64,000 bases of DNA. Origin: Pseudomonadota bacterium. GTDB lineage: Bacteria; Pseudomonadota; Alphaproteobacteria; SHVP01. The notes under the pieces were generated by a model. The model was not told the DNA's origin. It worked only from the letters and a program-made list of their open reading frames with translations, and ran no database searches. The stretch lies in contig JAQBYN010000002.1 in assembly GCA_027622715.1 (NCBI GenBank), positions 1-64,000 of the forward strand, in the 5' to 3' direction. The position numbers and the translations under genes are program-made. Every line of letters begins with the position of its first letter. The first letter of the stretch is position 1. Positions 1-64,000 of this stretch are shown one piece after another.

Positions 1-167
1 GCGACGCGTCGCAACTCGATTTCCGCACATTCGTGGTGCGCGACGCCGTGGGCGAGGTTGATCCAGCGCGGCATGACGCGGCGTTAACGTCGATGGGGTT
101 CCTGTTTGCCAAGCTAGTGACCGCGGATGAGATCATTGCGGCCTTCAGAGAGCGGGCCGCGGCATGA
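1..167 (+). CDS. Isochorismatase-like cysteine hydrolase, C-terminal end (partial)
   Basis: Only the last 54 codons are in the window, read from base 3 to the TGA at 165-167. The visible part resembles the C-terminus of the isochorismatase/cysteine hydrolase fold: a RDAVGEVDP stretch, then HDAALTSMGFLFAKLVTADEI, matching the family pattern of a conserved DAVG, a His-Asp pair and a final 'V(T/S)TADE' helix. The catalytic Asp, Lys and Cys would lie upstream and cannot be checked. The stop overlaps the ATG of the next gene (ATGA), so the two are probably co-translated. The family hydrolyses amide or vinyl-ether bonds; the substrate is unknown. Confidence 0.6.
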   Translation, partial: DASQLDFRTFVVRDAVGEVDPARHDAALTSMGFLFAKLVTADEIIAAFRERAAA

Positions 168-1834
168 GCGCGCCGGTCACCACCCGCCATTTTGCCCGGG
201 TGGGTGAGCGCGAGGTTCACTACCGGCGGGCCGGCTCGGGGCCGCCCTTCGTGCTGCTGCACTCGAGTCCGCAGTCCGCCGCATTTGTGCTGCCCGGTTT
301 GCTGCCGCTGGCCCGCGATTGGACGCTGATCGGACTTGATACTCCTGGCTATGGCGGGTCCGATCCGCTGCCACGGGCTCAGCCGAGCGCCGCGGATTAC
401 GCCGATGCGTCGGTTGCCGCCATGGATGCCTTGGGTATTCGCCGCGCGCCTATTTACGGCACCCACACCGGTGCCCACATCGCGCTCGAAGTGGCGCTTC
501 GCTATCGGGACCGGGTCGCCGGCCTGGTGCTGGACGGTATTTCATTTAATACGCCAGAAGAAGCGAAGGAGCGGCTCGACAATTACGCGCCGCAGTTTCG
601 CCCGACGGCGGACGGCGCGCATCTCGCCTGGGCGTGGCAGCACACGCGCGACCAGATTGTTTTCTATCCTTGGTTCCGCGCCGAAAAGGGGCGGCGGTTG
701 GACGCGGCGATGGCGGCGCCGGATTACATTCATGATGTTGTCCTGGCCAAGATGGATGCGGTCAAATACTGGCTCGGCTACCGGGCCGCGTTTGGCCATG
801 ACAGCCGTTCGGTGATGTACAAGCTGGCGGTCCGGACGACGTTGGTCGCGCGTGAGGGGGACATATTGGCGCCCGAGGCGAAGCGCCTGACGGATCTGCC
901 CTCTGAGGTGCGGGTCTTGGACACAACGAAGGCGCAGTGGCTCGACGCCATCCGCGACTGCCTCGCGTGGTGCGCTGAGGGAGACCCAGATGTGGCGCCG
1001 GCGACTCTGCCGGTCGGGCGCGCCGCGACCTGGCGTAGCTATGCTGGCACCGGTGAAGATCAGCGCTTGGTGCGCCGGGGCGGCGGCGGCGCCGGGCGTC
1101 CGGTCGTGCTGTTACACGGCGACATGAGCAGTTCGCGCATGGTGCTGCCACTCGCTGAGGCGCTTGGAAAGACCCGCCCGTTCGTCGCACTGGATATCGC
1201 CGGCAACGCTGAATCTGATCCGCTTGCGGCGGGCGTTACCCTCAAAGACTATGCGTCGGACGTCAGCGCGGTGATAGCGAGCGCCGGTGTCGCGTCCTAC
1301 GACGTCTACGGCGAATCCCTCGGCGCGGCCCTGGCGTTGGAACTTGCGCTGCAGGACGGCGAGAAAGTGAACAGGGTCATCCTCGATCGACCGGTTTTTC
1401 CTGTAGCTGAGGAGCGCGCTGACCTTTTGGCCCTCTATGCGCCCCTAATCGCAGCGCAATGGGACGGCACACACTGGCTGACGGCCTGGCACATGATGCG
1501 CGACCGCGCTTTCTTTTGGCCTTGGTACCAGCGGACTCGCGAGGCAATTCGTTGGTCCGATCCCGAAATTGACCCGGCGCGGTTACAGACACAGTTGCTC
1601 GATTGGCTGAAGGGGCGTGCGACCTACGGGGATTATGTGCGCGCCTGTGTTGGCGCCGACGCGGGGTCTTTTGGCGAGGTGAGCCAGCCCGTGTTCGTGA
1701 CGGCGGTGGCTGGCGATCGACTCGAAAATCATGCCGACCGTATCACTGCCATCGTGCCGAGTGTCGTTCGCCATGAGATTGCCGAGAAAGGCCCGCCGTT
1801 GGCCGCAGTTCTGGCGGAATACCTGGACTCCTAA
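164..1834 (+). CDS. Tandem alpha/beta hydrolase (two fused hydrolase domains)
   Basis: 556 residues holding two alpha/beta hydrolase folds in one chain. Domain 1 (about 1-275) has the oxyanion strand LLHSSP at 31-36, but its nucleophile elbow reads GTHTG at 99-103, so His101 stands where Ser is expected. Domain 2 (about 285-556) has LLHGD at 316-320 and an intact elbow GESLG at 383-387 with Ser385. Both domains carry related cap segments (AWQHTRDQIVFYPWFR and AWHMMRDRAFFWPWYQR), so this is an internal duplication. Activity probably rests in the C-terminal half; the N-terminal half may bind substrate or be structural. It is translationally coupled (ATGA) to the upstream cysteine hydrolase, which suggests a shared catabolic pathway. 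Substrate unknown. Confidence 0.85.
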   Translation: MSAPVTTRHFARVGEREVHYRRAGSGPPFVLLHSSPQSAAFVLPGLLPLARDWTLIGLDTPGYGGSDPLPRAQPSAADYADASVAAMDALGIRRAPIYGTHTGAHIALEVALRYRDRVAGLVLDGISFNTPEEAKERLDNYAPQFRPTADGAHLAWAWQHTRDQIVFYPWFRAEKGRRLDAAMAAPDYIHDVVLAKMDAVKYWLGYRAAFGHDSRSVMYKLAVRTTLVAREGDILAPEAKRLTDLPSEVRVLDTTKAQWLDAIRDCLAWCAEGDPDVAPATLPVGRAATWRSYAGTGEDQRLVRRGGGGAGRPVVLLHGDMSSSRMVLPLAEALGKTRPFVALDIAGNAESDPLAAGVTLKDYASDVSAVIASAGVASYDVYGESLGAALALELALQDGEKVNRVILDRPVFPVAEERADLLALYAPLIAAQWDGTHWLTAWHMMRDRAFFWPWYQRTREAIRWSDPEIDPARLQTQLLDWLKGRATYGDYVRACVGADAGSFGEVSQPVFVTAVAGDRLENHADRITAIVPSVVRHEIAEKGPPLAAVLAEYLDS

Positions 1835-1918
1835 CGAGCGTCCTTGACCCCACCCGAGAAGGGCCACAAGCTTGCTTTGTAGCGAGGACAACCTCGCGTA
1901 GAGCCAAAGGGAGGCTTC

Positions 1919-3466
1919 ATGAAAACGACATTGATGAGATCGGTGGCGGCGCTTGCGTTGTCGGTCGCCGTCGCGTTACCAGCGACGTTTGCTGCCGCAC
2001 AGGACGCCAAAGACACGCTGCGCATCGGCATGTATTCCAAGGCACCGGCGCGCGGCAATATCTACGCCGCGGGTAGTGGCGTTCCCAGTATGTATTGGTG
2101 GGAAGGTATTTTTGACGGCCTAACGCGTGTCAACGACCAAGGCGAGACCTTGCCGCACGGCGCGAGCAGCTGGACTCTCGTGAACGACACGACCTGGCAC
2201 TTCACGTTACGCAATGACGTTGTGTTTTCGAATGGCGTCAAGAATACCGCCCAGAACGTCGTCAAAGCGTTCGACTATTTGCTGTCGGAAGAAGGTCAGA
2301 CGGCGAGCGTGGCGCGCGACGCGAAGACCCTGGCGAGTTACCGAGCGATTGACGACAAAACCGTCGAGTTCGTCACAAAGAATCCCGATCCTTTGTGGGC
2401 GAGTACGATCCAACGTATCTACATTGGTGAGATGGGGGCCTTTGCCGATCTTGGGAAAGATGGATATGCCCTGGCGCCGGTCACGTCGGGCCCGTGGAAA
2501 GTCGTGAGCTGGACAGACAACGAGGCATTGTTCACGGCGCATGACCAGTCTTGGCGTCCCGGCAAAATCAAGAACATCCGGATTATTGAACTACCGGAGC
2601 AGGTCGCTCGCCGGCAGGCCCTCGAAGGCGGGCAGGTCGATCTGGTCACCAACATGAATCCGGACGATATCCCGATCATTGAATCCTCAGGTAATGTCGT
2701 GGTGGTCAGCGACTCGCCCAACATCATGTCGATGATGTTGTTTTCTGAAGATTTCACCGGCAAATGGAAAGACGGTAAGACACCGTTCGCGGATCGCCGG
2801 GTGCGGCAGGCGGCCAACTACGCAATCGACCGCCAGTCGATCGTCGATAACTTGTTCGGCGGGATCACGGTACCGGCTAGTCAACCGGCCAACCCCAATA
2901 CGTTCGGCTGGAATCCCAACGTTAAGCCTTATCCGTACGATCCTGCGAAGGCGCGGGCGTTGCTCGCCGAAGCCGGGTATGCGGATGGTTTTGACATGAC
3001 TGCCGAAGTCATTATCGGCGCGATTGCCAATGACAAAGAAATCTACACGTTCGTGGCGGAGCAGCTGTCGCAAGTTGGTATCCGCGCCGAGGTGATCCCG
3101 ATGCAATTCTCGGGGTGGTTAACAAAACTGCTGCAGAAGAAGTGGGAAGGCGAGGCAACTGGCTTCTCGTATCTCGTCGATCCGCAGATGGATGCGTCGA
3201 CGCCGTTCCGTTGGTATTCCTGCGATTCGACGGCGGTAACCATTTGCATTCCCGAGCACATGGATCTGATTCACGCCGCGGCGAAGGAGATGGACCGCGA
3301 CAAGCGAGAGAAAATTCTTCAAGAACTGATGGTGAGGGCGCATGACGACGCGCTGTCAATTGCTATCCTTCACGGCAAAGACATCTTTGGCATGTCTAAG
3401 CGCGTTAAGGGGTTCACCAACTGGAACCGCATCTTGCTGTACGAAAACATGACGCTGGGCGGCTAG
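1919..3466 (+). CDS. ABC transporter substrate-binding protein, family 5 (peptide/opine type)
   Basis: 515 residues with a clear Sec signal peptide (KTTLMRSVAALALSVAVALPATFAAAQ, cleavage after about residue 27). The mature protein has the SBP_bac_5 layout: 'W.EGIFDGLTRV', 'WTLVNDTTWHFTLRNDVVFSNG', and later 'VRQAANYAIDRQSIV' and 'YPYDPAKARALLAEAGY'. These proteins capture peptides, opines or other small solutes in the periplasm and deliver them to a Dpp/Opp-type permease. No permease or ATPase gene is adjacent, so it is an orphan binding protein or feeds a system elsewhere. A strong AGGGAGG ribosome binding site precedes the ATG, and an intrinsic terminator follows directly. Confidence 0.9.
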   Translation: MKTTLMRSVAALALSVAVALPATFAAAQDAKDTLRIGMYSKAPARGNIYAAGSGVPSMYWWEGIFDGLTRVNDQGETLPHGASSWTLVNDTTWHFTLRNDVVFSNGVKNTAQNVVKAFDYLLSEEGQTASVARDAKTLASYRAIDDKTVEFVTKNPDPLWASTIQRIYIGEMGAFADLGKDGYALAPVTSGPWKVVSWTDNEALFTAHDQSWRPGKIKNIRIIELPEQVARRQALEGGQVDLVTNMNPDDIPIIESSGNVVVVSDSPNIMSMMLFSEDFTGKWKDGKTPFADRRVRQAANYAIDRQSIVDNLFGGITVPASQPANPNTFGWNPNVKPYPYDPAKARALLAEAGYADGFDMTAEVIIGAIANDKEIYTFVAEQLSQVGIRAEVIPMQFSGWLTKLLQKKWEGEATGFSYLVDPQMDASTPFRWYSCDSTAVTICIPEHMDLIHAAAKEMDRDKREKILQELMVRAHDDALSIAILHGKDIFGMSKRVKGFTNWNRILLYENMTLGG

Positions 3467-3481
3467 GCCCCCCGCAACACG

Positions 3482-3511
3482 AAGGGCGTCTCTTTGAGCC
3501 GCCCTTTTTTT
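3482..3511 (+). terminator. Rho-independent terminator after the substrate-binding protein
   Basis: Stem AAGGGCG (3482-3488) pairs with CGCCCTT (3500-3506) across an 11-nt loop and runs into a tract of seven T (3505-3511). It lies 15 bp after the stop of the binding-protein gene. In the minus direction there is no T tract, so it mainly serves the plus-strand gene. Confidence 0.85.
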
Positions 3512-3528
3512 GTCTCAGAGACGGTTCT

Positions 3529-4029
3529 CTAGCGCGAAATGACATCGACAACCGCGTCGAACTCAATCGCCGGATCGTGGCCGTGCAGGTTTTCGATCTC
3601 GTCGGTGATGCCCTTCATCACGCGGCGGATATAGGCAATACGGCGACCGGTACGCTGGGCGTCGGCTTGCGGATCGGGGAAATAGTCCTCGATCTCCAAC
3701 ACCGGAAATAGGCCGTGTTTCTCAATCAACCGCTCGACGGTATCGAGGCGGTCGCGGGTCACCGACAGCTCTTCAACCAGCGCCATAATCATCAAGTGGA
3801 GCTTGTCGACAGCCGGGTCTTCAAAATACTGGGGCCGCTTACCCTTGGCGGCGCGCGCCATGGGGGTTGTCTCCTGTCGCGCGCTTTTCGGTTTTGCCGG
3901 TTTTGCCGCGGGGGCCCGTTTGGCCGGTTTCGCCGTGGTGTTTGCGCGTTTCTTGGCGGCCCCGGCGCGTTTCTTAGCTGCCTTGGGCCGCGTCGCTTTT
4001 GCCGCTGCTTTCTTACGGGCGCGCGCCAT
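3529..4029 (-). CDS. Small protein with histone H1-like Lys/Ala-rich tail and conserved C-terminal domain
   Basis: 166 residues from the ATG at 4029, which shares one base with the stop of the upstream methyltransferase (TAATG). Residues 1-55 are a low-complexity basic tail rich in Lys and Ala, like bacterial H1-type or AlgP-like tails. Residues about 60-166 are a compact domain: PQYFEDPAVDKLHLMIMALVEELSV, a short coiled-coil-like 'TRDRLDTVERLIEK', then 'EIEDYFPD' and a C-terminal helix. The protein at 31719-32324 is a paralogue with the same layout. A second start, Met57 at 3861, has its own strong AGGAGA site 8 nt upstream, so a tail-less form may also be made. I do not recognise a named family; the tail suggests DNA, RNA or polyanion binding. 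Confidence 0.75.
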   Translation of the reverse strand: MARARKKAAAKATRPKAAKKRAGAAKKRANTTAKPAKRAPAAKPAKPKSARQETTPMARAAKGKRPQYFEDPAVDKLHLMIMALVEELSVTRDRLDTVERLIEKHGLFPVLEIEDYFPDPQADAQRTGRRIAYIRRVMKGITDEIENLHGHDPAIEFDAVVDVISR

Positions 4030-5177
4030 TATTTGCGTCCGATGAGGATCGGGAACTTCGTCGCGTAGTGGGGCTTTTGTCCGGCCTTCAGCATTTCGCG
4101 CGCGATGTGCATCATCGATCCATCGATCTTGCACTTGTTCGGTTTGAATCCTGCGGCCACAGCGACCTTCTTCCAGTCCATATCGCGTAGACGCACCAAG
4201 AAGGTTTCGTTGTTGTTGTAAGCCTCCCAATCCATCAGGAACGAATCAAAGGGTTTCATACCCTGGTTGCGCGGCAGGTCGAGATGCATCATCACGCCGC
4301 CCGGCTTGAGAATGCGCCGGGACTCGCGGATGACGTTCTCCAACGCGCTGGCCGAGGTCTCGTGCAACATGATGTGCGAAACGACGACGTCGAAATGATC
4401 ATCCGGAAAGTCCGTTTTCTCGGCGTTTTGCTGCGAGAAATGGGCGGGAATGCCGAGGTTGCGGGCCCGTGCGTGGGCGTAACGCACCATGCCGGCGCCA
4501 CAATCGAGGCCGTGGACTTCAGCGTCGGGGAAGGCTTGTGCCCAGGCCAGCGTGCTGTGCCCGACGGAGCATCCCATGTCGAGTATGCGCTCTGGGTTCT
4601 CGCCGGGATAATTCTCCCGGTAGTAGTCGATCACGGTTTTGCCGAGGTCGTCGTTCATGTCGCCCATGCCGCCAACGGCGTAGATGAACACACTGCGGTC
4701 GTAGAGCGCGCCGGCGGCAATCGAATCTTCGCCGTCGGGCGTCGCATGATAGCCCCCGGGCTGCAGGTGGATGTCTGCGGCGGTGTGGTAGCGCGGCACT
4801 TCGAAGTTCTCGCCAATGCGCAACGTACCCTTGGTCTTGAGGGGGTTGGCGCGGGCGCGCTTCTTAAGGTCAGGGAGTTCGCGCTCGACGCTGTCGGTTA
4901 CTGCGTCCCACATCATCTCTTGGCTGGCGCGTTGGGTCGCGGAGAACAATCGGTAGTAGGGGTCTTTGGTCATTTCGCGGCGGACTTCGTGACGGTCCTT
5001 CGGGTCGCGTTTGTTTTTCTTGCGAAACGCGGGCTTGACCCGCTGTTCGTATACCGCGCGGTTGCCCGGCATCACATCGGTTGCCAGGCAAAGCCTGAGG
5101 TTATGGACAAACTGCTGACGCGTGAGTTCGTCGTGTTTGCCGCGTACCAGCATGGGGTGGCGTGTTTGAGTGTCCAT
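4029..5177 (-). CDS. Class I SAM-dependent methyltransferase (paralogue 2)
   Basis: 382 residues. The N-terminal half (about 1-170) is a family-specific extension with 'RKKNKRDPKDRHEVRREM' and 'RYHTAADIHLQPGGYH'. The Rossmann methyltransferase core follows: motif I ILDMGCSVGHST, an acidic 'VHGLDCGAGMVRYA', motif IV 'FDVVVSHIMLHE' and 'RILKPGGVMMHLD'. It is about the same length as, and clearly homologous to, the gene at 5265-6374, so the two arose by tandem duplication. GAGGGA precedes the ATG. It is followed with a one-base overlap by the Lys/Ala-tailed protein, making a probable three-gene operon. Substrate unknown; small-molecule or lipid methylation is the usual role of this fold. Confidence 0.85.
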   Translation of the reverse strand: MDTQTRHPMLVRGKHDELTRQQFVHNLRLCLATDVMPGNRAVYEQRVKPAFRKKNKRDPKDRHEVRREMTKDPYYRLFSATQRASQEMMWDAVTDSVERELPDLKKRARANPLKTKGTLRIGENFEVPRYHTAADIHLQPGGYHATPDGEDSIAAGALYDRSVFIYAVGGMGDMNDDLGKTVIDYYRENYPGENPERILDMGCSVGHSTLAWAQAFPDAEVHGLDCGAGMVRYAHARARNLGIPAHFSQQNAEKTDFPDDHFDVVVSHIMLHETSASALENVIRESRRILKPGGVMMHLDLPRNQGMKPFDSFLMDWEAYNNNETFLVRLRDMDWKKVAVAAGFKPNKCKIDGSMMHIAREMLKAGQKPHYATKFPILIGRK

Positions 5178-5264
5178 GGTGTGTCCCTCTAGCTATTGGT
5201 CACAGACGGGCTGTCCGGTCATTCGAGCTCTAGGGCGCGACCGGGAACCGCACGGGTGTCGACG

Positions 5265-6374
5265 CTAAACCTTGCGACCGCCGGCCGCCCACCAAACGCC
5301 GCCGTTGCCGGCCGTGTTGGGGATGAATTCGTCGAAGGCCTCTTCTTTCTTGAAGCCAGCTGCAAGAATTGGCTTCTTGATATCGAGGTCATGCAAGGCA
5401 CCCCAGAACGGCTCGTTGTTGAAGTGGGTGCTCCAATCGCGATACCACTGGGTGTAGATGTCGAGGTCCCGATTGCGCAGCGGCACGTCCATATGCGCCA
5501 CGACCCCGCCCGGTTTCAGGATGCGGTAGCAGTCGTTCATGATGTGCGGCAACGCCTTGCCCGAGGTCTCGTGCAGCATGATGTTGGAGACAATCAGGTC
5601 GAAATGGTTGTCCGGGAACTCAGTGTGTTCGGCGTTTTGCTGGGAGAAGTGAACCTTTTTGCCGAGCCGCTCCATTTTCGCGTGCGCCATGCGGATCATG
5701 CCAGCGCTGACATCGATGGCGTGGATCTCGGCGTCGGGAAAGGCGTCGACCCAGGCGGCAGTGCTGCCGCCCACCGAACAGCCTTCTTCGAGAATCCGTT
5801 TCGGTTTTAAATCGGGATAGCGTGCCTTGACGAAGTTGATCAGCGCGGTGGCCGGGCTATCGGTCATGGCCAGCCCTTGGCCGCGGCCGTAGATGCCCCC
5901 GGCGGCGTCGTAAAAGGCGCCGGCGGTGATGTCACCGTCGCCCGCATCGAAGCCATAGCCGCCCGGCTGTTCATGAATATCGACCGCGGCGACGTAGCGC
6001 GGGACCTCAAGTTTGGGGTTGGTTTTCAGCGTGCCGCGTTTCTTGCCGGTGACGGTGGTCTTGTCGACGAGTTCGTCGTATTGCCGGTCGATTTTGGTCT
6101 CGGCCGATTCCCACATCAGGTGCTGCGCGGTGCGCCACATCGACGCCCAAGACTGAAAATAGTCCTCGTCCAGCATATGTTTGCGGAGTTCGTGTCGGTT
6201 CTTGAAATCGCGCCCGGTCTCTTTTTTGAAGGCGGGTTTCGCTTTTTGCTCATAGACTTTCTTCAGGCCAGGACCCAAGCCGAGGTTGATGTGCCATTTG
6301 AGGTTCAACACGAACGCGTCGCGGGCATTTTCGTCGTGGTTGGCCTCAAGAAACATGTGATTGACGACTGCCAT
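5265..6374 (-). CDS. Class I SAM-dependent methyltransferase (paralogue 1)
   Basis: 369 residues. The ATG at 6374 is chosen because AGGAG lies 8 nt upstream; the GTG at 6383 would abut that site directly. The layout matches the downstream paralogue: N-terminal extension with 'KKETGRDFKNRHELRKHM' and 'RYVAAVDIHEQPGGYG', then motif I ILEEGCSVGGST, 'IHAIDVSAGMIRMAHAK', 'FDLIVSNIMLHETSG' and 'RILKPGGVVAHMD'. Conservation of the extension in both copies suggests it forms the substrate pocket or a dimer interface. It is first in the minus-strand set and the next gene starts about 90 bp downstream. Substrate unknown. Confidence 0.85.
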   Translation of the reverse strand: MAVVNHMFLEANHDENARDAFVLNLKWHINLGLGPGLKKVYEQKAKPAFKKETGRDFKNRHELRKHMLDEDYFQSWASMWRTAQHLMWESAETKIDRQYDELVDKTTVTGKKRGTLKTNPKLEVPRYVAAVDIHEQPGGYGFDAGDGDITAGAFYDAAGGIYGRGQGLAMTDSPATALINFVKARYPDLKPKRILEEGCSVGGSTAAWVDAFPDAEIHAIDVSAGMIRMAHAKMERLGKKVHFSQQNAEHTEFPDNHFDLIVSNIMLHETSGKALPHIMNDCYRILKPGGVVAHMDVPLRNRDLDIYTQWYRDWSTHFNNEPFWGALHDLDIKKPILAAGFKKEEAFDEFIPNTAGNGGVWWAAGGRKV

Positions 6375-6413
6375 GCGAATCACTCCTCAGCGTGTTTGAT
6401 CTGTGCAACCGCT

Positions 6414-6419
6414 ATTATA
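6414..6419 (-). promoter_or_regulatory. Possible -10 element for the methyltransferase operon
   Basis: On the minus strand TATAAT lies about 40 bp upstream of the methyltransferase start at 6374, in an AT-rich patch of an otherwise GC-rich spacer. No convincing -35 hexamer is seen at the right distance, so this rests on the -10 box and position only. Confidence 0.3.
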
Positions 6420-6504
6420 TAACAGGCCGCGCCCTTGGTGCGAGGTATGGACGGAAACGCCCACTGCGTGAACCAAGGGCCGGCAACTGAGGGGAGTAGG
6501 GCCA

Positions 6505-7704
6505 ATGGCCGTTGAAGATCGGGTCATCATTGCGGGCGCTGGGCCGGTTGGGCTGGTCGCCGCGATGCGTCTCGCTGATCGGGGTATTCCGGTCTTGGTC
6601 ATGGAGGCCAATCCCGACCTAGCCATCGACTTGAGGGCCTCGACCCATCATCCGCCGACCCTCGATATTCTCGACGAATACGGGATTACCCAGCAAATGA
6701 TCGCTGACGGTCTGATCGCCCCGACCTGGCAATTCCGCAACCGCGAGACCGGCGAACGGGCCGAGTTCGATCTCGGCCTGATCAAGGACGAAACGGCCCA
6801 TCCGTACCGGGTCCAATGTGAACAGCACAAACTGACGCGCCTTATTCACCAGAAAATCAAAGACTGGGACAATGTCGAGGTTTGGTTCAATACCCGCGTT
6901 GAGGATATTGGCCAAGACGCGGATTCTGCGTGGGCAGTGGTCGACCGCGGTGGGGAAAAACTGACGGTACGGGGCCGCTATTTGATCGGTGCGGACGGTG
7001 CCAGTAGTGCGGTGCGCATCAAGCTCGGTATCGGCTTCGAGGGCGTGACATATCCCGAATGGTTCGTCCAAGGGACGACGTCGTTCGAGTTTCGCGACTA
7101 CATGCCGAATCTTTCGTTGATCAACTACGTCTCCGACTCCGATGAGTGGTTTGTGTTGTTGCGGGTCATCGGGAAATGGCGGGCGCTCTTTCCCTCGCGC
7201 GAGGGAGAAAGCCAAGAGGACGCAATTTCCGATGCGAGTTTGCAAAAGCGCCTGAACGGTATTCACGCGAAGGCGGAGCCCTACGACCTGATGCACAAAA
7301 CGATCTATCGGATCCATCAGCGGGTGGCGACGACCTACAATATGGGTCGCATCTTCCTAGCCGGCGATGCAGCGCACCTGAACAACCCGCTGGGCGGCAT
7401 GGGCATGAACGGCGGTATCCATGACGCCGTTAACCTGACCGACAAGTTGACGGCGGTTTGGCGCGGCGAGGGCGATGCGGGCTTGTTCGACCGGTATACG
7501 CGGCAGCGCCAGCCCATTGCGGTGGAAAATGTTCAAGCGCAGGCTGAACGGAATCGCAAATTGCTCAACGAACGCGATCCCAAGGTTCGCTTGGCCAACT
7601 TTCGTGATACCCAGAAAACAGCGTCGGACCCCAAAAAGGCGCGAGATTTTCTGTTGCGGTCGTCGATGATCGAAGGTTTGCGGCGGGCCGAAACAATAGC
7701 GTGA
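6505..7704 (+). CDS. FAD-dependent aromatic-type monooxygenase
   Basis: 399 residues of the FAD_binding_3 (PheA/MhpA-like) class. Visible motifs: N-terminal dinucleotide fold IIAGAGPVGLVAAMRLADRG with Glu-type ribose contact 'VLVMEANP', the 'YLIGADGASSAVR' DG motif near residue 165, and 'RIFLAGDAAHLNNPLGGMGMNGGIHDAVNL', the GD motif that binds the FAD ribityl chain. Such enzymes hydroxylate aromatic or other substrates using NAD(P)H and O2. It lacks the thioredoxin-like C-terminal domain of phenol hydroxylases, which fits a short single-component form. AGGGGAG precedes the ATG. It is divergent from the methyltransferases; substrate unknown. Confidence 0.88.
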   Translation: MAVEDRVIIAGAGPVGLVAAMRLADRGIPVLVMEANPDLAIDLRASTHHPPTLDILDEYGITQQMIADGLIAPTWQFRNRETGERAEFDLGLIKDETAHPYRVQCEQHKLTRLIHQKIKDWDNVEVWFNTRVEDIGQDADSAWAVVDRGGEKLTVRGRYLIGADGASSAVRIKLGIGFEGVTYPEWFVQGTTSFEFRDYMPNLSLINYVSDSDEWFVLLRVIGKWRALFPSREGESQEDAISDASLQKRLNGIHAKAEPYDLMHKTIYRIHQRVATTYNMGRIFLAGDAAHLNNPLGGMGMNGGIHDAVNLTDKLTAVWRGEGDAGLFDRYTRQRQPIAVENVQAQAERNRKLLNERDPKVRLANFRDTQKTASDPKKARDFLLRSSMIEGLRRAETIA

Positions 7705-7761
7705 CGACCGTCGCAGACGTGAATTAGAATCGGCGCAAGACACATCGATTTTGGGGAATCT

Positions 7762-8148
7762 ATGTTTCATCGAGTGGCAGCGGCAGCGATCGCCGTATTC
7801 CTATTCTCGTCGCCGGTTTGGGCGTTCGATGCACCGCGCGGCGTGAAAGTCGTGAAGACCGAGAAGGGTGAGGCCTTGGCTGATCCCGACGGCATGACTC
7901 TTTATGTCTACGACCGCGACGGTGCTTTCGAATCGAAATGCGCCGCGACGTGCGCCCAAAATTGGCCGCCGCTGGAGGCCCGCGAGAAGGACGAACGGGT
8001 TGGCCGGTTCCTCGTCATCGAGCGCGGCGACGGCAAACTGCAATGGAGCTATGGCGGGAAGCCGCTGTATCGCTGGTCGAAAGATAAAGACAAGGGCGAT
8101 ATCACCGGGCACGGCCTAGCCGGCGTTTGGCGTATCGCGGCACCCTAA
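7762..8148 (+). CDS. Secreted protein with Lipoprotein_15 (COG4315-type) repeats
   Basis: 128 residues with a Sec signal peptide (about 1-21, ending SSPVWA). No lipobox Cys is seen at the cleavage site, so it is probably soluble in the periplasm. The mature part has two copies of the small repeat of this family: 'LADPDGMTLYVYDRDGAFESKCAATCAQNWPPL' and 'LQWSYGGKPLYRWSKDKDKGDITGHGLAGVW'. The Cys pair (KCAATCAQNWPP) is the family hallmark. Function is unproven; some homologues are found near redox or cell-envelope genes. It stands alone between the monooxygenase and the M20 hydrolase. Confidence 0.8.
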   Translation: MFHRVAAAAIAVFLFSSPVWAFDAPRGVKVVKTEKGEALADPDGMTLYVYDRDGAFESKCAATCAQNWPPLEAREKDERVGRFLVIERGDGKLQWSYGGKPLYRWSKDKDKGDITGHGLAGVWRIAAP

Positions 8149-8212
8149 TCCAGACGGCTTGACGCCGCGCCGTCCGGATGGTGCCATCCGCGCCTCGTAG
8201 GGGAGGTGGCGC

Positions 8213-9379
8213 ATGGCAGACCAGTGGGACGCGTGGCAAGACGACCTGACGGCATTGCGGCGGGATATTCACGCCCATCCTGAAACGGCGTTCGAAGAGT
8301 TTCGCACGGCCGACTTGGTCGCGGACCAACTGACGTCTTATGGGATCGACGTTCACCGGGGTTTGGCCAAGACCGGGGTCGTCGGCGTACTCAAGGCTGG
8401 CACCGGCAACCGCGCCATCGGCCTGCGCGCCGACATGGATGCGCTGCCCATCGAAGAGCTCAACGATTTCGCGCACCGATCGATCAACCAAGGCAAAATG
8501 CACGCCTGTGGGCACGATGGCCACACGACCATGCTGCTGGGTGCCGCACGCTATTTGGCGCAGAACCGCGATTTCGACGGCACCGTTCACTTCATTTTCC
8601 AGCCCGCCGAGGAGAACGAGGGCGGCGGCGGGGTGATGGTCGAGGAGGGGCTGTTCGAGCAGTTTCCCTGCGAATCGGTCTACGGGATGCACAACATGCC
8701 GGGGCTGGAGGTCGGCCATTTTGCGGTGCGCCAGGGGCCAATCATGGCGGCATTCGACCGGTTCACCGTGCATATCCAGGGCAAGGGTGCGCATGCCGCG
8801 CTACCCCATACCGGAATCGATCCCATTGTCGTTGGCGCGCATTTGGTGACGGCCTGGCAGACATTGGTGAGCCGTACGACGGACCCCATCGATTCGGTGG
8901 TGCTCAGCGTGACCAAGTTTCACGGCGGCGATGCCTACAACGTTATTCCCGACCGCATCGAGCTAGGCGGGACCGTCCGCACTTTCCGCGCCGACACCCG
9001 CGACCGAATGGAGCGGCAATTCCGCGAGATGGGCGAGAGCATCTGCGCCGCGTTCGGCGCGTCCTTCGAGTTGCGATTCGACCGCTGCTATCCGGCAACG
9101 GTTAATACGGGCGAGGAAACCGGCTATGCCGCCGCGGCGGCGACAAAAGTGGTCGGTGCGGCCAATGTCAATCCGAACACGCCACCGCTGATGGGCTCGG
9201 AAGACTTCGCGTTCATGCTACAAGCACGGCCGGGGTGCTACATGCTGATCGGCAACGGCTCGGGCGAGGATGCCTGCATGGTCCATAACCCACACTATGA
9301 CTTTAACGATGAGATTCTGACGCTGGGGGCACGCTATTGGGTGCAGTTGGCGCAAGACCTGTTGCCCATCCGGGCATAG
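8213..9379 (+). CDS. M20-family amidohydrolase (hippurate/N-acyl-amino-acid hydrolase type)
   Basis: 388 residues. Family motifs: RRDIHAHPETAFEE at the N-terminus, GLRADMDALPIEE, the metal motif HACGHDGHTTMLLGAA, the catalytic/ligand Glu pair in QPAEENEGGGG, 'GMHNMPG' and the C-terminal 'LMGSEDFAFML'. The dimerisation lid lies about residues 185-300 ('GKGAHAALPHTGIDPI'). The family removes acyl groups from amino acids and related amides in the cytoplasm; no signal peptide is seen. GGGGAGG ribosome binding site lies upstream. The exact substrate cannot be read from the sequence. Confidence 0.9.
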   Translation: MADQWDAWQDDLTALRRDIHAHPETAFEEFRTADLVADQLTSYGIDVHRGLAKTGVVGVLKAGTGNRAIGLRADMDALPIEELNDFAHRSINQGKMHACGHDGHTTMLLGAARYLAQNRDFDGTVHFIFQPAEENEGGGGVMVEEGLFEQFPCESVYGMHNMPGLEVGHFAVRQGPIMAAFDRFTVHIQGKGAHAALPHTGIDPIVVGAHLVTAWQTLVSRTTDPIDSVVLSVTKFHGGDAYNVIPDRIELGGTVRTFRADTRDRMERQFREMGESICAAFGASFELRFDRCYPATVNTGEETGYAAAAATKVVGAANVNPNTPPLMGSEDFAFMLQARPGCYMLIGNGSGEDACMVHNPHYDFNDEILTLGARYWVQLAQDLLPIRA

Positions 9380-9384
9380 CGCAG

Positions 9385-10143
9385 CTACATCGCGTTGACG
9401 TACTCGCCGCCGTTGGCACTGAGCGTCTGGCCGGTGATGAAATCGGCGCCGGGTCCGGCCAGAAATGTCACGAGTTTGGCCACATCGTCGGGCGTGGCGA
9501 GACGGCCCATTGGGTTGGCTTGGCCGCGCCGCGCGATGTCTTCGGCGCTGAAAAAGTTGGTTGCCATTGGCGTCGCGATGAATGACGGCGCCACCGTGTT
9601 GACGCAAATATTGAACGGCGCGTACTCCAGCGCCCAGCAGCGCGCAAAACCGATCAGGGCGGCCTTGCTGCCGGCATAGTGCGGGTTGTTCGCCGTGCCG
9701 CGCAGCGCGACCAGCGATGAAATATTGATGATGCGGCCGTGGCGGCGCTGTTTCATGCCGGCGATCACGGCTTGGGCGGCAAAGAATGGGGCCTTGGCAT
9801 TGATGCGGAATATTTCGTCAAACAGGGCCTCGTTGACGTCCTCAAAGGCCTGACCGCCGCCGATGCCGGCGTTGTTGACAAGAATGTCGATGCGTCCGTG
9901 GCGGTGTTCGATGTCGGCGGCGGCTTTCCGGAAGTCCGCGTTGTCAGTGACATTGCCGACCACCACCTCGGCGGCGCCGCCGGCTTTGACGATCGCCTCC
10001 GCGCAAGTCGCGGCTGTTTCACGATTGCGGTCATGGACGACGACCAGCGCGCCCTCGGCGGCCAATGCCGCGGCTTGGGCCCGGCCAAGGCCGCCTCCGG
10101 CGCCGGTTACGATGGCCACTTGGCCCTGTAGGGCGTCTGCCAT
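9385..10143 (-). CDS. Short-chain dehydrogenase/reductase (SDR)
   Basis: 252 residues, classical SDR: cofactor motif TGAGGGLGRAQA near residue 14, NNAGIGGG, catalytic Ser in 'INISSLVALRG', and YAGSK (the YxxxK pair). The C-terminus is 'FLAGPGADFITGQTLSANGGEYV'. The acidic 'VVHDRNRE' after strand 2 suggests preference for NAD(H). It converges with the M20 gene five bases away and diverges from the decarboxylase-like gene across an 86-bp spacer. Substrate unknown. Confidence 0.9.
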   Translation of the reverse strand: MADALQGQVAIVTGAGGGLGRAQAAALAAEGALVVVHDRNRETAATCAEAIVKAGGAAEVVVGNVTDNADFRKAAADIEHRHGRIDILVNNAGIGGGQAFEDVNEALFDEIFRINAKAPFFAAQAVIAGMKQRRHGRIINISSLVALRGTANNPHYAGSKAALIGFARCWALEYAPFNICVNTVAPSFIATPMATNFFSAEDIARRGQANPMGRLATPDDVAKLVTFLAGPGADFITGQTLSANGGEYVNAM

Positions 10144-10229
10144 GTCGCTTTCTCCCCCTGTCGCGGTTGTTTATCGCCACCCGGTCGCTTGTAGTAGACT
10201 GCTGCGACGGTGGCCAGGGGAGAGCAACT

Positions 10230-11156
10230 GTGGCGAGAAAATCGAGCGCAAGTACAAACAAGAGGGCCGCGCTGAAGGCCAAGCCGAAATCGGCGACCAC
10301 GAAGGTAGGTACTAAGAAAACGCCTAGCAAATCTCACCTGCTGCAAAGCGCCAAGATCACCCCGGATGCGCCGACCTGGACACCCAGGCCATCCGGCCGT
10401 GGCGCCAAGAAAAAGATCAAGGTCGAGGGATGGAGCGCGCCGTTCCTCAGTTCGCCCTACAACGAGCCGCCGCATCCGATGGAGTCGGCGAAGATGATCG
10501 TGGTCGAGTTCGAACCCGATCCAGACGCCGCCTGGGAAGCGGTGCCCGACCCGTTGGAATGGGTTCCCGGCACAACGGGAGTCGCGTGTATCGGCGACAA
10601 CCGGCAAATGCCGACCTCGCAAATATTCCAAGAAGGCATGGTCGTGCTCAAGGTAAAGCTGGGCGACGAGATCGGCAGCTTCACGCCCTACATTTGGACG
10701 TCGACCGACGAGGCGATGTTGGCCGCGCGCGAAGTGTCGGGGCGGCCCAAGATGATGTGCGACCACAACGAATTGCAGATCATGGGCAGCTCGACATCAG
10801 CGGTAATCACGCGGCGCGGCGAAACGTTGATGCGCGCCTCGGCGACGCTGGAGAAGCCGGCCGAGGTCAAGGAATTGCCGTTCGGCGGCGCGTGGTTTTC
10901 TGTGCGCAAGGTGCAAATGCCCGAAGAGGGCCGGCCTGCGTTGAAACAAGTGATCAGGCAGGCCCTGACGGGCTCGTTCAAAGCACAATCGATTTGGCGC
11001 GGGCGTGGCTATTGCGAATTTCCCGGCCAAAGCATTTCCGATGTGTGGAAGCTCGCGCCCAAACCCACGGGCCGCGCGTGGATGATCCACGTTAGCTGGG
11101 ATTTGCAGTTCGGCAAGATCGTTTGGGAAAACTGGGTGCCGGCGATCGTCGGCTGA
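10230..11156 (+). CDS. Acetoacetate decarboxylase-like protein
   Basis: 308 residues from the GTG at 10230, preceded by AGGGGAG; no ATG is suitably placed. Residues 1-40 are a Lys/Ser/Thr-rich disordered extension (ARKSSASTNKRAALKAKPKS) not usual in the family. The core resembles acetoacetate decarboxylase: 'TPYIWTSTDEAMLAAREVSGRPKMM' matches the region holding the Schiff-base Lys of the Clostridium enzyme (ELSAYPKK), so the Lys of GRPK is the likely catalytic residue. The family decarboxylates beta-keto acids or related oxo acids. It is followed after 12 bp by a bicupin gene, probably in the same pathway. Substrate unknown. Confidence 0.75.
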   Translation: MARKSSASTNKRAALKAKPKSATTKVGTKKTPSKSHLLQSAKITPDAPTWTPRPSGRGAKKKIKVEGWSAPFLSSPYNEPPHPMESAKMIVVEFEPDPDAAWEAVPDPLEWVPGTTGVACIGDNRQMPTSQIFQEGMVVLKVKLGDEIGSFTPYIWTSTDEAMLAAREVSGRPKMMCDHNELQIMGSSTSAVITRRGETLMRASATLEKPAEVKELPFGGAWFSVRKVQMPEEGRPALKQVIRQALTGSFKAQSIWRGRGYCEFPGQSISDVWKLAPKPTGRAWMIHVSWDLQFGKIVWENWVPAIVG

Positions 11157-11168
11157 GGGAGGACACGT

Positions 11169-11951
11169 ATGCGCCCCTACACATATCTGGATACCAATGC
11201 GATGCCGTGGCAGGACACCGAGACGCCCGGGCTTTACACCAAGTACCTGAGCCACGACCCAGTCAACGGCGCCCGCACCGCGTTGCAGTGCATTGATCCC
11301 ACGCGCGGCTACAAGCCGCCAGCCACCGCGCACTATCACCACATGGATGAAGAACTGTTGGTGATCAAGGGCACCTTCACGTTCGATGGCACGACGTGGC
11401 TCGGACCGAAGGCCTATTGCTTTCACCCGGCGCAAACGGTGCACGGCTTTCGCAGCCGCATCGACGACGAGGCGTGGTTCATTTCGCGGTGCAGCAAAGA
11501 ATTGGATTTTTGCCTGTACCCGGAGGCCAAGGGCGATACGCCTTATTCGCTCACCGACGCACAAGACCCTCGCGGCGTCACCGTGCTGGCGGACCCCGAG
11601 GTCGGTGAATGGATCGACGTCAAAGATAGTGCCGGTTCGGTAAAGCTGCGCCGTCGCCTGCTGAGCCGCCATCCAGAAACCGGCGAAGGCTCAATGCTGG
11701 TGAGGTTCATGCCGGGTTGGGAGAGCCCCAACGGCGACCATTTCCACACTGTTTATGAAGAACTTTTTGTCCTCGACGGGACGATGGAGACCGACGACGG
11801 CCACACCTACGGCGCGGGCACCTATTTGTTCAAGCCGCCGCTCACCGTGCAATCTCGGCCCAAGAGCGCGAGCGGCGCGCTGGCCTACATCAATTTCGGC
11901 GGCAAACTAGATTTTGTCCCGGCGGGCCGGTTGAACGAGTTCAAGAACTAA
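11169..11951 (+). CDS. Bicupin protein
   Basis: 260 residues with two cupin barrels. Domain 1 (about 1-125) has the metal motif HYHHMDEELLVIKG and a second-motif His in QTVHGF. Domain 2 (about 150-250) has DHFHTVYEELFVLDGTMETDDG and an incomplete second motif ('FKPPLTVQSRP', no His). Domain 1 therefore keeps a full ligand set, while domain 2 may bind metal weakly or not at all. Its start lies 12 bp after the decarboxylase-like gene, with GGGAGGA between, so the two form a unit. Cupins next to decarboxylases are often dioxygenases, isomerases or small-acid binding proteins; the role here is not known. Confidence 0.8.
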   Translation: MRPYTYLDTNAMPWQDTETPGLYTKYLSHDPVNGARTALQCIDPTRGYKPPATAHYHHMDEELLVIKGTFTFDGTTWLGPKAYCFHPAQTVHGFRSRIDDEAWFISRCSKELDFCLYPEAKGDTPYSLTDAQDPRGVTVLADPEVGEWIDVKDSAGSVKLRRRLLSRHPETGEGSMLVRFMPGWESPNGDHFHTVYEELFVLDGTMETDDGHTYGAGTYLFKPPLTVQSRPKSASGALAYINFGGKLDFVPAGRLNEFKN

Positions 11952-13066
11952 AACCCGAAAAACCGCTTCGGATTTTCTTCCAATATTTTGCGTTTCAGCG
12001 AATCGGAAAGATCGGGGCGCTCTTCGACTTCGGCGATTGAATCCTCCAGCGCTTCTTCGTGCGGCAGGTCGGCGGAGGTCATCAGATGGTCCTCGCCCAG
12101 CATTTCGGCGACGTCGGGTAGGTAGCGCTCGTCGCCTTCGCAGGCGAAATAGATGTTGCCGCCGGCGAGCCATTCGGTGGGGTTGCGGGTCGGCGTGCCG
12201 GGCCATTGTTTAGACGAATAGACCTGCCAATAGCGTTCCATGCGCGGCACGAGGTAGGGCAACCAGTCAGCGCCTGCCTCGAAAAAGCCGACGCGGAGTT
12301 TCGGATGGCGTTCTAGGATGCCGCCGCCGATCATGCTGAACAGGCCGAACATCATTGGGATGGCGACGAAGGTCGCTGAGGCAAAGATGGTGTCCATTTT
12401 TTTGTGGATCGAGGGCATGTTCCAGCCGACGTGCATGGCCACCGGCATGTCGAGTGCCTCGGCCTCGGTCCAAATCGAATCGAATTGGGGTTCGTGTAGG
12501 AATTGCTCGCCGGCACTGCCGTAGACCAACATCGCCGCGGCGCCGAGTTTCTTGACTCGGCGCAGTTCTTTGATCGCCAGCTCGGGGTTGCGCACCGGAA
12601 TGGGCGCGGCGAATTTAAGCCGTTGTGGATAGGCCGCGCAGGTCTCGGCAGCCCACGTGTTGTAGCTCGCCATCAACGCCGCCTCGAACTGCATGTCGAG
12701 CGACAGCATGTCGAGGAAGATGGTCGGGAACAGAACCTGGATGTCGATCCCGAGTTTGTCCATGTCGGCGATGCGCGCCGACGGCGGTACCAAGGTTTGG
12801 CTTTCGATCGAGAACTTTTTCGATTTGGCGAATTTGGAACTGACCGGGGTGCCGTAAATCAGTGGGCCGTAACCGTAGGGACGCGGGAACATTTGGCCGT
12901 CGATTAGCCAATAGGCGTCCTGGGCGAAGGGTCCCGGCAGACCGGGATGCTGCACGATGACCGGGCGCCGGTGCGCATAGGCTGGATCGAGGTGGTTCCA
13001 TACATCGTCGGCTTCCTCGACGTGCGAGTCAGCGTCGATGATGATCTGTCCATTGGGTCGCGCCAT
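11948..13066 (-). CDS. Amidohydrolase 2-type metal-dependent hydrolase/decarboxylase
   Basis: 372 residues of the Amidohydro_2 (PF04909) family, which holds aromatic acid decarboxylases (ACMSD, gamma-resorcylate) and lactone hydrolases. N-terminal metal site IIDADSHVEE (here DxH instead of HxH), 'RIADMDKLGIDIQVLFPT', metal His in 'PVAMHVGWNMP', 'HPKLRVGFFEAGADWLPYLVPRM', and metal Asp in 'LMTSADLPHEEAL'. All positions expected for a single metal are present. Its end overlaps the bicupin stop by four bases on the opposite strand. It lies beside the TRAP importer on the same strand, so it may act on the imported acid. Confidence 0.85.
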   Translation of the reverse strand: MARPNGQIIIDADSHVEEADDVWNHLDPAYAHRRPVIVQHPGLPGPFAQDAYWLIDGQMFPRPYGYGPLIYGTPVSSKFAKSKKFSIESQTLVPPSARIADMDKLGIDIQVLFPTIFLDMLSLDMQFEAALMASYNTWAAETCAAYPQRLKFAAPIPVRNPELAIKELRRVKKLGAAAMLVYGSAGEQFLHEPQFDSIWTEAEALDMPVAMHVGWNMPSIHKKMDTIFASATFVAIPMMFGLFSMIGGGILERHPKLRVGFFEAGADWLPYLVPRMERYWQVYSSKQWPGTPTRNPTEWLAGGNIYFACEGDERYLPDVAEMLGEDHLMTSADLPHEEALEDSIAEVEERPDLSDSLKRKILEENPKRFFGF

Positions 13067-13148
13067 GCGTGGTCCTCCGAATCAATACTGTAGGGGATGG
13101 TCAGCGGAGCGACCAGCGCCGGTGCAGGGGGGCGGAAACGCGGCCTAA

Positions 13149-15047
13149 CTAGGCCGGTTTGCGACGGTTCGCCATGACCTGGCGTAGTAAAGCGGCAGCC
13201 GCCAGCACGACGCCGGCCGCCTCGATCCAGGCGGCGCCGGTGAACCCGCCGGCGGGGATCAGGAGGGCGATACCCGCGGTGGTGAAGGCCGCGCGACCGA
13301 GTAGATCTAAGTTCCCGCGGAAGTAACCTCCAAGGCCCGCCGACGCGAACCAAACGCCGGCGACGGCTGTCACGACCGATTGGATCACCTCAAGGGCAGT
13401 GCCCTGAAGCAGCAGGCTTGGCGACAGGACGAATAGGAACGGCAGCACGAAGGCGGGCCAGCCGTAGCGACACGCGAGGAGCGCCGTTTGTAGGGGTTTC
13501 GCGCCGGCAAGGTTTGCGGCGGTGAATGCGGCGATAGCGACTGGCGGGGTGATCATCGACAGCAGGCCGAAGTAAAGCACGAACATGTCGGCGGCAATTG
13601 GATCGATCCCAAGCTTGCGCAAAGGGGGCGCGGCGAGCGTGGCAACGATCAGGTAGATCGCGGTTGTCGGCATGCCCATGCCGAGGATCACCGAAACAAC
13701 CGCGGTCAGCAGCAGCAGCAGGAAGAGGCTGCTCTGGCCGACCTGGACCAGCAGGAACGTCAGACCGAAAGACAGGCCGCTGATCTCGATGACCCCAATG
13801 AGGAGGCCTGCCATCGCCCCGATGACGATGATGTCGACCGAGATTGCACCCGTCGCCGAAATGCTTTTTACGATATCGCGCCAACCGATGCGTCGGCCTT
13901 TGTAGCCGAACACGAAGGATACGATGACAATGGTTGCGGAGGCCCAGAGGGCTGCCGTCTCGGGGCGACGGTTGAGCCAAAACAGCGCGAGAATAAGGAC
14001 AGCGAAAGGCAGGGCAAAAAACCAACCCTCCCGCATCACTTGACCCATGGGGCGCATCTGTTCGCGCGGGATCGGCGGGATATTGCGGCGCGCAGCCTCG
14101 ACATCGGCTTGGATGAAAACAGCAACGTAGTAGAGCAACGCCGGTAGCAAGGCCGCGATCACGATCTCGGAATAGCCGATGGCCAGGCGTTCGGACATCA
14201 AAAAGGCGGCCGCACCCATGATCGGCGGCATGATCTGCCCGCCAGTGGAGGCCACGGCTTCGATCGCGCCTGCCGCTTGCGGCGAATAACCACCGCGGCG
14301 CATGAGCGGAATCGTGAGGACGCCGGTGGAGGCGACATTGGAAACGGCGCTGCCCGAGATCGACCCAAACAGGCCCGAAGCGACGATGGCGATCTTTGCG
14401 GAGCCGCCGCGCGAGCGGCCGGTAAGTCCGATTGCGAGATCGGTAAACCATTCCGAACCGCCTGTTCGCAGCAGCAACTGGCCGAGAAAGATGAAGACAA
14501 CGACGATGCTCGTGATGATCACGAGCGGTAGGCCGAACAGCGCGTTCAGATCCACGCCGAGGTAGGACACGAGGTTGGGGAAGGACTGCGCCCGGCCATT
14601 GAGTTGGCCCGGCACGAGATCGGCGACCAATCCATAGAGCAGAAAAATACCCAGAATGGTCACGAGGCCGAGACCGGCCGTGCGCCGCAAGGCCTCGATC
14701 ACCAGCGGAATGAAGACGATGCCGACGATGAATGTCTCGGTTTGGCGGAAGTAGAACTCGTTCGACAGGACCGGATAGCGGACAGCGAAATAGATGCCCG
14801 CGACAATGGCCAGAAGCGCGAAAAACGCATCGTAGACAGGGACCGTCCGATCAGGACCCGCCTTGCCGCGCGCGGGGACCGCAATGAATACGACGGCTAG
14901 GCCGACCCCAAGGATGATGCCCAGCGCCTGCTGGTCAAAAACCGAGATACCAAGGTGGAACGGCACGTCGCCGGCAAGGCCCATGGCAACGAGCGCGAGG
15001 ATCGTTCCGAGGACCGGCTTGACGTGCCGGGTCAATAAATCGGACAT
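13149..15047 (-). CDS. TRAP transporter fused permease (4TM + 12TM, TAXI type)
   Basis: 632 residues, almost entirely hydrophobic with many predicted membrane spans. It joins the small (DctQ-like) and large (DctM-like) TRAP subunits, as is usual for TAXI systems. Recognisable large-subunit stretches are 'SGLFGSISGSAVSNVASTGVLTIPLMRRGGYSPQAAGAIEAVASTGGQIMPPIMGAAAFLM' and 'LGMGMPTTAIYLIVATLAAPPL'. It imports organic acids or similar solutes in symport with Na+ or H+, together with the periplasmic binding protein encoded just upstream. A strong hairpin separates the two genes and may lower permease expression relative to the binding protein. Confidence 0.92.
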   Translation of the reverse strand: MSDLLTRHVKPVLGTILALVAMGLAGDVPFHLGISVFDQQALGIILGVGLAVVFIAVPARGKAGPDRTVPVYDAFFALLAIVAGIYFAVRYPVLSNEFYFRQTETFIVGIVFIPLVIEALRRTAGLGLVTILGIFLLYGLVADLVPGQLNGRAQSFPNLVSYLGVDLNALFGLPLVIITSIVVVFIFLGQLLLRTGGSEWFTDLAIGLTGRSRGGSAKIAIVASGLFGSISGSAVSNVASTGVLTIPLMRRGGYSPQAAGAIEAVASTGGQIMPPIMGAAAFLMSERLAIGYSEIVIAALLPALLYYVAVFIQADVEAARRNIPPIPREQMRPMGQVMREGWFFALPFAVLILALFWLNRRPETAALWASATIVIVSFVFGYKGRRIGWRDIVKSISATGAISVDIIVIGAMAGLLIGVIEISGLSFGLTFLLVQVGQSSLFLLLLLTAVVSVILGMGMPTTAIYLIVATLAAPPLRKLGIDPIAADMFVLYFGLLSMITPPVAIAAFTAANLAGAKPLQTALLACRYGWPAFVLPFLFVLSPSLLLQGTALEVIQSVVTAVAGVWFASAGLGGYFRGNLDLLGRAAFTTAGIALLIPAGGFTGAAWIEAAGVVLAAAALLRQVMANRRKPA

Positions 15048-15081
15048 GTCACGTCACACGACTATGGATAGAGCCAAAGAG

Positions 15082-15110
15082 AAACGCCCGGCACGTGGTG
15101 CCGGGCGTTT
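15082..15110 (-). terminator. Hairpin between TAXI binding protein and permease (leaky terminator)
   Basis: Thirteen-base arms AAACGCCCGGCAC and GTGCCGGGCGTTT flank a 3-nt loop, a perfect inverted repeat. On the minus strand it is followed by CTCTTTGG, which is U-rich but interrupted, so termination is likely partial. It sits between two genes of one operon, where mRNA stabilisation or attenuation sets a high ratio of binding protein to permease. Confidence 0.75.
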
Positions 15111-15127
15111 GTAGGATTCAGCTACGC

Positions 15128-16078
15128 TCAGGAGCCGTGCCAGGCACCGGCTTCTTTGTAGAATTTGATCGCCCCAGGGTGGTAGGGCATGTCCTGATCT
15201 TTGCTCATGGTCGCCGATGTGTGCGTTTCCCAAAGGGGACCGAAGCCATGGAGTTGCGCTTCGTTCTCGTGCATCGCCTTGGTGATTTTGTAGACGACAT
15301 CGTCAGACACATCTTTGCCAGCCCAAAGCATGTAATCGAAGAACATGATCTGCGTTGGCTTGTCGATACCGGTGAGGCCTGGTGCCACCTCTTTGAGGTA
15401 AGTGCGCGGCGCTTTTTCGGAGAAAGCCCTTGCGGCAGCTGGAGAAGGGTCGAACGACACGAAGCGGATGCCGCCAACGGCCGCGCTGGCATCGTTCACG
15501 AATCCAGCACCGACCGATCCGATCACGGCATCGATTTTACCTTCCTTGAACGCGTTGATCCCGGGTACGAGCCCTGTAACCGGTACCTTTTGCACGTCGT
15601 CAAAGGTCAAGCCGCCATTGGCGAGCATCCCATCGAGGATGGCCAGAAAGAGGGGCGAGGCACTGTACCCAGACGGGAGACGCTTACCCTTGAGATCCTG
15701 GACCGAATGAATATCTGAATCCGCGCGGACGATCAGGCCGATGCGGAACTGCATCATGGTCGCGACGAGCCGCAAGTTATCGAACTTCTGGCCTTCGGAT
15801 AGGCCGGTACCGGTATAGGCCATGATGGTCTGCATCATGTTCGCGATGCCGAACTCAAGCTCGCCGTTGTTGACCATCGGAATATATTGCTGCGTCCCGC
15901 CCATCGGCTGGGGCAGCATGCGCAGTCCCGAGTGCTCGGTGACGATCTGTGCGATAGCGGTCGACGTTTGCGCGGTAGCACCGCCTTTGGTGGTGCCGAT
16001 CCCGACGGTTTGGGCAGCGGCGGCGCCTGCGATCAACGTCGCGGCGGCGGTGGCCAGGAGGAATTTGGATAGTTTCAT
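15128..16078 (-). CDS. TAXI-family TRAP transporter solute-binding protein
   Basis: 316 residues with a Sec signal peptide (KLSKFLLATAAATLIAGAAAAQ, cleavage about residue 22). Family features: 'VGIGTTKGGATAQTSTAIAQIVTEHSGLRMLPQPMGGTQQYIPMVNNGELEFGIANMMQTIMAY', 'LKGKRLPSGYSASP' and a C-terminal 'MPYHPGAIKFYKEAG'. These periplasmic proteins bind glutamate-like or other organic acids and hand them to the fused permease encoded downstream. It is the first gene of the TRAP operon; GGGAGAG precedes the ATG. The ligand cannot be deduced. Confidence 0.92.
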   Translation of the reverse strand: MKLSKFLLATAAATLIAGAAAAQTVGIGTTKGGATAQTSTAIAQIVTEHSGLRMLPQPMGGTQQYIPMVNNGELEFGIANMMQTIMAYTGTGLSEGQKFDNLRLVATMMQFRIGLIVRADSDIHSVQDLKGKRLPSGYSASPLFLAILDGMLANGGLTFDDVQKVPVTGLVPGINAFKEGKIDAVIGSVGAGFVNDASAAVGGIRFVSFDPSPAAARAFSEKAPRTYLKEVAPGLTGIDKPTQIMFFDYMLWAGKDVSDDVVYKITKAMHENEAQLHGFGPLWETHTSATMSKDQDMPYHPGAIKFYKEAGAWHGS

Positions 16079-16400
16079 GTGTCGTACTCTCCCTAGTCCT
16101 TAGCGGGCTTTTGGCCCTTGGCGCCCGAGACGATTCCGGGGCGTCGGCGATTGTAGCCGATCCGTGGTGGGCTGCCCACATGGCGTTGCAGGCGCCCTCA
16201 CTTCAGGCCAGCAGTTTTGGTGATGACAAGGCGCGGGGTGCCGGCTCGTTGCTGAGGATGCGCAAAACCGGTCGCTTCGTCGCGGTCGGGTCTGCCCGCG
16301 TCCTCCCCGTGGGCAGACCATGCACGGCGCTTGCGGGCGGCGGCTGTCCTTCGCATGATGGCGCCCTAACAAAAACGTGGCGCCAAGGGAGGAACTCGTT
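16079..16400. promoter_or_regulatory. Divergent spacer with a 9-bp inverted repeat
   Basis: This 322-bp spacer separates the TRAP operon (minus) from the maleate-isomerase-like gene (plus) and must hold both promoters. I see no convincing coding potential. It contains a perfect inverted repeat, GGTCTGCCC (16289-16297) and GGGCAGACC (16311-16319), 13 nt apart and about 80 bp before the plus-strand start. It could be an operator or a leader hairpin. No clear -35/-10 pair stands out. Confidence 0.5.
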
Positions 16401-17159
16401 GTGCCGGATTCACTAGGCTATCGCATGAAATTTGGGGTGATTGCCCCGTCGACCAACACCTCGGTGCAGCCGGAATTCGACCGCATGCGTCCCGAGGGTG
16501 TGACCAACCACATGGCGCGCATTCACATTCCGGATATGCCGGTCGCCAACGACGACGACTTCAACAAGCTGATTGAGGTCATTGCCGACAAACAGGACGA
16601 GGCGGTCGAACGTTTGAAGACGATGCACATGGACCATCTGGTCATGGGTATGTCGGCGGAAACCTTCTGGGACGGTCTTGAAGGTTCCGCAATACTCCAA
16701 AAGCATATGGAGAAAGTATCGGGCTGCGGGGTGACGATGGGCTCGGATGCGTCGCAAGTGGCGCTCAAGGTGTTTGCCGAGCAGTACGGGCCGATCAAGC
16801 GGATTGCCTGCATCACGCCCTACATGCCGGTGGGCGATAAGAACGTGCGCCGATTCTTTGAAGATCTTGGGTTCGACGTGACGACCGTTCTGGGGCTCAA
16901 GTGCAAGAGCCCCGTTCTAATCGCCCATGAGACCGAGGACCGCTTGCGCGACGCGATCATGGAAGTGAACAGCGACGATGTGGACGCGATCGTTCAGGCG
17001 GGGACGAATTTGGCCATGGCGCGGTTGGCCGGGATTGCCGAGAAATGGCTTAACAAACCGGTTGTGGCGATTAACACCGCGACCTATTGGCACGCCCTCC
17101 GCAGCAACGGGATTCCCGACAAGGTCGAAGGATTCGGGTCGCTGCTGTCGATTCACTAG
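16401..17159 (+). CDS. Maleate isomerase/arylmalonate decarboxylase-like protein
   Basis: 252 residues from the GTG at 16401, six bases after AAGGGAGGAA; the GTG at 16377 has no such site. It belongs to the Asp/Glu racemase superfamily, maleate isomerase/AMDase branch: 'FGVIAPSTNTSVQPEFDRM' at the N-terminus, 'HMDHLVMGMSAETFWDG', 'RIACITPYMPVGDKNVRRFFEDLGFDV', 'IVQAGTNLAMARLAGIAEKWLNKPVVAINTATYWHALRSNGI'. The two catalytic Cys regions of maleate isomerases appear as 'GMSAETF' and 'QAGTNL', both without Cys, so the chemistry may differ. It is divergent from the TRAP operon and may act on the same acid. Confidence 0.75.
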   Translation: MPDSLGYRMKFGVIAPSTNTSVQPEFDRMRPEGVTNHMARIHIPDMPVANDDDFNKLIEVIADKQDEAVERLKTMHMDHLVMGMSAETFWDGLEGSAILQKHMEKVSGCGVTMGSDASQVALKVFAEQYGPIKRIACITPYMPVGDKNVRRFFEDLGFDVTTVLGLKCKSPVLIAHETEDRLRDAIMEVNSDDVDAIVQAGTNLAMARLAGIAEKWLNKPVVAINTATYWHALRSNGIPDKVEGFGSLLSIH

Positions 17160-17232
17160 AACGGATAGGCCTGGGTCTCGATTGGTCCAGGTTCACCCGG
17201 TCCGGTGCCGCGACTGAACGTGACAGGTTAAT

Positions 17233-17766
17233 TCATTCGGCCATGTGGCGGCGAATGCGCCAGCGTACGGCGCCGTCATTTGTAACGGTTTCCTGAAATC
17301 GCTCGTGGATCGCCTGGTCGGCGCCTGGCCCAGGTTGCAGGCCGATGTCGTGGAAGGCGAGGGGCCTACCGTCCTGAGAGCGGACTTGGACGTCGCCGAT
17401 TTCCGCGCCGGTGGCGCGGTCGACCATCCTGATCGGCGCGTTTTCAGGGCCAGAAACCCAACGGTCGCCCCACTGGACCAGCGCAACCACCACCGTGACA
17501 AGATTGCGGCCCTTATCAGTTAGGCGGTAGTGGACCCGCTTGGCGCCCGGTGAGGCCGGTTCGCGCTGGAGCAAGCCGTTTTCGACCAATCGATCCAGAC
17601 GATCGCTGAGAACATTGCGGGCGATGCCAAGGCGGCTCTGAAAATCGCTAAAACGACGCGTGCCGAAATAGGCTTCGCGGATGATGAGAAGGGTCCACCA
17701 CTCGCCGATCACCTCCAGCGCCTGGGCGAGAGAACAGCGTTGGTCGGAGAAGCTTACACGTTTCAT
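17233..17766 (-). CDS. HxlR-family transcriptional regulator
   Basis: 177 residues. The HxlR winged-helix domain occupies residues 1-100: 'CSLAQALEVIGEWWTLLIIREAYFGTRRFSDFQSRLGIARNVLSDRLDRLVENGLLQREP' followed by 'YRLTDKGRNL'. A Cys near the N-terminus (Cys11) is in the position often used for redox sensing in this family. The C-terminal 75 residues are a less typical extension. It is divergent from the PaaI-type thioesterase across a 103-bp AT-rich spacer and is the obvious candidate to control it and itself. Confidence 0.9.
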   Translation of the reverse strand: MKRVSFSDQRCSLAQALEVIGEWWTLLIIREAYFGTRRFSDFQSRLGIARNVLSDRLDRLVENGLLQREPASPGAKRVHYRLTDKGRNLVTVVVALVQWGDRWVSGPENAPIRMVDRATGAEIGDVQVRSQDGRPLAFHDIGLQPGPGADQAIHERFQETVTNDGAVRWRIRRHMAE

Positions 17767-17869
17767 GATGAAACTATTCCAAAATTGGTTGTAAAAAGCA
17801 ACGTATAATAAGTTGTTTCACAAAACTAAATGTGTTTTGGTCCTGTCATAGGATTATTGGAGGTTCGCG
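17767..17869. promoter_or_regulatory. Divergent HxlR/thioesterase promoter region with candidate operator half-sites
   Basis: This spacer is markedly AT-rich compared with its surroundings. It holds a consensus TATAAT at 17804-17809 on the plus strand, without a good -35 at 16-18 bp. TGAAAC (17769-17774) and its complement GTTTCA (17815-17820) form a widely spaced inverted pair that could be HxlR half-sites. Both genes' promoters must lie here. Confidence 0.45.
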
Positions 17870-18370
17870 ATGAGCACCATGACGGGCAAGAGCTTGGCGG
17901 AACCCGGCGTCGGCATTCTGGACCTAGCGTCTGTGGCGGAGCTAACCGGCTTGGAAGTCATTCAGGGGATCATCGACGGGCGCCTACCGCGGCCGCCGAT
18001 CAGTGTGGCGATGGACTTCGAGCTGGCCACTGCTGGAGGAGGTCGCGCGGTCTTCGCGGGTACGCCCAACGGGCGGTTTCACAACCCTTACGGCACAGTC
18101 CATGGCGGCTACGTGGCGACCCTGATGGACTCGGCGATGACCTGCGCGGTTCAGACCACCATTGGCGCCCGATTCGGCGTCACCACCGTCGAATTCAAGA
18201 TCAATTTCGTCAAGCCGATCCCGACCGAGGCCGGGCGACTACGCGCCGTCGCGAGCGTGATCACCAGCGGCAAGCGTCTTGGGACGGCCGAGGGGCGGTT
18301 GCTCGACGACGCCGACACGCTCTACGCGCACGGTACGACCACCTGCATGATTTACCCGTTGAAGGTTTAG
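17870..18370 (+). CDS. PaaI-type hotdog-fold acyl-CoA thioesterase
   Basis: 166 residues. The hotdog domain is at about 55-160 with the catalytic-loop motif 'HNPYGTVHGGYVATLMDSAM' (family HGG) and the strand 'TTVEFKINFVKPIPTEAGRLRAVASVITSGKRLGTAEGRL'. Members hydrolyse aromatic or short-chain acyl-CoAs in the cytoplasm. GGAGG lies six bases before the ATG. It is divergent from, and likely controlled by, the HxlR regulator. The stop overlaps the end of the histidine kinase gene on the other strand by four bases. Confidence 0.88.
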   Translation: MSTMTGKSLAEPGVGILDLASVAELTGLEVIQGIIDGRLPRPPISVAMDFELATAGGGRAVFAGTPNGRFHNPYGTVHGGYVATLMDSAMTCAVQTTIGARFGVTTVEFKINFVKPIPTEAGRLRAVASVITSGKRLGTAEGRLLDDADTLYAHGTTTCMIYPLKV

Positions 18371-20463
18371 GCGGCGGCTGCGGCGAGGGCTTCTCTGATC
18401 GCTACCGCCAACTCTTCACGGCGATACGGTTTTTGCAGCATCGGCAACTCGGCCAGAATACTCGATCCCTCCGCGGCGGCACCGGGATACCCCGAGGTTA
18501 GGACGATCGGCAGGTTGGGTCGGCGGGTGCGCGCGCGGTCCGCAAGGGCCAACCCGTCAAGTTCGCCGCTCATCACGATATCGGTGAACAAAACGTCGAT
18601 TCGCAAGTCGTCCTGGTCGATCAGGGGCCAGGCGAGATCGCCACTTTCGGCTTCGATAACGTCATAGCCCAAGGCCCACAAGTGGGTCGCGACGATCTCG
18701 CGAACGTTCTCGTCATCCTCCACAATCATGATCGTGGCGCCGACGTCTGGCGCCACGGGCCCCGGCGCGGACAGATCGACGCCCGCGGGGGGAACTTCTG
18801 CCCGGGGCAGGTATAGCCGGACGGTCGTGCCCTGCCCTGGTTGGCTGTCGATTTCGATCTGTCCGCCGGACTGCGTGACGAAGCCATGGGTCATGCTCAA
18901 GCCAAGACCGACCCCATGTCCGGCATCTTTCGTCGAAAAGAAGGGTTCTATTGCTGCTGCCCTAACCGCTTCGGACATGCCAATGCCCGAGTCGGTCATT
19001 TCGATGACCACGAAATTGCCACGCGGTGAATCTGGGTCGTTCGGATTTCCAGCCAAGACCGCGTTTCGCGCGGTAACGCTAAGAGTGCCACCATCCGGCA
19101 TCGCGTCGCGTGCGTTGGTGGCGATATTGACGATGCACGGGTCGAATTGGCTTGCATCGACCCGAATGGGCCAGAGGTCCGGCGGGAGATCGACCCTGAT
19201 CGTGACGTCGGCGGTGATCGTGGGTCGCACGAGACCAAGCGTACTGTTGATATGCACGGCGATATCAATTACTTGCGGGGCGAGGGGCTGGCGCCGCGCG
19301 AAGGCCAACAGGCTCTGGGTTAGGTCTGCCGCACGGTCGGCGGCGCGCCGGGCCCGATCGATATGGGTCGTGGCGCCTGGCAATTCGCGCGTTTGATCGC
19401 CAAGAAATTCCAGGCTGCCGATGATGATCGTCAAATAATTGTTGAAGTCGTGCGCCATACCGCCGGTCAGATTGCCGATGGCCTCGAGTTTGGCGGCCTG
19501 CCACAACGGTTGCTGGAGTGCGTGCAAGTCGGTCAGGTCATGCACAATGGTGACCACCGAGGCTCCATTGTCGCCTTTCAGACGAACCAACGTCGCCGAA
19601 AGTGGCACCTCAGTGCCATCCTTGCGGCAGCCAGTTAGTGACGGACGGCGCACTGGGGGGGAGCCGATACCGTCATAATCGTCCTCGGGCCAGGTTTCTA
19701 GAATGCCCGGCAAAAGCATTTTAATCGATTTGCCCATCAACTCGTCACACGCGTAGCCAAACAAATCGGCGCATTGGGTATTGGCCTGAATCAAGCGGCC
19801 TTGCGCGTCGCTGACCAGTATCCCGTCGGGCGCAAACTCGATGAGGTGGTTAAGGCGTTGGCGCTCTCTTGATTCGCTTCGCAACGACGCGCTCAATTGG
19901 CGATAGAAGAGGGAGATCGCCGTGCCCAGCGCGGCGACGACAAGCAAAAGGCCGCCGGCGGCGGCGATCCAAGCGCCCGGGCTCGCCAGATAGCCGATCG
20001 GGTCGGTATGGGGCGCGAGATAGCCGCTTCGAGTCAACGAGAACGCGACGAGCAAGGCGGCGATACTCAGCGCTAGGGTCATCGACCCTGGCCAGATGCC
20101 GAAAAACAAGAAAGCAAACGAACTTGCCGCGGCGAAATAGATGCTCGACGCGCCCATCGCGCCGAGCTGCCAGAGCACACCAAGCCCGATCAAATAGAAG
20201 AGCGCGATGATCCAAGCAGCGCGTATCCAAAATGGAAGACGCTTTCGTCCCAACGCGAGGCCAATGGTGATCGCGGCCAGCGCCACATGGAGGCCCATCG
20301 GCGGCAGCCAGCCCAAGTCTGGGATGCGCGACAGGCTGGCGGCCAGCGCGGGGAGCGCCACGACGCTGATCCCGATCAAGCAACCGTTCACCAAACGCGA
20401 GCGGATGCGCGCGACGTTCTCGCCGATTTCTACAGAGGGCGGAACGGTCGGGGATGCGGCCAT
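18367..20463 (-). CDS. Hybrid sensor histidine kinase (membrane, PAS, HisKA, HATPase, REC)
   Basis: 698 residues. Residues about 25-190 hold several membrane helices with no large periplasmic loop, so the sensing part is membrane-embedded. A PAS domain follows ('LIEFAPDGILVSDAQGRLIQANTQCADLFGY', about 207-315). The kinase has the H-box 'GGMAHDFNNYLTIIIGSLEFL' (His338), N-box 'CIVNIATNARDAMPDGG', G1 'DSGIGM' and G2 'GVGLGLSM'. The C-terminal receiver domain has 'TIMIVEDDENV', phospho-Asp in 'DVLFTDIVMSG' and 'PIVLTSGYP'. The HDFNN H-box is typical of the HWE-unlike class 4 hybrid kinases. No cognate regulator or output gene is adjacent, so it is an orphan that may act through a phosphorelay. 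Confidence 0.93.
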   Translation of the reverse strand: MAASPTVPPSVEIGENVARIRSRLVNGCLIGISVVALPALAASLSRIPDLGWLPPMGLHVALAAITIGLALGRKRLPFWIRAAWIIALFYLIGLGVLWQLGAMGASSIYFAAASSFAFLFFGIWPGSMTLALSIAALLVAFSLTRSGYLAPHTDPIGYLASPGAWIAAAGGLLLVVAALGTAISLFYRQLSASLRSESRERQRLNHLIEFAPDGILVSDAQGRLIQANTQCADLFGYACDELMGKSIKMLLPGILETWPEDDYDGIGSPPVRRPSLTGCRKDGTEVPLSATLVRLKGDNGASVVTIVHDLTDLHALQQPLWQAAKLEAIGNLTGGMAHDFNNYLTIIIGSLEFLGDQTRELPGATTHIDRARRAADRAADLTQSLLAFARRQPLAPQVIDIAVHINSTLGLVRPTITADVTIRVDLPPDLWPIRVDASQFDPCIVNIATNARDAMPDGGTLSVTARNAVLAGNPNDPDSPRGNFVVIEMTDSGIGMSEAVRAAAIEPFFSTKDAGHGVGLGLSMTHGFVTQSGGQIEIDSQPGQGTTVRLYLPRAEVPPAGVDLSAPGPVAPDVGATIMIVEDDENVREIVATHLWALGYDVIEAESGDLAWPLIDQDDLRIDVLFTDIVMSGELDGLALADRARTRRPNLPIVLTSGYPGAAAEGSSILAELPMLQKPYRREELAVAIREALAAAAA

Positions 20464-20518
20464 TGCGGGACTACGCTGGTGATTTCAACGGTAACGGAGG
20501 TTCCGCAAATACGCCCCC

Positions 20519-20534
20519 AAACGTACGTACGTTT
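20519..20534. promoter_or_regulatory. Perfect 16-bp palindrome upstream of the hybrid kinase
   Basis: AAACGTACGTACGTTT is fully self-complementary and starts 56 bp upstream of the kinase ATG, in the spacer 20464-20702 that otherwise shows nothing. Its position suits an operator overlapping or near the kinase promoter. Confidence 0.5.
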
Positions 20535-20702
20535 AATTCCCGATGAATACTGTCGGAATCCGCTGGTGCAAGCAATGGTTGTCATAGGCGAACGCTCTCG
20601 ACCCACTATTGCGTTCAACCGACCCCGTGGGGGCGCGATTCCGCGCCCGAAATTCGGTGCCGCACTGCGCGGCCTAGGCCGGAACACCGGATTTAACCGA
20701 CT

Positions 20703-20930
20703 CTACGCCCGATAGCGGGCAAGCAGGCTGGCGATCCGAGAGTCATGGGATTTGAACCCAACCAGCGCGCCGTTGAGGCGTTTAAGAAACGCGGGAATAT
20801 CGAGTTCGTCGCGGCCGACATGGTCCAGCGAGGCCCGTAGGATTTCCTGATACATGTCGTGCGACGCGCGCAACAGTTGTACGGCGTGCGCGAGATCGTT
20901 TGCTAATTCAGACTCAGGGGTGTCGGCCAT
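20703..20930 (-). CDS. Small hypothetical helical protein
   Basis: 75 residues, acidic N-terminus and basic C-terminus, predicted fully helical ('NDLAHAVQLLRASHDMYQEILRASLDHVGRDELDIPAFLKRLNGALVGFKSHDSRIASLLARYRA'). No signal peptide, Cys or known motif is seen. Its reading frame has the third-position GC bias of real genes here, and it lies alone between the kinase and the MmgE/PrpD gene on the same strand. No strong ribosome binding site is visible. I do not recognise the family. Confidence 0.5.
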   Translation of the reverse strand: MADTPESELANDLAHAVQLLRASHDMYQEILRASLDHVGRDELDIPAFLKRLNGALVGFKSHDSRIASLLARYRA

Positions 20931-20987
20931 CGTTACTAGCTTTGTCCATACTCAAGCCTATGGCCGGGCGAGACCGCTTTTGCGCGG

Positions 20988-22424
20988 CTACGCGACCGCG
21001 GCGCGGGCCTTACCGTCCTGCCAGTGGAGGTCGGCCAGAACGTCGGTCACGTTGGCCTGATCCTCTAACTTCCACACCCGGTCGATCACGGCTTTGATCT
21101 GCGACTCGACGAGTAAGCCCTCGGCGCAATCGCGGAACTTGCCCTCGACCTCGTCGTCGGTCAGCGGGTTGTGCGGCGAGCCGCGGTAGTTTTCGTCGGC
21201 CCACAACTCAAGTGTGCGGCCGTCCTTGGTGATGACCTCCACCCGCGAGCGAATGCGGTCGTAGCCCATGGCCTCGATCTTTTTGTCGTCGATGGTTTCG
21301 ACGCGGCGCTGCATATCGCCGACGTCGGCGCGCGAGACGAATTCGTCGGTGAACTCGCGCTTGCCCGCTTTGCCGGCAATGGCAATCGCGGCGAGCAAGA
21401 AGTGCATGCAGAACTTGCCTTCGAGCTCGGTCGTGGCGAAGTCGTAGCGGATGGGCCCAAGAATATTCTGCGCGGCGTAGAGTTTGATTTTTTCGATGTC
21501 CTCAGCTTTGACCTTTTCGTCGCGCATCAGGAACTTAAGCGCATCCATCGAGGGGTGGGTGAGCACGCCGCACGGGTAGGGTTTGATACTGACCCCCGGT
21601 GTCATGATCGTCAGCGGGTTGCCGAAACGGCCCAGCACCAAGTCCGGATCGCCGCCCGGGCCCGCGATGGTGAGGTAGCCCCATTTACCATCGAGTGCCT
21701 CGGTGTTGGCGGTGAACCCGTCGCGCACCAATAGGGCCGCCGTGACGCCGTTTTCGGAAGAGCGACCGACGTGTAGCGGCTTGGTCATGGTGCCGAAATT
21801 CGCACGAATTCCGGCAGCCAAAGATGCTGCAATACCAATGGTTTGTGCCATTTGGCTATGATTGAAGTTTAGCATCTTGGCGGCCGCTACGGCGGATCCA
21901 AAGGTGCCGATGGTGCCCGAGGTGTGAAAGCCTCTGGCGTAATGATCGGGGTTGATCGCCTCGGCGATTTTGCACTCGACCTCAAAGCCCGCGTTGAACG
22001 CGGTGAGGAAGGTTTTACCGTCCACGCCGCCGAGCATTTCACCGATCGCCAGGCACGCTGACAGCGGCGGCACCGTCGGATGCGTGAGGAGGCCGTACAT
22101 GCGGCCCGGTCCCTCGGATAACTGGGTGTCGTCCCAGTCCATCGCGTGGCCCGCCAGCCCGTACCACAGCGCGGCGAGATGCGCCGGCACCTTCTTTTTG
22201 GCGTTGCCCAGCAGCCGTGCATCGGGCGTGCCGCCGACGCGGTCGATATAACGCGCCATCACCTCAAGCGCCGGTTGCTCCGAACCGCCGATCATAACCG
22301 CGAGGCCGTCGAGGACGCAGCGCCGCGCAATCGTCAGCGCGTCATCGGGGATCGCGTCATAGGTCAGGCCGACGGCGAAGTCGACGGCGTCTTTGGTCAG
22401 CGAGGCGGTTTCGGCGGTGGTCAT
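20988..22424 (-). CDS. MmgE/PrpD-family protein
   Basis: 478 residues; the ATG at 22424 follows GGGAG, and the in-frame upstream extension is not conserved-looking. Family landmarks: 'ARRCVLDGLAVMIGGSEQPALEVMARYIDRVGG' near the N-terminus, 'GHAMDWDDTQ', 'HPTVPPLSACLAIGEMLGGVDGKTFLTAFNAGFEVECKIAEA', 'RGFHTSGTIGTFGSAVAAAKML' and 'VSIKPYPCGVLTHPSMDAL'. PrpD itself is 2-methylcitrate dehydratase; other members include cis-aconitate decarboxylase and many uncharacterised enzymes. No prpB or prpC is near, so the methylcitrate cycle is not implied. The DMT permease gene lies upstream on the same strand. Confidence 0.9.
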   Translation of the reverse strand: MTTAETASLTKDAVDFAVGLTYDAIPDDALTIARRCVLDGLAVMIGGSEQPALEVMARYIDRVGGTPDARLLGNAKKKVPAHLAALWYGLAGHAMDWDDTQLSEGPGRMYGLLTHPTVPPLSACLAIGEMLGGVDGKTFLTAFNAGFEVECKIAEAINPDHYARGFHTSGTIGTFGSAVAAAKMLNFNHSQMAQTIGIAASLAAGIRANFGTMTKPLHVGRSSENGVTAALLVRDGFTANTEALDGKWGYLTIAGPGGDPDLVLGRFGNPLTIMTPGVSIKPYPCGVLTHPSMDALKFLMRDEKVKAEDIEKIKLYAAQNILGPIRYDFATTELEGKFCMHFLLAAIAIAGKAGKREFTDEFVSRADVGDMQRRVETIDDKKIEAMGYDRIRSRVEVITKDGRTLELWADENYRGSPHNPLTDDEVEGKFRDCAEGLLVESQIKAVIDRVWKLEDQANVTDVLADLHWQDGKARAAVA

Positions 22425-22497
22425 GCGTGCGGCTCCCGAGGGGTATGTGTTGATTTGGCGGGAGCCTAGCGGATTGTTGCGACGCGGCAAGGGGGCG

Positions 22498-23382
22498 TCA
22501 TACCCGCCGCTGCCAGACGCTGGCAAGCAAGATGCCTGCCGTGAGAATGGGCAGGCCGAACCAGCCCAACAATCCCGGATTCTCGCCAAGGAAGATCAGC
22601 GCCAGCACGGTGCCGAGTCCGGGCACCGCCGACAAAAACGCGGCGGACACGGTGGAGCCAACGCGGCGCACCGCGTGCGACAACAATATAAGACCGAGCA
22701 AATTGGGGAACAGGCCCTGAAACACAGCTTGAAGGACAAGCTGGTCGGTGCTCGCCGCGCCGAGCGCCGAGGGCAGAAACAACAGCCACACCGGGATATA
22801 GACCACGCCACCGAATACCGAGGCGGCGAGTAAGATTTGCGGGATGTCGGCCCGCCATTTGCGTTGCAGAATGAGAAATACAGCGAAGCTTGCCCCGGCG
22901 GCGAGGAACGACAGGTCGCCGATCCAACTACGCGGGTTGGCGCCGCCGCCGGCGCTGATGCCGGCCATTGCCGCACCGCCGATGATGAGCACGCAGCCCA
23001 CCACTTGTATGGCGAGTGGTTTCTCGCGCAGCCAAACAAAACCGATTAGCAACGTCAGCGCGGGCAGCATGCCGTTGAGGAAGATGCCACCGTGTGCGGC
23101 CGGGGCATAGATGAACCCGACATAAGACAATAGTCCGTAGGGCACACCGCCGAACAACGCGTAGGCGGCGAGCCGCGTCATACTCGCCCCGCGCCAAGGC
23201 TTGTAATACAGCGCGATGGGAATACAGATCAGCCCGGCAATGCCGTAGCGGAACGCGGCGATGTCGAAAATTGTCATCCCCGACTGCGTGCCCGACCGGC
23301 TCACGACGAGCCATGTCGACCACACGACCACAATGGCCGAAACGGCGGCCATGCCGACAAGTCTAGTTTTGCGATCGGGCAT
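22498..23382 (-). CDS. EamA/DMT-family transporter
   Basis: 294 residues, about ten membrane helices in two EamA repeats (about 5-140 and 150-290). Typical features are 'STWLVVSRSGTQSGMTIFDIAAFRYGIAGLICIP' and the second-half 'LFPNLLGLILLSHAVRRVGSTVSAAFLSAVPGLGTVLALIFLGENPGLLGWFGLPILTAGILL'. Such proteins export or import amino acids and metabolites. It lies 74 bp upstream of the MmgE/PrpD gene on the same strand and may share a transcript. Substrate unknown. Confidence 0.9.
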   Translation of the reverse strand: MPDRKTRLVGMAAVSAIVVVWSTWLVVSRSGTQSGMTIFDIAAFRYGIAGLICIPIALYYKPWRGASMTRLAAYALFGGVPYGLLSYVGFIYAPAAHGGIFLNGMLPALTLLIGFVWLREKPLAIQVVGCVLIIGGAAMAGISAGGGANPRSWIGDLSFLAAGASFAVFLILQRKWRADIPQILLAASVFGGVVYIPVWLLFLPSALGAASTDQLVLQAVFQGLFPNLLGLILLSHAVRRVGSTVSAAFLSAVPGLGTVLALIFLGENPGLLGWFGLPILTAGILLASVWQRRV

Positions 23383-23555
23383 TGTGGGGGACCAGCAAGG
23401 AGGGAGCGCGGTGATAGGACGGCGAGCGCGGGAGTGTCAAATGCGTGTGCCGGACAGCGGCGGCCTGCAACCCCGCGCACTCACCCGGCGGCTCCCTCGC
23501 TGGCGCTCGATCGGCGCTTCCCTGTCCCGCGAGCGGCCTCAGGTCGGGTGAGGGA

Positions 23556-24431
23556 CTACCTCGCCGCCTTGTCCGCGGCGATGAACCAGTCTGCGATCTG
23601 GCTGCCGGTCATGAAGATGGTGTCGTCGCGCGCCAGCAACTCGTCGACAAGTTTCTCGAGGTAGCCAATGCGGTGGGGCACGCCGATCAAATGGGGATGG
23701 GTGGCGATGGTGAGGATGCGCGGGTTGTTGTCGAACTCTTTCTCGAACGTCGCGACGGTGTCCTTGTAGCGTTGGTAGTAGTCGGACGAGTTCTGCCACT
23801 GGATCGCGTACATCGGGCTGTCGTTGAGTTCGAGCGTGTAGGGCATGCAGATGACCGGGCCATGCTTGGTGGTCATCCAGTGGGGCAGATCGTCGAGCAC
23901 CCAATCGCAGATGTAGTCGACGCCCTGGGCGGCGAGAATATCGGGTGTGTCGTTGGTTTCGCGCAGGCCTGGGCCGAGCCAGCCGCGCGGGCGTTTGCCG
24001 TAGAACGCTTCGATCTTGTCGAGGCACAACTTGAGGAGCGCGGCTTCGTCCTCGTCGCCTTGCACTGATTTTTGTTTGAGGCCGTGGCCGACGACTTCCC
24101 AGCCGGCATCCTTGATCGCTTGTGCGACTGAAGGGTAGTCGTCGATCGCGCCCGCGTTGAGGAACGCGCTGGTTGGCAGATTGCGCTCGCGCGCAATCTT
24201 GAACAGCCGCGGCATGCCGGCGCGCAAGCCGTATTCCGCCCACGAGAAATTCGGTACATCGGGCAACGTCTCGACCCCGTGCGGCCCGGTGAGGATCTTG
24301 CGCGGCGGCGGCGAATCGAACGGCCAGCTTTCGACGTTGACCACGAAATGCACGATCAGCGGTTTGCCGTCGGGCGGCGCGAGTTTGGGGCGCTGGTCGG
24401 CGAGGACGAAGGGGACGCGGGGATTGGTCAT
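23556..24431 (-). CDS. NodB-type polysaccharide deacetylase-family hydrolase (PuuE/allantoinase-like)
   Basis: 291 residues from the ATG at 24431. Visible: 'LIVHFVVNVESWPFD', 'WAEYGLRAGMPRLFKIARERNLPTSAFLNAGAIDDYPSVAQAIKDAGWEVVGHG', 'WLGPGLRETNDTPDILAAQGVDYICDW', and 'RILTIATHPHLIGVPHRIGYLEKLVDEL'. This is the cytoplasmic, signal-peptide-free branch of the family that includes PuuE-type allantoinases rather than cell-wall deacetylases. It probably cleaves a C-N bond in a small amide. A 170-bp spacer (23383-23555) separates it from the DMT gene and holds nothing I recognise. Confidence 0.85.
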   Translation of the reverse strand: MTNPRVPFVLADQRPKLAPPDGKPLIVHFVVNVESWPFDSPPPRKILTGPHGVETLPDVPNFSWAEYGLRAGMPRLFKIARERNLPTSAFLNAGAIDDYPSVAQAIKDAGWEVVGHGLKQKSVQGDEDEAALLKLCLDKIEAFYGKRPRGWLGPGLRETNDTPDILAAQGVDYICDWVLDDLPHWMTTKHGPVICMPYTLELNDSPMYAIQWQNSSDYYQRYKDTVATFEKEFDNNPRILTIATHPHLIGVPHRIGYLEKLVDELLARDDTIFMTGSQIADWFIAADKAAR

Positions 24432-24516
24432 GGGGCTCTCTTGTTTTTTTGTCGCGTCGTCCGCGCGCCAAGCGATGGAAGCGGCCTGCCGCCGGCGCGC
24501 GGGCGCTTCAACATAC

Positions 24517-24715
24517 TTAGCTGCTGCGCAAGGCCGCGTCACGCGCGAGGTGGGCGAACTTTAGAAGCACGTCGTCGTCCTCCTGGGGAGACTTTCGCAA
24601 ACATCTTTTGATCCACGAAGATCCCCGCGCCGCCGGACATCGGCTTGGCCGTCACCGAGCCAATAGGTGAGAGGGTTTGGACCAGATCGTCGACGTAGGC
24701 TTTGTCCATGGCCAT
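24517..24715 (-). pseudogene. Remnant of a TfoX-N-domain protein
   Basis: From the ATG at 24715 the minus strand reads MAMDKAYVDDLVQTLSPIG, then SVTAKPMSGGAGIFVDQKMFAKVS, matching the start of a TfoX N-terminal domain (family pattern 'L.PIG.V..R.MFGG.GIF'). The frame then runs into nonsense and stops. In another frame, ending at TAA 24517-24519, the strand reads EDDDVLLKFAHLARDAALRSS, which resembles the last helix of the same domain. About 30 central residues are missing and the ends are out of frame, so I read it as decayed by deletion plus frameshift. It fills most of an otherwise empty 420-bp spacer. Confidence 0.6.
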
Positions 24716-24768
24716 GGTGGTTCACTTTCATACGTTGCTCGACAAAAATGGAAGTTCTTTCGCGCCGA

Positions 24769-24795
24769 TGTCGATTATGGCGACCCTGAGGCGTC
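24769..24795 (+). promoter_or_regulatory. ECF42-type promoter upstream of the DGPF gene
   Basis: TGTCGA (24769-24774), a 17-bp spacer, then CGTC (24792-24795), about 57 bp before the DGPF start codon. This fits the promoter motif reported for ECF42 sigma factors (TGTCGA near -35, CGA/TC near -10), and the sigma factor encoded two genes on is of that type. It is therefore likely autoregulatory. Confidence 0.75.
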
Positions 24796-24851
24796 TATCT
24801 TATGAGGGCCGCCGTTGTGGTCCCAAACAAACCAACGAGAGAGGCTGGAAA

Positions 24852-25196
24852 ATGGCGCAATTCATGATGCTTTTGAACGTGTCCGGGCAGGCGCCCGCGG
24901 GTTCACCGGAGGAGATGCAGGAAATTCTCAAGCGGTACGGCGACTGGAGCCGGAAACTGGGGGAATCGGGAAAACTGGTCAACGGCGCCAAACTCGCTGA
25001 TGACCGCGGTCGCCTATTGCGGAACGAAGGGTCACGGGTGGTCGTTGACGGCCCATTCTCCGAGACCAAAGAAATGATCGGCGGCTTTTTCATCGTCGAG
25101 GCCGAGAATTACGATGCCGCGGCGGAAGTTGCCAAAACCTGTCCCCACCTCGAGCTGGGTGGCACGATCGAGCTTCGCCAAGTCGACAATATGTAA
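24852..25196 (+). CDS. YCII-related DGPF-domain protein
   Basis: 114 residues from the ATG at 24852. It has the YCII-like alpha/beta fold with the eponymous DGPF motif: 'FMMLLNVSGQAPAGSPEEMQEILKRYGDWSRKLGESGKLVNGAKLADDRGRLLRNEGSRVVVDGPFSETKEMIGGFFIVEAENYDAAAEVAKTCPHLELGGTIELRQVD'. DGPF proteins are the conserved partners of ECF42 sigma factors and are their main regulatory targets; their biochemical role is unknown. The sigma gene starts 56 bp downstream, and a matching promoter lies upstream. Confidence 0.9.
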   Translation: MAQFMMLLNVSGQAPAGSPEEMQEILKRYGDWSRKLGESGKLVNGAKLADDRGRLLRNEGSRVVVDGPFSETKEMIGGFFIVEAENYDAAAEVAKTCPHLELGGTIELRQVDNM

Positions 25197-25208
25197 TCAA
25201 GCGCTGGG

Positions 25209-25249
25209 GCCGCAGGTTGGTTTTCTCCCGCCTGCGGCTTTAGACTTTT
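25209..25249 (+). terminator. Internal terminator-like hairpin between DGPF and sigma genes
   Basis: GCCGCAGG (25209-25216) pairs perfectly with CCTGCGGC (25231-25238), followed by TTTAGACTTTTT. It lies 12 bp after the DGPF stop and only 15 bp before the sigma-factor GTG, so most transcripts from the upstream promoter should end here and only read-through yields sigma factor. Confidence 0.75.
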
Positions 25250-25252
25250 TCG

Positions 25253-26539
25253 GTGGCACACAAACAAGTCGACAGTCTGGTCGATCACCTCTTTCGACAC
25301 AAAGCGGGGGAGATGGTTGCCATCCTTGCGCGCCACGTTGGCGTGCGGCATCTCGATCTTGTCGAGGATGTCGTCCAAGAGGCGCTGGCGCGAGCGATGC
25401 GCGATTGGCCGTTCAAGGGCATTCCGAGCGACCCGTCTGCGTGGCTCTACCAGGTCGCGCGCAATGCCGCGCTCGATACGATCCGGCGCCGCGCGACCCG
25501 AGCGCGCTCGCAGGACGATGTCGTCGATCTTCTGTACACACGTCTAGCGACCGAAGGCGACCGGCCCTTCGCCGCGGAAATCGCCGACGACCAGTTGCGC
25601 ATGATTTTCGTCGCTTGCCACCCCGCGATTCCTGCGCCAGCGCGTGTTGCCTTGACCTTGAAAACTGTCGGCGGGTTTGGGGTGGGCGAGATCGCGCGCG
25701 CGTTTCTGGTGCCCGAGGCCACCGTTGCGCAGCGACTGGTGCGCGCCAAGCGTCTGATCGCCGATCAGGCCTTGCCCTATGCGGTGCCGGGCCCTGATGA
25801 GCTTGCCGAACGACTGAACTCGGTGGTCGATGTCCTCTACCTGATGTTCAACGAAGGCTATGGCGCTTCGGCCGGCGAAGACCTGATCCGCTTCGATCTG
25901 TGCGCCGAGGCGGTGCGCCTTGCTGAAATCGTGGCGACGCATCCAGTGACCGAGACGCCGGAAACGTGCGCGCTGGTCGCCCTGATGCGGTTCCAGGGGG
26001 CGCGCCTGCCAGCGCGCCAGAATGCGGACGGCGAACTTCTTTTGTTGCCGGAACAGGATCGCGCCCGCTGGGATCGTGACTGGATTGAGCGCGGACTCTC
26101 CTTTCTCGACCGGTCCGCTGGCGGCGATGTTCTGACACGGTTGCACCTAGAGGCGGGCATTGCCGCGTGCCATGCCGTCGCCCCGGATTATGCCAGCACC
26201 GATTGGACCACCATCGCGCGCCATTACGCGGCGTTGGTCACGCTCGATGCCTCGCCCGTTCTGGTTCTTAATCAAGCGGTCGCCGTGGCCGAGTTGGACG
26301 GGGCTCAGGCCGGGCTAGCGATTGCCCAACGTGTCGCGGATGCACCGGCCCTGCGAGACTATTATCTGTTACCGGCGACGCTGGGCGAACTCCATCGCCG
26401 CCTCGGCCATAACGCTGAAGCCGCCGCAGCCTTTGAGCGCGCCCTAGCGCTATCGCGCGCCGAGCCGGTACGCCGTTTTATCAAGAAGCGCTTGGTGGAA
26501 GTGTCGGAACGCGAACCGCTAGGCGTCGATAACGCGTAG
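25253..26539 (+). CDS. ECF42-type RNA polymerase sigma factor with C-terminal extension
   Basis: 428 residues. Region 2 is at about 1-80 ('LVEDVVQEALARAMRDWPFKGIPSDPSAWLYQVARNAALDTIRRR'), region 4 at about 115-170 ('LKTVGGFGVGEIARAFLVPEATVAQRLVRAKRLI'). The remaining 250 residues are the long alpha-helical, TPR-like extension characteristic of ECF42 ('LYLMFNEGYGAS', 'YDLPAT'-like C-terminal stretch 'LRDYYLLPATLGELHRRLGHNAEAAAAFERALAL'). No anti-sigma gene is nearby; in ECF42 the extension itself is thought to regulate activity. The start is GTG with no clear Shine-Dalgarno site, and a hairpin precedes it, so expression should be low. The 3' end overlaps the convergent M24 gene by 21 bp. Confidence 0.93.
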   Translation: MAHKQVDSLVDHLFRHKAGEMVAILARHVGVRHLDLVEDVVQEALARAMRDWPFKGIPSDPSAWLYQVARNAALDTIRRRATRARSQDDVVDLLYTRLATEGDRPFAAEIADDQLRMIFVACHPAIPAPARVALTLKTVGGFGVGEIARAFLVPEATVAQRLVRAKRLIADQALPYAVPGPDELAERLNSVVDVLYLMFNEGYGASAGEDLIRFDLCAEAVRLAEIVATHPVTETPETCALVALMRFQGARLPARQNADGELLLLPEQDRARWDRDWIERGLSFLDRSAGGDVLTRLHLEAGIAACHAVAPDYASTDWTTIARHYAALVTLDASPVLVLNQAVAVAELDGAQAGLAIAQRVADAPALRDYYLLPATLGELHRRLGHNAEAAAAFERALALSRAEPVRRFIKKRLVEVSEREPLGVDNA

Positions 26540-27781
26540 GCGCGAGACGTTAGAGGTCAGCGCCTCGAACCCGTCTTTGGTAACGCGGATCGTGTCTTCG
26601 AGATGCAAGGTGCCCCAGCCGAGTTCGAAGTAGGGCATGTCGATGTTGATCACCATGTTCTCTTGGAGCACGAAGTCGAACTCGCCGCCCGCGTACACGT
26701 CGTCGCCTAACGGCAAGGGGTTGTCGGTGTGCTCCAGCCCGAGACTATGGGGCGACACATAGAAGTATTCCGGAAAACCGCTTTTCTGAATCACGCCAAT
26801 GGTCTTTTCGGTCAGCGCGCTGCGGGTGATGCCGGGCCGGATCATCTCGCAAGCGGCCTCCCACCCGGTTTCCATCGCGCGGGCCCGGCGCAGCAATTCC
26901 TCTGACGGCTCGCCGACCACCAACGTGCGGCCGATGTCGCCGAGGTAGTGGTCATATTCGGCCAGCGAATCGAGAAACATGGCTTCGCCTGGCACCACCT
27001 TGCCGTGCGGCAGGCCGCCCAACGTGGTGACGATATAGCGGCCTTTGCCGTCGCGTTTTGAGACTTCGGTGAAGTAGGCGCGCTCGATGTCGGCCCAATC
27101 CGCACCGTCATGCACGATCGCGAGTGCGGCCTCGACGCCAGCCTCGTTGAGGATGGCCGCTTTGCGCATCAGGGCGATTTCGGCGTCAGACTTCACCATG
27201 CGGATTTCGCGGAAGATGTTGGTCGCCTCGATCGCGTCGATGCCGGGCAGGCCCATGTTGTTCATCCAGCCCAACACGCGTGGATCGTCGGTGCCGAGGC
27301 GCGCTTTTTCGAGCCCGGCGTCCTTCAGAATTCGACGCAGTCCCCAAGCCGGGGTTGCCGCCATGCGCGCCGCATGGTCCTTGGCGCGGTCGGCCCAAGT
27401 TTGCTCCAGCGGTGTGAGGGGGGCGCCGGCGCGGACCGGCCAACCGTTCCAGGCGGCGGGCTCGGGCTCGCCGGTTTTCGGATCGACGCCTGCGTCGCCG
27501 GTGGAGCGCCCAGAATAGTCGGAGAACATCACAACGTTGGGCACCCAGGTCGGCGTGACCTCGGTTAGGCGTTCGGCATTGATGGCGGCGTTGATGACAA
27601 GTCCGGCGGGCGCATTTTCGCGTCGCGGCAACACGGCGTAGCTGTTGAATGTCCAACCACCCGACGAGAACAAGTCCCAATAGTCGGTCAGGTAATAGAC
27701 ATTGATCGCCGTTGAGGCGACGAGGCCATCAAGCCCATATTTGTCCATGACGGCATAGGCGCGGTCTTTGTTGAGCAGCAT
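26519..27781 (-). CDS. M24-family peptidase (Xaa-Pro dipeptidase/creatinase type)
   Basis: 420 residues: a creatinase-like N-terminal domain (about 1-170) and a pita-bread M24 domain. Metal-ligand regions: Asp in 'MFLDSLAEYDHYLGDIGRT' (two Asp), His in 'SLGLEHTDNP', and Glu in 'LHLEDTI'. The usual 'G(M/V)...EP' Glu before the last ligand appears as Asp in 'ENMVINIDMP', a variation that may favour a non-peptidase substrate (creatinase or DMSP-lyase-like members also deviate). It is the last gene of the minus-strand set with SDR, CoA-transferase and acyl-CoA dehydrogenase, 27 bp from the SDR. Confidence 0.85.
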   Translation of the reverse strand: MLLNKDRAYAVMDKYGLDGLVASTAINVYYLTDYWDLFSSGGWTFNSYAVLPRRENAPAGLVINAAINAERLTEVTPTWVPNVVMFSDYSGRSTGDAGVDPKTGEPEPAAWNGWPVRAGAPLTPLEQTWADRAKDHAARMAATPAWGLRRILKDAGLEKARLGTDDPRVLGWMNNMGLPGIDAIEATNIFREIRMVKSDAEIALMRKAAILNEAGVEAALAIVHDGADWADIERAYFTEVSKRDGKGRYIVTTLGGLPHGKVVPGEAMFLDSLAEYDHYLGDIGRTLVVGEPSEELLRRARAMETGWEAACEMIRPGITRSALTEKTIGVIQKSGFPEYFYVSPHSLGLEHTDNPLPLGDDVYAGGEFDFVLQENMVINIDMPYFELGWGTLHLEDTIRVTKDGFEALTSNVSRLRVIDA

Positions 27782-27808
27782 GAGCCCTCGTTATCTAGGC
27801 GCGGGAAA

Positions 27809-28606
27809 TTAGGCGAGCGTTCGGCTACGGCCGCCGTCGGTGAGGATCGAGGTGCCGGTGATGTTGCTAGCGGCATCCGAGCACAGGAACACAACGATAC
27901 GCGCGACATCAACGGGATCGCCCATCGTTTTGAACGGGCTGTCTTTCGTGAAGTCAGCCTCGATTTCGGCGAGCGACTTGCCGGTGTCGCGCGACAGGTT
28001 GTCGAACAGCGTGGTGATGCGCCCGGTTTTGGTCGGGCCGGGGTTCACGGCGTTGACCGAAATACCGTCGGCGCCGACTTCGTCAGCCAGGCCCTTGGTG
28101 ACGGCCAGCAGGGCGGCGTTAGAGGAGGAGCCGGGCAGCAGGCGCGGGTTCGGTTGTTTGCCAGTGTCGCCGACGATGGTAACGATACGCCCGTATTTTT
28201 GTTGGCGCATCGCCGGAATGACGGCGCGCATCATCCGCACTGTGCCGAAGAACTTGAGCGCGAACGCGTCATCCCACACTTTGTCGGGGATCTCCCAAAA
28301 AATGCCGCCCTGTGCCGCACCGGCGCAATTGGCGAGGATGTCGATGCGCCCGAACTTGTCCAACGCCTGTTTGGCGATGGCGTCGGGCACAGCCGGGTCG
28401 GTCAAGTCGGCATAGATCGGCAAGAGGTCGCTGCAAAATGCTTTGGTCAGCTCGTCGCAGATCGGTTCCAACGGGTCTTCTTTGCGGGATACGAGAACCA
28501 GTTTGGTGCCCTCGCCAGCCATTTGCCGGGCGCTCTCGGCGCCGAGGCCGAGACTGCCGCCGGTGACGATGGCGACCTTGTCCTTGAGCTTGAGATCGAA
28601 CGGCAT
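27809..28606 (-). CDS. Short-chain dehydrogenase/reductase (SDR)
   Basis: 265 residues, classical SDR: cofactor motif 'VAIVTGGSLGLGAESARQMAGEG', 'ILANCAGAAQGG' in the NNAG position, and the active-site region 'GRIVTIVGDTGKQPNPRLLPGSSSNAALLAVTKGLADE'. Here the YxxxK motif is not present as such: the expected Tyr/Lys segment reads SSNAALLAVTK, so the general-acid Tyr seems replaced. The C-terminus is a standard 'NITGTSILTDGGRSR'. It may still bind NAD(P)H but with altered chemistry. It is co-directional with, and 17 bp downstream of, the CoA-transferase gene. Confidence 0.85.
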   Translation of the reverse strand: MPFDLKLKDKVAIVTGGSLGLGAESARQMAGEGTKLVLVSRKEDPLEPICDELTKAFCSDLLPIYADLTDPAVPDAIAKQALDKFGRIDILANCAGAAQGGIFWEIPDKVWDDAFALKFFGTVRMMRAVIPAMRQQKYGRIVTIVGDTGKQPNPRLLPGSSSNAALLAVTKGLADEVGADGISVNAVNPGPTKTGRITTLFDNLSRDTGKSLAEIEADFTKDSPFKTMGDPVDVARIVVFLCSDAASNITGTSILTDGGRSRTLA

Positions 28607-28623
28607 GGCGCTGCTCCGTACTG

Positions 28624-29751
28624 TTAGGGCGCAAATTCCGCGCGCAACGCGGCATTGTGGGCGCCGAGCGACGGGATCGGTTTGGCGGGCAGGGGTTGAT
28701 CGGATAGGCGAATGGGCGACGCGACAAGATCAATGTCGCCTGCGACCGAGCCAACCGTCATGCGGCGTAGTTGCGGGTGGTGCGAGAAATCTTCCACCGT
28801 GTTGACCGCGCCGTAAGCAATTTGCGCCGCCTCAAGTTTTCTTGAGATGTCGTCGCGCGTGTGCTGCGCGAACACCGTGCTCACCACGGCGTCCAACTGG
28901 GCGCGATGCGCGACCCGGTCCACGTTGGTGGCGAATTCCGGCTTGGTCGTTAACGATGGATTGCCGAGAACCTCGGCACACAAGTTCGCCCATTCGCGCT
29001 GGTTCTGGATCGAAATGGCGACTGGCTTGTCGTCCTTGGTGTTGTAGGCGCCGTAGGGCGCGATGCCGGGGTGATTGAGGCCGACGCGGGCTGGTGGTTT
29101 GCCGGTGTGTTCTTGCAACAGCAGCGGCACCGTCATCCAGTCCGACAGCGCATCAAACAACGACACCTGCAGGCCGGTGCCACGGCCGGTTTTCTCGCGT
29201 TGGAGGATTGCCTGGGTGATGCCCTGCACCGCGTACATCCCCGCGGCGATGTCGCACAAACTGACGCCAACGCGGGCGGGTTCTTCCGGGCCGCCGGTAA
29301 TCGCGGCCAAGCCGGTCTCGCATTGGATAAGAAAATCGTACGCCTTCATATCGCGGTAGGGGCCGTTTTCGCCGTAACCAGATATGTCGCAGGTGATGAG
29401 GCGCGGGTATTTGGTGCGTAGGTCGTCGGACCCAAGCCCGGCGCGGGCCGCGGCGCCTGGCGCCAGGTTCTGGATAAAGACATCGGCCTTGGCCAGCATG
29501 CGGTGGAGCATGGCGTTGTCGTCGGCGTTCTTGATGTTGGCGATCACCGATTCTTTGCCGCGGCTGAGCCAGACAAAATACGCACTCAGTCCATTGACGG
29601 CGGTGTCGTAGGCGCGGGCGAAGTCGCCCTCGGCGCGTTCCACTTTGATCACCCGTGCGCCGGCATCGGCGAGGCGCGACGAACAAAACGGCGCGGCTAC
29701 GGCTTGTTCGAGTGAGACGACGAGGACGCCGTCGAGCGGCGCGAATACCAT
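28624..29751 (-). CDS. Family III CoA transferase (CaiB/BaiF type)
   Basis: 375 residues from the ATG at 29751, which shares one base with the stop of the upstream acyl-CoA dehydrogenase (TGATG). Family features: 'LDGVLVVSLEQAVAAPFCSSRLADAGARVIKVER', 'WLSRGKESVIANIKNADD', 'LITCDISGYGENGPYRDMKAYDFLIQCETGLAAITGG', and 'VGVSLCDIAAGMYAVQGI', where the Asp of CDIAAG is the likely catalytic residue. It moves CoA between carboxylic acids and so activates a pathway substrate. Coupling with the dehydrogenase suggests activation followed by alpha,beta-oxidation. Confidence 0.92.
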   Translation of the reverse strand: MVFAPLDGVLVVSLEQAVAAPFCSSRLADAGARVIKVERAEGDFARAYDTAVNGLSAYFVWLSRGKESVIANIKNADDNAMLHRMLAKADVFIQNLAPGAAARAGLGSDDLRTKYPRLITCDISGYGENGPYRDMKAYDFLIQCETGLAAITGGPEEPARVGVSLCDIAAGMYAVQGITQAILQREKTGRGTGLQVSLFDALSDWMTVPLLLQEHTGKPPARVGLNHPGIAPYGAYNTKDDKPVAISIQNQREWANLCAEVLGNPSLTTKPEFATNVDRVAHRAQLDAVVSTVFAQHTRDDISRKLEAAQIAYGAVNTVEDFSHHPQLRRMTVGSVAGDIDLVASPIRLSDQPLPAKPIPSLGAHNAALRAEFAP

Positions 29752-30929
29752 CAATAGCTACGCGGCAGGCCGAGCACATGCTCGCCGATGAAGGCGAGGA
29801 TGAGGTTGGTCGAGATCGGCGCGACCTGATACAGCCGGGTTTCGCGAAACTTGCGTTCGACATCGTATTCTGTGGCGAAGCCGAAGCCGCCGTGGGTCTG
29901 GACGCACATTTCGGCGGCCTCCCAGGCAGCTTCAGACGCGAGCATCTTGGCCATGTTGGCCTCTGCGCCGCAGGGGACGCCGGCGTCAAACTTACGCGCG
30001 GCGTCTTTGACCATGAGGTTTGCCGCTTCGATATGGGCGTAGGCGCGGGCAATCGGGAACTGGATACCCTGGTTCTGGCCGATTGGACGGCCAAACACGC
30101 TGCGATCCTTGGCGTAGGCGGTTCCTTTGTCGATGAACCAGCGGCCATCACCAATGCATTCGTGTGCGATCAGGATGCGCTCGGCGTTCATCCCATCGAT
30201 GATGTAGCGGAAGCCTTTGCCCTCGACGCCGATGAGGTTTTCGGCCGGCACCTCCATGTCGTCGAAGAACACTTCACACGACGAATGGTTCATCATTGTC
30301 TCGAGCGGGCGGATGGTCAGGCCGTTGTTTTTTGCGGCCTGCATATCGACGACCATGACGGAGAGCCCGTCCGTACGCTTTTCCACCTGATCCTTCGGTG
30401 TCGTGCGTGCCAGCAACAGCATCAGGTCGGAATATTCGGCGCGGCTGGTCCACACCTTCTGGCCGTTGACGATATACTTGTCGCCCTTCTTCACCGCGGT
30501 TGTGCGCAATGAAAGGGTATCGGTGCCGCTTGTCGGTTCGGTCACGCCGAACGCCTGGAGACGTAGTGCGCCGCTGGCGATCTTGGGCAACCAGCGCGCC
30601 TTCTGCTCTGGATTGCCGTGCCGCAAGATTGTGCCCATCGTGTACATCTGGGCGTGGCATGCGCCGCCGTTGCAGCCGGCGCGTTGAATTTCTTCGAGGA
30701 TCGCGCCGGCATGGGTGATGTCGAGGCCGCTGCCGCCGTATTCTTCCGGAATTAGGCAGGCGAGGAAGCCTGACTCGGTCAGCGCCGTGACGAATTCCTG
30801 CGGGTAGGCTTTGACCCGATCCTTGTCGCGCCAATATTCGCCAGGAAAATCGGCGCACAGGGCACGGACCGCCTCGCGAATTTGTTCAAGGTCTTCCGGT
30901 TCGCTTGCCATCTCGGCTACTGCGCTCAT
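29751..30929 (-). CDS. Acyl-CoA dehydrogenase
   Basis: 392 residues; the ATG at 30929 follows AGGATGA. Domains in order: helical N-domain ('LIPEEYGGSGLDITHAGAILEEIQRAG'), beta domain ('LQAFGVTEPTSGTDTLSLRTTAVKKGDKYIVNGQKVWTS'), helical C-domain ('RSVFGRPIGQNQGIQFPIARAY', 'QTHGGFGFATEYDVERKFRETRL'). The usual 'I.EGT' segment holding the catalytic Glu in medium-chain enzymes reads 'YQVAPIST' here, so the base must come from elsewhere. FAD-dependent oxidation of an acyl-CoA is expected. It heads the operon with the CoA transferase. Confidence 0.92.
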   Translation of the reverse strand: MSAVAEMASEPEDLEQIREAVRALCADFPGEYWRDKDRVKAYPQEFVTALTESGFLACLIPEEYGGSGLDITHAGAILEEIQRAGCNGGACHAQMYTMGTILRHGNPEQKARWLPKIASGALRLQAFGVTEPTSGTDTLSLRTTAVKKGDKYIVNGQKVWTSRAEYSDLMLLLARTTPKDQVEKRTDGLSVMVVDMQAAKNNGLTIRPLETMMNHSSCEVFFDDMEVPAENLIGVEGKGFRYIIDGMNAERILIAHECIGDGRWFIDKGTAYAKDRSVFGRPIGQNQGIQFPIARAYAHIEAANLMVKDAARKFDAGVPCGAEANMAKMLASEAAWEAAEMCVQTHGGFGFATEYDVERKFRETRLYQVAPISTNLILAFIGEHVLGLPRSY

Positions 30930-31031
30930 GCCGTCATCCTGGGTTTTGTCGTGGGCCGGAGCCCGCTGCAACGGGCCGTGCTGTGGGCATTTACTACCAG
31001 CAACGGTGCCCAAGCGAAAGAACGGGTCGGC

Positions 31032-31586
31032 CTAGCCGCGATCGCCGCGGATCATCCGCATCAAGGTGCGGTCACGGTTGATCACCAGATGCTTGGCCAC
31101 GGCGCCGACGTGTACGACCAGAAGGATGAGTAGGACGGGCCGGGCCAGGGTCGCGTGGATCGCCTCGGCGGCGTTGTGCAGGTCGCGCGAGGCGCCGATC
31201 GGGCTGGGCACGCTGAACCAGCCGAAGACGTGAAGAGCGCCTTCGCGCCCGGTCCATTCGCCGACCGGCCCGGTCACGGCTAAACCGAAAATCGCCAGAA
31301 GGAGTGCCCAATGCACGACCTTGGCGGCGATCAATTGCCAGCGCGGGCCGGGTAGAGGCGGCGGAAACCCCTCGCGGACTCGCCAAAAGACGCGAAATAG
31401 GATGGGCAGGGCGGCCAGTGTGCCGATGGAGACATGAAGCGCCTGAAGTGCGGCGCGGTCCGGACCGCGCGGCATGTCGTGAAAAATCAGGCCGATGCCG
31501 AACAGCGCGAGCACGGCGCCGCCCACGATCCAGTGGTTGAGCCGGGAGACCAGCGCGTATCCTTGCGGGCCGTTTCGATCGGTCAT
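31032..31586 (-). CDS. Cytochrome b561 (diheme membrane cytochrome)
   Basis: 184 residues from the ATG at 31586. Four membrane helices, each bearing or flanked by the family His ligands: 'RLNHWIVGGAVLALFGIGLIF', 'ALHVSIGTLAALPILFRVFW', 'KVVHWALLLAIFGLAVTGPVGEW' and 'NAAEAIHATLARPVLLILLVVHVGAVAKHLV'. It shuttles electrons across the inner membrane between quinol and a periplasmic or cytoplasmic acceptor. It stands between the acyl-CoA operon and the Lys/Ala-tailed protein on the same strand; a terminator separates it from the latter. Confidence 0.88.
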   Translation of the reverse strand: MTDRNGPQGYALVSRLNHWIVGGAVLALFGIGLIFHDMPRGPDRAALQALHVSIGTLAALPILFRVFWRVREGFPPPLPGPRWQLIAAKVVHWALLLAIFGLAVTGPVGEWTGREGALHVFGWFSVPSPIGASRDLHNAAEAIHATLARPVLLILLVVHVGAVAKHLVINRDRTLMRMIRGDRG

Positions 31587-31663
31587 GTTGATGAACCTCA
31601 CCCTTTGCGGACTGACACGGTCCGCGGCCGCCGATCCGTCGTGCCGCCGGAACATGCGCGAGA

Positions 31664-31691
31664 CAAAAAAAGAAGCGCCCGAAGGCGCCTC
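31664..31691 (-). terminator. Rho-independent terminator with UUCG-type loop
   Basis: On the minus strand an 8-bp stem GAGGCGCC/GGCGCTTC (one G-U pair) encloses a TTCG tetraloop and runs into TTTTTTT. It lies about 28 bp after the stop of the Lys/Ala-tailed protein and ends its transcript before cytochrome b561. Confidence 0.88.
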
Positions 31692-31718
31692 TTCAATCAC
31701 ATAGTGTCGAGGAGGTCG

Positions 31719-32324
31719 CTACTTCGAAACCTCTTCAACAATCTTGTCGTAGTCTTTTTCCGTTTCGCCGCGCGTGATCTGGTCGAGCTCGACCTGAACG
31801 ATGCGCAGGATGCGGGCGATGTAGTCGGCGCGCCACTGGGCCCGGAACGCCTCAGTGATGTCGTCCGGTTTGTAGTCTTCGATCGCTTGATGCGAGGCCC
31901 ACTTCTTACCCTGTGCAAGCCGCTCGTGGGTGTCGACACGCTCGCGGATCACCGACACTTCGCCGGTCAACGCCATAATCATGGCAAGCAACTTGTCGAT
32001 GTTAGGATCGTCGAAGAAATAAGGACGGCGGCCTTTGGCTGTACGGATGCGTTTGACCTTGGGCTCCGGATAAGCATGGCCCGGGATCCACTTGGTCGAG
32101 GAGGCCTTCGGTTTCGCCGCGCGTCGGGTTGATTTGCGGGCGGCCGCCTTCTTGGCCGGTTTTTTTACCGCCTTGCGCGCTGCTTTTTTCGCGGGTTTTC
32201 TCGCTGCTTTTTTGGCGACCTTACGAGTCGCTTTTTTCGCGGGTTTTCTCACTGCTTTCTTTGCAGCCTTTTTGGCTGGCCTTTTTGCCGCGCCCTTGGA
32301 TTTCTTTTTCGCTGCCTTGGCCAT
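31719..32324 (-). CDS. Histone H1-like Lys/Ala-tailed protein, paralogue of the protein at 3529-4029
   Basis: 201 residues. Residues 1-78 form a highly basic tail built of KPAKKAxRK-type repeats, close to bacterial histone H1-like tails. The C-terminal domain starts near 92: RRPYFFDDPNIDKLLAMIMALTGEVSV, 'RERVDTHERLAQG', 'AIEDYKPDD', then 'ARILRIVQVELDQIT'. It shares the core 'YF.DP..DKL..MIMAL..E.SV.R.R.DT.ERL' with the paralogue. AGGGAGGAA precedes the ATG and an intrinsic terminator follows, so it is a single-gene unit, likely well expressed. A nucleoid- or RNA-binding role is inferred from the tail only; the globular domain is unknown to me. Confidence 0.8.
   Translation of the reverse strand: MAKAAKKKSKGAAKRPAKKAAKKAVRKPAKKATRKVAKKAARKPAKKAARKAVKKPAKKAAARKSTRRAAKPKASSTKWIPGHAYPEPKVKRIRTAKGRRPYFFDDPNIDKLLAMIMALTGEVSVIRERVDTHERLAQGKKWASHQAIEDYKPDDITEAFRAQWRADYIARILRIVQVELDQITRGETEKDYDKIVEEVSK
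32115..32310 (-). repeat. Degenerate tandem coding repeats of the Lys/Ala tail
   Basis: The tail-coding DNA is a run of imperfect repeats of roughly 12-36 bp encoding KPAKKA(A/T)RK units. Similar units make this stretch prone to length change by slippage or recombination. It is coding sequence, not a CRISPR. Confidence 0.7.
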
Positions 32325-32492
32325 GTTGTTCCTCCCTATTGCAGGCGTCAGCGCCCCTCAAATTTCTCCGGATCATACGCTGGATAGGGCCTAGTTCAAT
32401 ACTGCGCACTGACATACGTCAATTCGTTGCCGGCGCTTCGAACGCATCGCGGGCTGTGCTAGTTTGCCCGGCCTTGAGGAGAGGGGCGATCT

Positions 32493-34118
32493 ATGGCGGA
32501 CTACGACTACATTATTGTTGGCGCTGGCTCGGCCGGGTGCGTTCTGGCCAACCGCCTGTCCGAGGACCCTGCCAACCGGGTTCTGCTCCTCGAGGCTGGA
32601 GGACGCGACTGGAACCCAATCATTCATATCCCCCTGCTCGCCGGGGTCGCGTATTTCTCGAAGTCGATCAACTGGGGCTACGACACCCAACCCGAACCGA
32701 ACCTCAAGAACCGTGAACTGCATTGGCCGCGCGGCAAGGTGATCGGCGGATCGTCGTCGATCAACGGCATGATGTATGTCCGCGGCCAACCGCAGGACTA
32801 CGAGACCTGGCGGCAAATGGGCAACGAGGGCTGGGACTACGCCAGCGTTCTACCCTACTTCAAACGCGCGGAGGGCCACGTCGAGAAGAAAGACTCGTCG
32901 TTTCATGGCACCGACGGCCCATGGAAGATCAAACGGGCCTATTCCGACAACCCGCTATATCACGCATTTTTCGGCGCCTGCCGCGCGGCAGGGCATCGCG
33001 AATCCGACGACTTTAACGGACGCCAGCAAGAGGGTTACCAGTGGCACGACTTTAACGTCGTGGGCGGCCGCCGTCAGAGTACAGCGGTGGCCTTTCTGCG
33101 GCCGGCGATGAAGCGCCCCAATCTGCACGTCGAAACCCGTGCCCATGCGACACGGGTGTTGTTTGAAGGCAAGCGCGCCGTTGGTGTCGAATATGACTGG
33201 CACGGCACCCTCAAACAGGCCCGCGCGAGCCGCGAAGTTATTCTGAGCGGCGGCGCGATCAACTCGCCCGCACTGCTACAACTCTCAGGGATCGGCGCTG
33301 CCCAACGGCTGCGCGACCTGGGCATCCCGGTGGTGCATGACTTGCCGGGCGTCGGCCAAAACCTGCAAGACCATATGGGCGTTTATGTTCAACACGAATG
33401 CCTGCAACCGATCACGATGTACAGGTGGTTCCGCCCTGACCGGGCGGTGCGCATGATGCTCCAGGTTATGCTCTTTGGGACTGGCGTCGGCGCGGCCATC
33501 CCGCTGGAAGCGGGCCTGTTCGCCAAAACTCGGCCCGACCTGGAAACCCCCGATTTGCAAATATCGCTGGTACCCGGCCTCAATTTGGAAACGACCATGA
33601 AGGGGCAGGGGCAGCACGGCTTTCTAATTCATGTCTATCAGCTACGCCCGGAGAGCCGCGGCAGCATCGAGCTCAAGTCGGCCAACCCGTTCGACAAACC
33701 GTTGATGAAGCCGAATTACCTGTCCGCACCAAAGGATCTCGAGGTAACCCGCGAAGGCGTCAAAATCGTCCGCACCCTACTCGCTCAAGACGTCTTCAAG
33801 CCGTACTTGGGCAAAGCGATATCGCCGGCGCCAGGGGTGACGTCCGATGCCGACATTGAGGACTGGATTCGCGGCGGCGCTGAAACGGTGTTCCACCCGA
33901 CCTCAAGCTGCAAGATGGGGATCGATCCCATGGCAGTGGTCGATCCGCAGCTGCGGGTGCACGGCATTCAAGGATTGCGGGTGGTCGATGCGTCGGTGAT
34001 GCCGACAATCGATTCGGGCAATACGCAGGCGCCCACCGTGATGATCGCCGAAAAAGCCGCCGACATGATTCGGGGGCGCACGCCGCTGCCCCAAGAAGAT
34101 CCGTTCGCCGCATCCTAA
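32493..34118 (+). CDS. GMC-family oxidoreductase (choline dehydrogenase-like)
   Basis: 541 residues. N-terminal FAD fold 'YIIVGAGSAGCVLANRLSEDPANRVLLLEAGG', GMC signature 'WPRGKVIGGSSSINGMMYVRGQPQDYE', the second signature 'EVILSGGAINSPALLQLSGIG', 'LPGVGQNLQDHMG', and the C-terminal active site with His in 'FHPTSSCKMG' and 'SGNTQAPTVMIAEKAADMI'. Such FAD enzymes oxidise primary alcohols to aldehydes. GGAGAGGGG lies upstream. It starts a plus-strand run with the small AtzG-like gene and the amidase, so all three may work on one compound. Confidence 0.93.
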   Translation: MADYDYIIVGAGSAGCVLANRLSEDPANRVLLLEAGGRDWNPIIHIPLLAGVAYFSKSINWGYDTQPEPNLKNRELHWPRGKVIGGSSSINGMMYVRGQPQDYETWRQMGNEGWDYASVLPYFKRAEGHVEKKDSSFHGTDGPWKIKRAYSDNPLYHAFFGACRAAGHRESDDFNGRQQEGYQWHDFNVVGGRRQSTAVAFLRPAMKRPNLHVETRAHATRVLFEGKRAVGVEYDWHGTLKQARASREVILSGGAINSPALLQLSGIGAAQRLRDLGIPVVHDLPGVGQNLQDHMGVYVQHECLQPITMYRWFRPDRAVRMMLQVMLFGTGVGAAIPLEAGLFAKTRPDLETPDLQISLVPGLNLETTMKGQGQHGFLIHVYQLRPESRGSIELKSANPFDKPLMKPNYLSAPKDLEVTREGVKIVRTLLAQDVFKPYLGKAISPAPGVTSDADIEDWIRGGAETVFHPTSSCKMGIDPMAVVDPQLRVHGIQGLRVVDASVMPTIDSGNTQAPTVMIAEKAADMIRGRTPLPQEDPFAAS

Positions 34119-34135
34119 GAAAGCAAGGACAGCTG

Positions 34136-34354
34136 ATGACCGACAAAAAAATAGAACCGCAGGACGTGAGCCGACTGGCTGAGCGTCTGCATGAAATGCC
34201 GATAGCCGATAGCCGCGCGGAGGCGTTGGCCGCTGAGCTCAACCAGCTCAACACAACCGCGCGCCGCGAAAGCCGCACGTTGGACTACGACGTTGACGCG
34301 TTGGGGTTCTCCGGGGTGTTGCAGAAGCTGAAGCGCCCGCGGCGGCAGGCATGA
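34136..34354 (+). CDS. AtzG/GatC-like small amidase partner
   Basis: 72 residues: 'DVSRLAERLHEMPIADSRAEALAAELNQLNTTARRESRTLDYDVDALGFSGVLQKLK'. The two-helix N-part and following 'l.fd.d' strand resemble GatC and the AtzG family, small proteins that bind and stabilise amidase-signature partners. The stop overlaps the start of the amidase by four bases (ATGA), as expected for a heteromeric pair. It lacks other motifs; the assignment rests on layout and weak similarity. Confidence 0.7.
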   Translation: MTDKKIEPQDVSRLAERLHEMPIADSRAEALAAELNQLNTTARRESRTLDYDVDALGFSGVLQKLKRPRRQA

Positions 34355-35769
34355 GCGGTATTGTTCAGATGTCATTGACCGAGGTCGCCGACGCGATCCG
34401 GTCAAAAAAAATCTCTGCCGTTGAGGCGACGCAAGCCTGTATCGATCAGATCGACAAGTGGCAGCCCAAGGTCAACGCCTTCGTGACGTACGATCCTGAC
34501 GGCGCGCTCAGCCAGGCCAAGCAAGCCGACGCGGACCTTGCCAAGGGCAACGCGCGCGGGCCGCTGCACGGCGTGCCGCTGGCGCATAAAGATCTGTTCT
34601 ATCGCAAGGGCACGCGCATCACCTGCGCGTCGAAAATCCTTGGCAACCTGACGGCAGACTATGACGCCACCGTCTTGCGCCGGCTGGCCGATGCAGGGGC
34701 GGTGCACCTCGGCGGCTTGAACATGTCGGAACTGGCGATGGGGGCGGCAGGTCGCAACGAACATTTCGGGCATTGCCGCAACCCGTGGAACCCCGATCAC
34801 ATCACCGGCGGCTCGTCGTCGGGCTCGGGCGCGTCGGTCGCGGCGCACATGGTGTTTGGCGCGCTGGGCACCGACACCGGCGGCTCGATCCGCATTCCCT
34901 CGGCGATGTGCGGCGTCGTCGGCATCAAGGGGACATTCGGCCGGGTCAGCCGGCGCGGCGTGATGCCGTTGTCCTATTCGCTCGACAATGCCGGCCCGAT
35001 GACGCGCACCGTGAAAGACTGCGCGCGCATGTTCGGCATCGTGGCCGGTGTCGATCCCGACGATCCGTCGACGGCAAACGAGCCGGTGCCCGACTACGAA
35101 GCAGGGCTTGCGAAGGCCAACGTAAAGGGCCTGCGCATCGGGGTGCCGACCAGCTACTTCTACGACGATGCCGCACCGTCGGTTCGCCAAGCCGTCGAGG
35201 CAGCGCTCGAGGTATACCGCGCGCAAGGCGCCATCATTGTGGATGTCGACATTCCTGATCAGGAGATCTTGCGCGACCTGTGCAACGTCGTGTTGAAAGT
35301 CGAGGCGGCCAACATTCATGCCGACTGGTTGCGCACCCGAACCAACGAGTATTCGACGGAGGTCCGCTCGCGCATCGAAGGTGGGCTCTACATTCCTGGC
35401 GTGCGGTATCTCCAGGCGCAGCGGTTGCGCGGCGAACACGTGAAGGCGTTCTGCGACCAAGTTTTCGACAAATGCGACGTGCTCCACACCCCAGGTCTGC
35501 CGATCGAGGTGCCGACGCTTGCCGACACCGATGCGGCCGTGGGCAAGAACGCGTTGGCCATCAACGAAAAACTGGCTTGGTGCACGCGCGGTCTCAATTA
35601 TTTGGGGCTGCCGGGTTTGTCAGTGCCGTGCGGCTTCTCCGCTAACGGATTGCCGGTGAGCCAGCAGCTGATCGGCCCGCCGTTCTCGGAGGACCTGCTG
35701 TTCGAGGTCGGCCACGCCTATCAGCGTGAAACCGATTGGCACACGATGGCACCCGGTCTGCCGGGGTAG
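34351..35769 (+). CDS. Amidase-signature family amidase
   Basis: 472 residues. The catalytic triad of the family is visible: Lys80 in 'LHGVPLAHKDLF', cis-Ser in 'GGSSSGSGAS' (about 153-162) and the nucleophile Ser179 in 'TDTGGSIRIPSAMCGVVGIKGT'. Other landmarks are 'NAFVTYDPDGAL' and 'LPGLSVPCGFSANGLPVSQQLIGPPFSED'. It hydrolyses an amide to acid and ammonia in the cytoplasm. Given its coupled AtzG-like partner, an allophanate- or biuret-hydrolase-like arrangement is possible but the substrate cannot be read out. Confidence 0.93.
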   Translation: MSGIVQMSLTEVADAIRSKKISAVEATQACIDQIDKWQPKVNAFVTYDPDGALSQAKQADADLAKGNARGPLHGVPLAHKDLFYRKGTRITCASKILGNLTADYDATVLRRLADAGAVHLGGLNMSELAMGAAGRNEHFGHCRNPWNPDHITGGSSSGSGASVAAHMVFGALGTDTGGSIRIPSAMCGVVGIKGTFGRVSRRGVMPLSYSLDNAGPMTRTVKDCARMFGIVAGVDPDDPSTANEPVPDYEAGLAKANVKGLRIGVPTSYFYDDAAPSVRQAVEAALEVYRAQGAIIVDVDIPDQEILRDLCNVVLKVEAANIHADWLRTRTNEYSTEVRSRIEGGLYIPGVRYLQAQRLRGEHVKAFCDQVFDKCDVLHTPGLPIEVPTLADTDAAVGKNALAINEKLAWCTRGLNYLGLPGLSVPCGFSANGLPVSQQLIGPPFSEDLLFEVGHAYQRETDWHTMAPGLPG

Positions 35770-36066
35770 CTCAGATATCCTGTTCGCTGACCGCAGAAAT
35801 GGCTGTATCTTTTCGACGGTAGTAGATCACTTCGGAGTCCCGAATGGGGCCGACAGTACTCTTCGATAAGTCGTTTCTTCAATCATTGAGCTTGGACGAA
35901 TCAGTTTGGTTCGACCACTTCTTCCTGAGCGTAGTGTCACCGATATTCTATGTAGAGACCCTGGCGGACTTAGCGAAAAAGGACTCGGCTAGGAGGGCAG
36001 AGGACGAAGTAAGAATAATAGCGTCGAAGTTTCCAGAACTAGGAGGGACTCCCTGCGCCCACCGGT

Positions 36067-36079
36067 TGACGTGCCCCCC
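36067..36079. repeat. Left terminal inverted repeat of the IS
   Basis: TGACGTGCCCCCC; exact reverse complement of the right end at 37257-37269. Confidence 0.9.
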
Positions 36080-36092
36080 GTTATGTCCTCAT

Positions 36093-36914
36093 TCATAAGT
36101 TAGCTCTGTTCCTGTTTCGGTCCTGTTTGGACCGGGTTGCGAACTCGTGTGGGGTGAGCCCATCGAGGCTCGTGTGGGGTCGGTTCAGATTGTAGTCGGT
36201 CCTCCATGCGTCGATAAGTTCCCGGGCCCGACGCAGGGTTGGGAACAGATGTTCGTTGAGGCATTCGTCACGCAGCCGGCCGTTGAACGACTCGACGAAC
36301 CCATTCTGCATCGGTTTGCCCGGTGCGATGTAGTGCCATTCAACACCACGGTCCTGCTGCCAGGCGAGGATCGCATTGGCGGTCAGCTCGGTGCCGTTGT
36401 CGCTCACCACCATGCAGGGATAGCCCCGACGCTCGGCGATGGCGTCCAACTCGCGCGCTACCCGATCCCCGGTCAGCGAGGTATCGACCACCGTCGCCAG
36501 GCACTCCCGGCTGAAGTCGTCGATCACACACAGGATGCGGAAGCGTCTGCCGTCGCTCAGCGTGTCGGCAACGAAGTCGAGGCTCCAGCGCTGGTTGGGG
36601 TCCTGCGGGATCGCCATCGGCGCCCTGGTCCCCAGAGCCCGCTTGCGGCCACCCCGCCGGCGCACCGTAAGCCGCTCTTCCTTGTAGAGCCGATACAGCT
36701 TCTTGCGGTTCACCGTCACCCCCTCGCGCTTCAGCAGTAGGTGCAGACGTCGGTAGCCGAACCGTCGTCGCTCGGTCGCCAGCTCCCGCAACCGCTGTCG
36801 CAGCCCGGCATCGTCCGGGCGCATCGACCGGTAGCGGTAGACCCGTGGGTCGATCCCCACCAGGCCACAGCCCCGGCGCTGCGAGTATCCTCTGTCATCG
36901 ATCGCCCAGCTCAC
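36093..36914 (-). CDS. IS3-family transposase OrfB (DDE integrase)
   Basis: 273 residues from GTG 36914. N-terminal HTH_21 region '[38 protein letters not shown]', then the rve integrase core with DDE residues in '[11 protein letters not shown]' (Asp), '[11 protein letters not shown]' (Asp) and '[24 protein letters not shown]' (Glu, 35 residues on). It lies in the -1 frame relative to OrfA and is normally made as an OrfAB fusion. Confidence 0.95.
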
Positions 36915-36937
36915 GGCACGTCTCCTTGAGCCAGGCG

Positions 36938-37204
36938 TTAGAAGTTTTTTGTCAGCATCTCTTTCAGCGTGGCGTTGTCCATCACCGACTCTGCCAGCAG
37001 CGTCTTCAGACGGCGGTTCTCATCTTCCAGCGCCCGAAGCCGCTTCGCCTCGGACACTTCCAGCCCGCCGTACTTCTTGCGCCACGTGTAGAAGGTCGCA
37101 TCGCTGATGCCGTGCTTGCGGCACAACTCACTCGCCGACAGTCCCGCGGCGTGCTCCTTCAGGATCCCGATGATCTGTTCTTCTGTGTACCTGCTGCGCT
37201 TCAT
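36938..37204 (-). CDS. IS3-family transposase OrfA (HTH protein)
   Basis: 88 residues: '[45 protein letters not shown]' is the HTH_8 domain, followed by a leucine-zipper-like helix '[36 protein letters not shown]'. It binds the IS ends and, by frameshift, is fused to OrfB. Translation starts at ATG 37204, about 65 bp inside the right end. Confidence 0.95.
36944..36950 (-). other. Programmed -1 frameshift heptamer between OrfA and OrfB
   Basis: AAAAAAC in the frame A AAA AAC just before the OrfA stop (TAA at 36940-36938). A -1 slip continues as [11 protein letters not shown] into OrfB without a stop, and 36941 minus 36914 is a multiple of three, which confirms the frame relation. Confidence 0.85.
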
Positions 37205-37256
37205 CGCCTGTCTCCTCTCATGAAGAACAGGCTAACTTCAAATCGGGGACAATTCA

Positions 37257-37269
37257 GGGGGGCACGTCA
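37257..37269. repeat. Right terminal inverted repeat of the IS
   Basis: GGGGGGCACGTCA; exact reverse complement of the left end. CAC follows directly at 37270-37272. Confidence 0.9.
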
Positions 37270-38299
37270 CACTCAACCTTGGTGATTGGTGACCTGCTGG
37301 GGTACGCGGCTCCACTAACCGGTCAGATTCCAATGGCCGGGGGGAGAGTAGTGGATGAAGGAGGTCGACGTGGCGTTGTTTACGATCAAAGTCCCGAAGC
37401 AGCGGCATTTGACCGGTGGCAGCATGAGCAATTTGAGTTGGTGGAAAGGGAATTTGCGAATGTCTGGCGAGAAGCACTCGAAACGCACGATTTGAACGAG
37501 ATCGCTCGCTCACTCCGCAAGTTTGGCATTGACGGAAAATCCTTTGAGTCTCTGGGTGCCATCGCCGCAGAAGCCGAACGCTTACTTGACCCCAATGATC
37601 GGACCTTTGGGCCACTAAGCTTCGCGGTCAATGCTATGGGCGTCCCGCGTAATTACCATTCACGTATCAGCGAAAGGTGGAAGGGATTGGGTAAACCCTC
37701 GCTCAAGGCATTTTCTCCCTACGCCGCGTTCGTTTCCAAAGTGGAGTTGTTCTTTCAAATTGCATTGGGAGCGAGTCAGATATCTTCTGATCGCCCGTCG
37801 AACCGCCTAGATATTGCCTACCTATACTATCTGCCGTTTTGCCACCTGTTCGTTTCCTCAGACCGATTACATCAGCGTTGCGCTACTCATTTTCTCCGAG
37901 AGAATCAGAAGTTCGTTTGGGGTCAGGAACTAAAGGCCGACCTAGCGCGGCTGCAGTCCCACTTCTTGTCGCTTCCGGAGGCCACAAGGGATGAGGGAAT
38001 TATGCGGTTTGCTCCCCGCCCGCCGACTTCGGGCGACTTCCTCACATCGAAACTTTGGGATCACATATTTGGAGCCGACTACTGGCGTGACGAGGAAGTT
38101 GTCTCGCCGGAATCTATGAATCCAGCTCAATCGAAAAAGTTGGTGGATCAACTCATCAAGTTCAGCGAGGCGCCGGCCGCACCGAGCCAAAGTCTAGCGG
38201 GGGAACCTGACGCGATATCGGTTGCCCGCCATGTTAGGAAGAAGAGAGGTTCTTGGTGGCAACTCCCGAAGGATTTTGAGCCAGACCAGAAATGATCTC

Positions 38300-40117
38300 T
38301 CAACTCGCCTCGCGCATCGCTTTCTTGCGTTCGTGGATTTCGCGCAGCTTCTTGCGCAGGCGAATCGCTTTGGGCGTGACCTCGACCAGCTCGTCGTCCG
38401 AAATATACGCAACGGCCTCTTCGAGGCTCATGCGCCGCGGCGCCGTCAGGCGGACGGCTTCGTCCTTGCCGGCGGCACGGATGTTGGTGAGCTGCTTTGC
38501 CTTGAGCGGGTTCACGTCGAGATCGTTGCCGCGGGTATGCTCGCCGATGATCATGCCGCGGTAGACATCGACCCCAGGCTCGATGAACAGGGTGCCGCGG
38601 GCTTCGAGGTTCCATAGCGCGAAGGGGACAGATTTGCCGTCATCCATCGAGACCAAGACGCCGTTGCGGTACGAATCGATCGTCCCCTTGTGCGGCGCGT
38701 AGGAATGAAAGACGCGGTTCATTACCCCGGTGCCGCGCGTGTCGGTCAAGAATTCCCCGTGATAGCCGATCAACCCGCGCGAGGGTGCGAGAAAGCCGAG
38801 ACGGTGTTTGCCGCCGGCAGTCGGTTTCATCTCGAGCAATTCGGCCTTGCGTTGGCTCATCTTTTCGACGACCACGCCGGCGTAATCGGAATCGACGTCG
38901 ATCACGACCTCTTCGATCGGTTCCAGCGTCTTGCCGGTAACGGGGTCGTCTTGAAAGAGAACCCGTGGCCGGCTGATCGCGAGTTCAAAACCCTCGCGAC
39001 GCATGGTTTCGATCAGGACGCCGATTTGGAGCTCGCCGCGACCCGCGACTTCGAATGAGTCCTTGCGTTCCGCTTCGCTGACTTTGATCGCGACGTTGCC
39101 TTCGGATTCGCGCAGCAACCGGGCGCGCAACAAGCGCGACGTTACCTTGTCGCCGTCGCGGCCGGCCAAAGGTGAGTCGTTAATCGAAAACGTAACGGCA
39201 AGCGTCGGCGGATCCACCGGTTGCGTGGCGATCGGCGTGTTGACGGCGGGATCGCAGATGGTGTGCGCGACCGTGGCTTTGTCCAATCCGGCAATCGCGA
39301 CAATATCGCCGGCCTCGGCGAACTCGAGCGGCACGCGTTCCAGACCGCGGAAGGCGAGCAACTTGGTCAGGCGGGTCTGCTCGATCTCTTTTCCGTCGAT
39401 GGTCAACACTTTGGCGGTCATGTTCGCCCGCAACCGACCGGTATGGATACGCCCGGTAATGATGCGACCGAGGAAAGGATCGTATTCTAAGATCGTGGCC
39501 AACATGGCGAACGGCGCCTCGGCATCGCCGTTGGCGATCACGACACGTTCGACGATCAGGTCGAGGAGGGGGGCGATCTCTTCGCGTGGCCCGTCCAGCG
39601 TCATCGACGCCCAGCCCTGTTTGGCCGACGCATAGATGACGGGAAAATCCAATTGTTCTTCGCTGGCCCCGAGTGAGGCCAACAGGTCGAACACTTCTTC
39701 ATGGACGAAATCGGGGCGGGCGTCCGGCCGGTCGGTCTTGTTCAGGACAACGATCGGTTTGAGGCCGAGCTTGAGCGCCTTGCCCAGCACGAACTTGGTC
39801 TGTGGCATGACGCCTTCCGCGGCGTCGACCAACAGCAACACGCCGTCGACCATGCCCAAGATCCGCTCCACCTCGCCGCCGAAATCGGCGTGGCCCGGCG
39901 TATCCACCAGATTGATCCGTGTGTCGTGCCAAGCCACTGACGTGCACTTGGCCAGGATCGTGATACCCCGTTCGCGCTCCAGGTCGTTGGAATCCATCGC
40001 CCGGTCAGCAATCTGCTGATTGGCGCGGAAGGTGCCGCTTTGGCGCAATAGCGCGTCGATAAGGGTCGTCTTGCCGTGATCGACGTGGGCGATCACCGCA
40101 ACATTGCGAAGGTCCAT
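38300..40117 (-). CDS. typA: Ribosome-associated GTPase TypA/BipA
   Basis: 605 residues, the usual length. GTPase motifs: G1 [10 protein letters not shown]2 region 'ERERGITI', G3 [11 protein letters not shown]4 NKTD, then translation-factor beta barrel and C-terminal domains ending '[20 protein letters not shown]'. BipA binds the ribosome and helps 50S assembly and stress adaptation. It stands alone on the minus strand and ends five bases from the IS-interrupted gene. Confidence 0.97.
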
Positions 40118-40263
40118 GAGCCTGTCCTAGGTGAGGGCCGGGAATATATGGCGGCTTTGGTGCACTGCACAAGGCGCGCGACGGCGAATTGCTCGAAACT
40201 GCGCCGTGTGGCGAGACAAGCCGGGCGCGTGGCAGCTATGTTGGCCGTCTTTCACGCGATTTC

Positions 40264-41472
40264 ATGACTCCCTCAACCGCCAGAAAGCCGCCGGTCCCGT
40301 TGCTGCTGTCCGTCCAAGTCGGCGGAATCGTGGCGATTAACGTGTTTGCGCCGTCGATGCCGGACATCGCGCAGTCCCTCGATACCTCGGCGACGGCGGT
40401 GCAGTGGACGATTACGGTGTTTCTCATCGGGTTTTCGGCCGGGCAACTCGTCTATGGCCCGATTTCAGACCGATTGGGGCGCCGCTCGGTCCTTTTTGGC
40501 GGAATGTTCCTGTTTTTGGTGGCGAACGCCGCGTGCGCCGCGGCGGCGACGATCGATTGGCTGCTGGCGGCTCGCCTGGTCCAGGGGTTCGGGGCGTGCT
40601 GTGGCAGCGTCCTGATGCGGGCGATCGTGCGCGACCTGTATGACCGAGACGACGCGGTCCGGATCATGAGTTATTTGGCGGTCGGTGCCGGCATTACGGC
40701 AGCCGTTGCACCGTCCATCGGGAGCGCGCTGATCGTTTTCGGCTGGCGCGCGAATTTTTGGTTTCTCGCGGTGGCAGCGGCGCTGCCGATGATGCTGGCC
40801 TATTTGTGGTTGCCCGAGACCCTCCCGCCGGAACGGCGCTTGTCGGGTCGCCGTGGCACGGTGCTGGGCGCCTATGCGACCCTATTCCGCTCGCGAACGT
40901 TCTTGGGGTATGGCCTGTTGATCGGTAGCGTCAACGCCCAATTCTTTGCCTTCATCGCCGGGGCGCCGTTCGTTCTGATCGGTGTCATGGGCATTCCGGC
41001 AGAGGCCTTTGGCCTTCTTATGTTGATGTCGACCGGCGGTTTTCTCGTCGGCAGCCTGATCGTGGCCCGACTCGCCGGGCGGATAGCCCCGCATCGCATT
41101 ATTGCGATCGGCGCGATTGTCGTCTTCATGTCGATCGCGGCGCTGCTGGTTCTTGCGCTGATCGGGCTAAACAGCGTTGCCGCGATTATGCTGCCGATGT
41201 TCGTTCAAGGTGCGGCCAGCGGGTTCGTGTTTCCACCGGCGATGGCGCTCGGTGTCGGGGCACACCCGCGCATTGCCGGGACTGCGTCGGGCACGCTTGG
41301 CGTGTTTCAAATGGGCAGCGCCGCGTTGGCTACTTTCATCGCCAGTCTGTTTGTCCATAACAGCATTATCCCGGTCGCGATAATCATGTTCGTGCTCGCG
41401 GCAATCGGCGTTGCGGCGTTGCGGCTCATCGGCGTTTCGTCGCACCGCCGCGATGACACGGCGCCGGGATGA
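40264..41472 (+). CDS. DHA1-type MFS transporter (Bcr/CflA-like), copy 1
   Basis: 402 residues from ATG 40264; no good ribosome binding site is visible and the frame is open further upstream. Twelve membrane helices. Motif A 'GPISDRLGRRSVLFGG' after helix 2 and motif C region 'YLAVGAGITAAVAPSIGSALIVFGWR' mark the drug:H+ antiporter group. 'INVFAPSMPDIAQSLDTSATAVQWTITVFLIGFS' is typical of Bcr/CflA. Probably exports a drug or metabolite. First of three adjacent homologues; its stop overlaps the next start (ATGA). Confidence 0.92.
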   Translation: MTPSTARKPPVPLLLSVQVGGIVAINVFAPSMPDIAQSLDTSATAVQWTITVFLIGFSAGQLVYGPISDRLGRRSVLFGGMFLFLVANAACAAAATIDWLLAARLVQGFGACCGSVLMRAIVRDLYDRDDAVRIMSYLAVGAGITAAVAPSIGSALIVFGWRANFWFLAVAAALPMMLAYLWLPETLPPERRLSGRRGTVLGAYATLFRSRTFLGYGLLIGSVNAQFFAFIAGAPFVLIGVMGIPAEAFGLLMLMSTGGFLVGSLIVARLAGRIAPHRIIAIGAIVVFMSIAALLVLALIGLNSVAAIMLPMFVQGAASGFVFPPAMALGVGAHPRIAGTASGTLGVFQMGSAALATFIASLFVHNSIIPVAIIMFVLAAIGVAALRLIGVSSHRRDDTAPG

Positions 41473-42671
41473 GCGATTCAGAAACCCGCCGCTACACGTT
41501 GGCGCTTCTACTGGCGCTGACGGGTACTTCGGCATTCTCCCTGCAGTTCTTTGTGCCGGCGATGCCTGCGCTGGTCGGGATTTTCGAGACGACACCGGCG
41601 ATGGTGCAACTGACCCTGACTCTGTTCTTGGCGGCTTACGGAATCTTTCAAGCCATCTATGGCCCGCTGTCGGACCGGTTCGGGCGCAAGCCGGTACTCG
41701 TCGCGGCCATTACAATTTACATCGCCGGATCTTTTCTCGGCGCGGCGGCGCTTAGCATCGAGATGGTGATCATTGCCCGTGTCCTGCAGGCGGTCGGGGC
41801 TGCGGCGGGTTTCGTATTGGTGCCGGCGATCGCCCGCGATGTTTACGGGCGCGACGGCGCGCCGCGCGCGATGGGTTACATCAGTATGACCAACGGATTC
41901 ATTTCGGCGGCTGGTCCGTTGGTCGGCGGCTTAATTCACCAATATGCCGGATGGCGTTACGGCCTGATGGCGACCGGGGCGCTTGGCGTCACGATGTTGC
42001 TCTTCACCGTGCTCTATTTGCGCGAGAGCGGCACCGTTATTCGGCAGCGCGTCGCAATCGCGGTCTTAGCGCGGGGATATGCCGCGCTGGCAAAGACCCG
42101 CGGGTTCATGGGCTACGTCTTGTCCGTCGCGTCGGTCAACGGTGTTTTTTATGCGTTTCTTGCCGGCGCTGCGTTCGTCGCGATCGAGAACCTTGGCGTA
42201 TCGCCGTCGGGTTTTGGGTTGTTGATGGTTCCGGCTGTCGCGATGTTCATGACCGCCTCCTTCTTCAGCGACCGGTTGGCGCGCCGGATCGGCACCACCC
42301 GGGTCATTCTCATTGGTACGCTCTTCACGGCGACCGGCGCCGTTGGTTTGCTCGTGGTCTCATTGGCCGGACACCAGAGCGTCACGGCATTGCTGATCGC
42401 CAGCGCCTTTATGGGCTTGGGCAACGGTCAAGTCCTGCCGGCGTGCATTTCCGAAGCGGTAAGCGTCGAGCCTCGGTTGGCAGGGACAGCATCGGCGTGG
42501 CTGGGCGTCAGTCAGATGGCGGTGGCGGCAGCCGCCAGCCAGATATATGGGTTCATCCATGACGGGACGACGCTCCCGGTTGCTCTATTAATGACAATCC
42601 TCGCAGGGGGCGCCCTGGGGGGTTGGGTTCTGATCGCCCGACGCAACGTTGCACCGGCGACCAGCGCGTGA
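41469..42671 (+). CDS. DHA1-type MFS transporter (Bcr/CflA-like), copy 2
   Basis: 400 residues, twelve helices, motif A 'GPLSDRFGRKPVLVAA', 'QFFVPAMPALVGIFETTPAMVQLTLTLFLAAYGIFQ'. It is much closer to copy 3 than to copy 1: both share 'ARVLQ(A/S)VGAAAGFVL.PA.ARD.YG.DGAPRA' and 'GLARGYAALA'-type loops. It is translationally coupled to copy 1. Likely a proton-coupled exporter; substrate unknown. Confidence 0.92.
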   Translation: MSDSETRRYTLALLLALTGTSAFSLQFFVPAMPALVGIFETTPAMVQLTLTLFLAAYGIFQAIYGPLSDRFGRKPVLVAAITIYIAGSFLGAAALSIEMVIIARVLQAVGAAAGFVLVPAIARDVYGRDGAPRAMGYISMTNGFISAAGPLVGGLIHQYAGWRYGLMATGALGVTMLLFTVLYLRESGTVIRQRVAIAVLARGYAALAKTRGFMGYVLSVASVNGVFYAFLAGAAFVAIENLGVSPSGFGLLMVPAVAMFMTASFFSDRLARRIGTTRVILIGTLFTATGAVGLLVVSLAGHQSVTALLIASAFMGLGNGQVLPACISEAVSVEPRLAGTASAWLGVSQMAVAAAASQIYGFIHDGTTLPVALLMTILAGGALGGWVLIARRNVAPATSA

Positions 42672-42725
42672 TCGCTGCGGCGAAAGGACTACTTTGCCCT
42701 TGGATCATTGCCTAAAGTCCCCGCG

Positions 42726-43931
42726 ATGCTGAACGCGCCGCCCGAACACCGCTACACCTTGATCTTGATGCTGACGATTAACGCGGTGTCGATCGTGGCG
42801 ATGCAGTTCATCGTGCCGGCGATGCCTGACCTCGTCGGCGAGTTCGCGACAACGCCCGCCATGGTCCAGCTCACGTTGACAATGTTCATGCTGGGCTATG
42901 CGGTATTTCAGATCGCTTACGGCCCGCTGTCCGATCGGTACGGTCGCAAAGGCGTGGTGATGTGGGCGACGCTCGTTTTTATCGCGGGCTCATTTCTTGG
43001 GGCCGTGGCGCCGTCGATCGAAGTGCTGGTTATCGCGCGTGTCCTGCAGTCGGTGGGTGCGGCGGCCGGCTTTGTTCTGCCGCCCGCGGTCGCGCGCGAT
43101 ATTTACGGTCACGACGGCGCGCCGCGCGCGATCGGTTGGATCAGCATCAGCGCCGGTCTCGCGGCATTATCGGCGCCCTATTTTGGCGGACTCATCCACG
43201 AAACCGCGGGATGGCGCTGGGGTATGGGTTTTAACGGTGTTCTCGGGATTGCTATTTTGGTGGCTTGCGGTTTGTTGCTGGCAGAGAGCCATCCGATCGC
43301 ACGGCGACAGTCCGTGGGTTTCGCTGGTTTGGCACGCGGTTACGCTGCCCTGGCGCGCTCGCGGCGCTTCATGGGTTATCTATTGGCGACGGCCTTCGTG
43401 AATGGCGCGTTCTATGCGTTCTTCGCTGGCGGTACTTTTGTGGCAATCCAGATTCTCGGCCTGTCGCCGTCGCAATTCGGCTTGCTGACCATTCCCGTTG
43501 TCGCGCTATTCTTGCCCAGCGCCTATCTCAGCGTGCGCATGGCCGCACGCTTCGGGTCGACCCGGATCATTGCGCTTGGCACCCTCACGACTGCGGCGGG
43601 GTCGATTGGATTGTTGTTTGTCGCGTTGTCGGGCAACGTAAGTGTGCCCGCGATTCTGGTCGCTAGCGCCCTATTAGGCTGGGGCAACGGTCAAGTGATC
43701 CCCAATGCGACCGCGGCTGCCGTCAACCTATTTCCGAAACTTGCGGGCACAGCGTCCGCCAGCCTCGGTACGGCCCAAATGGGCATGGGGGCGGTGGCGA
43801 GTTTGCTGTTCGGATTGTTGCATGACGGTACTTCAACCCCGATGGCGGCGCTGATGGCGGTCATGGGTCTCGCCGCCGTGCTGTCGTGCGGGCTGATCAT
43901 AGCCGCACGCCGCCGTCCCGCCGTGGCGTAA
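42726..43931 (+). CDS. DHA1-type MFS transporter (Bcr/CflA-like), copy 3
   Basis: 401 residues from ATG 42726; a TTG at 42708 is also possible and neither has a strong ribosome binding site. Twelve helices, motif A 'GPLSDRYGRKGVVMWA', 'QFIVPAMPDLVGEFATTPAMVQLTLTMFMLGYAVFQ', and 'WGNGQVIPNATAAAVNLFPKLAGTASASLGTAQMG'. It is a recent-looking tandem duplicate of copy 2. The epimerase gene follows 25 bp later. Confidence 0.9.
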   Translation: MLNAPPEHRYTLILMLTINAVSIVAMQFIVPAMPDLVGEFATTPAMVQLTLTMFMLGYAVFQIAYGPLSDRYGRKGVVMWATLVFIAGSFLGAVAPSIEVLVIARVLQSVGAAAGFVLPPAVARDIYGHDGAPRAIGWISISAGLAALSAPYFGGLIHETAGWRWGMGFNGVLGIAILVACGLLLAESHPIARRQSVGFAGLARGYAALARSRRFMGYLLATAFVNGAFYAFFAGGTFVAIQILGLSPSQFGLLTIPVVALFLPSAYLSVRMAARFGSTRIIALGTLTTAAGSIGLLFVALSGNVSVPAILVASALLGWGNGQVIPNATAAAVNLFPKLAGTASASLGTAQMGMGAVASLLFGLLHDGTSTPMAALMAVMGLAAVLSCGLIIAARRRPAVA

Positions 43932-43956
43932 CTTGATCGGTAAAAAAGGAGGCGAC

Positions 43957-44898
43957 ATGACATATCTCGTGACCGGCGGCACCGGGTTTATCGGCTCTTG
44001 GGTGGTCAAGTCGTTGCTGGAACGCGGGCACAAAGTTGTCGCCTTCGACCTGGTGCCCGGACGTCACGCCCTCGATCCCGTGGTCGGCGAGCGGGCCGAT
44101 GAAGTGACGATCGTGCAGGGCGATTTTACCCAGATGCACCGCGTGCTCGAAACAGTGCGCGAACACAAGATCACCCACATCGCGCATATTGCCGCCGCTG
44201 GCCTCAATTTGTGCAATGCGAACCCGGCGCATGCCGTTCATGTCAACGGTGTCGGCTTTGCGAGCATGCTCGAGGTCTGCCGCACGATGGATATCGAGCG
44301 GATGGTGTGGGCCAGTTCGGCGGGCGTGTTCGGCGGCAGCTGGGGGAGCAAAGCGGTGCCCAATGACGCCCCGTTCCAACCGCGCAACGTCTACGCCGGG
44401 CTCAAGGTCTTGGGCGAAACGCTGGCCGCGCAGTATCACGCGACCTATGGGACCGACGTGATCGGCCTGCGCTACACTTTCGTTAACGGACATGGCATGC
44501 CCAATCATCAAGGCGGCCAGATGATCCGCGAACTTTGCGAAAAGACCGCGCTCGGTCAGCCCGCGCAGGTGCCGTGGGGCGAAGATTCGCCCGATTGGCT
44601 GTGGGGCGGGGACGCGGGCGAGGCGACCGCCTTGGCGCTTGAAGCGGCGCCGACAAAATCGCGGGCCTTTAACGTGCCGGGCGATCACGCGCCGATGACC
44701 CGCGCGGTCGAATACGTGAAGTCACTTTTGCCCGACGCCGACATCACGCTGAAGGCGGGCAAGATGGGCTTCAACCGGTTCGACGGGTCGGTCACCGAGA
44801 AGGAAATCGGCTACAAGCCGAAGTGGACCATGGAAATGCAGCTGCGCGAACGTATCAACCGCGTGCGCCAAGAACACGGATTGCCGCTGGTCGGGTAA
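43957..44898 (+). CDS. NAD-dependent epimerase/dehydratase (extended SDR)
   Basis: 313 residues; ATG 43957 follows a perfect AGGAGG. Cofactor motif 'YLVTGGTGFIGSWVVKSLLERGHKVVAFD', active-site Ser in 'MVWASSAGVFGG', catalytic pair YAGLK in 'NVYAGLKVLGETLAAQYH', and 'GLRYTFVNGHGMPNHQGGQM' in the substrate loop. The family acts on nucleotide sugars or small hydroxy/oxo compounds. It is placed among four MFS genes, so it may alter a compound they export. Substrate unknown. Confidence 0.9.
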   Translation: MTYLVTGGTGFIGSWVVKSLLERGHKVVAFDLVPGRHALDPVVGERADEVTIVQGDFTQMHRVLETVREHKITHIAHIAAAGLNLCNANPAHAVHVNGVGFASMLEVCRTMDIERMVWASSAGVFGGSWGSKAVPNDAPFQPRNVYAGLKVLGETLAAQYHATYGTDVIGLRYTFVNGHGMPNHQGGQMIRELCEKTALGQPAQVPWGEDSPDWLWGGDAGEATALALEAAPTKSRAFNVPGDHAPMTRAVEYVKSLLPDADITLKAGKMGFNRFDGSVTEKEIGYKPKWTMEMQLRERINRVRQEHGLPLVG

Positions 44899-44929
44899 TC
44901 TCATCGCCACCTCGGAACCATCGAAGACA

Positions 44930-46138
44930 GTGACGGTGCGCAAGCCGCCGGTCATTTTCTTAGTCACCGTGACGGCCGCGGGCATTTTCGCGACCAACAT
45001 GTACGTCCCATCGTTGCCGGCGATCGCCATTGACTTAGCGGCGAGCGAACGCGCTGTGCAGTTCACGATGACCGCGTTCCTGATCGTTTTCGCGGTCTTT
45101 CAGCTGGTCTATGGCCCGCTGGCCGACCGCTACGGGCGCAAGCGGATCATGCTGGGTGGCTTGACGATATTTATGATCGCTAATGTCATCGCCGCGAGCG
45201 CGCAGTCGATTGAGTGGCTGTTGGTCGCGCGTGTCCTGCAGGCGGTTGGCGCATGTGCGGGTCTGGTGATTAGCCGCGCCATGGTGCGAGACACCTACGA
45301 GCGAGGCGAAAGCGCCCGTATCATGGCCTATCTCGGCATGGGGTCGGGCGTATCGTCGTCCGTTGCGCCGTTGCTCGGCGGTGCGCTGCAGGGATGGACG
45401 GGCGATTGGCGCTCCAGTTTCGTCTTCATGAGCGTCTTCACGTTGGGCCCGATGCTGGTGCTCGCCCTTACGGTGCGCGAGACGTTACGCCGGGAAGACG
45501 CCGCGCGAGGCGGACTCGGCGGGATGGTGCGGGATTATTTTTCTCTATTGAGGACGCCGGAGTACATGTTGTTTTCGTTGGGCGCGGCCATGATGAACGC
45601 CACGTTCTTCGCGTTTCTGACGACCGCGCCGTTCATTTTGATCAATGTCGTCGGGGCGTCACCCGAGCGCTTGGGCGTCGTGCTGCTCTACATCACCACC
45701 GGATTTTTTGTCGGGAACTTGGTGGTTTCTCGAATCGGCGCGCGGTTTCCGCTTGAACGTATGATTCTCGGCGGGAGCACGCTTTGTTTCGCGGGGGTCG
45801 CGATCTTCACAGTGCTGGCGCTTGGCGGCGCGCGGAGCGAAGAGGCGATCGCACTGCCGATGTTGTTGTTCGGTTTAGGCAACGGTTTCGTGCTGCCGCC
45901 ATCGAGCGTGATCGCGGTCAGCGTCCGACCGCAGGTCGCTGGGACTGCATCCGCGCTATATGGGTTCAATGCCTTCGGACTTGGTGCGCTCGGCACCGTC
46001 GTCGCCGGCCTAATCTCCAATGAGACTCAGGTGCCTTTGGGGTTCGCAATGATGACGATGACGGGGATGGCGGTCGTCTTCTTTGCAACCGGCACCATAA
46101 TCACGCGCCGACGAGACGTCGCTAGATTACGAGGTTGA
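44930..46138 (+). CDS. DHA1-type MFS transporter (Bcr/CflA-like), copy 4
   Basis: 402 residues from GTG 44930 (a second in-frame GTG lies at 44936). Twelve helices, motif A 'GPLADRYGRKRIMLGG', 'TNMYVPSLPAIAIDLAASERAVQFTMTAFLIVFAVFQ', motif C region 'YLGMGSGVSSSVAPLLGGALQGWTGDWR'. It is more like copy 1 than copies 2 and 3. Its 3' end overlaps the convergent SBBP gene by 17 bp. Confidence 0.92.
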   Translation: MTVRKPPVIFLVTVTAAGIFATNMYVPSLPAIAIDLAASERAVQFTMTAFLIVFAVFQLVYGPLADRYGRKRIMLGGLTIFMIANVIAASAQSIEWLLVARVLQAVGACAGLVISRAMVRDTYERGESARIMAYLGMGSGVSSSVAPLLGGALQGWTGDWRSSFVFMSVFTLGPMLVLALTVRETLRREDAARGGLGGMVRDYFSLLRTPEYMLFSLGAAMMNATFFAFLTTAPFILINVVGASPERLGVVLLYITTGFFVGNLVVSRIGARFPLERMILGGSTLCFAGVAIFTVLALGGARSEEAIALPMLLFGLGNGFVLPPSSVIAVSVRPQVAGTASALYGFNAFGLGALGTVVAGLISNETQVPLGFAMMTMTGMAVVFFATGTIITRRRDVARLRG

Positions 46139-48851
46139 ACAAGCTGCCTTGTCCACCGGCAAATGCGCTCGCGTTGTTACTCGCGTTGAACGAAATGGAT
46201 TGCAGCCGCTGTAGCGCCGCTTGCATCGACGATATTTGATCGAGGAGGCGCTGCGGTGGTTGAGGTGGGAGCTCGAACTCGGGGTCCGGGCCCTCGGTCT
46301 TAAGGCGGAACGCTTTCTTGATGGTCGAACTCGCGAATTCGAGCAATGTCACAGCATCCTCGACAGCGCTCTCCGTCAGAAGGTTGATGTCGCTGGTCAG
46401 ACCCAGACCGAAGTTGGTCTCGACAAAGCCCTCGCTGCCATCATCTTCAACCTCACCGAAAAGTACTTCGGGGCGCAAGCCAATGCCCGACAATGCGTCA
46501 CGTCCTTCCGGGCCGGCGATCAATTCGATCTTATGACCGTTGAGTGCACTGACCCGGAGGAATCGCCCGGTAATGTCGCCATCGATGAACCGCGCGGTGC
46601 CTTCGCCGCCAGAGCCGATCGCGTTGCGGAGTTTGAATGCGAGGAAACCATAGGTATCGTCGTCGTCGATCGTGATTTGTTTTCGCGGTCCGTTATCGAC
46701 GGAGACATAGAAATACTGGCCGGGCCGGATCGTGCTAACGCTGGTGATCGTATCGGAGGGATCGGGGGGCACTTCACCCGTCGGGAGACCCATCCGCGAC
46801 AACACGTTCGTTCCGTTGGCGTCGAAAGCGATCGACGACCCGCGTTGATCGAACCCGCCACCAAACTGGTGGCGCCACGTTTCGTTGAGGGTCGCATCGA
46901 ACTTGATCACGAAAGCGTCGGTGATGCCGGTCGATGTCTCGCCGCCCAAAGTGCCGGCGGTTTCGCCAGTGACGTAGACCTCTTCGGTCGTCGGATCGAC
47001 GGCGACGCTGAAGGCGCGATCGCCGACCGCGGTACCCATGAACGTGCCAAACGTGACCGCGCCATCCGCGTTGGCAAGTTTGGCCACGAACCCGTCGGTG
47101 TCGCCAGCGTGGGCCGTGACCGGCGTTGTCCCGCCGAAGAATGCGGTATTCGAGGTGTAGCCGCTGACGTAGATGTCGCCGTCGCTATCGACGGTCAGGC
47201 CAGTGACGGCACCATCGCTGCCGAGCGTGCCGCTAAACTCCCAGTCCTGCGCGGTCGCGTCGCCGTCGGCATAGCGCCGAACGAACCCGACACCATCGTC
47301 AGTTCCGGCAAGCAACACGTTGCCTGACCCGTCGACCGCTACGGCGGTGTGCTGCTCATCGCCAGCATCGCCAAATTGTCGGCTGTACACAAAGGAGCCG
47401 CTGCTGTCGAGTTTCGTGACGAACGCGTCGTCCCCGCCGCTATACCCCTCGCCGGGAGCAATCTCGGAGCGGGTCAAACCGGCAATGAATATTTCGTTGC
47501 TGCTGTTGACGGTCAGGGAGACCGCAACATCGTCCAAAAAGGGGCCCGCTTGCCGAGTCCATTGCTCTTGCCCGACGCTGTTGAATTGGGTGACAAAGGC
47601 GTCAAGGTTGCCGCCGAAGGCGTTGGCCGTGAGTTCGCCGCGCACCTGGCCCGTGACGATAACGTTGTCGTTGCTATCGACTGCAACGGCAAAGCCGGCG
47701 CCGTCTACAGTTGCGCCAAGACGTCGGGTGAACTCGAGAGTGCCGGCGGCGTCGTACTTGTTTAGGAACACATCGCTGTTCTCGGGATCAACATTTTGCG
47801 TGCCGAGATCGCCGGCGGTTTTCCCAACAACATACACCGCGCCGGTGCTGTCAACGGCGACCCCACGGGCGTCGTCGCCCTTATCGGTCGTATCGATCTG
47901 ATTGTAGAAAACCTCGGTCGGATTGGCGGTCACGAGATCGTCGATCTTGGTAACGAAGCCACCGCCCGATGGCCCCTGACCGCGCAGGCCGGCGACGTAG
48001 ACCGCGCTCGATTCGGTTGCCGCGGCAGCACTGAGGGTCGCGGTTTCGCCGAAACCAACATCGATACGGAACCCGTATTTATTCTCGTCGTAGCGCTCGG
48101 TGTGTAGCTGGGTCGCAATGCCTGCGTTGACCAACTCGGGATTCACGTAGGCTGAAATATTGTCCAGCGTGTAATCGTTCGGATCTGCGCTGACTGCGCT
48201 CAATGTAATTGTGACCGAACGGACGGTGGTTCCATCATCGGTTTGGACGGTGAATTGGTCTGTTGGGGTTAGTCCCGGTATCGGATCGTTGCGGTTTTCC
48301 AGAATGACCGCCCCGTTGAAGCGCGGCGCGCTTTCGTCCTGAGGCAGGACAATCGACGAATCGAGGTCGGCCTCCAATATTCCGGTGACCAGCGAGATAG
48401 TGTTGTAATTCGCGCCGTTGACAAAGGTTTCGAGTTCGGCGACCCGAGTCTGGAATTTGCTGTCCACCAGCGTCGACAACAGCTTGCCCTGCGTCGTCTG
48501 GGCATACTTTGCGATATCCAACATTTCATTGACCGCTTTGTAGGCGGCGAAGAGCGATTTCGAATCGTCGTCCAGGTCGACGCGGTCGAACAGCGGATCC
48601 TTCGGATCGATCAACGCTGCCTGCGAAAACACCCGTTGCTCGAGGCTTTTGTCGGGGACCGTCTGACGCAGCTGCCAGGGCGGAATAACGGTTTGTTCGC
48701 GGGCCGCGATCAGCCGGCCGATCTCACCGTTGCGCAAAACCGCCGTGCGCACAGCCGCCGACTGTCCACCGCCAGCAGCGTAATAGTTGCCGATGACGTT
48801 GAAGTCGAAAAAGAGCGGCTGATACCTCGCGAACGAGGACGAGAAGACCAT
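46122..48851 (-). CDS. Large SBBP-repeat protein, possibly flagellum-associated (FlaEY-like)
   Basis: 909 residues with no signal peptide. Residues about 1-150 are helical and resemble the ends of flagellar axial proteins. Residues about 280-680 hold at least seven SBBP (beta-propeller type) repeats of about 50 residues, of the form 'GVAVDSTGAVYVVGKTAGDL..' followed by 'DVFLNKYDAAGTLEFTRRLG'. The last 40 residues ('LLDQISSMQAALQRLQSISF', then NASNNASAFAGGQGSLFNLVI) are an amphipathic, flagellin-like tail. Caulobacter FlaEY, needed for flagellar filament assembly and modification, is an SBBP protein; I offer it as an analogue, not a proven orthologue. A sigma-54-like promoter lies just upstream. 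It is divergent from the sugar operon. Confidence 0.75.
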   Translation of the reverse strand: MVFSSSFARYQPLFFDFNVIGNYYAAGGGQSAAVRTAVLRNGEIGRLIAAREQTVIPPWQLRQTVPDKSLEQRVFSQAALIDPKDPLFDRVDLDDDSKSLFAAYKAVNEMLDIAKYAQTTQGKLLSTLVDSKFQTRVAELETFVNGANYNTISLVTGILEADLDSSIVLPQDESAPRFNGAVILENRNDPIPGLTPTDQFTVQTDDGTTVRSVTITLSAVSADPNDYTLDNISAYVNPELVNAGIATQLHTERYDENKYGFRIDVGFGETATLSAAAATESSAVYVAGLRGQGPSGGGFVTKIDDLVTANPTEVFYNQIDTTDKGDDARGVAVDSTGAVYVVGKTAGDLGTQNVDPENSDVFLNKYDAAGTLEFTRRLGATVDGAGFAVAVDSNDNVIVTGQVRGELTANAFGGNLDAFVTQFNSVGQEQWTRQAGPFLDDVAVSLTVNSSNEIFIAGLTRSEIAPGEGYSGGDDAFVTKLDSSGSFVYSRQFGDAGDEQHTAVAVDGSGNVLLAGTDDGVGFVRRYADGDATAQDWEFSGTLGSDGAVTGLTVDSDGDIYVSGYTSNTAFFGGTTPVTAHAGDTDGFVAKLANADGAVTFGTFMGTAVGDRAFSVAVDPTTEEVYVTGETAGTLGGETSTGITDAFVIKFDATLNETWRHQFGGGFDQRGSSIAFDANGTNVLSRMGLPTGEVPPDPSDTITSVSTIRPGQYFYVSVDNGPRKQITIDDDDTYGFLAFKLRNAIGSGGEGTARFIDGDITGRFLRVSALNGHKIELIAGPEGRDALSGIGLRPEVLFGEVEDDGSEGFVETNFGLGLTSDINLLTESAVEDAVTLLEFASSTIKKAFRLKTEGPDPEFELPPQPPQRLLDQISSMQAALQRLQSISFNASNNASAFAGGQGSLFNLVI

Positions 48852-48891
48852 TGTTTGCGAACCTGAGGATTGCGGGTCTGCCTGGATTCAC

Positions 48892-48908
48892 TGCAAACAA
48901 TGAGCCAG
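48892..48908 (-). promoter_or_regulatory. Sigma-54-like (-24/-12) promoter for the SBBP gene
   Basis: On the minus strand CTGGCTCATTGTTTGCA keeps the essential GG (48906-48905) and GC (48894-48893) with exactly ten bases between them, and both TGGC and TTGC are intact. The start point would fall near 48881, about 30 bp before the ATG. Flagellar structural genes are often under sigma-54. Confidence 0.65.
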
Positions 48909-48919
48909 CCGCGCCGGTC

Positions 48920-48936
48920 CTGGCATGCCAAATGCA
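48920..48936 (+). promoter_or_regulatory. Sigma-54-like (-24/-12) promoter for the sugar operon
   Basis: CTGGCATGCCAAATGCA has GG (48922-48923) and GC (48934-48935) ten bases apart; the -12 box is ATGC instead of TTGC. It points right towards the sugar operon, giving a leader of about 175 nt. It lies only 11 bp from the leftward -24/-12 motif. The part TGGCATGCCA is itself palindromic, so a chance match or protein site is possible. Confidence 0.5.
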
Positions 48937-49090
48937 CCGTATACCTTCGAAATCAGGGTTAACGGCTGTCCGGCTTGGTTCGGATTCACCGACTGTTAAC
49001 CAAACCGCCGTGAGAATGCCGGAGATATGACACAGGAACGCGCACGACCACCCGTTCGCCGCATCGGCAGGGGGTGGATTGTGCCCACCA

Positions 49091-49109
49091 CCCGGCAAAT
49101 TTTGCCGGG
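49091..49109. promoter_or_regulatory. 19-bp palindrome directly upstream of the sugar operon start
   Basis: CCCGGCAAATTTTGCCGGG has nine-base perfect arms around one base. It ends 13 bp before the ATG at 49123, just in front of the AGAGG ribosome binding site, so it could be an operator or an mRNA leader hairpin controlling translation. Confidence 0.55.
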
Positions 49110-49122
49110 CAAAGAGGCATAA

Positions 49123-50703
49123 ATGGCCCCTGGCGAACCCGCTGCGATCCCGTTTGATATCTTGCGTTCTCCTAAACGGGCCCGCGATAAGATCAAATCG
49201 TTGCAGGACCTCGCGGCGATCTCCGCTGCGCTGAAGGCGCGGGGTAAGACCATCGTTCTCGCCCACGGCGTGTTCGACCTGGTCCATATGGGGCATGTCC
49301 GTCATCTGGAGGCCGCCGCCGCGGAAGGCGACGTCCTTATCGTGACGATTACCCCTGATGAATTCGTCAACAAGGGGCCGGGGCGCCCGGTTTTCACTGG
49401 AGGTCTGCGCGCCGAAATGCTCGCGGCGCTGGGCTGCACGGACTGGATCGGCGTGAACGAATGGTCGAGCGCTGAGCAATTGCTCGAACTCGTTCGTCCG
49501 GACGTCTACGTCAAAGGCTCCGACTACTCCAACGAGGGCGAGGACCTCACCGGCAAGATTCGGATGGAGCGGGAAGCCGTCGAGCGGCACGGCGGCCGCG
49601 TCGTCTATACCGACGACATCACTTTTTCCTCGTCCTCGCTGATTAACCGGCACCTGAACGTCTTCGAACCCGACGTGATGGAGTATCTCAACGGACTCGA
49701 CAAGGCGGCGCATTTGGAAAGCGCTCTTGGCGCGCTCGATCGCATTAAAGACATGCGCGTGCTGCTAGTCGGCGAAGCGATCATCGACGAATATCTGTAC
49801 GCGAAGCCGATGGGGAAGTCGGCGAAAGAAAATATCATCGCGTCGCGCTACTCGGGCCGCGAGGTTTTTGCTGGTGGCGTCATCGCCGCGGCAAATCACG
49901 TCGCCGACTTCGTCAAGGATGTCGAAGTCGTCACCATCCTCGGCGAACGAGAATCCTACCAAAGCCTCATCCGCGACACGATCCGTGACAACGTAACGAT
50001 CCACAGCCTGTATCGCCCCGGCCTTCCGACCATTCGCAAGAGCCGATATGTCGACCCCGGGCACATGCGCAAGCTATTCGAGGTGTATCACTTCGACGAC
50101 ACCCCGTTGAACGGGCCGATCGAGAAACAACTATGCGACATGATCGGGGATCGGGCGCGTGATTTCGATGTTGTGATCGTCACCGATTTTGGTCACGGCA
50201 TGATGACGCCGCGCGCCATTCGAACCACCATCGAAACCGCGCCGTTCTTGGCGGTCAACGCACAGAGCAATAGTGCTAACCTCGGCTACAACATGGTCAC
50301 CCGCTACAACCGCGCCGACTATGTTTGCATTGACGCGCCAGAGGCACAGCTAGCGACTGGCGACCGGTTTTCCGACATCGAAGACGTCATTACCGACGGC
50401 CTCGCCCATGCGATTGATTGCGATCGCATTGCTGTGACGCACGGCCAAAATGGCTGCGTCACGTACGACCGCCAGCAAGATGTGCGGCGTGTCCCGGCTT
50501 TTACCCGCCAAGTTGTGGATACCGTCGGCGCGGGCGATGCATTCCTCGCGGTGACATCGCCGGTGGTGGCCGCTGGCGCCGACATGGAGGTCGCCGGCTT
50601 CATCGGCAATGCCGTGGGCGCGCTGAAGGTTGGCATCGTTGGGCACCGCCAGTCGGTGGAAAAGATTCCGGTCCAGAAATACATAACAACGTTGTTGAAG
50701 TAG
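49123..50703 (+). CDS. Bifunctional HldE-like enzyme with reversed order: cytidylyltransferase then PfkB/RfaE kinase
   Basis: 526 residues. Residues about 25-175 are a nucleotidyltransferase: 'KTIVLAHGVFDLVHMGHVRHLEAAA' with the HxGH motif (HMGH) and 'RPDVYVKGSDYS'. Residues about 205-526 are a ribokinase-fold sugar kinase: 'MRVLLVGEAIIDEYLY', 'EVFAGGVIAAANHVADF', and the anion-hole/catalytic 'VVDTVGAGDAFLAVTSP'. In HldE the kinase comes first and the nucleotidyltransferase second, so this order is reversed. It should phosphorylate a sugar phosphate at C1 and then activate it with a nucleotide. First gene of a seven-gene operon; AGAGG precedes the ATG. Confidence 0.88.
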   Translation: MAPGEPAAIPFDILRSPKRARDKIKSLQDLAAISAALKARGKTIVLAHGVFDLVHMGHVRHLEAAAAEGDVLIVTITPDEFVNKGPGRPVFTGGLRAEMLAALGCTDWIGVNEWSSAEQLLELVRPDVYVKGSDYSNEGEDLTGKIRMEREAVERHGGRVVYTDDITFSSSSLINRHLNVFEPDVMEYLNGLDKAAHLESALGALDRIKDMRVLLVGEAIIDEYLYAKPMGKSAKENIIASRYSGREVFAGGVIAAANHVADFVKDVEVVTILGERESYQSLIRDTIRDNVTIHSLYRPGLPTIRKSRYVDPGHMRKLFEVYHFDDTPLNGPIEKQLCDMIGDRARDFDVVIVTDFGHGMMTPRAIRTTIETAPFLAVNAQSNSANLGYNMVTRYNRADYVCIDAPEAQLATGDRFSDIEDVITDGLAHAIDCDRIAVTHGQNGCVTYDRQQDVRRVPAFTRQVVDTVGAGDAFLAVTSPVVAAGADMEVAGFIGNAVGALKVGIVGHRQSVEKIPVQKYITTLLK

Positions 50704-50709
50704 GGCGCT

Positions 50710-51342
50710 ATGGCAGTCGATTTCTCGAAACAAAATCTCTCGGCGTATTTTGCGACGCTTGGTGCGATGGATCGTCGAATTGTTGCGACAGATGAAACCG
50801 GCGCACGGCTTGATCTGGCGGCAGTCATGGGCGCGGCCATGGAGCGGGCGCAGCTGACCCACGACGCCGGCAAAAAGCTCATGTTTATCGGCAATGGCGG
50901 GTCTTCGACGGTCGCGAGCCATATGGCCGAGGATTACACCAAGGCGGGCGGTATTCGCGCCATGGCATTCAACGACCCGGCCTTTCTAACCTGCTTGGGC
51001 AACGATCTCGGTTTCGATCAAATATTTGCCAAGCAGATCGAGATGTTCGCGCAACCGGGCGACATGTTGGTGGCGATTTCAAGTTCGGGAAATTCGCAAA
51101 ACATTTTGAACGGCGTATTCGCTGCGCAAAAACGCGGGTGTTGGGTGATGACGCTGTCGGGATTCACCCCGGACAATCTGCTGCGCAACCTCGGCGACAT
51201 CAACGTTTACGTGCCGTCTAGCGAATACGGTTTTGTCGAGATTGCCCATTTGGCGGTGTGCCACGCGATGCTCGACATTGCGATGGGCTGGCAAGATCGC
51301 GCCGATCCGGAACACCGTTCTTTGAAAGTGGTTTCAGCATGA
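50710..51342 (+). CDS. SIS-domain sugar-phosphate isomerase (GmhA-like)
   Basis: 210 residues. SIS domain with 'KLMFIGNGGSSTVASHMAEDYTKAGGIRAMAFND', 'QPGDMLVAISSSGNSQNILNG' and 'YGFVEIAHLAVCHAMLDIAMG', closely matching the layout of sedoheptulose-7-phosphate isomerase GmhA, including the late Glu/His segment. GmhA converts sedoheptulose 7-phosphate to heptose 7-phosphate. It lies 7 bp after the HldE-like gene and four-base coupled to the epimerase. Its substrate could be produced by the transketolase at the operon's end. Confidence 0.88.
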   Translation: MAVDFSKQNLSAYFATLGAMDRRIVATDETGARLDLAAVMGAAMERAQLTHDAGKKLMFIGNGGSSTVASHMAEDYTKAGGIRAMAFNDPAFLTCLGNDLGFDQIFAKQIEMFAQPGDMLVAISSSGNSQNILNGVFAAQKRGCWVMTLSGFTPDNLLRNLGDINVYVPSSEYGFVEIAHLAVCHAMLDIAMGWQDRADPEHRSLKVVSA

Positions 51343-52337
51343 CGAACAAGACCTGGAACGTTCTTGTCACCGGCGGTGCCGGCTACGTCGGCAGCGCGCT
51401 GGTGCCCAAGCTTCTGGCTGCCGGGCACCGCGTAACGGTTCTGGATTTGTACATCTACGGCGATGTCTTCGCGCCGATCAAAGGCGATCCGAAGCTCCGC
51501 GAGGTAAAAGGCGATTTGCGTGACCGCGCCGCGGTGGCCGATGCCATGCAGGGCTGCGACGCCGTCATTCACCTGGCGTGTATTTCCAACGACCCTAGTT
51601 TCGAATTGAACCCCGATCTTGGCAAGTCCATCAACTACGACGCGTTTCGCCCGCTGGTTCGGGTCGCCAAAACCGAAGGGGTTCGCCGCTTCATCTACGC
51701 GTCGTCGTCGAGCGTCTACGGCATCAAGGACGATCCCGAAGTAACCGAGGACCTGCCGCTCGACCCACTGACCGACTACTCCAAGTTCAAGGCGATGTGC
51801 GAAGACGTGCTGGCTGAGGAGCGCGAACCCGGGTTCACCACGCTTATCATCCGGCCCGCCACGGTGTGCGGCTACGCACCCCGGTTGCGCCTTGATCTGA
51901 CCGTCAACATCTTGACCAACCACGCGATCAATAACGGCAAGATAACCGTTTTCGGCGGCGCGCAACGCCGCCCGAACATCAACATCGAGGACATGACCGA
52001 TCTCTATGTCAACTGTCTGCAATACGAAGACGCGGCGATTGACGGCAAGATTTTCAACGCCGGTTTTGAGAACCACAGCGTCGCGGAAATTGCAGAGATG
52101 GTCCGCACCTCGGTCGGCAATGGCGTCGAGGTCGTGACTCAGTCGACCGACGACATGCGCTCCTATCACGTCTCATCGCAGAAGATTCGCGATGAACTCG
52201 GATTTGTTCCAGTGCATACGATTGAAGATGCGGTGGACAGTCTGATTGCCGCGTTCAAAACCGGGCAGGTGGCCGATCCAATGGCGAATCCGCTCTACTA
52301 CAACATCAAAACAATGCAGGCGATAGATTTGGCATGA
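51339..52337 (+). CDS. NAD-dependent nucleotide-sugar epimerase/dehydratase
   Basis: 332 residues; ATG 51339 overlaps the preceding stop (ATGA). Extended SDR: 'NVLVTGGAGYVGSALVPKLLAAGHRVTVLD', 'AVIHLACISNDPSFELNPDLGKSINYDAF', active-site 'FIYASSSSVYGIKDDPEV' and YSKFK in 'DPLTDYSKFKAMCEDVL'. It should epimerise or dehydrate the NDP-sugar made by the HldE-like enzyme, in the position of HldD in the classic heptose pathway. Confidence 0.9.
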   Translation: MTNKTWNVLVTGGAGYVGSALVPKLLAAGHRVTVLDLYIYGDVFAPIKGDPKLREVKGDLRDRAAVADAMQGCDAVIHLACISNDPSFELNPDLGKSINYDAFRPLVRVAKTEGVRRFIYASSSSVYGIKDDPEVTEDLPLDPLTDYSKFKAMCEDVLAEEREPGFTTLIIRPATVCGYAPRLRLDLTVNILTNHAINNGKITVFGGAQRRPNINIEDMTDLYVNCLQYEDAAIDGKIFNAGFENHSVAEIAEMVRTSVGNGVEVVTQSTDDMRSYHVSSQKIRDELGFVPVHTIEDAVDSLIAAFKTGQVADPMANPLYYNIKTMQAIDLA

Positions 52338-52969
52338 CCTTGCTTCTCGGAATCGATTTCGATAATACGATTGTCAGCTACGACGCGTTATTCGCGCGGC
52401 TCGCAATCGAGGCGGGCTACATTGACGATGTACCGTCCGGCGGAAAAACTGCAATCCGCGACGTGGTGCGCGCCGCGCACGGCGACAAGGCGTGGCAATT
52501 GCTGCAAGCCGACGCCTACGGTGCCCGCGTGAGCGAAGCATTGCTAAGCCAGGGTTTCTCGGCCTTCGTTTCCAGCGCCCGCCGGTTGGGGGTTCCGCTG
52601 GTCGTCGTCAGCCACAAGTCAGTGTTTTCGCATGTTGCCGCCGGCGGCCCGAATCTTCGTTACGCCGCGCTGGCCTGGATGCGGGCGAACCGGTTCTTTG
52701 AACCCGGCGGGCTTGGCTTCGGCGTTGATGACATCTATTTCGAAGGGACGCGGTGCGAGAAGGTGGCGCGCATTCGAGAACTCGGCTGCACCCACTTTGT
52801 CGATGACCTTCCCGAAGTCTTCGCGGAAAAATCCTTTCCCAATGGTGCGATGCGTATCTTGTACGCCCCGACCGGAGACCGTGCGGACGGATCCGCTGAC
52901 GCCGTTGTGAGCGATTGGTTCGACCTACGCGATCTTCTCTTCGCCCATGCCGAAAGAGCCGTCGCGTAA
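52334..52969 (+). CDS. HAD-superfamily hydrolase/phosphatase
   Basis: 211 residues, ATGA-coupled to the epimerase gene. Motif I 'LLLGIDFDNTIVSYD' (nucleophile Asp and acid Asp two on), motif II 'LVVVSHKS', motif III Lys region and motif IV 'CTHFVDDLPEVF'. A sugar-phosphate phosphatase role, as GmhB plays in the heptose pathway, is inferred from the neighbours; the chain is not clearly GmhB itself. The next gene's frame begins inside its 3' end. Confidence 0.82.
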   Translation: MTLLLGIDFDNTIVSYDALFARLAIEAGYIDDVPSGGKTAIRDVVRAAHGDKAWQLLQADAYGARVSEALLSQGFSAFVSSARRLGVPLVVVSHKSVFSHVAAGGPNLRYAALAWMRANRFFEPGGLGFGVDDIYFEGTRCEKVARIRELGCTHFVDDLPEVFAEKSFPNGAMRILYAPTGDRADGSADAVVSDWFDLRDLLFAHAERAVA

Positions 52970-53982
52970 ACGAGCTGTCGCAGATCGCTGAAGTTGCCCG
53001 CGCATTATGCGGCGGCACGGTGGGCGGCTTGGAAGAGATCAATGGCGCCGGCAATCATCGGGTCTACCGCGTTGACGGCAGTAACGGATCACGTTTTGCG
53101 CTCAAGACCTACTTTGCCGGCGGCCATGATGGCCCGCAGCGTTTGAGCGCTGAGTTCAAAGGCCTCACCTATATGTGGCGCGAAGGATTGCGCGTTATTC
53201 CCGAGCCAATGGCGGCGGACCGTGAAGCGCAGTGTGCCCTGTTCGGATGGATCGAAGGCGACCCTGTAACCAAACCGAGGCCGGTCGACATCGATGCGGC
53301 CAGCGACTTCATCCGCGCGCTGCGCGATCTGGCGCGGCAGCCTGACTCCGCGGAATTACCACTTGCCCGCGAGGCATGCTTGTCGCCGGACGAGTTGCAT
53401 CGGCAGATTGTCGCACGCCGGGCACGGTTGGCGCGGGAATCCGCATTTCGCGGCGATCTCGCCCTGTTCTTGCGCGACACATTTGACGACACGTTGCATG
53501 TCAACTGGGCCAAAGCCCGGCGCGGACTTGCTGCCGCGGGGATTCCTGCCGGTAAAGACCTGCCGGTCGAACACCGGACGCTGTCGCCGTCGGATTTTGG
53601 ATTTCACAACGCCGTCCGCGCTGCCGACGGCACCCTGATTTTCTGCGACTTCGAATATTTCGGTTGGGACGATCCGGTCAAGCTGGTTGCGGACTTTGTT
53701 CTTCACCCCGGAATGGCCCTGAAACCGCGCCTCGCCGACCGATTCGAGAAAAACGCTTCAGCGATATTTGCCGGCGATCCAGCTTTCGCCGATCGTTTGA
53801 AGCTGTTGAAGCCGCTTTATGCACTGCGCTGGGCCCTCATTACATTGAACGAGTTCATTCCCGAGCGCTGGGCGCAACGGGCCTTTGCCCACGGCGAACG
53901 CGATCGCAATGCAGTGCTGGGGCAACAACTTGCCAAGGCCGAAGGCTTTGTCTCTCGCGTTCATGAGGAGATCGCCGCGTGA
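52915..53982 (+). CDS. Aminoglycoside phosphotransferase/choline-kinase-fold sugar kinase
   Basis: Up to 355 residues, APH fold: 'INGAGNHRVYRVDGSNGSRFALKTYF' holds the nucleotide loop and Lys; the catalytic loop is 'TLSPSDFGFHNAV' (Asp and Asn) and the metal motif 'LIFCDFEYFGWDDPVKLVADF'. The start is uncertain: TTG 52915 is the only in-frame start before the HAD stop and overlaps it by 55 bp; a start just after the HAD stop (near VNELS at 52966) would need a non-standard codon. Family members in sugar loci phosphorylate sugars or amino-sugars. It is GTGA-coupled to the transketolase gene. Confidence 0.8.
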   Translation: MVRPTRSSLRPCRKSRRVNELSQIAEVARALCGGTVGGLEEINGAGNHRVYRVDGSNGSRFALKTYFAGGHDGPQRLSAEFKGLTYMWREGLRVIPEPMAADREAQCALFGWIEGDPVTKPRPVDIDAASDFIRALRDLARQPDSAELPLAREACLSPDELHRQIVARRARLARESAFRGDLALFLRDTFDDTLHVNWAKARRGLAAAGIPAGKDLPVEHRTLSPSDFGFHNAVRAADGTLIFCDFEYFGWDDPVKLVADFVLHPGMALKPRLADRFEKNASAIFAGDPAFADRLKLLKPLYALRWALITLNEFIPERWAQRAFAHGERDRNAVLGQQLAKAEGFVSRVHEEIAA

Positions 53983-54815
53983 CTCATGAGGCACACATTC
54001 GGGTTGTCGGCGACGACCTCGACGAACGGTCATTGGCGCTGCGGCGCCTTGTTGTGCGCGGCCTCGACGGTGGCAAACGCGGGCATATGGGATCGGCCTT
54101 CTCGCTGATTGAAATGCTGCGCGTTCTCTATGACGACATTCTGCGCTTCGACCCGAAGAACCCGACTTGGGCCGACCGCGACCGCTGCATCTTGAGCAAA
54201 GGGCACGGCTGCCTCGCGCTCTACGCCATCCTCGCCGATAGGGGCTTCTTTCCGGCGGCCGAGCTCGACCGGTTTTGCCAATTCGACGGCATGCTTGGCG
54301 GCCACCCCGAGCGCGCCAAAGTTCCTGGGGTCGAAGCGTCGACCGGTGCACTAGGCCACGGGTTGTCGATCGGTCTGGGACAGGCTTTGGCAATGCGCCT
54401 GCAAAAGCGCGACTCACGCGTTTTCGTGATCATGGGCGACGGCGAAATCAACGAGGGATCGGTTTGGGAGGCTGCGCTGTGCGCAGGCAAACACCGGCTC
54501 TCGAATCTGGTGGCCATGGTCGATTACAACAAACTGCAATCCTATGACCGAACCAGCATCGTACAGGACCTTGAACCGCTTGCCGATAAATGGCGCGCGT
54601 TCGGTTTTGACGTACGCGAGGTCGACGGCCATGACGTCGATCAGTTGCACCGCGTTCTTTCTAACGTACCGTTCGATAGCGGCAAGCCGTCGGCAATCAT
54701 TTGCCACACCGTGAAGGGCAGGGGCATTGCCGTGGCGGAAGGCAATCCCGAATGGCACCACAGATCCAAGATCAATGACGACGAAGTCGCCGCCATGTAC
54801 GCCGAGCTGGAGTAG
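53979..54815 (+). CDS. Transketolase, N-terminal (TPP-binding) subunit
   Basis: 278 residues from GTG 53979. 'KRGHMGSAFSLIEMLRVLYDDILRF', 'DRCILSKGHGCLALYAILADRGFF', 'GGHPERAKVPGVEASTGALGHGLSIGLGQALAMRLQ', and the TPP motif 'VFVIMGDGEINEGSVWEAALCAGKHRLSNLVAMVDYNKLQ'. Together with the next gene it forms a split transketolase, half-length subunits as in many secondary-metabolite and sugar loci. It could make a ketoheptose or branched ketose phosphate to feed the GmhA-like isomerase. Confidence 0.93.
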   Translation: MTHEAHIRVVGDDLDERSLALRRLVVRGLDGGKRGHMGSAFSLIEMLRVLYDDILRFDPKNPTWADRDRCILSKGHGCLALYAILADRGFFPAAELDRFCQFDGMLGGHPERAKVPGVEASTGALGHGLSIGLGQALAMRLQKRDSRVFVIMGDGEINEGSVWEAALCAGKHRLSNLVAMVDYNKLQSYDRTSIVQDLEPLADKWRAFGFDVREVDGHDVDQLHRVLSNVPFDSGKPSAIICHTVKGRGIAVAEGNPEWHHRSKINDDEVAAMYAELE

Positions 54816-54817
54816 CT

Positions 54818-55756
54818 ATGCGTAAAACAAGCCTCGATTGCGTTTACGAACTTGCGCGGCGCGACCCACGCGTTGTGTTCATCGGCTCCGATCTCGGTGC
54901 CGGCACGCTCGACTCGTTCAAAGAAGAGATGCCCGAGCGTTTCTTTATGGAAGGCGTGACCGAACAAAACATTATTGGCATGGCCGCCGGCCTGGCGATG
55001 GAAGGCTACATCCCTTACGTCAACACGATCGCGACTTTCATCACCCGTCGTTGTTTCGAGCAGGTCGCGGTCGATTTGTGCCTTCATAACTTGCCGGTAC
55101 GTCTCATCGGGAATGGTGGTGGTTTGGTTTACGCGCCGCTTGGGCCGACGCATCTCGCCATTGAAGACATCTCGATCATGCGGTCGCTCCCGAACATGAC
55201 CGTCGTGGCGCCGGTCGATAAAGAAGAGATGGCGCGCTTTGTGCCCCAAACGCTCGATATGCCGGGTCCGGTTTACATTCGCTTGGCAAAAGGCGGCGAC
55301 CCGATCGTCTCGCGCGCCGAAAATGGATTCACGGTCGGCAAGGCCATCTTGATGCGCGACCCAGGTGATATTCTGCTGGTTTCAACCGGTGTCATGACGA
55401 ACCGCGCGTTGGACGCGGCGGCGGCGCTCGAAGCCACCGGCGGTCTGCGCTGCGGCGTGCTGCACATGCACACCGTTAAGCCACTAGACGACGCTGCATT
55501 GCTTGATCTTGCCGGCAAGGTCCGCGGGATTGTCACCGTGGAAGAACACACGCTGGTCGGCGGCCTAGGTAGTGCGGTCAACGACCTACTCGGCGACCGG
55601 CTGGGCCGGCGCGCGCCGCCAGTCTTGCGTCTGGGCATTCCCGATCGATTCCCAGATAAGTACGGCACACAAGACGACCTGCTCGGCTACTACGGGCTCC
55701 AGCCCGATGCTATTGCCAGCTCCGTCAGAGAGTTTGCCTCGGTTCATCTGCGCTAG
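54818..55756 (+). CDS. Transketolase, C-terminal subunit
   Basis: 312 residues, starting two bases after the N-subunit stop. Pyrimidine-binding domain with 'VFIGSDLGAGTLDSFKEEMPERFFMEGVTEQNIIGMAAGLAMEGYIPYVNTIATFITRRCFEQ' and the C-terminal domain 'VEEHTLVGGLGSAVNDLL'. The Glu in 'GVTEQN' is the TPP-activating residue. Last gene of the sugar operon. Confidence 0.93.
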   Translation: MRKTSLDCVYELARRDPRVVFIGSDLGAGTLDSFKEEMPERFFMEGVTEQNIIGMAAGLAMEGYIPYVNTIATFITRRCFEQVAVDLCLHNLPVRLIGNGGGLVYAPLGPTHLAIEDISIMRSLPNMTVVAPVDKEEMARFVPQTLDMPGPVYIRLAKGGDPIVSRAENGFTVGKAILMRDPGDILLVSTGVMTNRALDAAAALEATGGLRCGVLHMHTVKPLDDAALLDLAGKVRGIVTVEEHTLVGGLGSAVNDLLGDRLGRRAPPVLRLGIPDRFPDKYGTQDDLLGYYGLQPDAIASSVREFASVHLR

Positions 55757-55774
55757 GCGCTGAATCTGGCTGGC

Positions 55775-55794
55775 TACGGTGGCTTCCCACCGTA
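55775..55794 (+). terminator. Hairpin after the sugar operon (possible terminator)
   Basis: TACGGTGG (55775-55782) and CCACCGTA (55787-55794) form an 8-bp stem with a 4-nt loop, 19 bp after the transketolase stop. The following TATCCACGCCTTTTC is only weakly T-rich, so termination is plausible but not certain. Confidence 0.5.
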
Positions 55795-55818
55795 TATCCA
55801 CGCCTTTTCACATTCTTG

Positions 55819-55840
55819 TTGCGAGTGATTATTAGTTGCG
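55819..55840. promoter_or_regulatory. Fur/Mur-like iron box upstream of the ferric importer
   Basis: The imperfect palindrome TTGCGAGTGATT-ATTAGTTGCG resembles the alphaproteobacterial Fur pattern TGCnAATGATTnTCATTnGCA. It lies about 150 bp before the Fe(III)-binding-protein start, in an otherwise featureless spacer (55757-55991), where iron repression is expected. Match by eye only. Confidence 0.4.
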
Positions 55841-55991
55841 CTATCTAGGTGGCACTGCGATTGATTTGCAGTCGCTTGATCTAGGTCAAGTGAATAGCTC
55901 GGCCCGTCGCCTAGGTTCGGCAGATCTTTGGTGGCGCCGGTCGAATAGGTGGCCAGCTAGGAAAAACCCTCGGGCGCTGCCCGGCGGCAAA

Positions 55992-57053
55992 ATGGAGAGA
56001 TGGATGTTGGGTAAGGTTTTGACGTTCTGCGCGACCGGTCTGGTCGTACTTGGTTGGATGACGGGCCTCGCGTCGAGTGCGCATGCCGCGGAGGAAGTGA
56101 ACGTCTATTCCTATCGCCAGCCGTTCCTCATCCAGCCGATGTTCGATGCGTTTACACGCGAGACGGGAATCAAGGTCAACGTCGTCTTTGCTGAAACAGG
56201 TTTGGTTGAGCGGCTCAAGGCGGAAGGCCGCAACTCGCCAGCTGACTTGATCTTTACCGTCGACATCGGCCGATTGGCCGATGCAGTCGCGGGCGGCGTA
56301 ACTCAGGCGGTGCGGGACGATACCCTTGAAGGCGTCATTCCGGCGGCGATGCGCGATCCCGACGGGCACTGGTTTGGCCTGACCCAACGCGCGCGCGTGA
56401 TCTACGCCTCCAAGGAGCGCGTGCCGCTCGAAGCGGCGCGCAAACTTAGCTACGAAGATCTCGCCGATCCCAAATGGCGGGGCAAGATATGTACGCGCGC
56501 GGGCGACCATGAATACAACGTCGCGCTATTCGCCGCGATTCTTGCCAAGCACGGCGAAGAGAAGGCCAAGCTATGGCTCGCCGGGTTGCGCGATAATCTC
56601 GCACGCAAGCCGCAAGGTAACGACAGAGCCCAAGTGAAGGCGATTATGGAGGGCCAGTGCGATCTCGCGCTGGGCAATCACTATTACTACGCCCTGATGT
56701 TGCAAAACGAAGAGCAGTTCGCCTGGGCGCAGTCGGCGCATCTCATTTTTCCCGATCAAGCCGGTGACGGTACGCACATGAACATTTCGGGAATGGCGAT
56801 GACCAAGGCCGCACCCCACCGCGAGAACGCGCTCAAGCTAATGGCCTTCCTGGTGGGCGAATTGGCGCAACGCATGTATGCCGAACAGAACAACGAGTAT
56901 CCGCTACGCGCCGGCGTCGATCCCTCCGGATTGTTGGCGTCCTTCGGCGATTTCAAGCGCGCCGATCAAGCGCTGGCTGAGGTCGCCAAAATGCGCCCGG
57001 CGGCTATTAGGATGATCAACGAAGTGCACTACAACGCGGGGCCGTCCAGCTAG
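55992..57053 (+). CDS. Fe(III) ABC transporter substrate-binding protein (FbpA/FutA-like)
   Basis: 353 residues from ATG 55992; ATG 56004 is an alternative with GGAGAG four bases upstream. Sec signal peptide ending SSAHAA. Mature part: 'EVNVYSYRQPFLIQPMFDAFTRETGIKVNVVFAETGLVERLKAEG', 'DLIFTVDIGRLADAV', and the tyrosine-rich iron site 'CDLALGNHYYYALMLQNEE', with 'GTHMNISGMAMTKAAPHRENALKLMAFL' near the end. It captures ferric iron in the periplasm for the permease and ATPase encoded downstream. Confidence 0.93.
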   Translation: MERWMLGKVLTFCATGLVVLGWMTGLASSAHAAEEVNVYSYRQPFLIQPMFDAFTRETGIKVNVVFAETGLVERLKAEGRNSPADLIFTVDIGRLADAVAGGVTQAVRDDTLEGVIPAAMRDPDGHWFGLTQRARVIYASKERVPLEAARKLSYEDLADPKWRGKICTRAGDHEYNVALFAAILAKHGEEKAKLWLAGLRDNLARKPQGNDRAQVKAIMEGQCDLALGNHYYYALMLQNEEQFAWAQSAHLIFPDQAGDGTHMNISGMAMTKAAPHRENALKLMAFLVGELAQRMYAEQNNEYPLRAGVDPSGLLASFGDFKRADQALAEVAKMRPAAIRMINEVHYNAGPSS

Positions 57054-57115
57054 GACGCCCGGCCCCGGAATTAAGACCCAAACCCGATCACTGCAGCCAC
57101 GATAAGGGGTGATAC

Positions 57116-58789
57116 GTGGCGAACGTTGAGGTTGCGCCGCGACTCGGACACCGTCGCGCCGAAGCGCTTTGGCAGGTCGGCGGCCTCCTGATTGCGCTGG
57201 CTGTCGCGCTCCCGATAGTCGCGATTGTCTGGTTGGCGGTTTTCCCGAGCGAGAACATTTGGCCCCACCTGTTCGAGACCGTCTTGTGGGATTACGTCGA
57301 TAACACGGTGCGCTTGATGGTCGGCGTAGCGATCGGCAGTGCGGTGATTGGTGTTGGCACCGCGTGGCTGGTCAGCACAGCCGATTTTCCAGGTCGCCGA
57401 TTGTTCCAGTGGGCACTCATGCTGCCGCTCGCCGCACCAACCTACATCGTTGCTTATGTCTACACCGACCTGCTCGAATTCGCCGGGCCGGTCCAAGGGG
57501 CTTTGCGCGAGGTCTTTGGTTGGACGTCGGCGCGCGATTATTGGTTTCCCGAAATCCGAACGGTCGGCGGTGCCATCGCGATGATGACGCTCACGCTGTA
57601 CCCCTACGTCTATCTCTTATCGCGCGCGGCGTTTCTTGAGCAGGCCGGCGTAACCCGCGAAGTCAGCCGCACCTTGGGTTCCGGCCCCTGGCGGACATTC
57701 TTGCGGGTCGCACTGCCATTGGCGCGGCCCGCAATCGTCGTCGGCGTGACCCTTGCGTTGATGGAAACCTTGAACGATTTCGGCACGGTCGATTATTTCG
57801 CCGTGCGAACGCTGACGGCGGGCGTGTTCAATGTTTGGCTGACGATGGGTAACGTTGGCGGCGGCGCCCAGATTGCGCTGGTCATGCTGGGCTTTGTGGT
57901 TCTCTTGATTTTGCTCGAGCGGCTCGAACGGCGACGGCGGCGGTACCACACGCTGGCCACCCGGCACCGGCGCGCGCGGCGCCAACGCCTTGGCTCGACG
58001 GCCCGGTGGGCCGCCTTCGCGGCATGCCTGATGCCCGTGGTTTTGGGTTTCCTTGTTCCGGGGGTCGTGTTGCTGAGGAACGCCATCCTTTTCGCCGCCG
58101 AGTCTTGGTCTTCGCGCTTCGCCGACTTTGCCATCAATAGCCTTCTCCTGGCCGGTGGGACGGCAATCCTGTGCGTCGTTCTTGCAACTTTCTTGGCGTA
58201 TGCGGTGCGCCTGCGCGGTGGTGCGTTGCTCGCCGGCGCGGCGCGATTTGCGAGCCTGGGTTATGCAATTCCTGGTGCTGTGCTGGCGCTTGGAATCCTG
58301 ATTCCGTTCGGCGCTTTTGATAACGCGCTGGACAGCTGGGTTAGAGAATTATTTGGCGTCTCAACCGGACTGCTCCTGAGTGGCACGGTTGCGGCTGTCA
58401 TGTTCGCCTACGTGGTCCGTTTTTTTGCACTTTCGTATGGCGCGCTCGAGTCCGGTCTGGGGCGGATCAAGCCGAACATGGAGATGGCGGCACGCACGTT
58501 GGGCGCGGGACCCACGGGGACTTTGCTTCGGGTTCATCTGCCGCTGATGAAGGGCACGCTCCTGACCGCTGCCTTACTCATTTTCGTCGACGTGATGAAA
58601 GAATTGCCGGCCACCCTTTTGTTGCGTCCGTTCAACTTCGACACACTAGCAACCTACGTCTATCAGTTCGGCTCGTCCGAACAGCTTGAGCTTTCCGCGC
58701 TCGGCGCGTTGACGATCGTCGCCGTCGGGTTGGTACCGGTGGTGCTCCTCAATCAAGCGGTCGCACGCGATCCGAGCGAGGTTATTTGA
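57116..58789 (+). CDS. Fe(III) ABC transporter permease, double-length (FbpB-like)
   Basis: 557 residues from GTG 57116 after AAGGGG. Two homologous permease halves, each with six or so helices and an EAA-type loop for ATPase contact: 'REVSRTLGSGPWRTFLRVALPLARPAI' in the first and 'EMAARTLGAGPTGTLLRVHLPLMKGTL' in the second. This duplicated layout is standard for Fbp/Sfu/Hit iron systems. It works with the binding protein (62 bp upstream) and the ATPase (68 bp downstream). Confidence 0.94.
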   Translation: MANVEVAPRLGHRRAEALWQVGGLLIALAVALPIVAIVWLAVFPSENIWPHLFETVLWDYVDNTVRLMVGVAIGSAVIGVGTAWLVSTADFPGRRLFQWALMLPLAAPTYIVAYVYTDLLEFAGPVQGALREVFGWTSARDYWFPEIRTVGGAIAMMTLTLYPYVYLLSRAAFLEQAGVTREVSRTLGSGPWRTFLRVALPLARPAIVVGVTLALMETLNDFGTVDYFAVRTLTAGVFNVWLTMGNVGGGAQIALVMLGFVVLLILLERLERRRRRYHTLATRHRRARRQRLGSTARWAAFAACLMPVVLGFLVPGVVLLRNAILFAAESWSSRFADFAINSLLLAGGTAILCVVLATFLAYAVRLRGGALLAGAARFASLGYAIPGAVLALGILIPFGAFDNALDSWVRELFGVSTGLLLSGTVAAVMFAYVVRFFALSYGALESGLGRIKPNMEMAARTLGAGPTGTLLRVHLPLMKGTLLTAALLIFVDVMKELPATLLLRPFNFDTLATYVYQFGSSEQLELSALGALTIVAVGLVPVVLLNQAVARDPSEVI

Positions 58790-58857
58790 CCCCGCTATCC
58801 TGCCGCAGGCCCGCGCCGTGCTACACAGGCGCACTGCCGCTCGCCGAAAGTTAGACG

Positions 58858-59901
58858 TTGCCCAATAGCGCCACACCAGTTCTGGTTTTTGAGGACGTTC
58901 GCCACCGCTACGGACGGATCGTGGCTGTCGACGGCTTTTCGTTGACCGTCGGTGCCGGCGAAGTGGTGTGCCTGGTGGGGCCGTCGGGGTGCGGCAAGTC
59001 GACCACGCTACGTTTGGCCGCGGGCTTGGAAGAACTGCAACACGGTAAGGTGAGCATCGGCGGAAACCTCGTCGCCGGCGGTGGGCGCTCAGTGCCGCCC
59101 GAGCACCGCAACACCGGCATGGTGTTCCAGGACTTTGCACTATTCCCCCACCTAAAGGTGATCGACAACATCATGTTTGGGATGCGCGGCCGTGACGCGG
59201 CAGACAAACGCGCACGGGCCGAAAAGATTCTCGATAACATCGGCATGGCCCGATATGGGCACACATTTCCGCACGAACTATCGGGTGGCGAGCAACAGCG
59301 GGTGGCGCTTGCGCGCGCGCTTGCGCCGCGACCGGCCCTCATGTTGATGGACGAGCCGTTCTCCGGCCTCGACACCCAATTGCGTGACACCGTGCGCGAC
59401 GACACGCTCAGTATTCTCGCAGAGGCCGCGACGCCGACATTGCTGGTCACCCACGATCCGCGTGAGGCAATGCGCATGGCCGACCGGGTTGCCGTGATGC
59501 GCGGCGGGCGGTTGGTTCAGGTCGGTCCGCCGGCCGAGATCTACAGTCAACCGGCGAGCCTTTTCGTTGCCGGATTCTTCGGCCATGTGAATACGCTGAG
59601 CGGGCATGCACACGGCGGCATGGTCGAGACCGCTATGGGGAAACTACCCGCGGGCGGTTTCCCGACCGACGGCCCCGTTGCCGTCGGTATCCGCAACGAG
59701 GGGCTGGTGCTAGGCAAGACCGGACCAACCGCCACGGTCCAGAGTGCCCGTGTTCTGGGCCCCTATAGTGTTGTTGCGCTGCTCCTCGAAGGCGGTGTTC
59801 GGCTTACCGCCCATATTCCCGGCACGGCGCCACCGGCGGCAGGGGCGCGCGTGAACGTCGATTTTGACCGCGCACAGGCATTTGTTTTCGCGAAAGAGTG
59901 A
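58858..59901 (+). CDS. Fe(III) ABC transporter ATP-binding protein (FbpC-like)
   Basis: 347 residues from TTG 58858 (no ATG nearby; the start is uncertain by some codons). Walker A 'GPSGCGKST', Q-loop 'MVFQDFALFPHL', signature 'LSGGEQQRVALARALA', Walker B 'LMLMDEPFSGLD', H-loop 'LLVTHDPREAM'. A C-terminal TOBE-like regulatory domain (about 245-347) follows. It powers the ferric importer. Last gene of the fbp operon. Confidence 0.94.
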   Translation: MPNSATPVLVFEDVRHRYGRIVAVDGFSLTVGAGEVVCLVGPSGCGKSTTLRLAAGLEELQHGKVSIGGNLVAGGGRSVPPEHRNTGMVFQDFALFPHLKVIDNIMFGMRGRDAADKRARAEKILDNIGMARYGHTFPHELSGGEQQRVALARALAPRPALMLMDEPFSGLDTQLRDTVRDDTLSILAEAATPTLLVTHDPREAMRMADRVAVMRGGRLVQVGPPAEIYSQPASLFVAGFFGHVNTLSGHAHGGMVETAMGKLPAGGFPTDGPVAVGIRNEGLVLGKTGPTATVQSARVLGPYSVVALLLEGGVRLTAHIPGTAPPAAGARVNVDFDRAQAFVFAKE

Positions 59902-59920
59902 CTAAATAGATGAAATTCCA

Positions 59921-59991
59921 GCGCAAATCGGCGTTTGGCACGGACCCGTAGGTTTGCGCCGACTCAGCCTTTCTGCGATGATTGGCGCAAA
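59921..59991. repeat. Three regularly spaced GCGCAAA elements upstream of tatA
   Basis: GCGCAAA at 59921-59927, its complement TTTGCGC at 59953-59959 and GCGCAAA again at 59985-59991, so each copy starts exactly 32 bp from the next, about three helical turns. They fill the spacer between fbpC and tatA and could be protein sites in the tat promoter or a hairpin after fbpC. Confidence 0.45.
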
Positions 59992-60030
59992 TGGCGGCAA
60001 AACGGACCGCCTAACAGTTGGAGCTAGGAA

Positions 60031-60246
60031 ATGGGCATTAGTGTTTGGCAGATCGCCATCGTCGTCGTGCTGCTCGTGGTCCTGTTCGGCCGCGGCAAGA
60101 TTTCGGGCCTGATGGGCGATATGGCCAAAGGTATCAAGAGCTTTAAGCGCGGCATGGCGGAAGACGAATCGGCTGGTGCTAAAACGATTGATGCGACCAC
60201 CGAGAAGTCGGCCACGGTCGAAACAAAAGACAAAGAAACCGCGTAA
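60031..60246 (+). CDS. tatA: Twin-arginine translocase subunit TatA
   Basis: 71 residues: a short N-terminal membrane helix '[22 protein letters not shown]', the FGRGKI hinge, and an amphipathic helix '[20 protein letters not shown]', then a charged tail. TatA multimers form the protein-conducting part of the Tat system, which exports folded proteins. First of tatABC; GGAGCTAGGAA precedes the ATG. Confidence 0.95.
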
Positions 60247-60247
60247 C

Positions 60248-60280
60248 CAGGCGCCTGCGCGCGCCGCTTGGCGGCGCCTG
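60248..60280 (+). terminator. Hairpin between tatA and tatB
   Basis: CAGGCGCC (60248-60255) and GGCGCCTG (60273-60280) form an 8-bp GC-rich stem around 17 nt that can pair further. It starts two bases after the tatA stop. No T tract follows, so it probably stabilises tatA mRNA or slows read-through, in line with the need for excess TatA. Confidence 0.6.
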
Positions 60281-60305
60281 AACGGGCTTACGGGGCTTCA
60301 CCTCG

Positions 60306-60797
60306 ATGTTAGATATCGGTTGGACCGAAATGATCGTCGTGGTCCTGGTCCTGATCCTTGTGGTCGGGCCCAAGGACCTACCGAAAGTCGTGCGCACCAT
60401 CGGGCAATGGACTGCCAAGGCGCGCCGAATGAGCCGCGAGTTTACCAGCAGTCTGGAAGATATCGGCCGCGAGACGGAGCTTGACGATTTGCGCCGCGAT
60501 CTCAACAGCATTGGCGGCAGTAGCGTCACGTCGCTCGACAACCATATCGACCCTGACGGCTCGTTGAAGAAGTCGGTCCAATCGGATTATGCCGAGGGGA
60601 AAGCGGGTGCGGTGACTGATGCCGGCACGTCGGTCGCTCTGGGTACACCGGCTGTGGTTGACGGCGGAAGCCCTGCAAAAATACCGGCAGACGGCGATGC
60701 GGTTGCGGCCGCCGCCGACAAAGCCGATGCCGGCGCCGGCACGGCGGACGACCAAACCATTGAGCCACCGGCGAAGGCCGGTGCGTCCGGCGCTTAA
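60306..60797 (+). CDS. tatB: Twin-arginine translocase subunit TatB
   Basis: 163 residues. N-terminal helix 'MLDIGWTEMIVVVLVLILVVGPKDLPKVVRTIGQW' with the family Glu (E8) and GPKDLP hinge, amphipathic helix 'KARRMSREFTSSLEDIGRETELDDLRRDL', then a long Ala/Asp-rich disordered tail. TatB binds the signal peptide together with TatC. It lies 12 bp before tatC. Confidence 0.95.
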   Translation: MLDIGWTEMIVVVLVLILVVGPKDLPKVVRTIGQWTAKARRMSREFTSSLEDIGRETELDDLRRDLNSIGGSSVTSLDNHIDPDGSLKKSVQSDYAEGKAGAVTDAGTSVALGTPAVVDGGSPAKIPADGDAVAAAADKADAGAGTADDQTIEPPAKAGASGA

Positions 60798-60809
60798 GCA
60801 AGTAGGCGC

Positions 60810-61628
60810 ATGGTGGCGGAACGCGCAGCTGACGAACAGGCGGAGATCGAGTCCAGCAAGGCGCCGCTGCTTGAGCATCTGACCGAACTGCGAAAAAGGT
60901 TGATGCAGGTCGTCATCTTTTTCCTGGTGGCATTTGTCATCGCCTATGTCTTCAAGGACGCGATTTACACCTTCCTGGTGCAGCCGTATGCGGATGCGGT
61001 GCAAGGGCTAGAAGGTAAACGGCTGATCTACACCGCGTTGCAGGAGGCGTTCTTCACCTATCTTAAGGTGTCGATGTTCGCGGCTTTTTGGGTGACGTTC
61101 CCGTTCCTGGCAATGCAGATATGGAAGTTCGCGGCGCCTGGTCTGTACCGTAACGAGCGCGGTGCGTTCCTGCCGTTTCTAGTAGCAACACCCGTCTTGT
61201 TCACCGCCGGCGCGGCGTTGGTCTACTACATGATCATTCCGCTGGCGTGGCGCTTTTTTCTCGGGTTCGAGTCGCCAGGCGGCGAGGGCACGCTCCCGAT
61301 CGAACTTGAGGCCAAGGTTGGCGAGTATCTGTCGCTCGTCATGAAACTGATTTTGGCATTCGGAATTGCGTTCCAGATGCCTGTGGTTCTGACGCTCCTT
61401 GCCAGGGCCGGAATCATTTCAGCCAGTTCGCTTGCCAAAAAGCGTCGCTATGCCGTTGTTATCGTGTTCGCCATTGCCGCGATTCTGACCCCGCCAGACC
61501 TGATCAGTCAGATTGGTCTCGGGGTGCCGATGCTGCTGCTCTACGAGATTTCAATCCTATTGGCCCGTGGAGTCGAGAAGCGTCGCGCCGCGCGCGATGC
61601 GGCTGATGAGGCGGAACTGGACGATTAG
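60810..61628 (+). CDS. tatC: Twin-arginine translocase subunit TatC
   Basis: 272 residues with six membrane helices. Family motifs 'APLLEHLTELRKRLMQV' at the N-terminus, 'EAFFTYLKVSMFAAFWVTFPFLAMQIWKFAAPGLYRNER', 'FLGFESPG', and 'AIAAILTPPDLISQIGLGVPMLLLYEISILLARGVEKR'. TatC is the receptor for twin-arginine signal peptides. The N-terminal Glu of EHLTELR, which contacts the RR motif, is present. Confidence 0.97.
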   Translation: MVAERAADEQAEIESSKAPLLEHLTELRKRLMQVVIFFLVAFVIAYVFKDAIYTFLVQPYADAVQGLEGKRLIYTALQEAFFTYLKVSMFAAFWVTFPFLAMQIWKFAAPGLYRNERGAFLPFLVATPVLFTAGAALVYYMIIPLAWRFFLGFESPGGEGTLPIELEAKVGEYLSLVMKLILAFGIAFQMPVVLTLLARAGIISASSLAKKRRYAVVIVFAIAAILTPPDLISQIGLGVPMLLLYEISILLARGVEKRRAARDAADEAELDD

Positions 61629-61632
61629 GCAC

Positions 61633-61662
61633 GGGCCGCCTTTACGAGATTCGGCGCGGCCC
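61633..61662 (+). other. Weak hairpin between tatC and serS
   Basis: GGGCCGC (61633-61639) and GCGGCCC (61656-61662) pair across 16 nt in the 48-bp gap. No T tract follows, so this is at most an attenuator. Confidence 0.35.
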
Positions 61663-61676
61663 CTATAAAAGCGGCC

Positions 61677-62954
61677 ATGCACGACATTCGATTCATTCGC
61701 GAGAACCCAGCCGATTTCGATGCCGGGATGAAGCGTCGCGGGCTCGCCCCGCAGGCAGCGGCGATCCTTGCCCTCGACGAACAACGCCGCGCCGTGCAAA
61801 CGGCCCTGCAAGACGCGCAGAAGAAGCGCAACGATGCGTCCAAACTGGTGGGCAATGCCAAAGGCAGCGGCGATGACGCCGAGGCGACGCGCCTAATGGG
61901 CGAGGTTGCCGATCTCAAGACCCAAATTCAGGACAACGAAACGCGCGACCGCACGCTTGGTGAGGAATTGCACACCCTGCTCGCGGGCTTGCCCAATATT
62001 CCCGCCGCCGATGTACCCGACGGTTTGAGCGAAGACGACAACGTCGAGCTGCGCCGCTGGGGTAACAAGCCGGCGTTCGACTTTGCCCCCAAAGATCACG
62101 TCGAACTTGGTGAAGCGCTTGGGCTGATGGATTTCGAGGCGGCGGCGCGGATGTCCGGTGCACGCTTCGTCGTGTTGAAAGGCGTGTTAGCGCGTCTTGA
62201 ACGGGCGTTGGGCCAGTTCATGCTTGATATCCAGACCGGCGAAAACGGCTACACCGAGATCTCGCCGCCGTTGCTGGTGCGCGACGAGGCAGCGTTCGGC
62301 GTCGGACAGCTCCCCAAGTTTGCCGATGACCTGTTTCGGACGACAAACGATCTTTGGCTAATCTCGACCTCGGAAGTGCCGCTGTCGAATTTGGTGCGAG
62401 AACAGATCGTCGATCAGGCCGACCTCCCGATCCGGGTGACGGCACTGACGCCATGTTTTCGATCCGAAGCGGGCGCTGCAGGCAAGGATACCCGCGGCAT
62501 GATTCGTCAGCATCAGTTCCACAAAGTGGAAATTGTCTCGATCGTCGCCTCGCAAACGGCTTCGGACGAACATGAACGTCTGACCAATAGCGCCGAAGAA
62601 GTACTCAAGCGGCTTGATCTACATTACCGCGTGGTCGTGCTGTGCACGGGGGACCTCGGATTTTCCAATGCGAAGACCTACGACATTGAAGTGTGGTTGC
62701 CGGGCCAGGATAGCTTTCGTGAAATCTCGTCGTGCTCGCACTACACCGACTTTCAGGCGCGCCGCATGAACGCGCGCTACCGCGCGGCGGGCGAGAAGGG
62801 GACGCACTTCGTCCACACCCTGAACGGTTCCGGCCTCGCGGTGGGCCGTACCTTGGTCGCAGTTCTGGAAAACTACCAGCAGGCTGACGGTTCGATCATC
62901 GTACCTGATGTATTGCGGCCCTATATGCGCGGTGTCGAGGTAATCGGGCCATGA
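61677..62954 (+). CDS. serS: Seryl-tRNA synthetase
   Basis: 425 residues, standard length. N-terminal coiled-coil arm (about 30-100) that clasps the tRNA long arm, then the class II core: motif 2 '[27 protein letters not shown]', '[23 protein letters not shown]', and motif 3 '[20 protein letters not shown]'. Charges tRNA-Ser in the cytoplasm. Its stop overlaps the surE start (ATGA). Confidence 0.98.
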
Positions 62955-63721
62955 CCGTTACACCCCTGCGCATCCTCGTCACCAATGATGACGGGATTAA
63001 CGCGCCCGGTTTGAAGGTCTTGGAAAAGATCGCGCGGGCGCTGAGCGACGACATTTGGGTTGTGGCGCCCGAACACGAACAAAGCGGTGCATCGCATTCG
63101 CTGACGCTGACGGATCCGCTGCGCGTTCGTCACATCTCTAAGCGGCGATTTGCGGTCGATGGCACGCCGACCGATTGCGTTGTGATGGCAATCAACATGA
63201 TCGTTGAAGGACGCAAGCCGGACCTCTTGCTATCCGGCGTCAATCGTGGCTCGAACGTGGCCGAGGACGTGACCTATTCGGGCACGGTTGCGGCGGCGAT
63301 GGAGGGGACGCTGTTGGGTATCCCATCAATTGCGATGAGTCAGGTGTTTGCGCGGCCTGAACCGATCCACTGGAGTACGGCCGAAAAACACGGTCCTGGG
63401 GTGGTGCGCAAATTGCGCAAGGCGGGTTGGCCCACCGATGTCCTCATCAACGTTAATTTTCCGCCGGTCAAAGCGCATGCCGTCACCGGTACCGTCGTGA
63501 CGGTTCAAGGTCGGCGCGACGTCGGCAAGATCAAAATACATGAGCGCGAGGACCCGCGCGGGGGCAACTACTATTGGCTTGGGTTCAGGCGGCAACAGGG
63601 TAAGACGGGCGCGGCCACCGATCTCGGTGCAACGATGCGTGGCCAAATCTCTGTAACGCCGTTGAAGATGAACTTCACACACGGGGCCACCAGAAAGGCC
63701 CTGCAGGCGATCTTCAAGTGA
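62951..63721 (+). CDS. surE: 5'-nucleotidase/phosphatase SurE
   Basis: 256 residues. Metal-binding '[15 protein letters not shown]' (Asp-Asp), Ser in '[14 protein letters not shown]', '[28 protein letters not shown]' with the family Asn. SurE dephosphorylates nucleotides and is a stress-survival protein. Coupled on both sides (serS before, pcm after), the usual surE-pcm pair. Confidence 0.97.
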
Positions 63722-64000
63722 TCCAGGACGCGCGCAAGATCCGCTTGATCATGGAGCTGCGCCAGCAGGGCATTGCCGATACCCGGGTCTTATCCGCGAT
63801 CGAACGCGTCCCGCGTGAGCTTTTCGTTTCGCCGTCCTTCGTCGATCAAGCCTATGAGAACACGGCGTTGCCCATCGAAGAGGGGCAGACGATCAGCCAA
63901 CCCTATGTAGTTGCCTTCATGACCCAGGCGCTGGACGTCAAACCGCGCTCGCGCGTTCTTGAGATCGGCACCGGGTCGGGCTATCAGGCCGCCGTGTTGG
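63718..64000 (+). CDS. pcm: Protein-L-isoaspartate O-methyltransferase (partial, cut by window end)
   Basis: 94 codons visible from GTG 63718, which overlaps the surE stop (GTGA). '[61 protein letters not shown]' and motif I '[15 protein letters not shown]' are diagnostic. The enzyme repairs isoaspartyl residues in damaged proteins. The 3' part is outside the window. Confidence 0.95.

Follow-up and report, generated by a model that had tools for sequence, protein, structure and literature searches.

Predicted two-way sigma-54 control of the flagellar type between an SBBP β-propeller gene and a sugar operon in a marine alphaproteobacterium

The 271-bp spacer between an SBBP β-propeller gene and a divergently oriented sugar operon likely forms a sigma-54 control region of the flagellar type that works in both directions and is driven by an enhancer, with FlbD as the most probable activator of transcription. 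It contains two predicted back-to-back -24/-12 promoters and one perfect palindrome. The SBBP gene and the sugar operon are probably switched on along with the flagellum, since the promoters are paired and the palindrome is like the one that precedes the flagellin genes of related bacteria. By comparison with relatives, the assignment of the spacer to a flagellar programme is well supported. The type of control is already known, and the SBBP gene and the sugar operon add a solid new example to it. The spacer is located in a window of 64,000 nucleotides (G000:C1:1-64000) from an uncultured marine alphaproteobacterium. The assembly of this host, G000, is a bin that comprises 86 contigs and 3.15 Mb and encodes rpoN; the named genomes nearest to it are those of uncultured Alphaproteobacteria. 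Herein, G001 and G002 are other species of the genus of the window, G004 (G004a) belongs to another genus of the same family, and L063 is the locus of a distant SBBP homologue.

Two back-to-back promoter sites and their conservation

The site facing the SBBP gene, TGGCTCATTGTTTGC, occupies positions 48893 to 48907 on the reverse strand, and the site facing the sugar operon, TGGCATGCCAAATGC, occupies positions 48921 to 48935 on the forward strand. A sigma-54 promoter would start transcription 11 to 12 bp after the GC element in dependence on rpoN; the predicted starts are at about 48881 and 48947, respectively. An earlier note on this DNA had described both sites as keeping the GG-N10-GC spacing and facing opposite ways, and both 15-mers are found as described. 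The separation of 11 bp given there holds for the 17-mers 48892-48908 (reverse) and 48920-48936 (forward); the gap from core to core between the two 15-mers is 13 bp. Each site matches 9 of 11 positions of the sigma-54 consensus (TGGCAC-N5-TTGC, with GG and GC exactly 10 bp apart). The leftward site indeed has the full TGGC and TTGC boxes ascribed to it, and the rightward site has a full TGGC, but ATGC replaces TTGC. By its boxes and its distribution, the sugar-facing site is weaker than the SBBP-facing one and less widely conserved. The RpoN motif of Caulobacter is GGCNC-N4-CTTGC (PMC4287350); the leftward sites of G001 and G002 conform to it in full.

One such site alone is weak evidence because the strict pattern TGGC-N7-TTGC occurs at the background rate in the genome, with 224 copies compared with 209 of the reversed control pattern and therefore no excess, and because shuffling the 271-bp spacer yields each single site with p ~0.04. 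Counting the motif genome-wide was accordingly dropped as proof. The arrangement as a pair is far rarer. It is the only back-to-back pair no more than 40 bp apart in the 64-kb window, even at a relaxed threshold. None of 4000 dinucleotide shuffles of the spacer itself gave such a pair, and for any of four spacers (its own and those of relatives) it appeared in at most 3 of 4000.

The conservation of the GG and GC positions in homologous spacers, proposed in the earlier note as a check, was examined in G001, G002, and G004a, and both sites keep them in all three. The pairs are TGGCGCATTCCTTGC and TGGCACGGCTGATGC in G001, TGGCGCAGTCCTTGC and TGGCACGGCAAATGC in G002, and TGGCGTGGAACTTGC and TGGCACGAGTCCTGC in G004, all at the same place and in the same orientation. 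In the three-way alignment of the window with G001 and G002, the -24 and -12 boxes of both sites (TGGC, TTGC/ATGC) are invariant. Each 15-mer is 73% identical in this genus alignment, compared with 15% for the 13 bp between them, 17% for the SBBP leader, and 48% for the whole spacer. About half of the third codon positions of the SBBP gene differ and NG86 dS exceeds 1.4, so that unconstrained sequence is largely randomized and the boxes stand out. The idea that both sites are chance matches draws on the missing genome-wide excess of the strict pattern and on the single-site p of ~0.04. It is hardly credible and, on the sequence comparison, already contradicted by the outcome of the conservation test: the paired boxes are kept in three relatives, in G004a even with a spacing of 7 bp instead of 13, and the intervening sequence is variable.

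The two sites differ in how far they reach. G005 and G008 have the SBBP-facing site only, TGGCCTAAATATTGC, as does G003 with TGGCCTGCTTGTTGC, and L063 also has a leftward site. Neither site is found in G010, L062, and L064 at the threshold used, though the gene pair is conserved there. The sugar-facing site is thus the more recent or the more expendable one, since G003, G005, and G008 keep only its counterpart.

A further element of the spacer is a CtrA-like box, TTCACCGACTGTTAA (TTAA-N7-TTAA, 7 of 8 positions; 48985 to 48999, forward strand), which is situated within the longest conserved block; its shuffle p of 0.03 to 0.06 is suggestive only. The longest invariant run of the spacer, GTTAACCAAACCGC, overlaps this box, which may act here. 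It is possible, if rather doubtful, that of the two sites the SBBP-facing one alone works as a sigma-54 promoter and that the sugar operon is mainly transcribed from a housekeeping promoter under CtrA, located close to the conserved GTTAACC block; such promoters are reported for flagellar genes of other Alphaproteobacteria. The wider distribution of leftward sites (G003, G005, G008, and L063) and the overlap of the invariant run with the box agree with such a division, and divergent flagellar promoters can be served by a single CtrA site (PMC6180460). However, no position of the rightward boxes CTGGCA and ATGCACC varies within the genus, the rightward site scores 10 of 11 in G001, G002, and G004a, higher than in the window, and the CtrA-box scores are weak compared with shuffles. 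A sigma-70 scan of the spacer, of a kind that does not cover CtrA promoters, gave no promoter of the standard type.

A palindrome common to the spacer and to flagellar genes

The third element of the spacer, which was not part of the earlier note, is the perfect palindrome CGGCAAATTTTGCCG at positions 49093 to 49107, extending to CCCGGCAAATTTTGCCGGG (49091 to 49109). The leftward site is 200 bp away, and the start codon of the HldE-like gene follows after 15 bp. Only two perfect copies of CGGCAA-N3-TTGCCG exist in the host genome. At the same place in the spacer, the palindrome scores 12/12 in the window, 12/12 in G001, 11/12 in G002, and 10/12 in G004a, and none of 4000 shuffles of the spacer itself reached its score.

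Across ~609 kb scanned, noncoding matches of at least 11/12 concentrate at flagellar or SBBP loci, a concentration that is qualitative since part of this DNA was chosen for flagellar genes or motif content. As background, ~130 kb of flanking DNA of G001 gave one match, inside a reading frame. At flagellin genes the palindrome is located upstream of sigma-54 sites, by 178 bp in G001, 176 and 158 bp in G002, 175 bp in G003, and 111 bp in G010. Before the SBBP gene of L063 stands a sigma-54 site without mismatch, TGGCACGGCCTTTGC; a perfect palindrome lies a further 119 bp upstream. In G001, a perfect palindrome stands 62 bp before fliF (G001:C3:407861) with no sigma-54 site. One palindrome is, as expected for an activator site of an FlbD/ftr regulon, common to the SBBP spacer, the flagellins of relatives, and the fliF region of G001, which makes it a probable FlbD enhancer. 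The link between palindrome and FlbD rests on gene neighbors, from which we infer that it may be called an ftr site. Its position 15 bp before the HldE start codon, within the predicted leader, would also suit an RNA hairpin or a regulatory leader of the sugar operon instead of an activator site, but at the flagellin genes of relatives the palindrome is upstream of the promoters and outside the transcripts, and this alternative is very improbable.

Two further loci of the host genome have a similar layout. At G000:C13:27334-27435, the palindrome GGGCAATGGTTGCCG is followed after 87 bp by a perfect sigma-54 site, TGGCACGAGCATTGC, and a GGDEF gene, coding for a diguanylate cyclase, begins 54 bp after that. 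Besides the copy in the spacer, the genome has one more perfect palindrome, which lies 154 bp before TGGCCTGAAACTTGC within G000:C4:13094-13262; no clear gene directly follows, and a short secreted-type ORF starts ~480 bp farther on.

The divergent gene pair and its host genome

The SBBP gene (46122 to 48851, reverse strand) encodes a β-propeller protein of 909 residues with helical N- and C-terminal regions, and it is under purifying selection (dN/dS ~0.07). Full-length relatives are found in the genus and the family. The predicted fold is a propeller between helical ends. A fold search with the model returned propellers only, with CylK as the best match, so that a flagellin-like role of the terminal helices is not supported by the predicted structure; a weak Flagellin_N match (E 0.01) occurs in 1 of 10 homologues. 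When kinship of the SBBP protein with Caulobacter FlaEY was considered, a plasmid search gave propeller matches only. G004 has two SBBP paralogues (L032 and L033), 55% identical to the protein of the window, only one of which is divergent from the sugar operon.

The sugar operon is encoded on the forward strand and begins with an HldE-like protein (49123 to 50703), whose nucleotidyltransferase domain precedes the sugar kinase domain, the reverse of the order in Escherichia coli HldE. It is followed by a GmhA-like phosphosugar isomerase with a SIS domain (50710 to 51342) and an NAD-dependent sugar epimerase/dehydratase (51330 to 52337). Two genes without a family match come next, phosphatase-like (52334 to 52969) and kinase-like (52951 to 53982) by eye only, both conserved in position. 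The N-terminal and C-terminal halves of a transketolase (53979 to 54815 and 54818 to 55756) complete the operon. On the other side of the SBBP gene, 40189 to 46138 holds four long reading frames resembling MFS transporters in tandem and, among them, a gene of the epimerase family; in G001, too, the unit is flanked by MFS-like matches.

The divergent unit of SBBP gene and sugar operon is kept in at least 10 genomes (G001 to G005, G008, G010, L062, L063, and L064; the contig of L062 holds only the first genes of the operon). In G003, G005, and G010, its contig runs on into a TPR/GT41 glycosyltransferase, flagellins, and FlbT, so that the sugar genes are near flagellin and glycosyltransferase genes as in a flagellin glycosylation locus, and GT41 is also present on the contigs of the unit in G004a and G008. 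In the host genome and in G001, the operon is not adjacent to such genes. The simplest reading, which we infer from these neighborhoods, is that the sugar serves flagellin glycosylation.

FlhA is present in all tested genomes with a full-length SBBP gene, the window's own excepted. Genomes of the same genus have FlhA and hook/rod proteins, whereas a search of the host assembly gave no FlhA, no Flg_bbr_C protein (hook/rod proteins), and no FlbD-like activator; two orphan flagellin genes were found. Because of this, the flagellar programme is evidenced in relatives rather than in the host. Host contig C21 follows G001 at its right end and stops ~1.5 kb short of the first flagellar gene of G001, and the left end of contig C19 stops ~2 kb short of its second flagellar cluster. 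That the contigs break off at both cluster borders points to missing contigs or to strain variation, true loss being less likely, and the absence of flagellar genes may be an assembly gap because the contigs end where the clusters of G001 begin. A loss of the flagellum was, in view of these contig ends, not accepted from the absent FlhA and hook/rod proteins. G001 encodes an FlbD-like activator beside FlhA; no candidate was found in the host assembly, whose contigs end at the cluster borders.

Both promoters might instead depend on sigma-54 with another activator, such as NtrC or an orphan response regulator on contig C21, the flagellar link being incidental here. The host assembly encodes four sigma-54 activators, none of which is an FlbD beside FlhA; together with the absence of FlhA and Flg_bbr_C, and with a palindrome and perfect sigma-54 site that precede a GGDEF gene and not a flagellar gene, this lends the alternative some weight. 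It is nonetheless unlikely, given that palindrome and sigma-54 sites stand before the flagellins of four relatives and the palindrome before fliF, and that the contig ends offer an assembly gap as explanation for the absent genes. More improbable still is that the species has lost basal body and hook and has retained the sigma-54/palindrome regulon (SBBP, sugar operon, diguanylate cyclase, and orphan flagellin-like genes), now serving a different surface structure that is glycosylated.

Proposed mode of control and comparison with known systems

The earlier note had proposed shared sigma-54 (flagellar) control of both genes. The conserved pair, the palindrome common with flagellins, and the operon near flagellin, FlbT, and GT41 genes speak for it, and the part concerning the sugar operon does not extend to G003, G005, and G008, where the rightward site is absent. 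In the preferred reading of the spacer as a two-way control region, sigma-54 RNA polymerase would bind both back-to-back sites, and an enhancer-binding protein, most likely FlbD, would bind the palindrome and open both promoters. For the SBBP promoter, the palindrome would act from ~186 bp upstream, a usual enhancer distance, and for the sugar operon from within the leader, ~150 bp past the start. With the GG elements ~16 bp apart, there would be little room for two polymerases, which may compete. For the sugar operon, the CtrA-like box could supply additional or alternative control. Production of the SBBP protein, and of a nucleotide sugar of the heptose-like kind for glycosylating flagellin, would in this way be timed to flagellum assembly. 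The activator, the start sites, the use of an enhancer downstream of a start, and what becomes of the sugar are herein predicted.

Among known systems, the divergent flaN/flbG units of Caulobacter crescentus, as cited in PMC3096577, have a sigma-54 promoter with downstream ftr elements, and a 3′ enhancer of a flagellar promoter, cited in the same article, sets a precedent for such downstream elements. As far as these citations describe them, the systems are alike in divergent units, sigma-54 promoters, and activator sites possibly downstream of the start; unlike flaN/flbG, the genes here are those of a propeller-repeat protein and a sugar operon, with activator and starts predicted. Caulobacter FlbD activates middle and late genes via ftr sites and represses fliF at ftr4 (PMC3930126). 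The palindrome with sigma-54 sites before the flagellins of relatives, and alone before fliF of G001, resembles this class III/IV control, a likeness by arrangement and not by ftr sequence, but here the control would reach sugar synthesis genes. Flagellin O-glycosylation in Caulobacter is carried out by FlmG (PMC7591256), to which the TPR-containing, flagellin-linked glycosyltransferase (GT41 in G001) near flagellin genes is comparable; the sugar genes here, in contrast, are of the heptose type (HldE/GmhA-like) and are accompanied by a split transketolase.

In uncultured marine Alphaproteobacteria, the arrangement would bring a propeller-repeat protein and the provision of a heptose-like sugar under the flagellar sigma-54 cascade. 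CGGCAA-N3-TTGCCG is herein a predicted activator site that may be used for listing the rest of the regulon, and the flagellin of these bacteria is predicted to bear an uncommon sugar.
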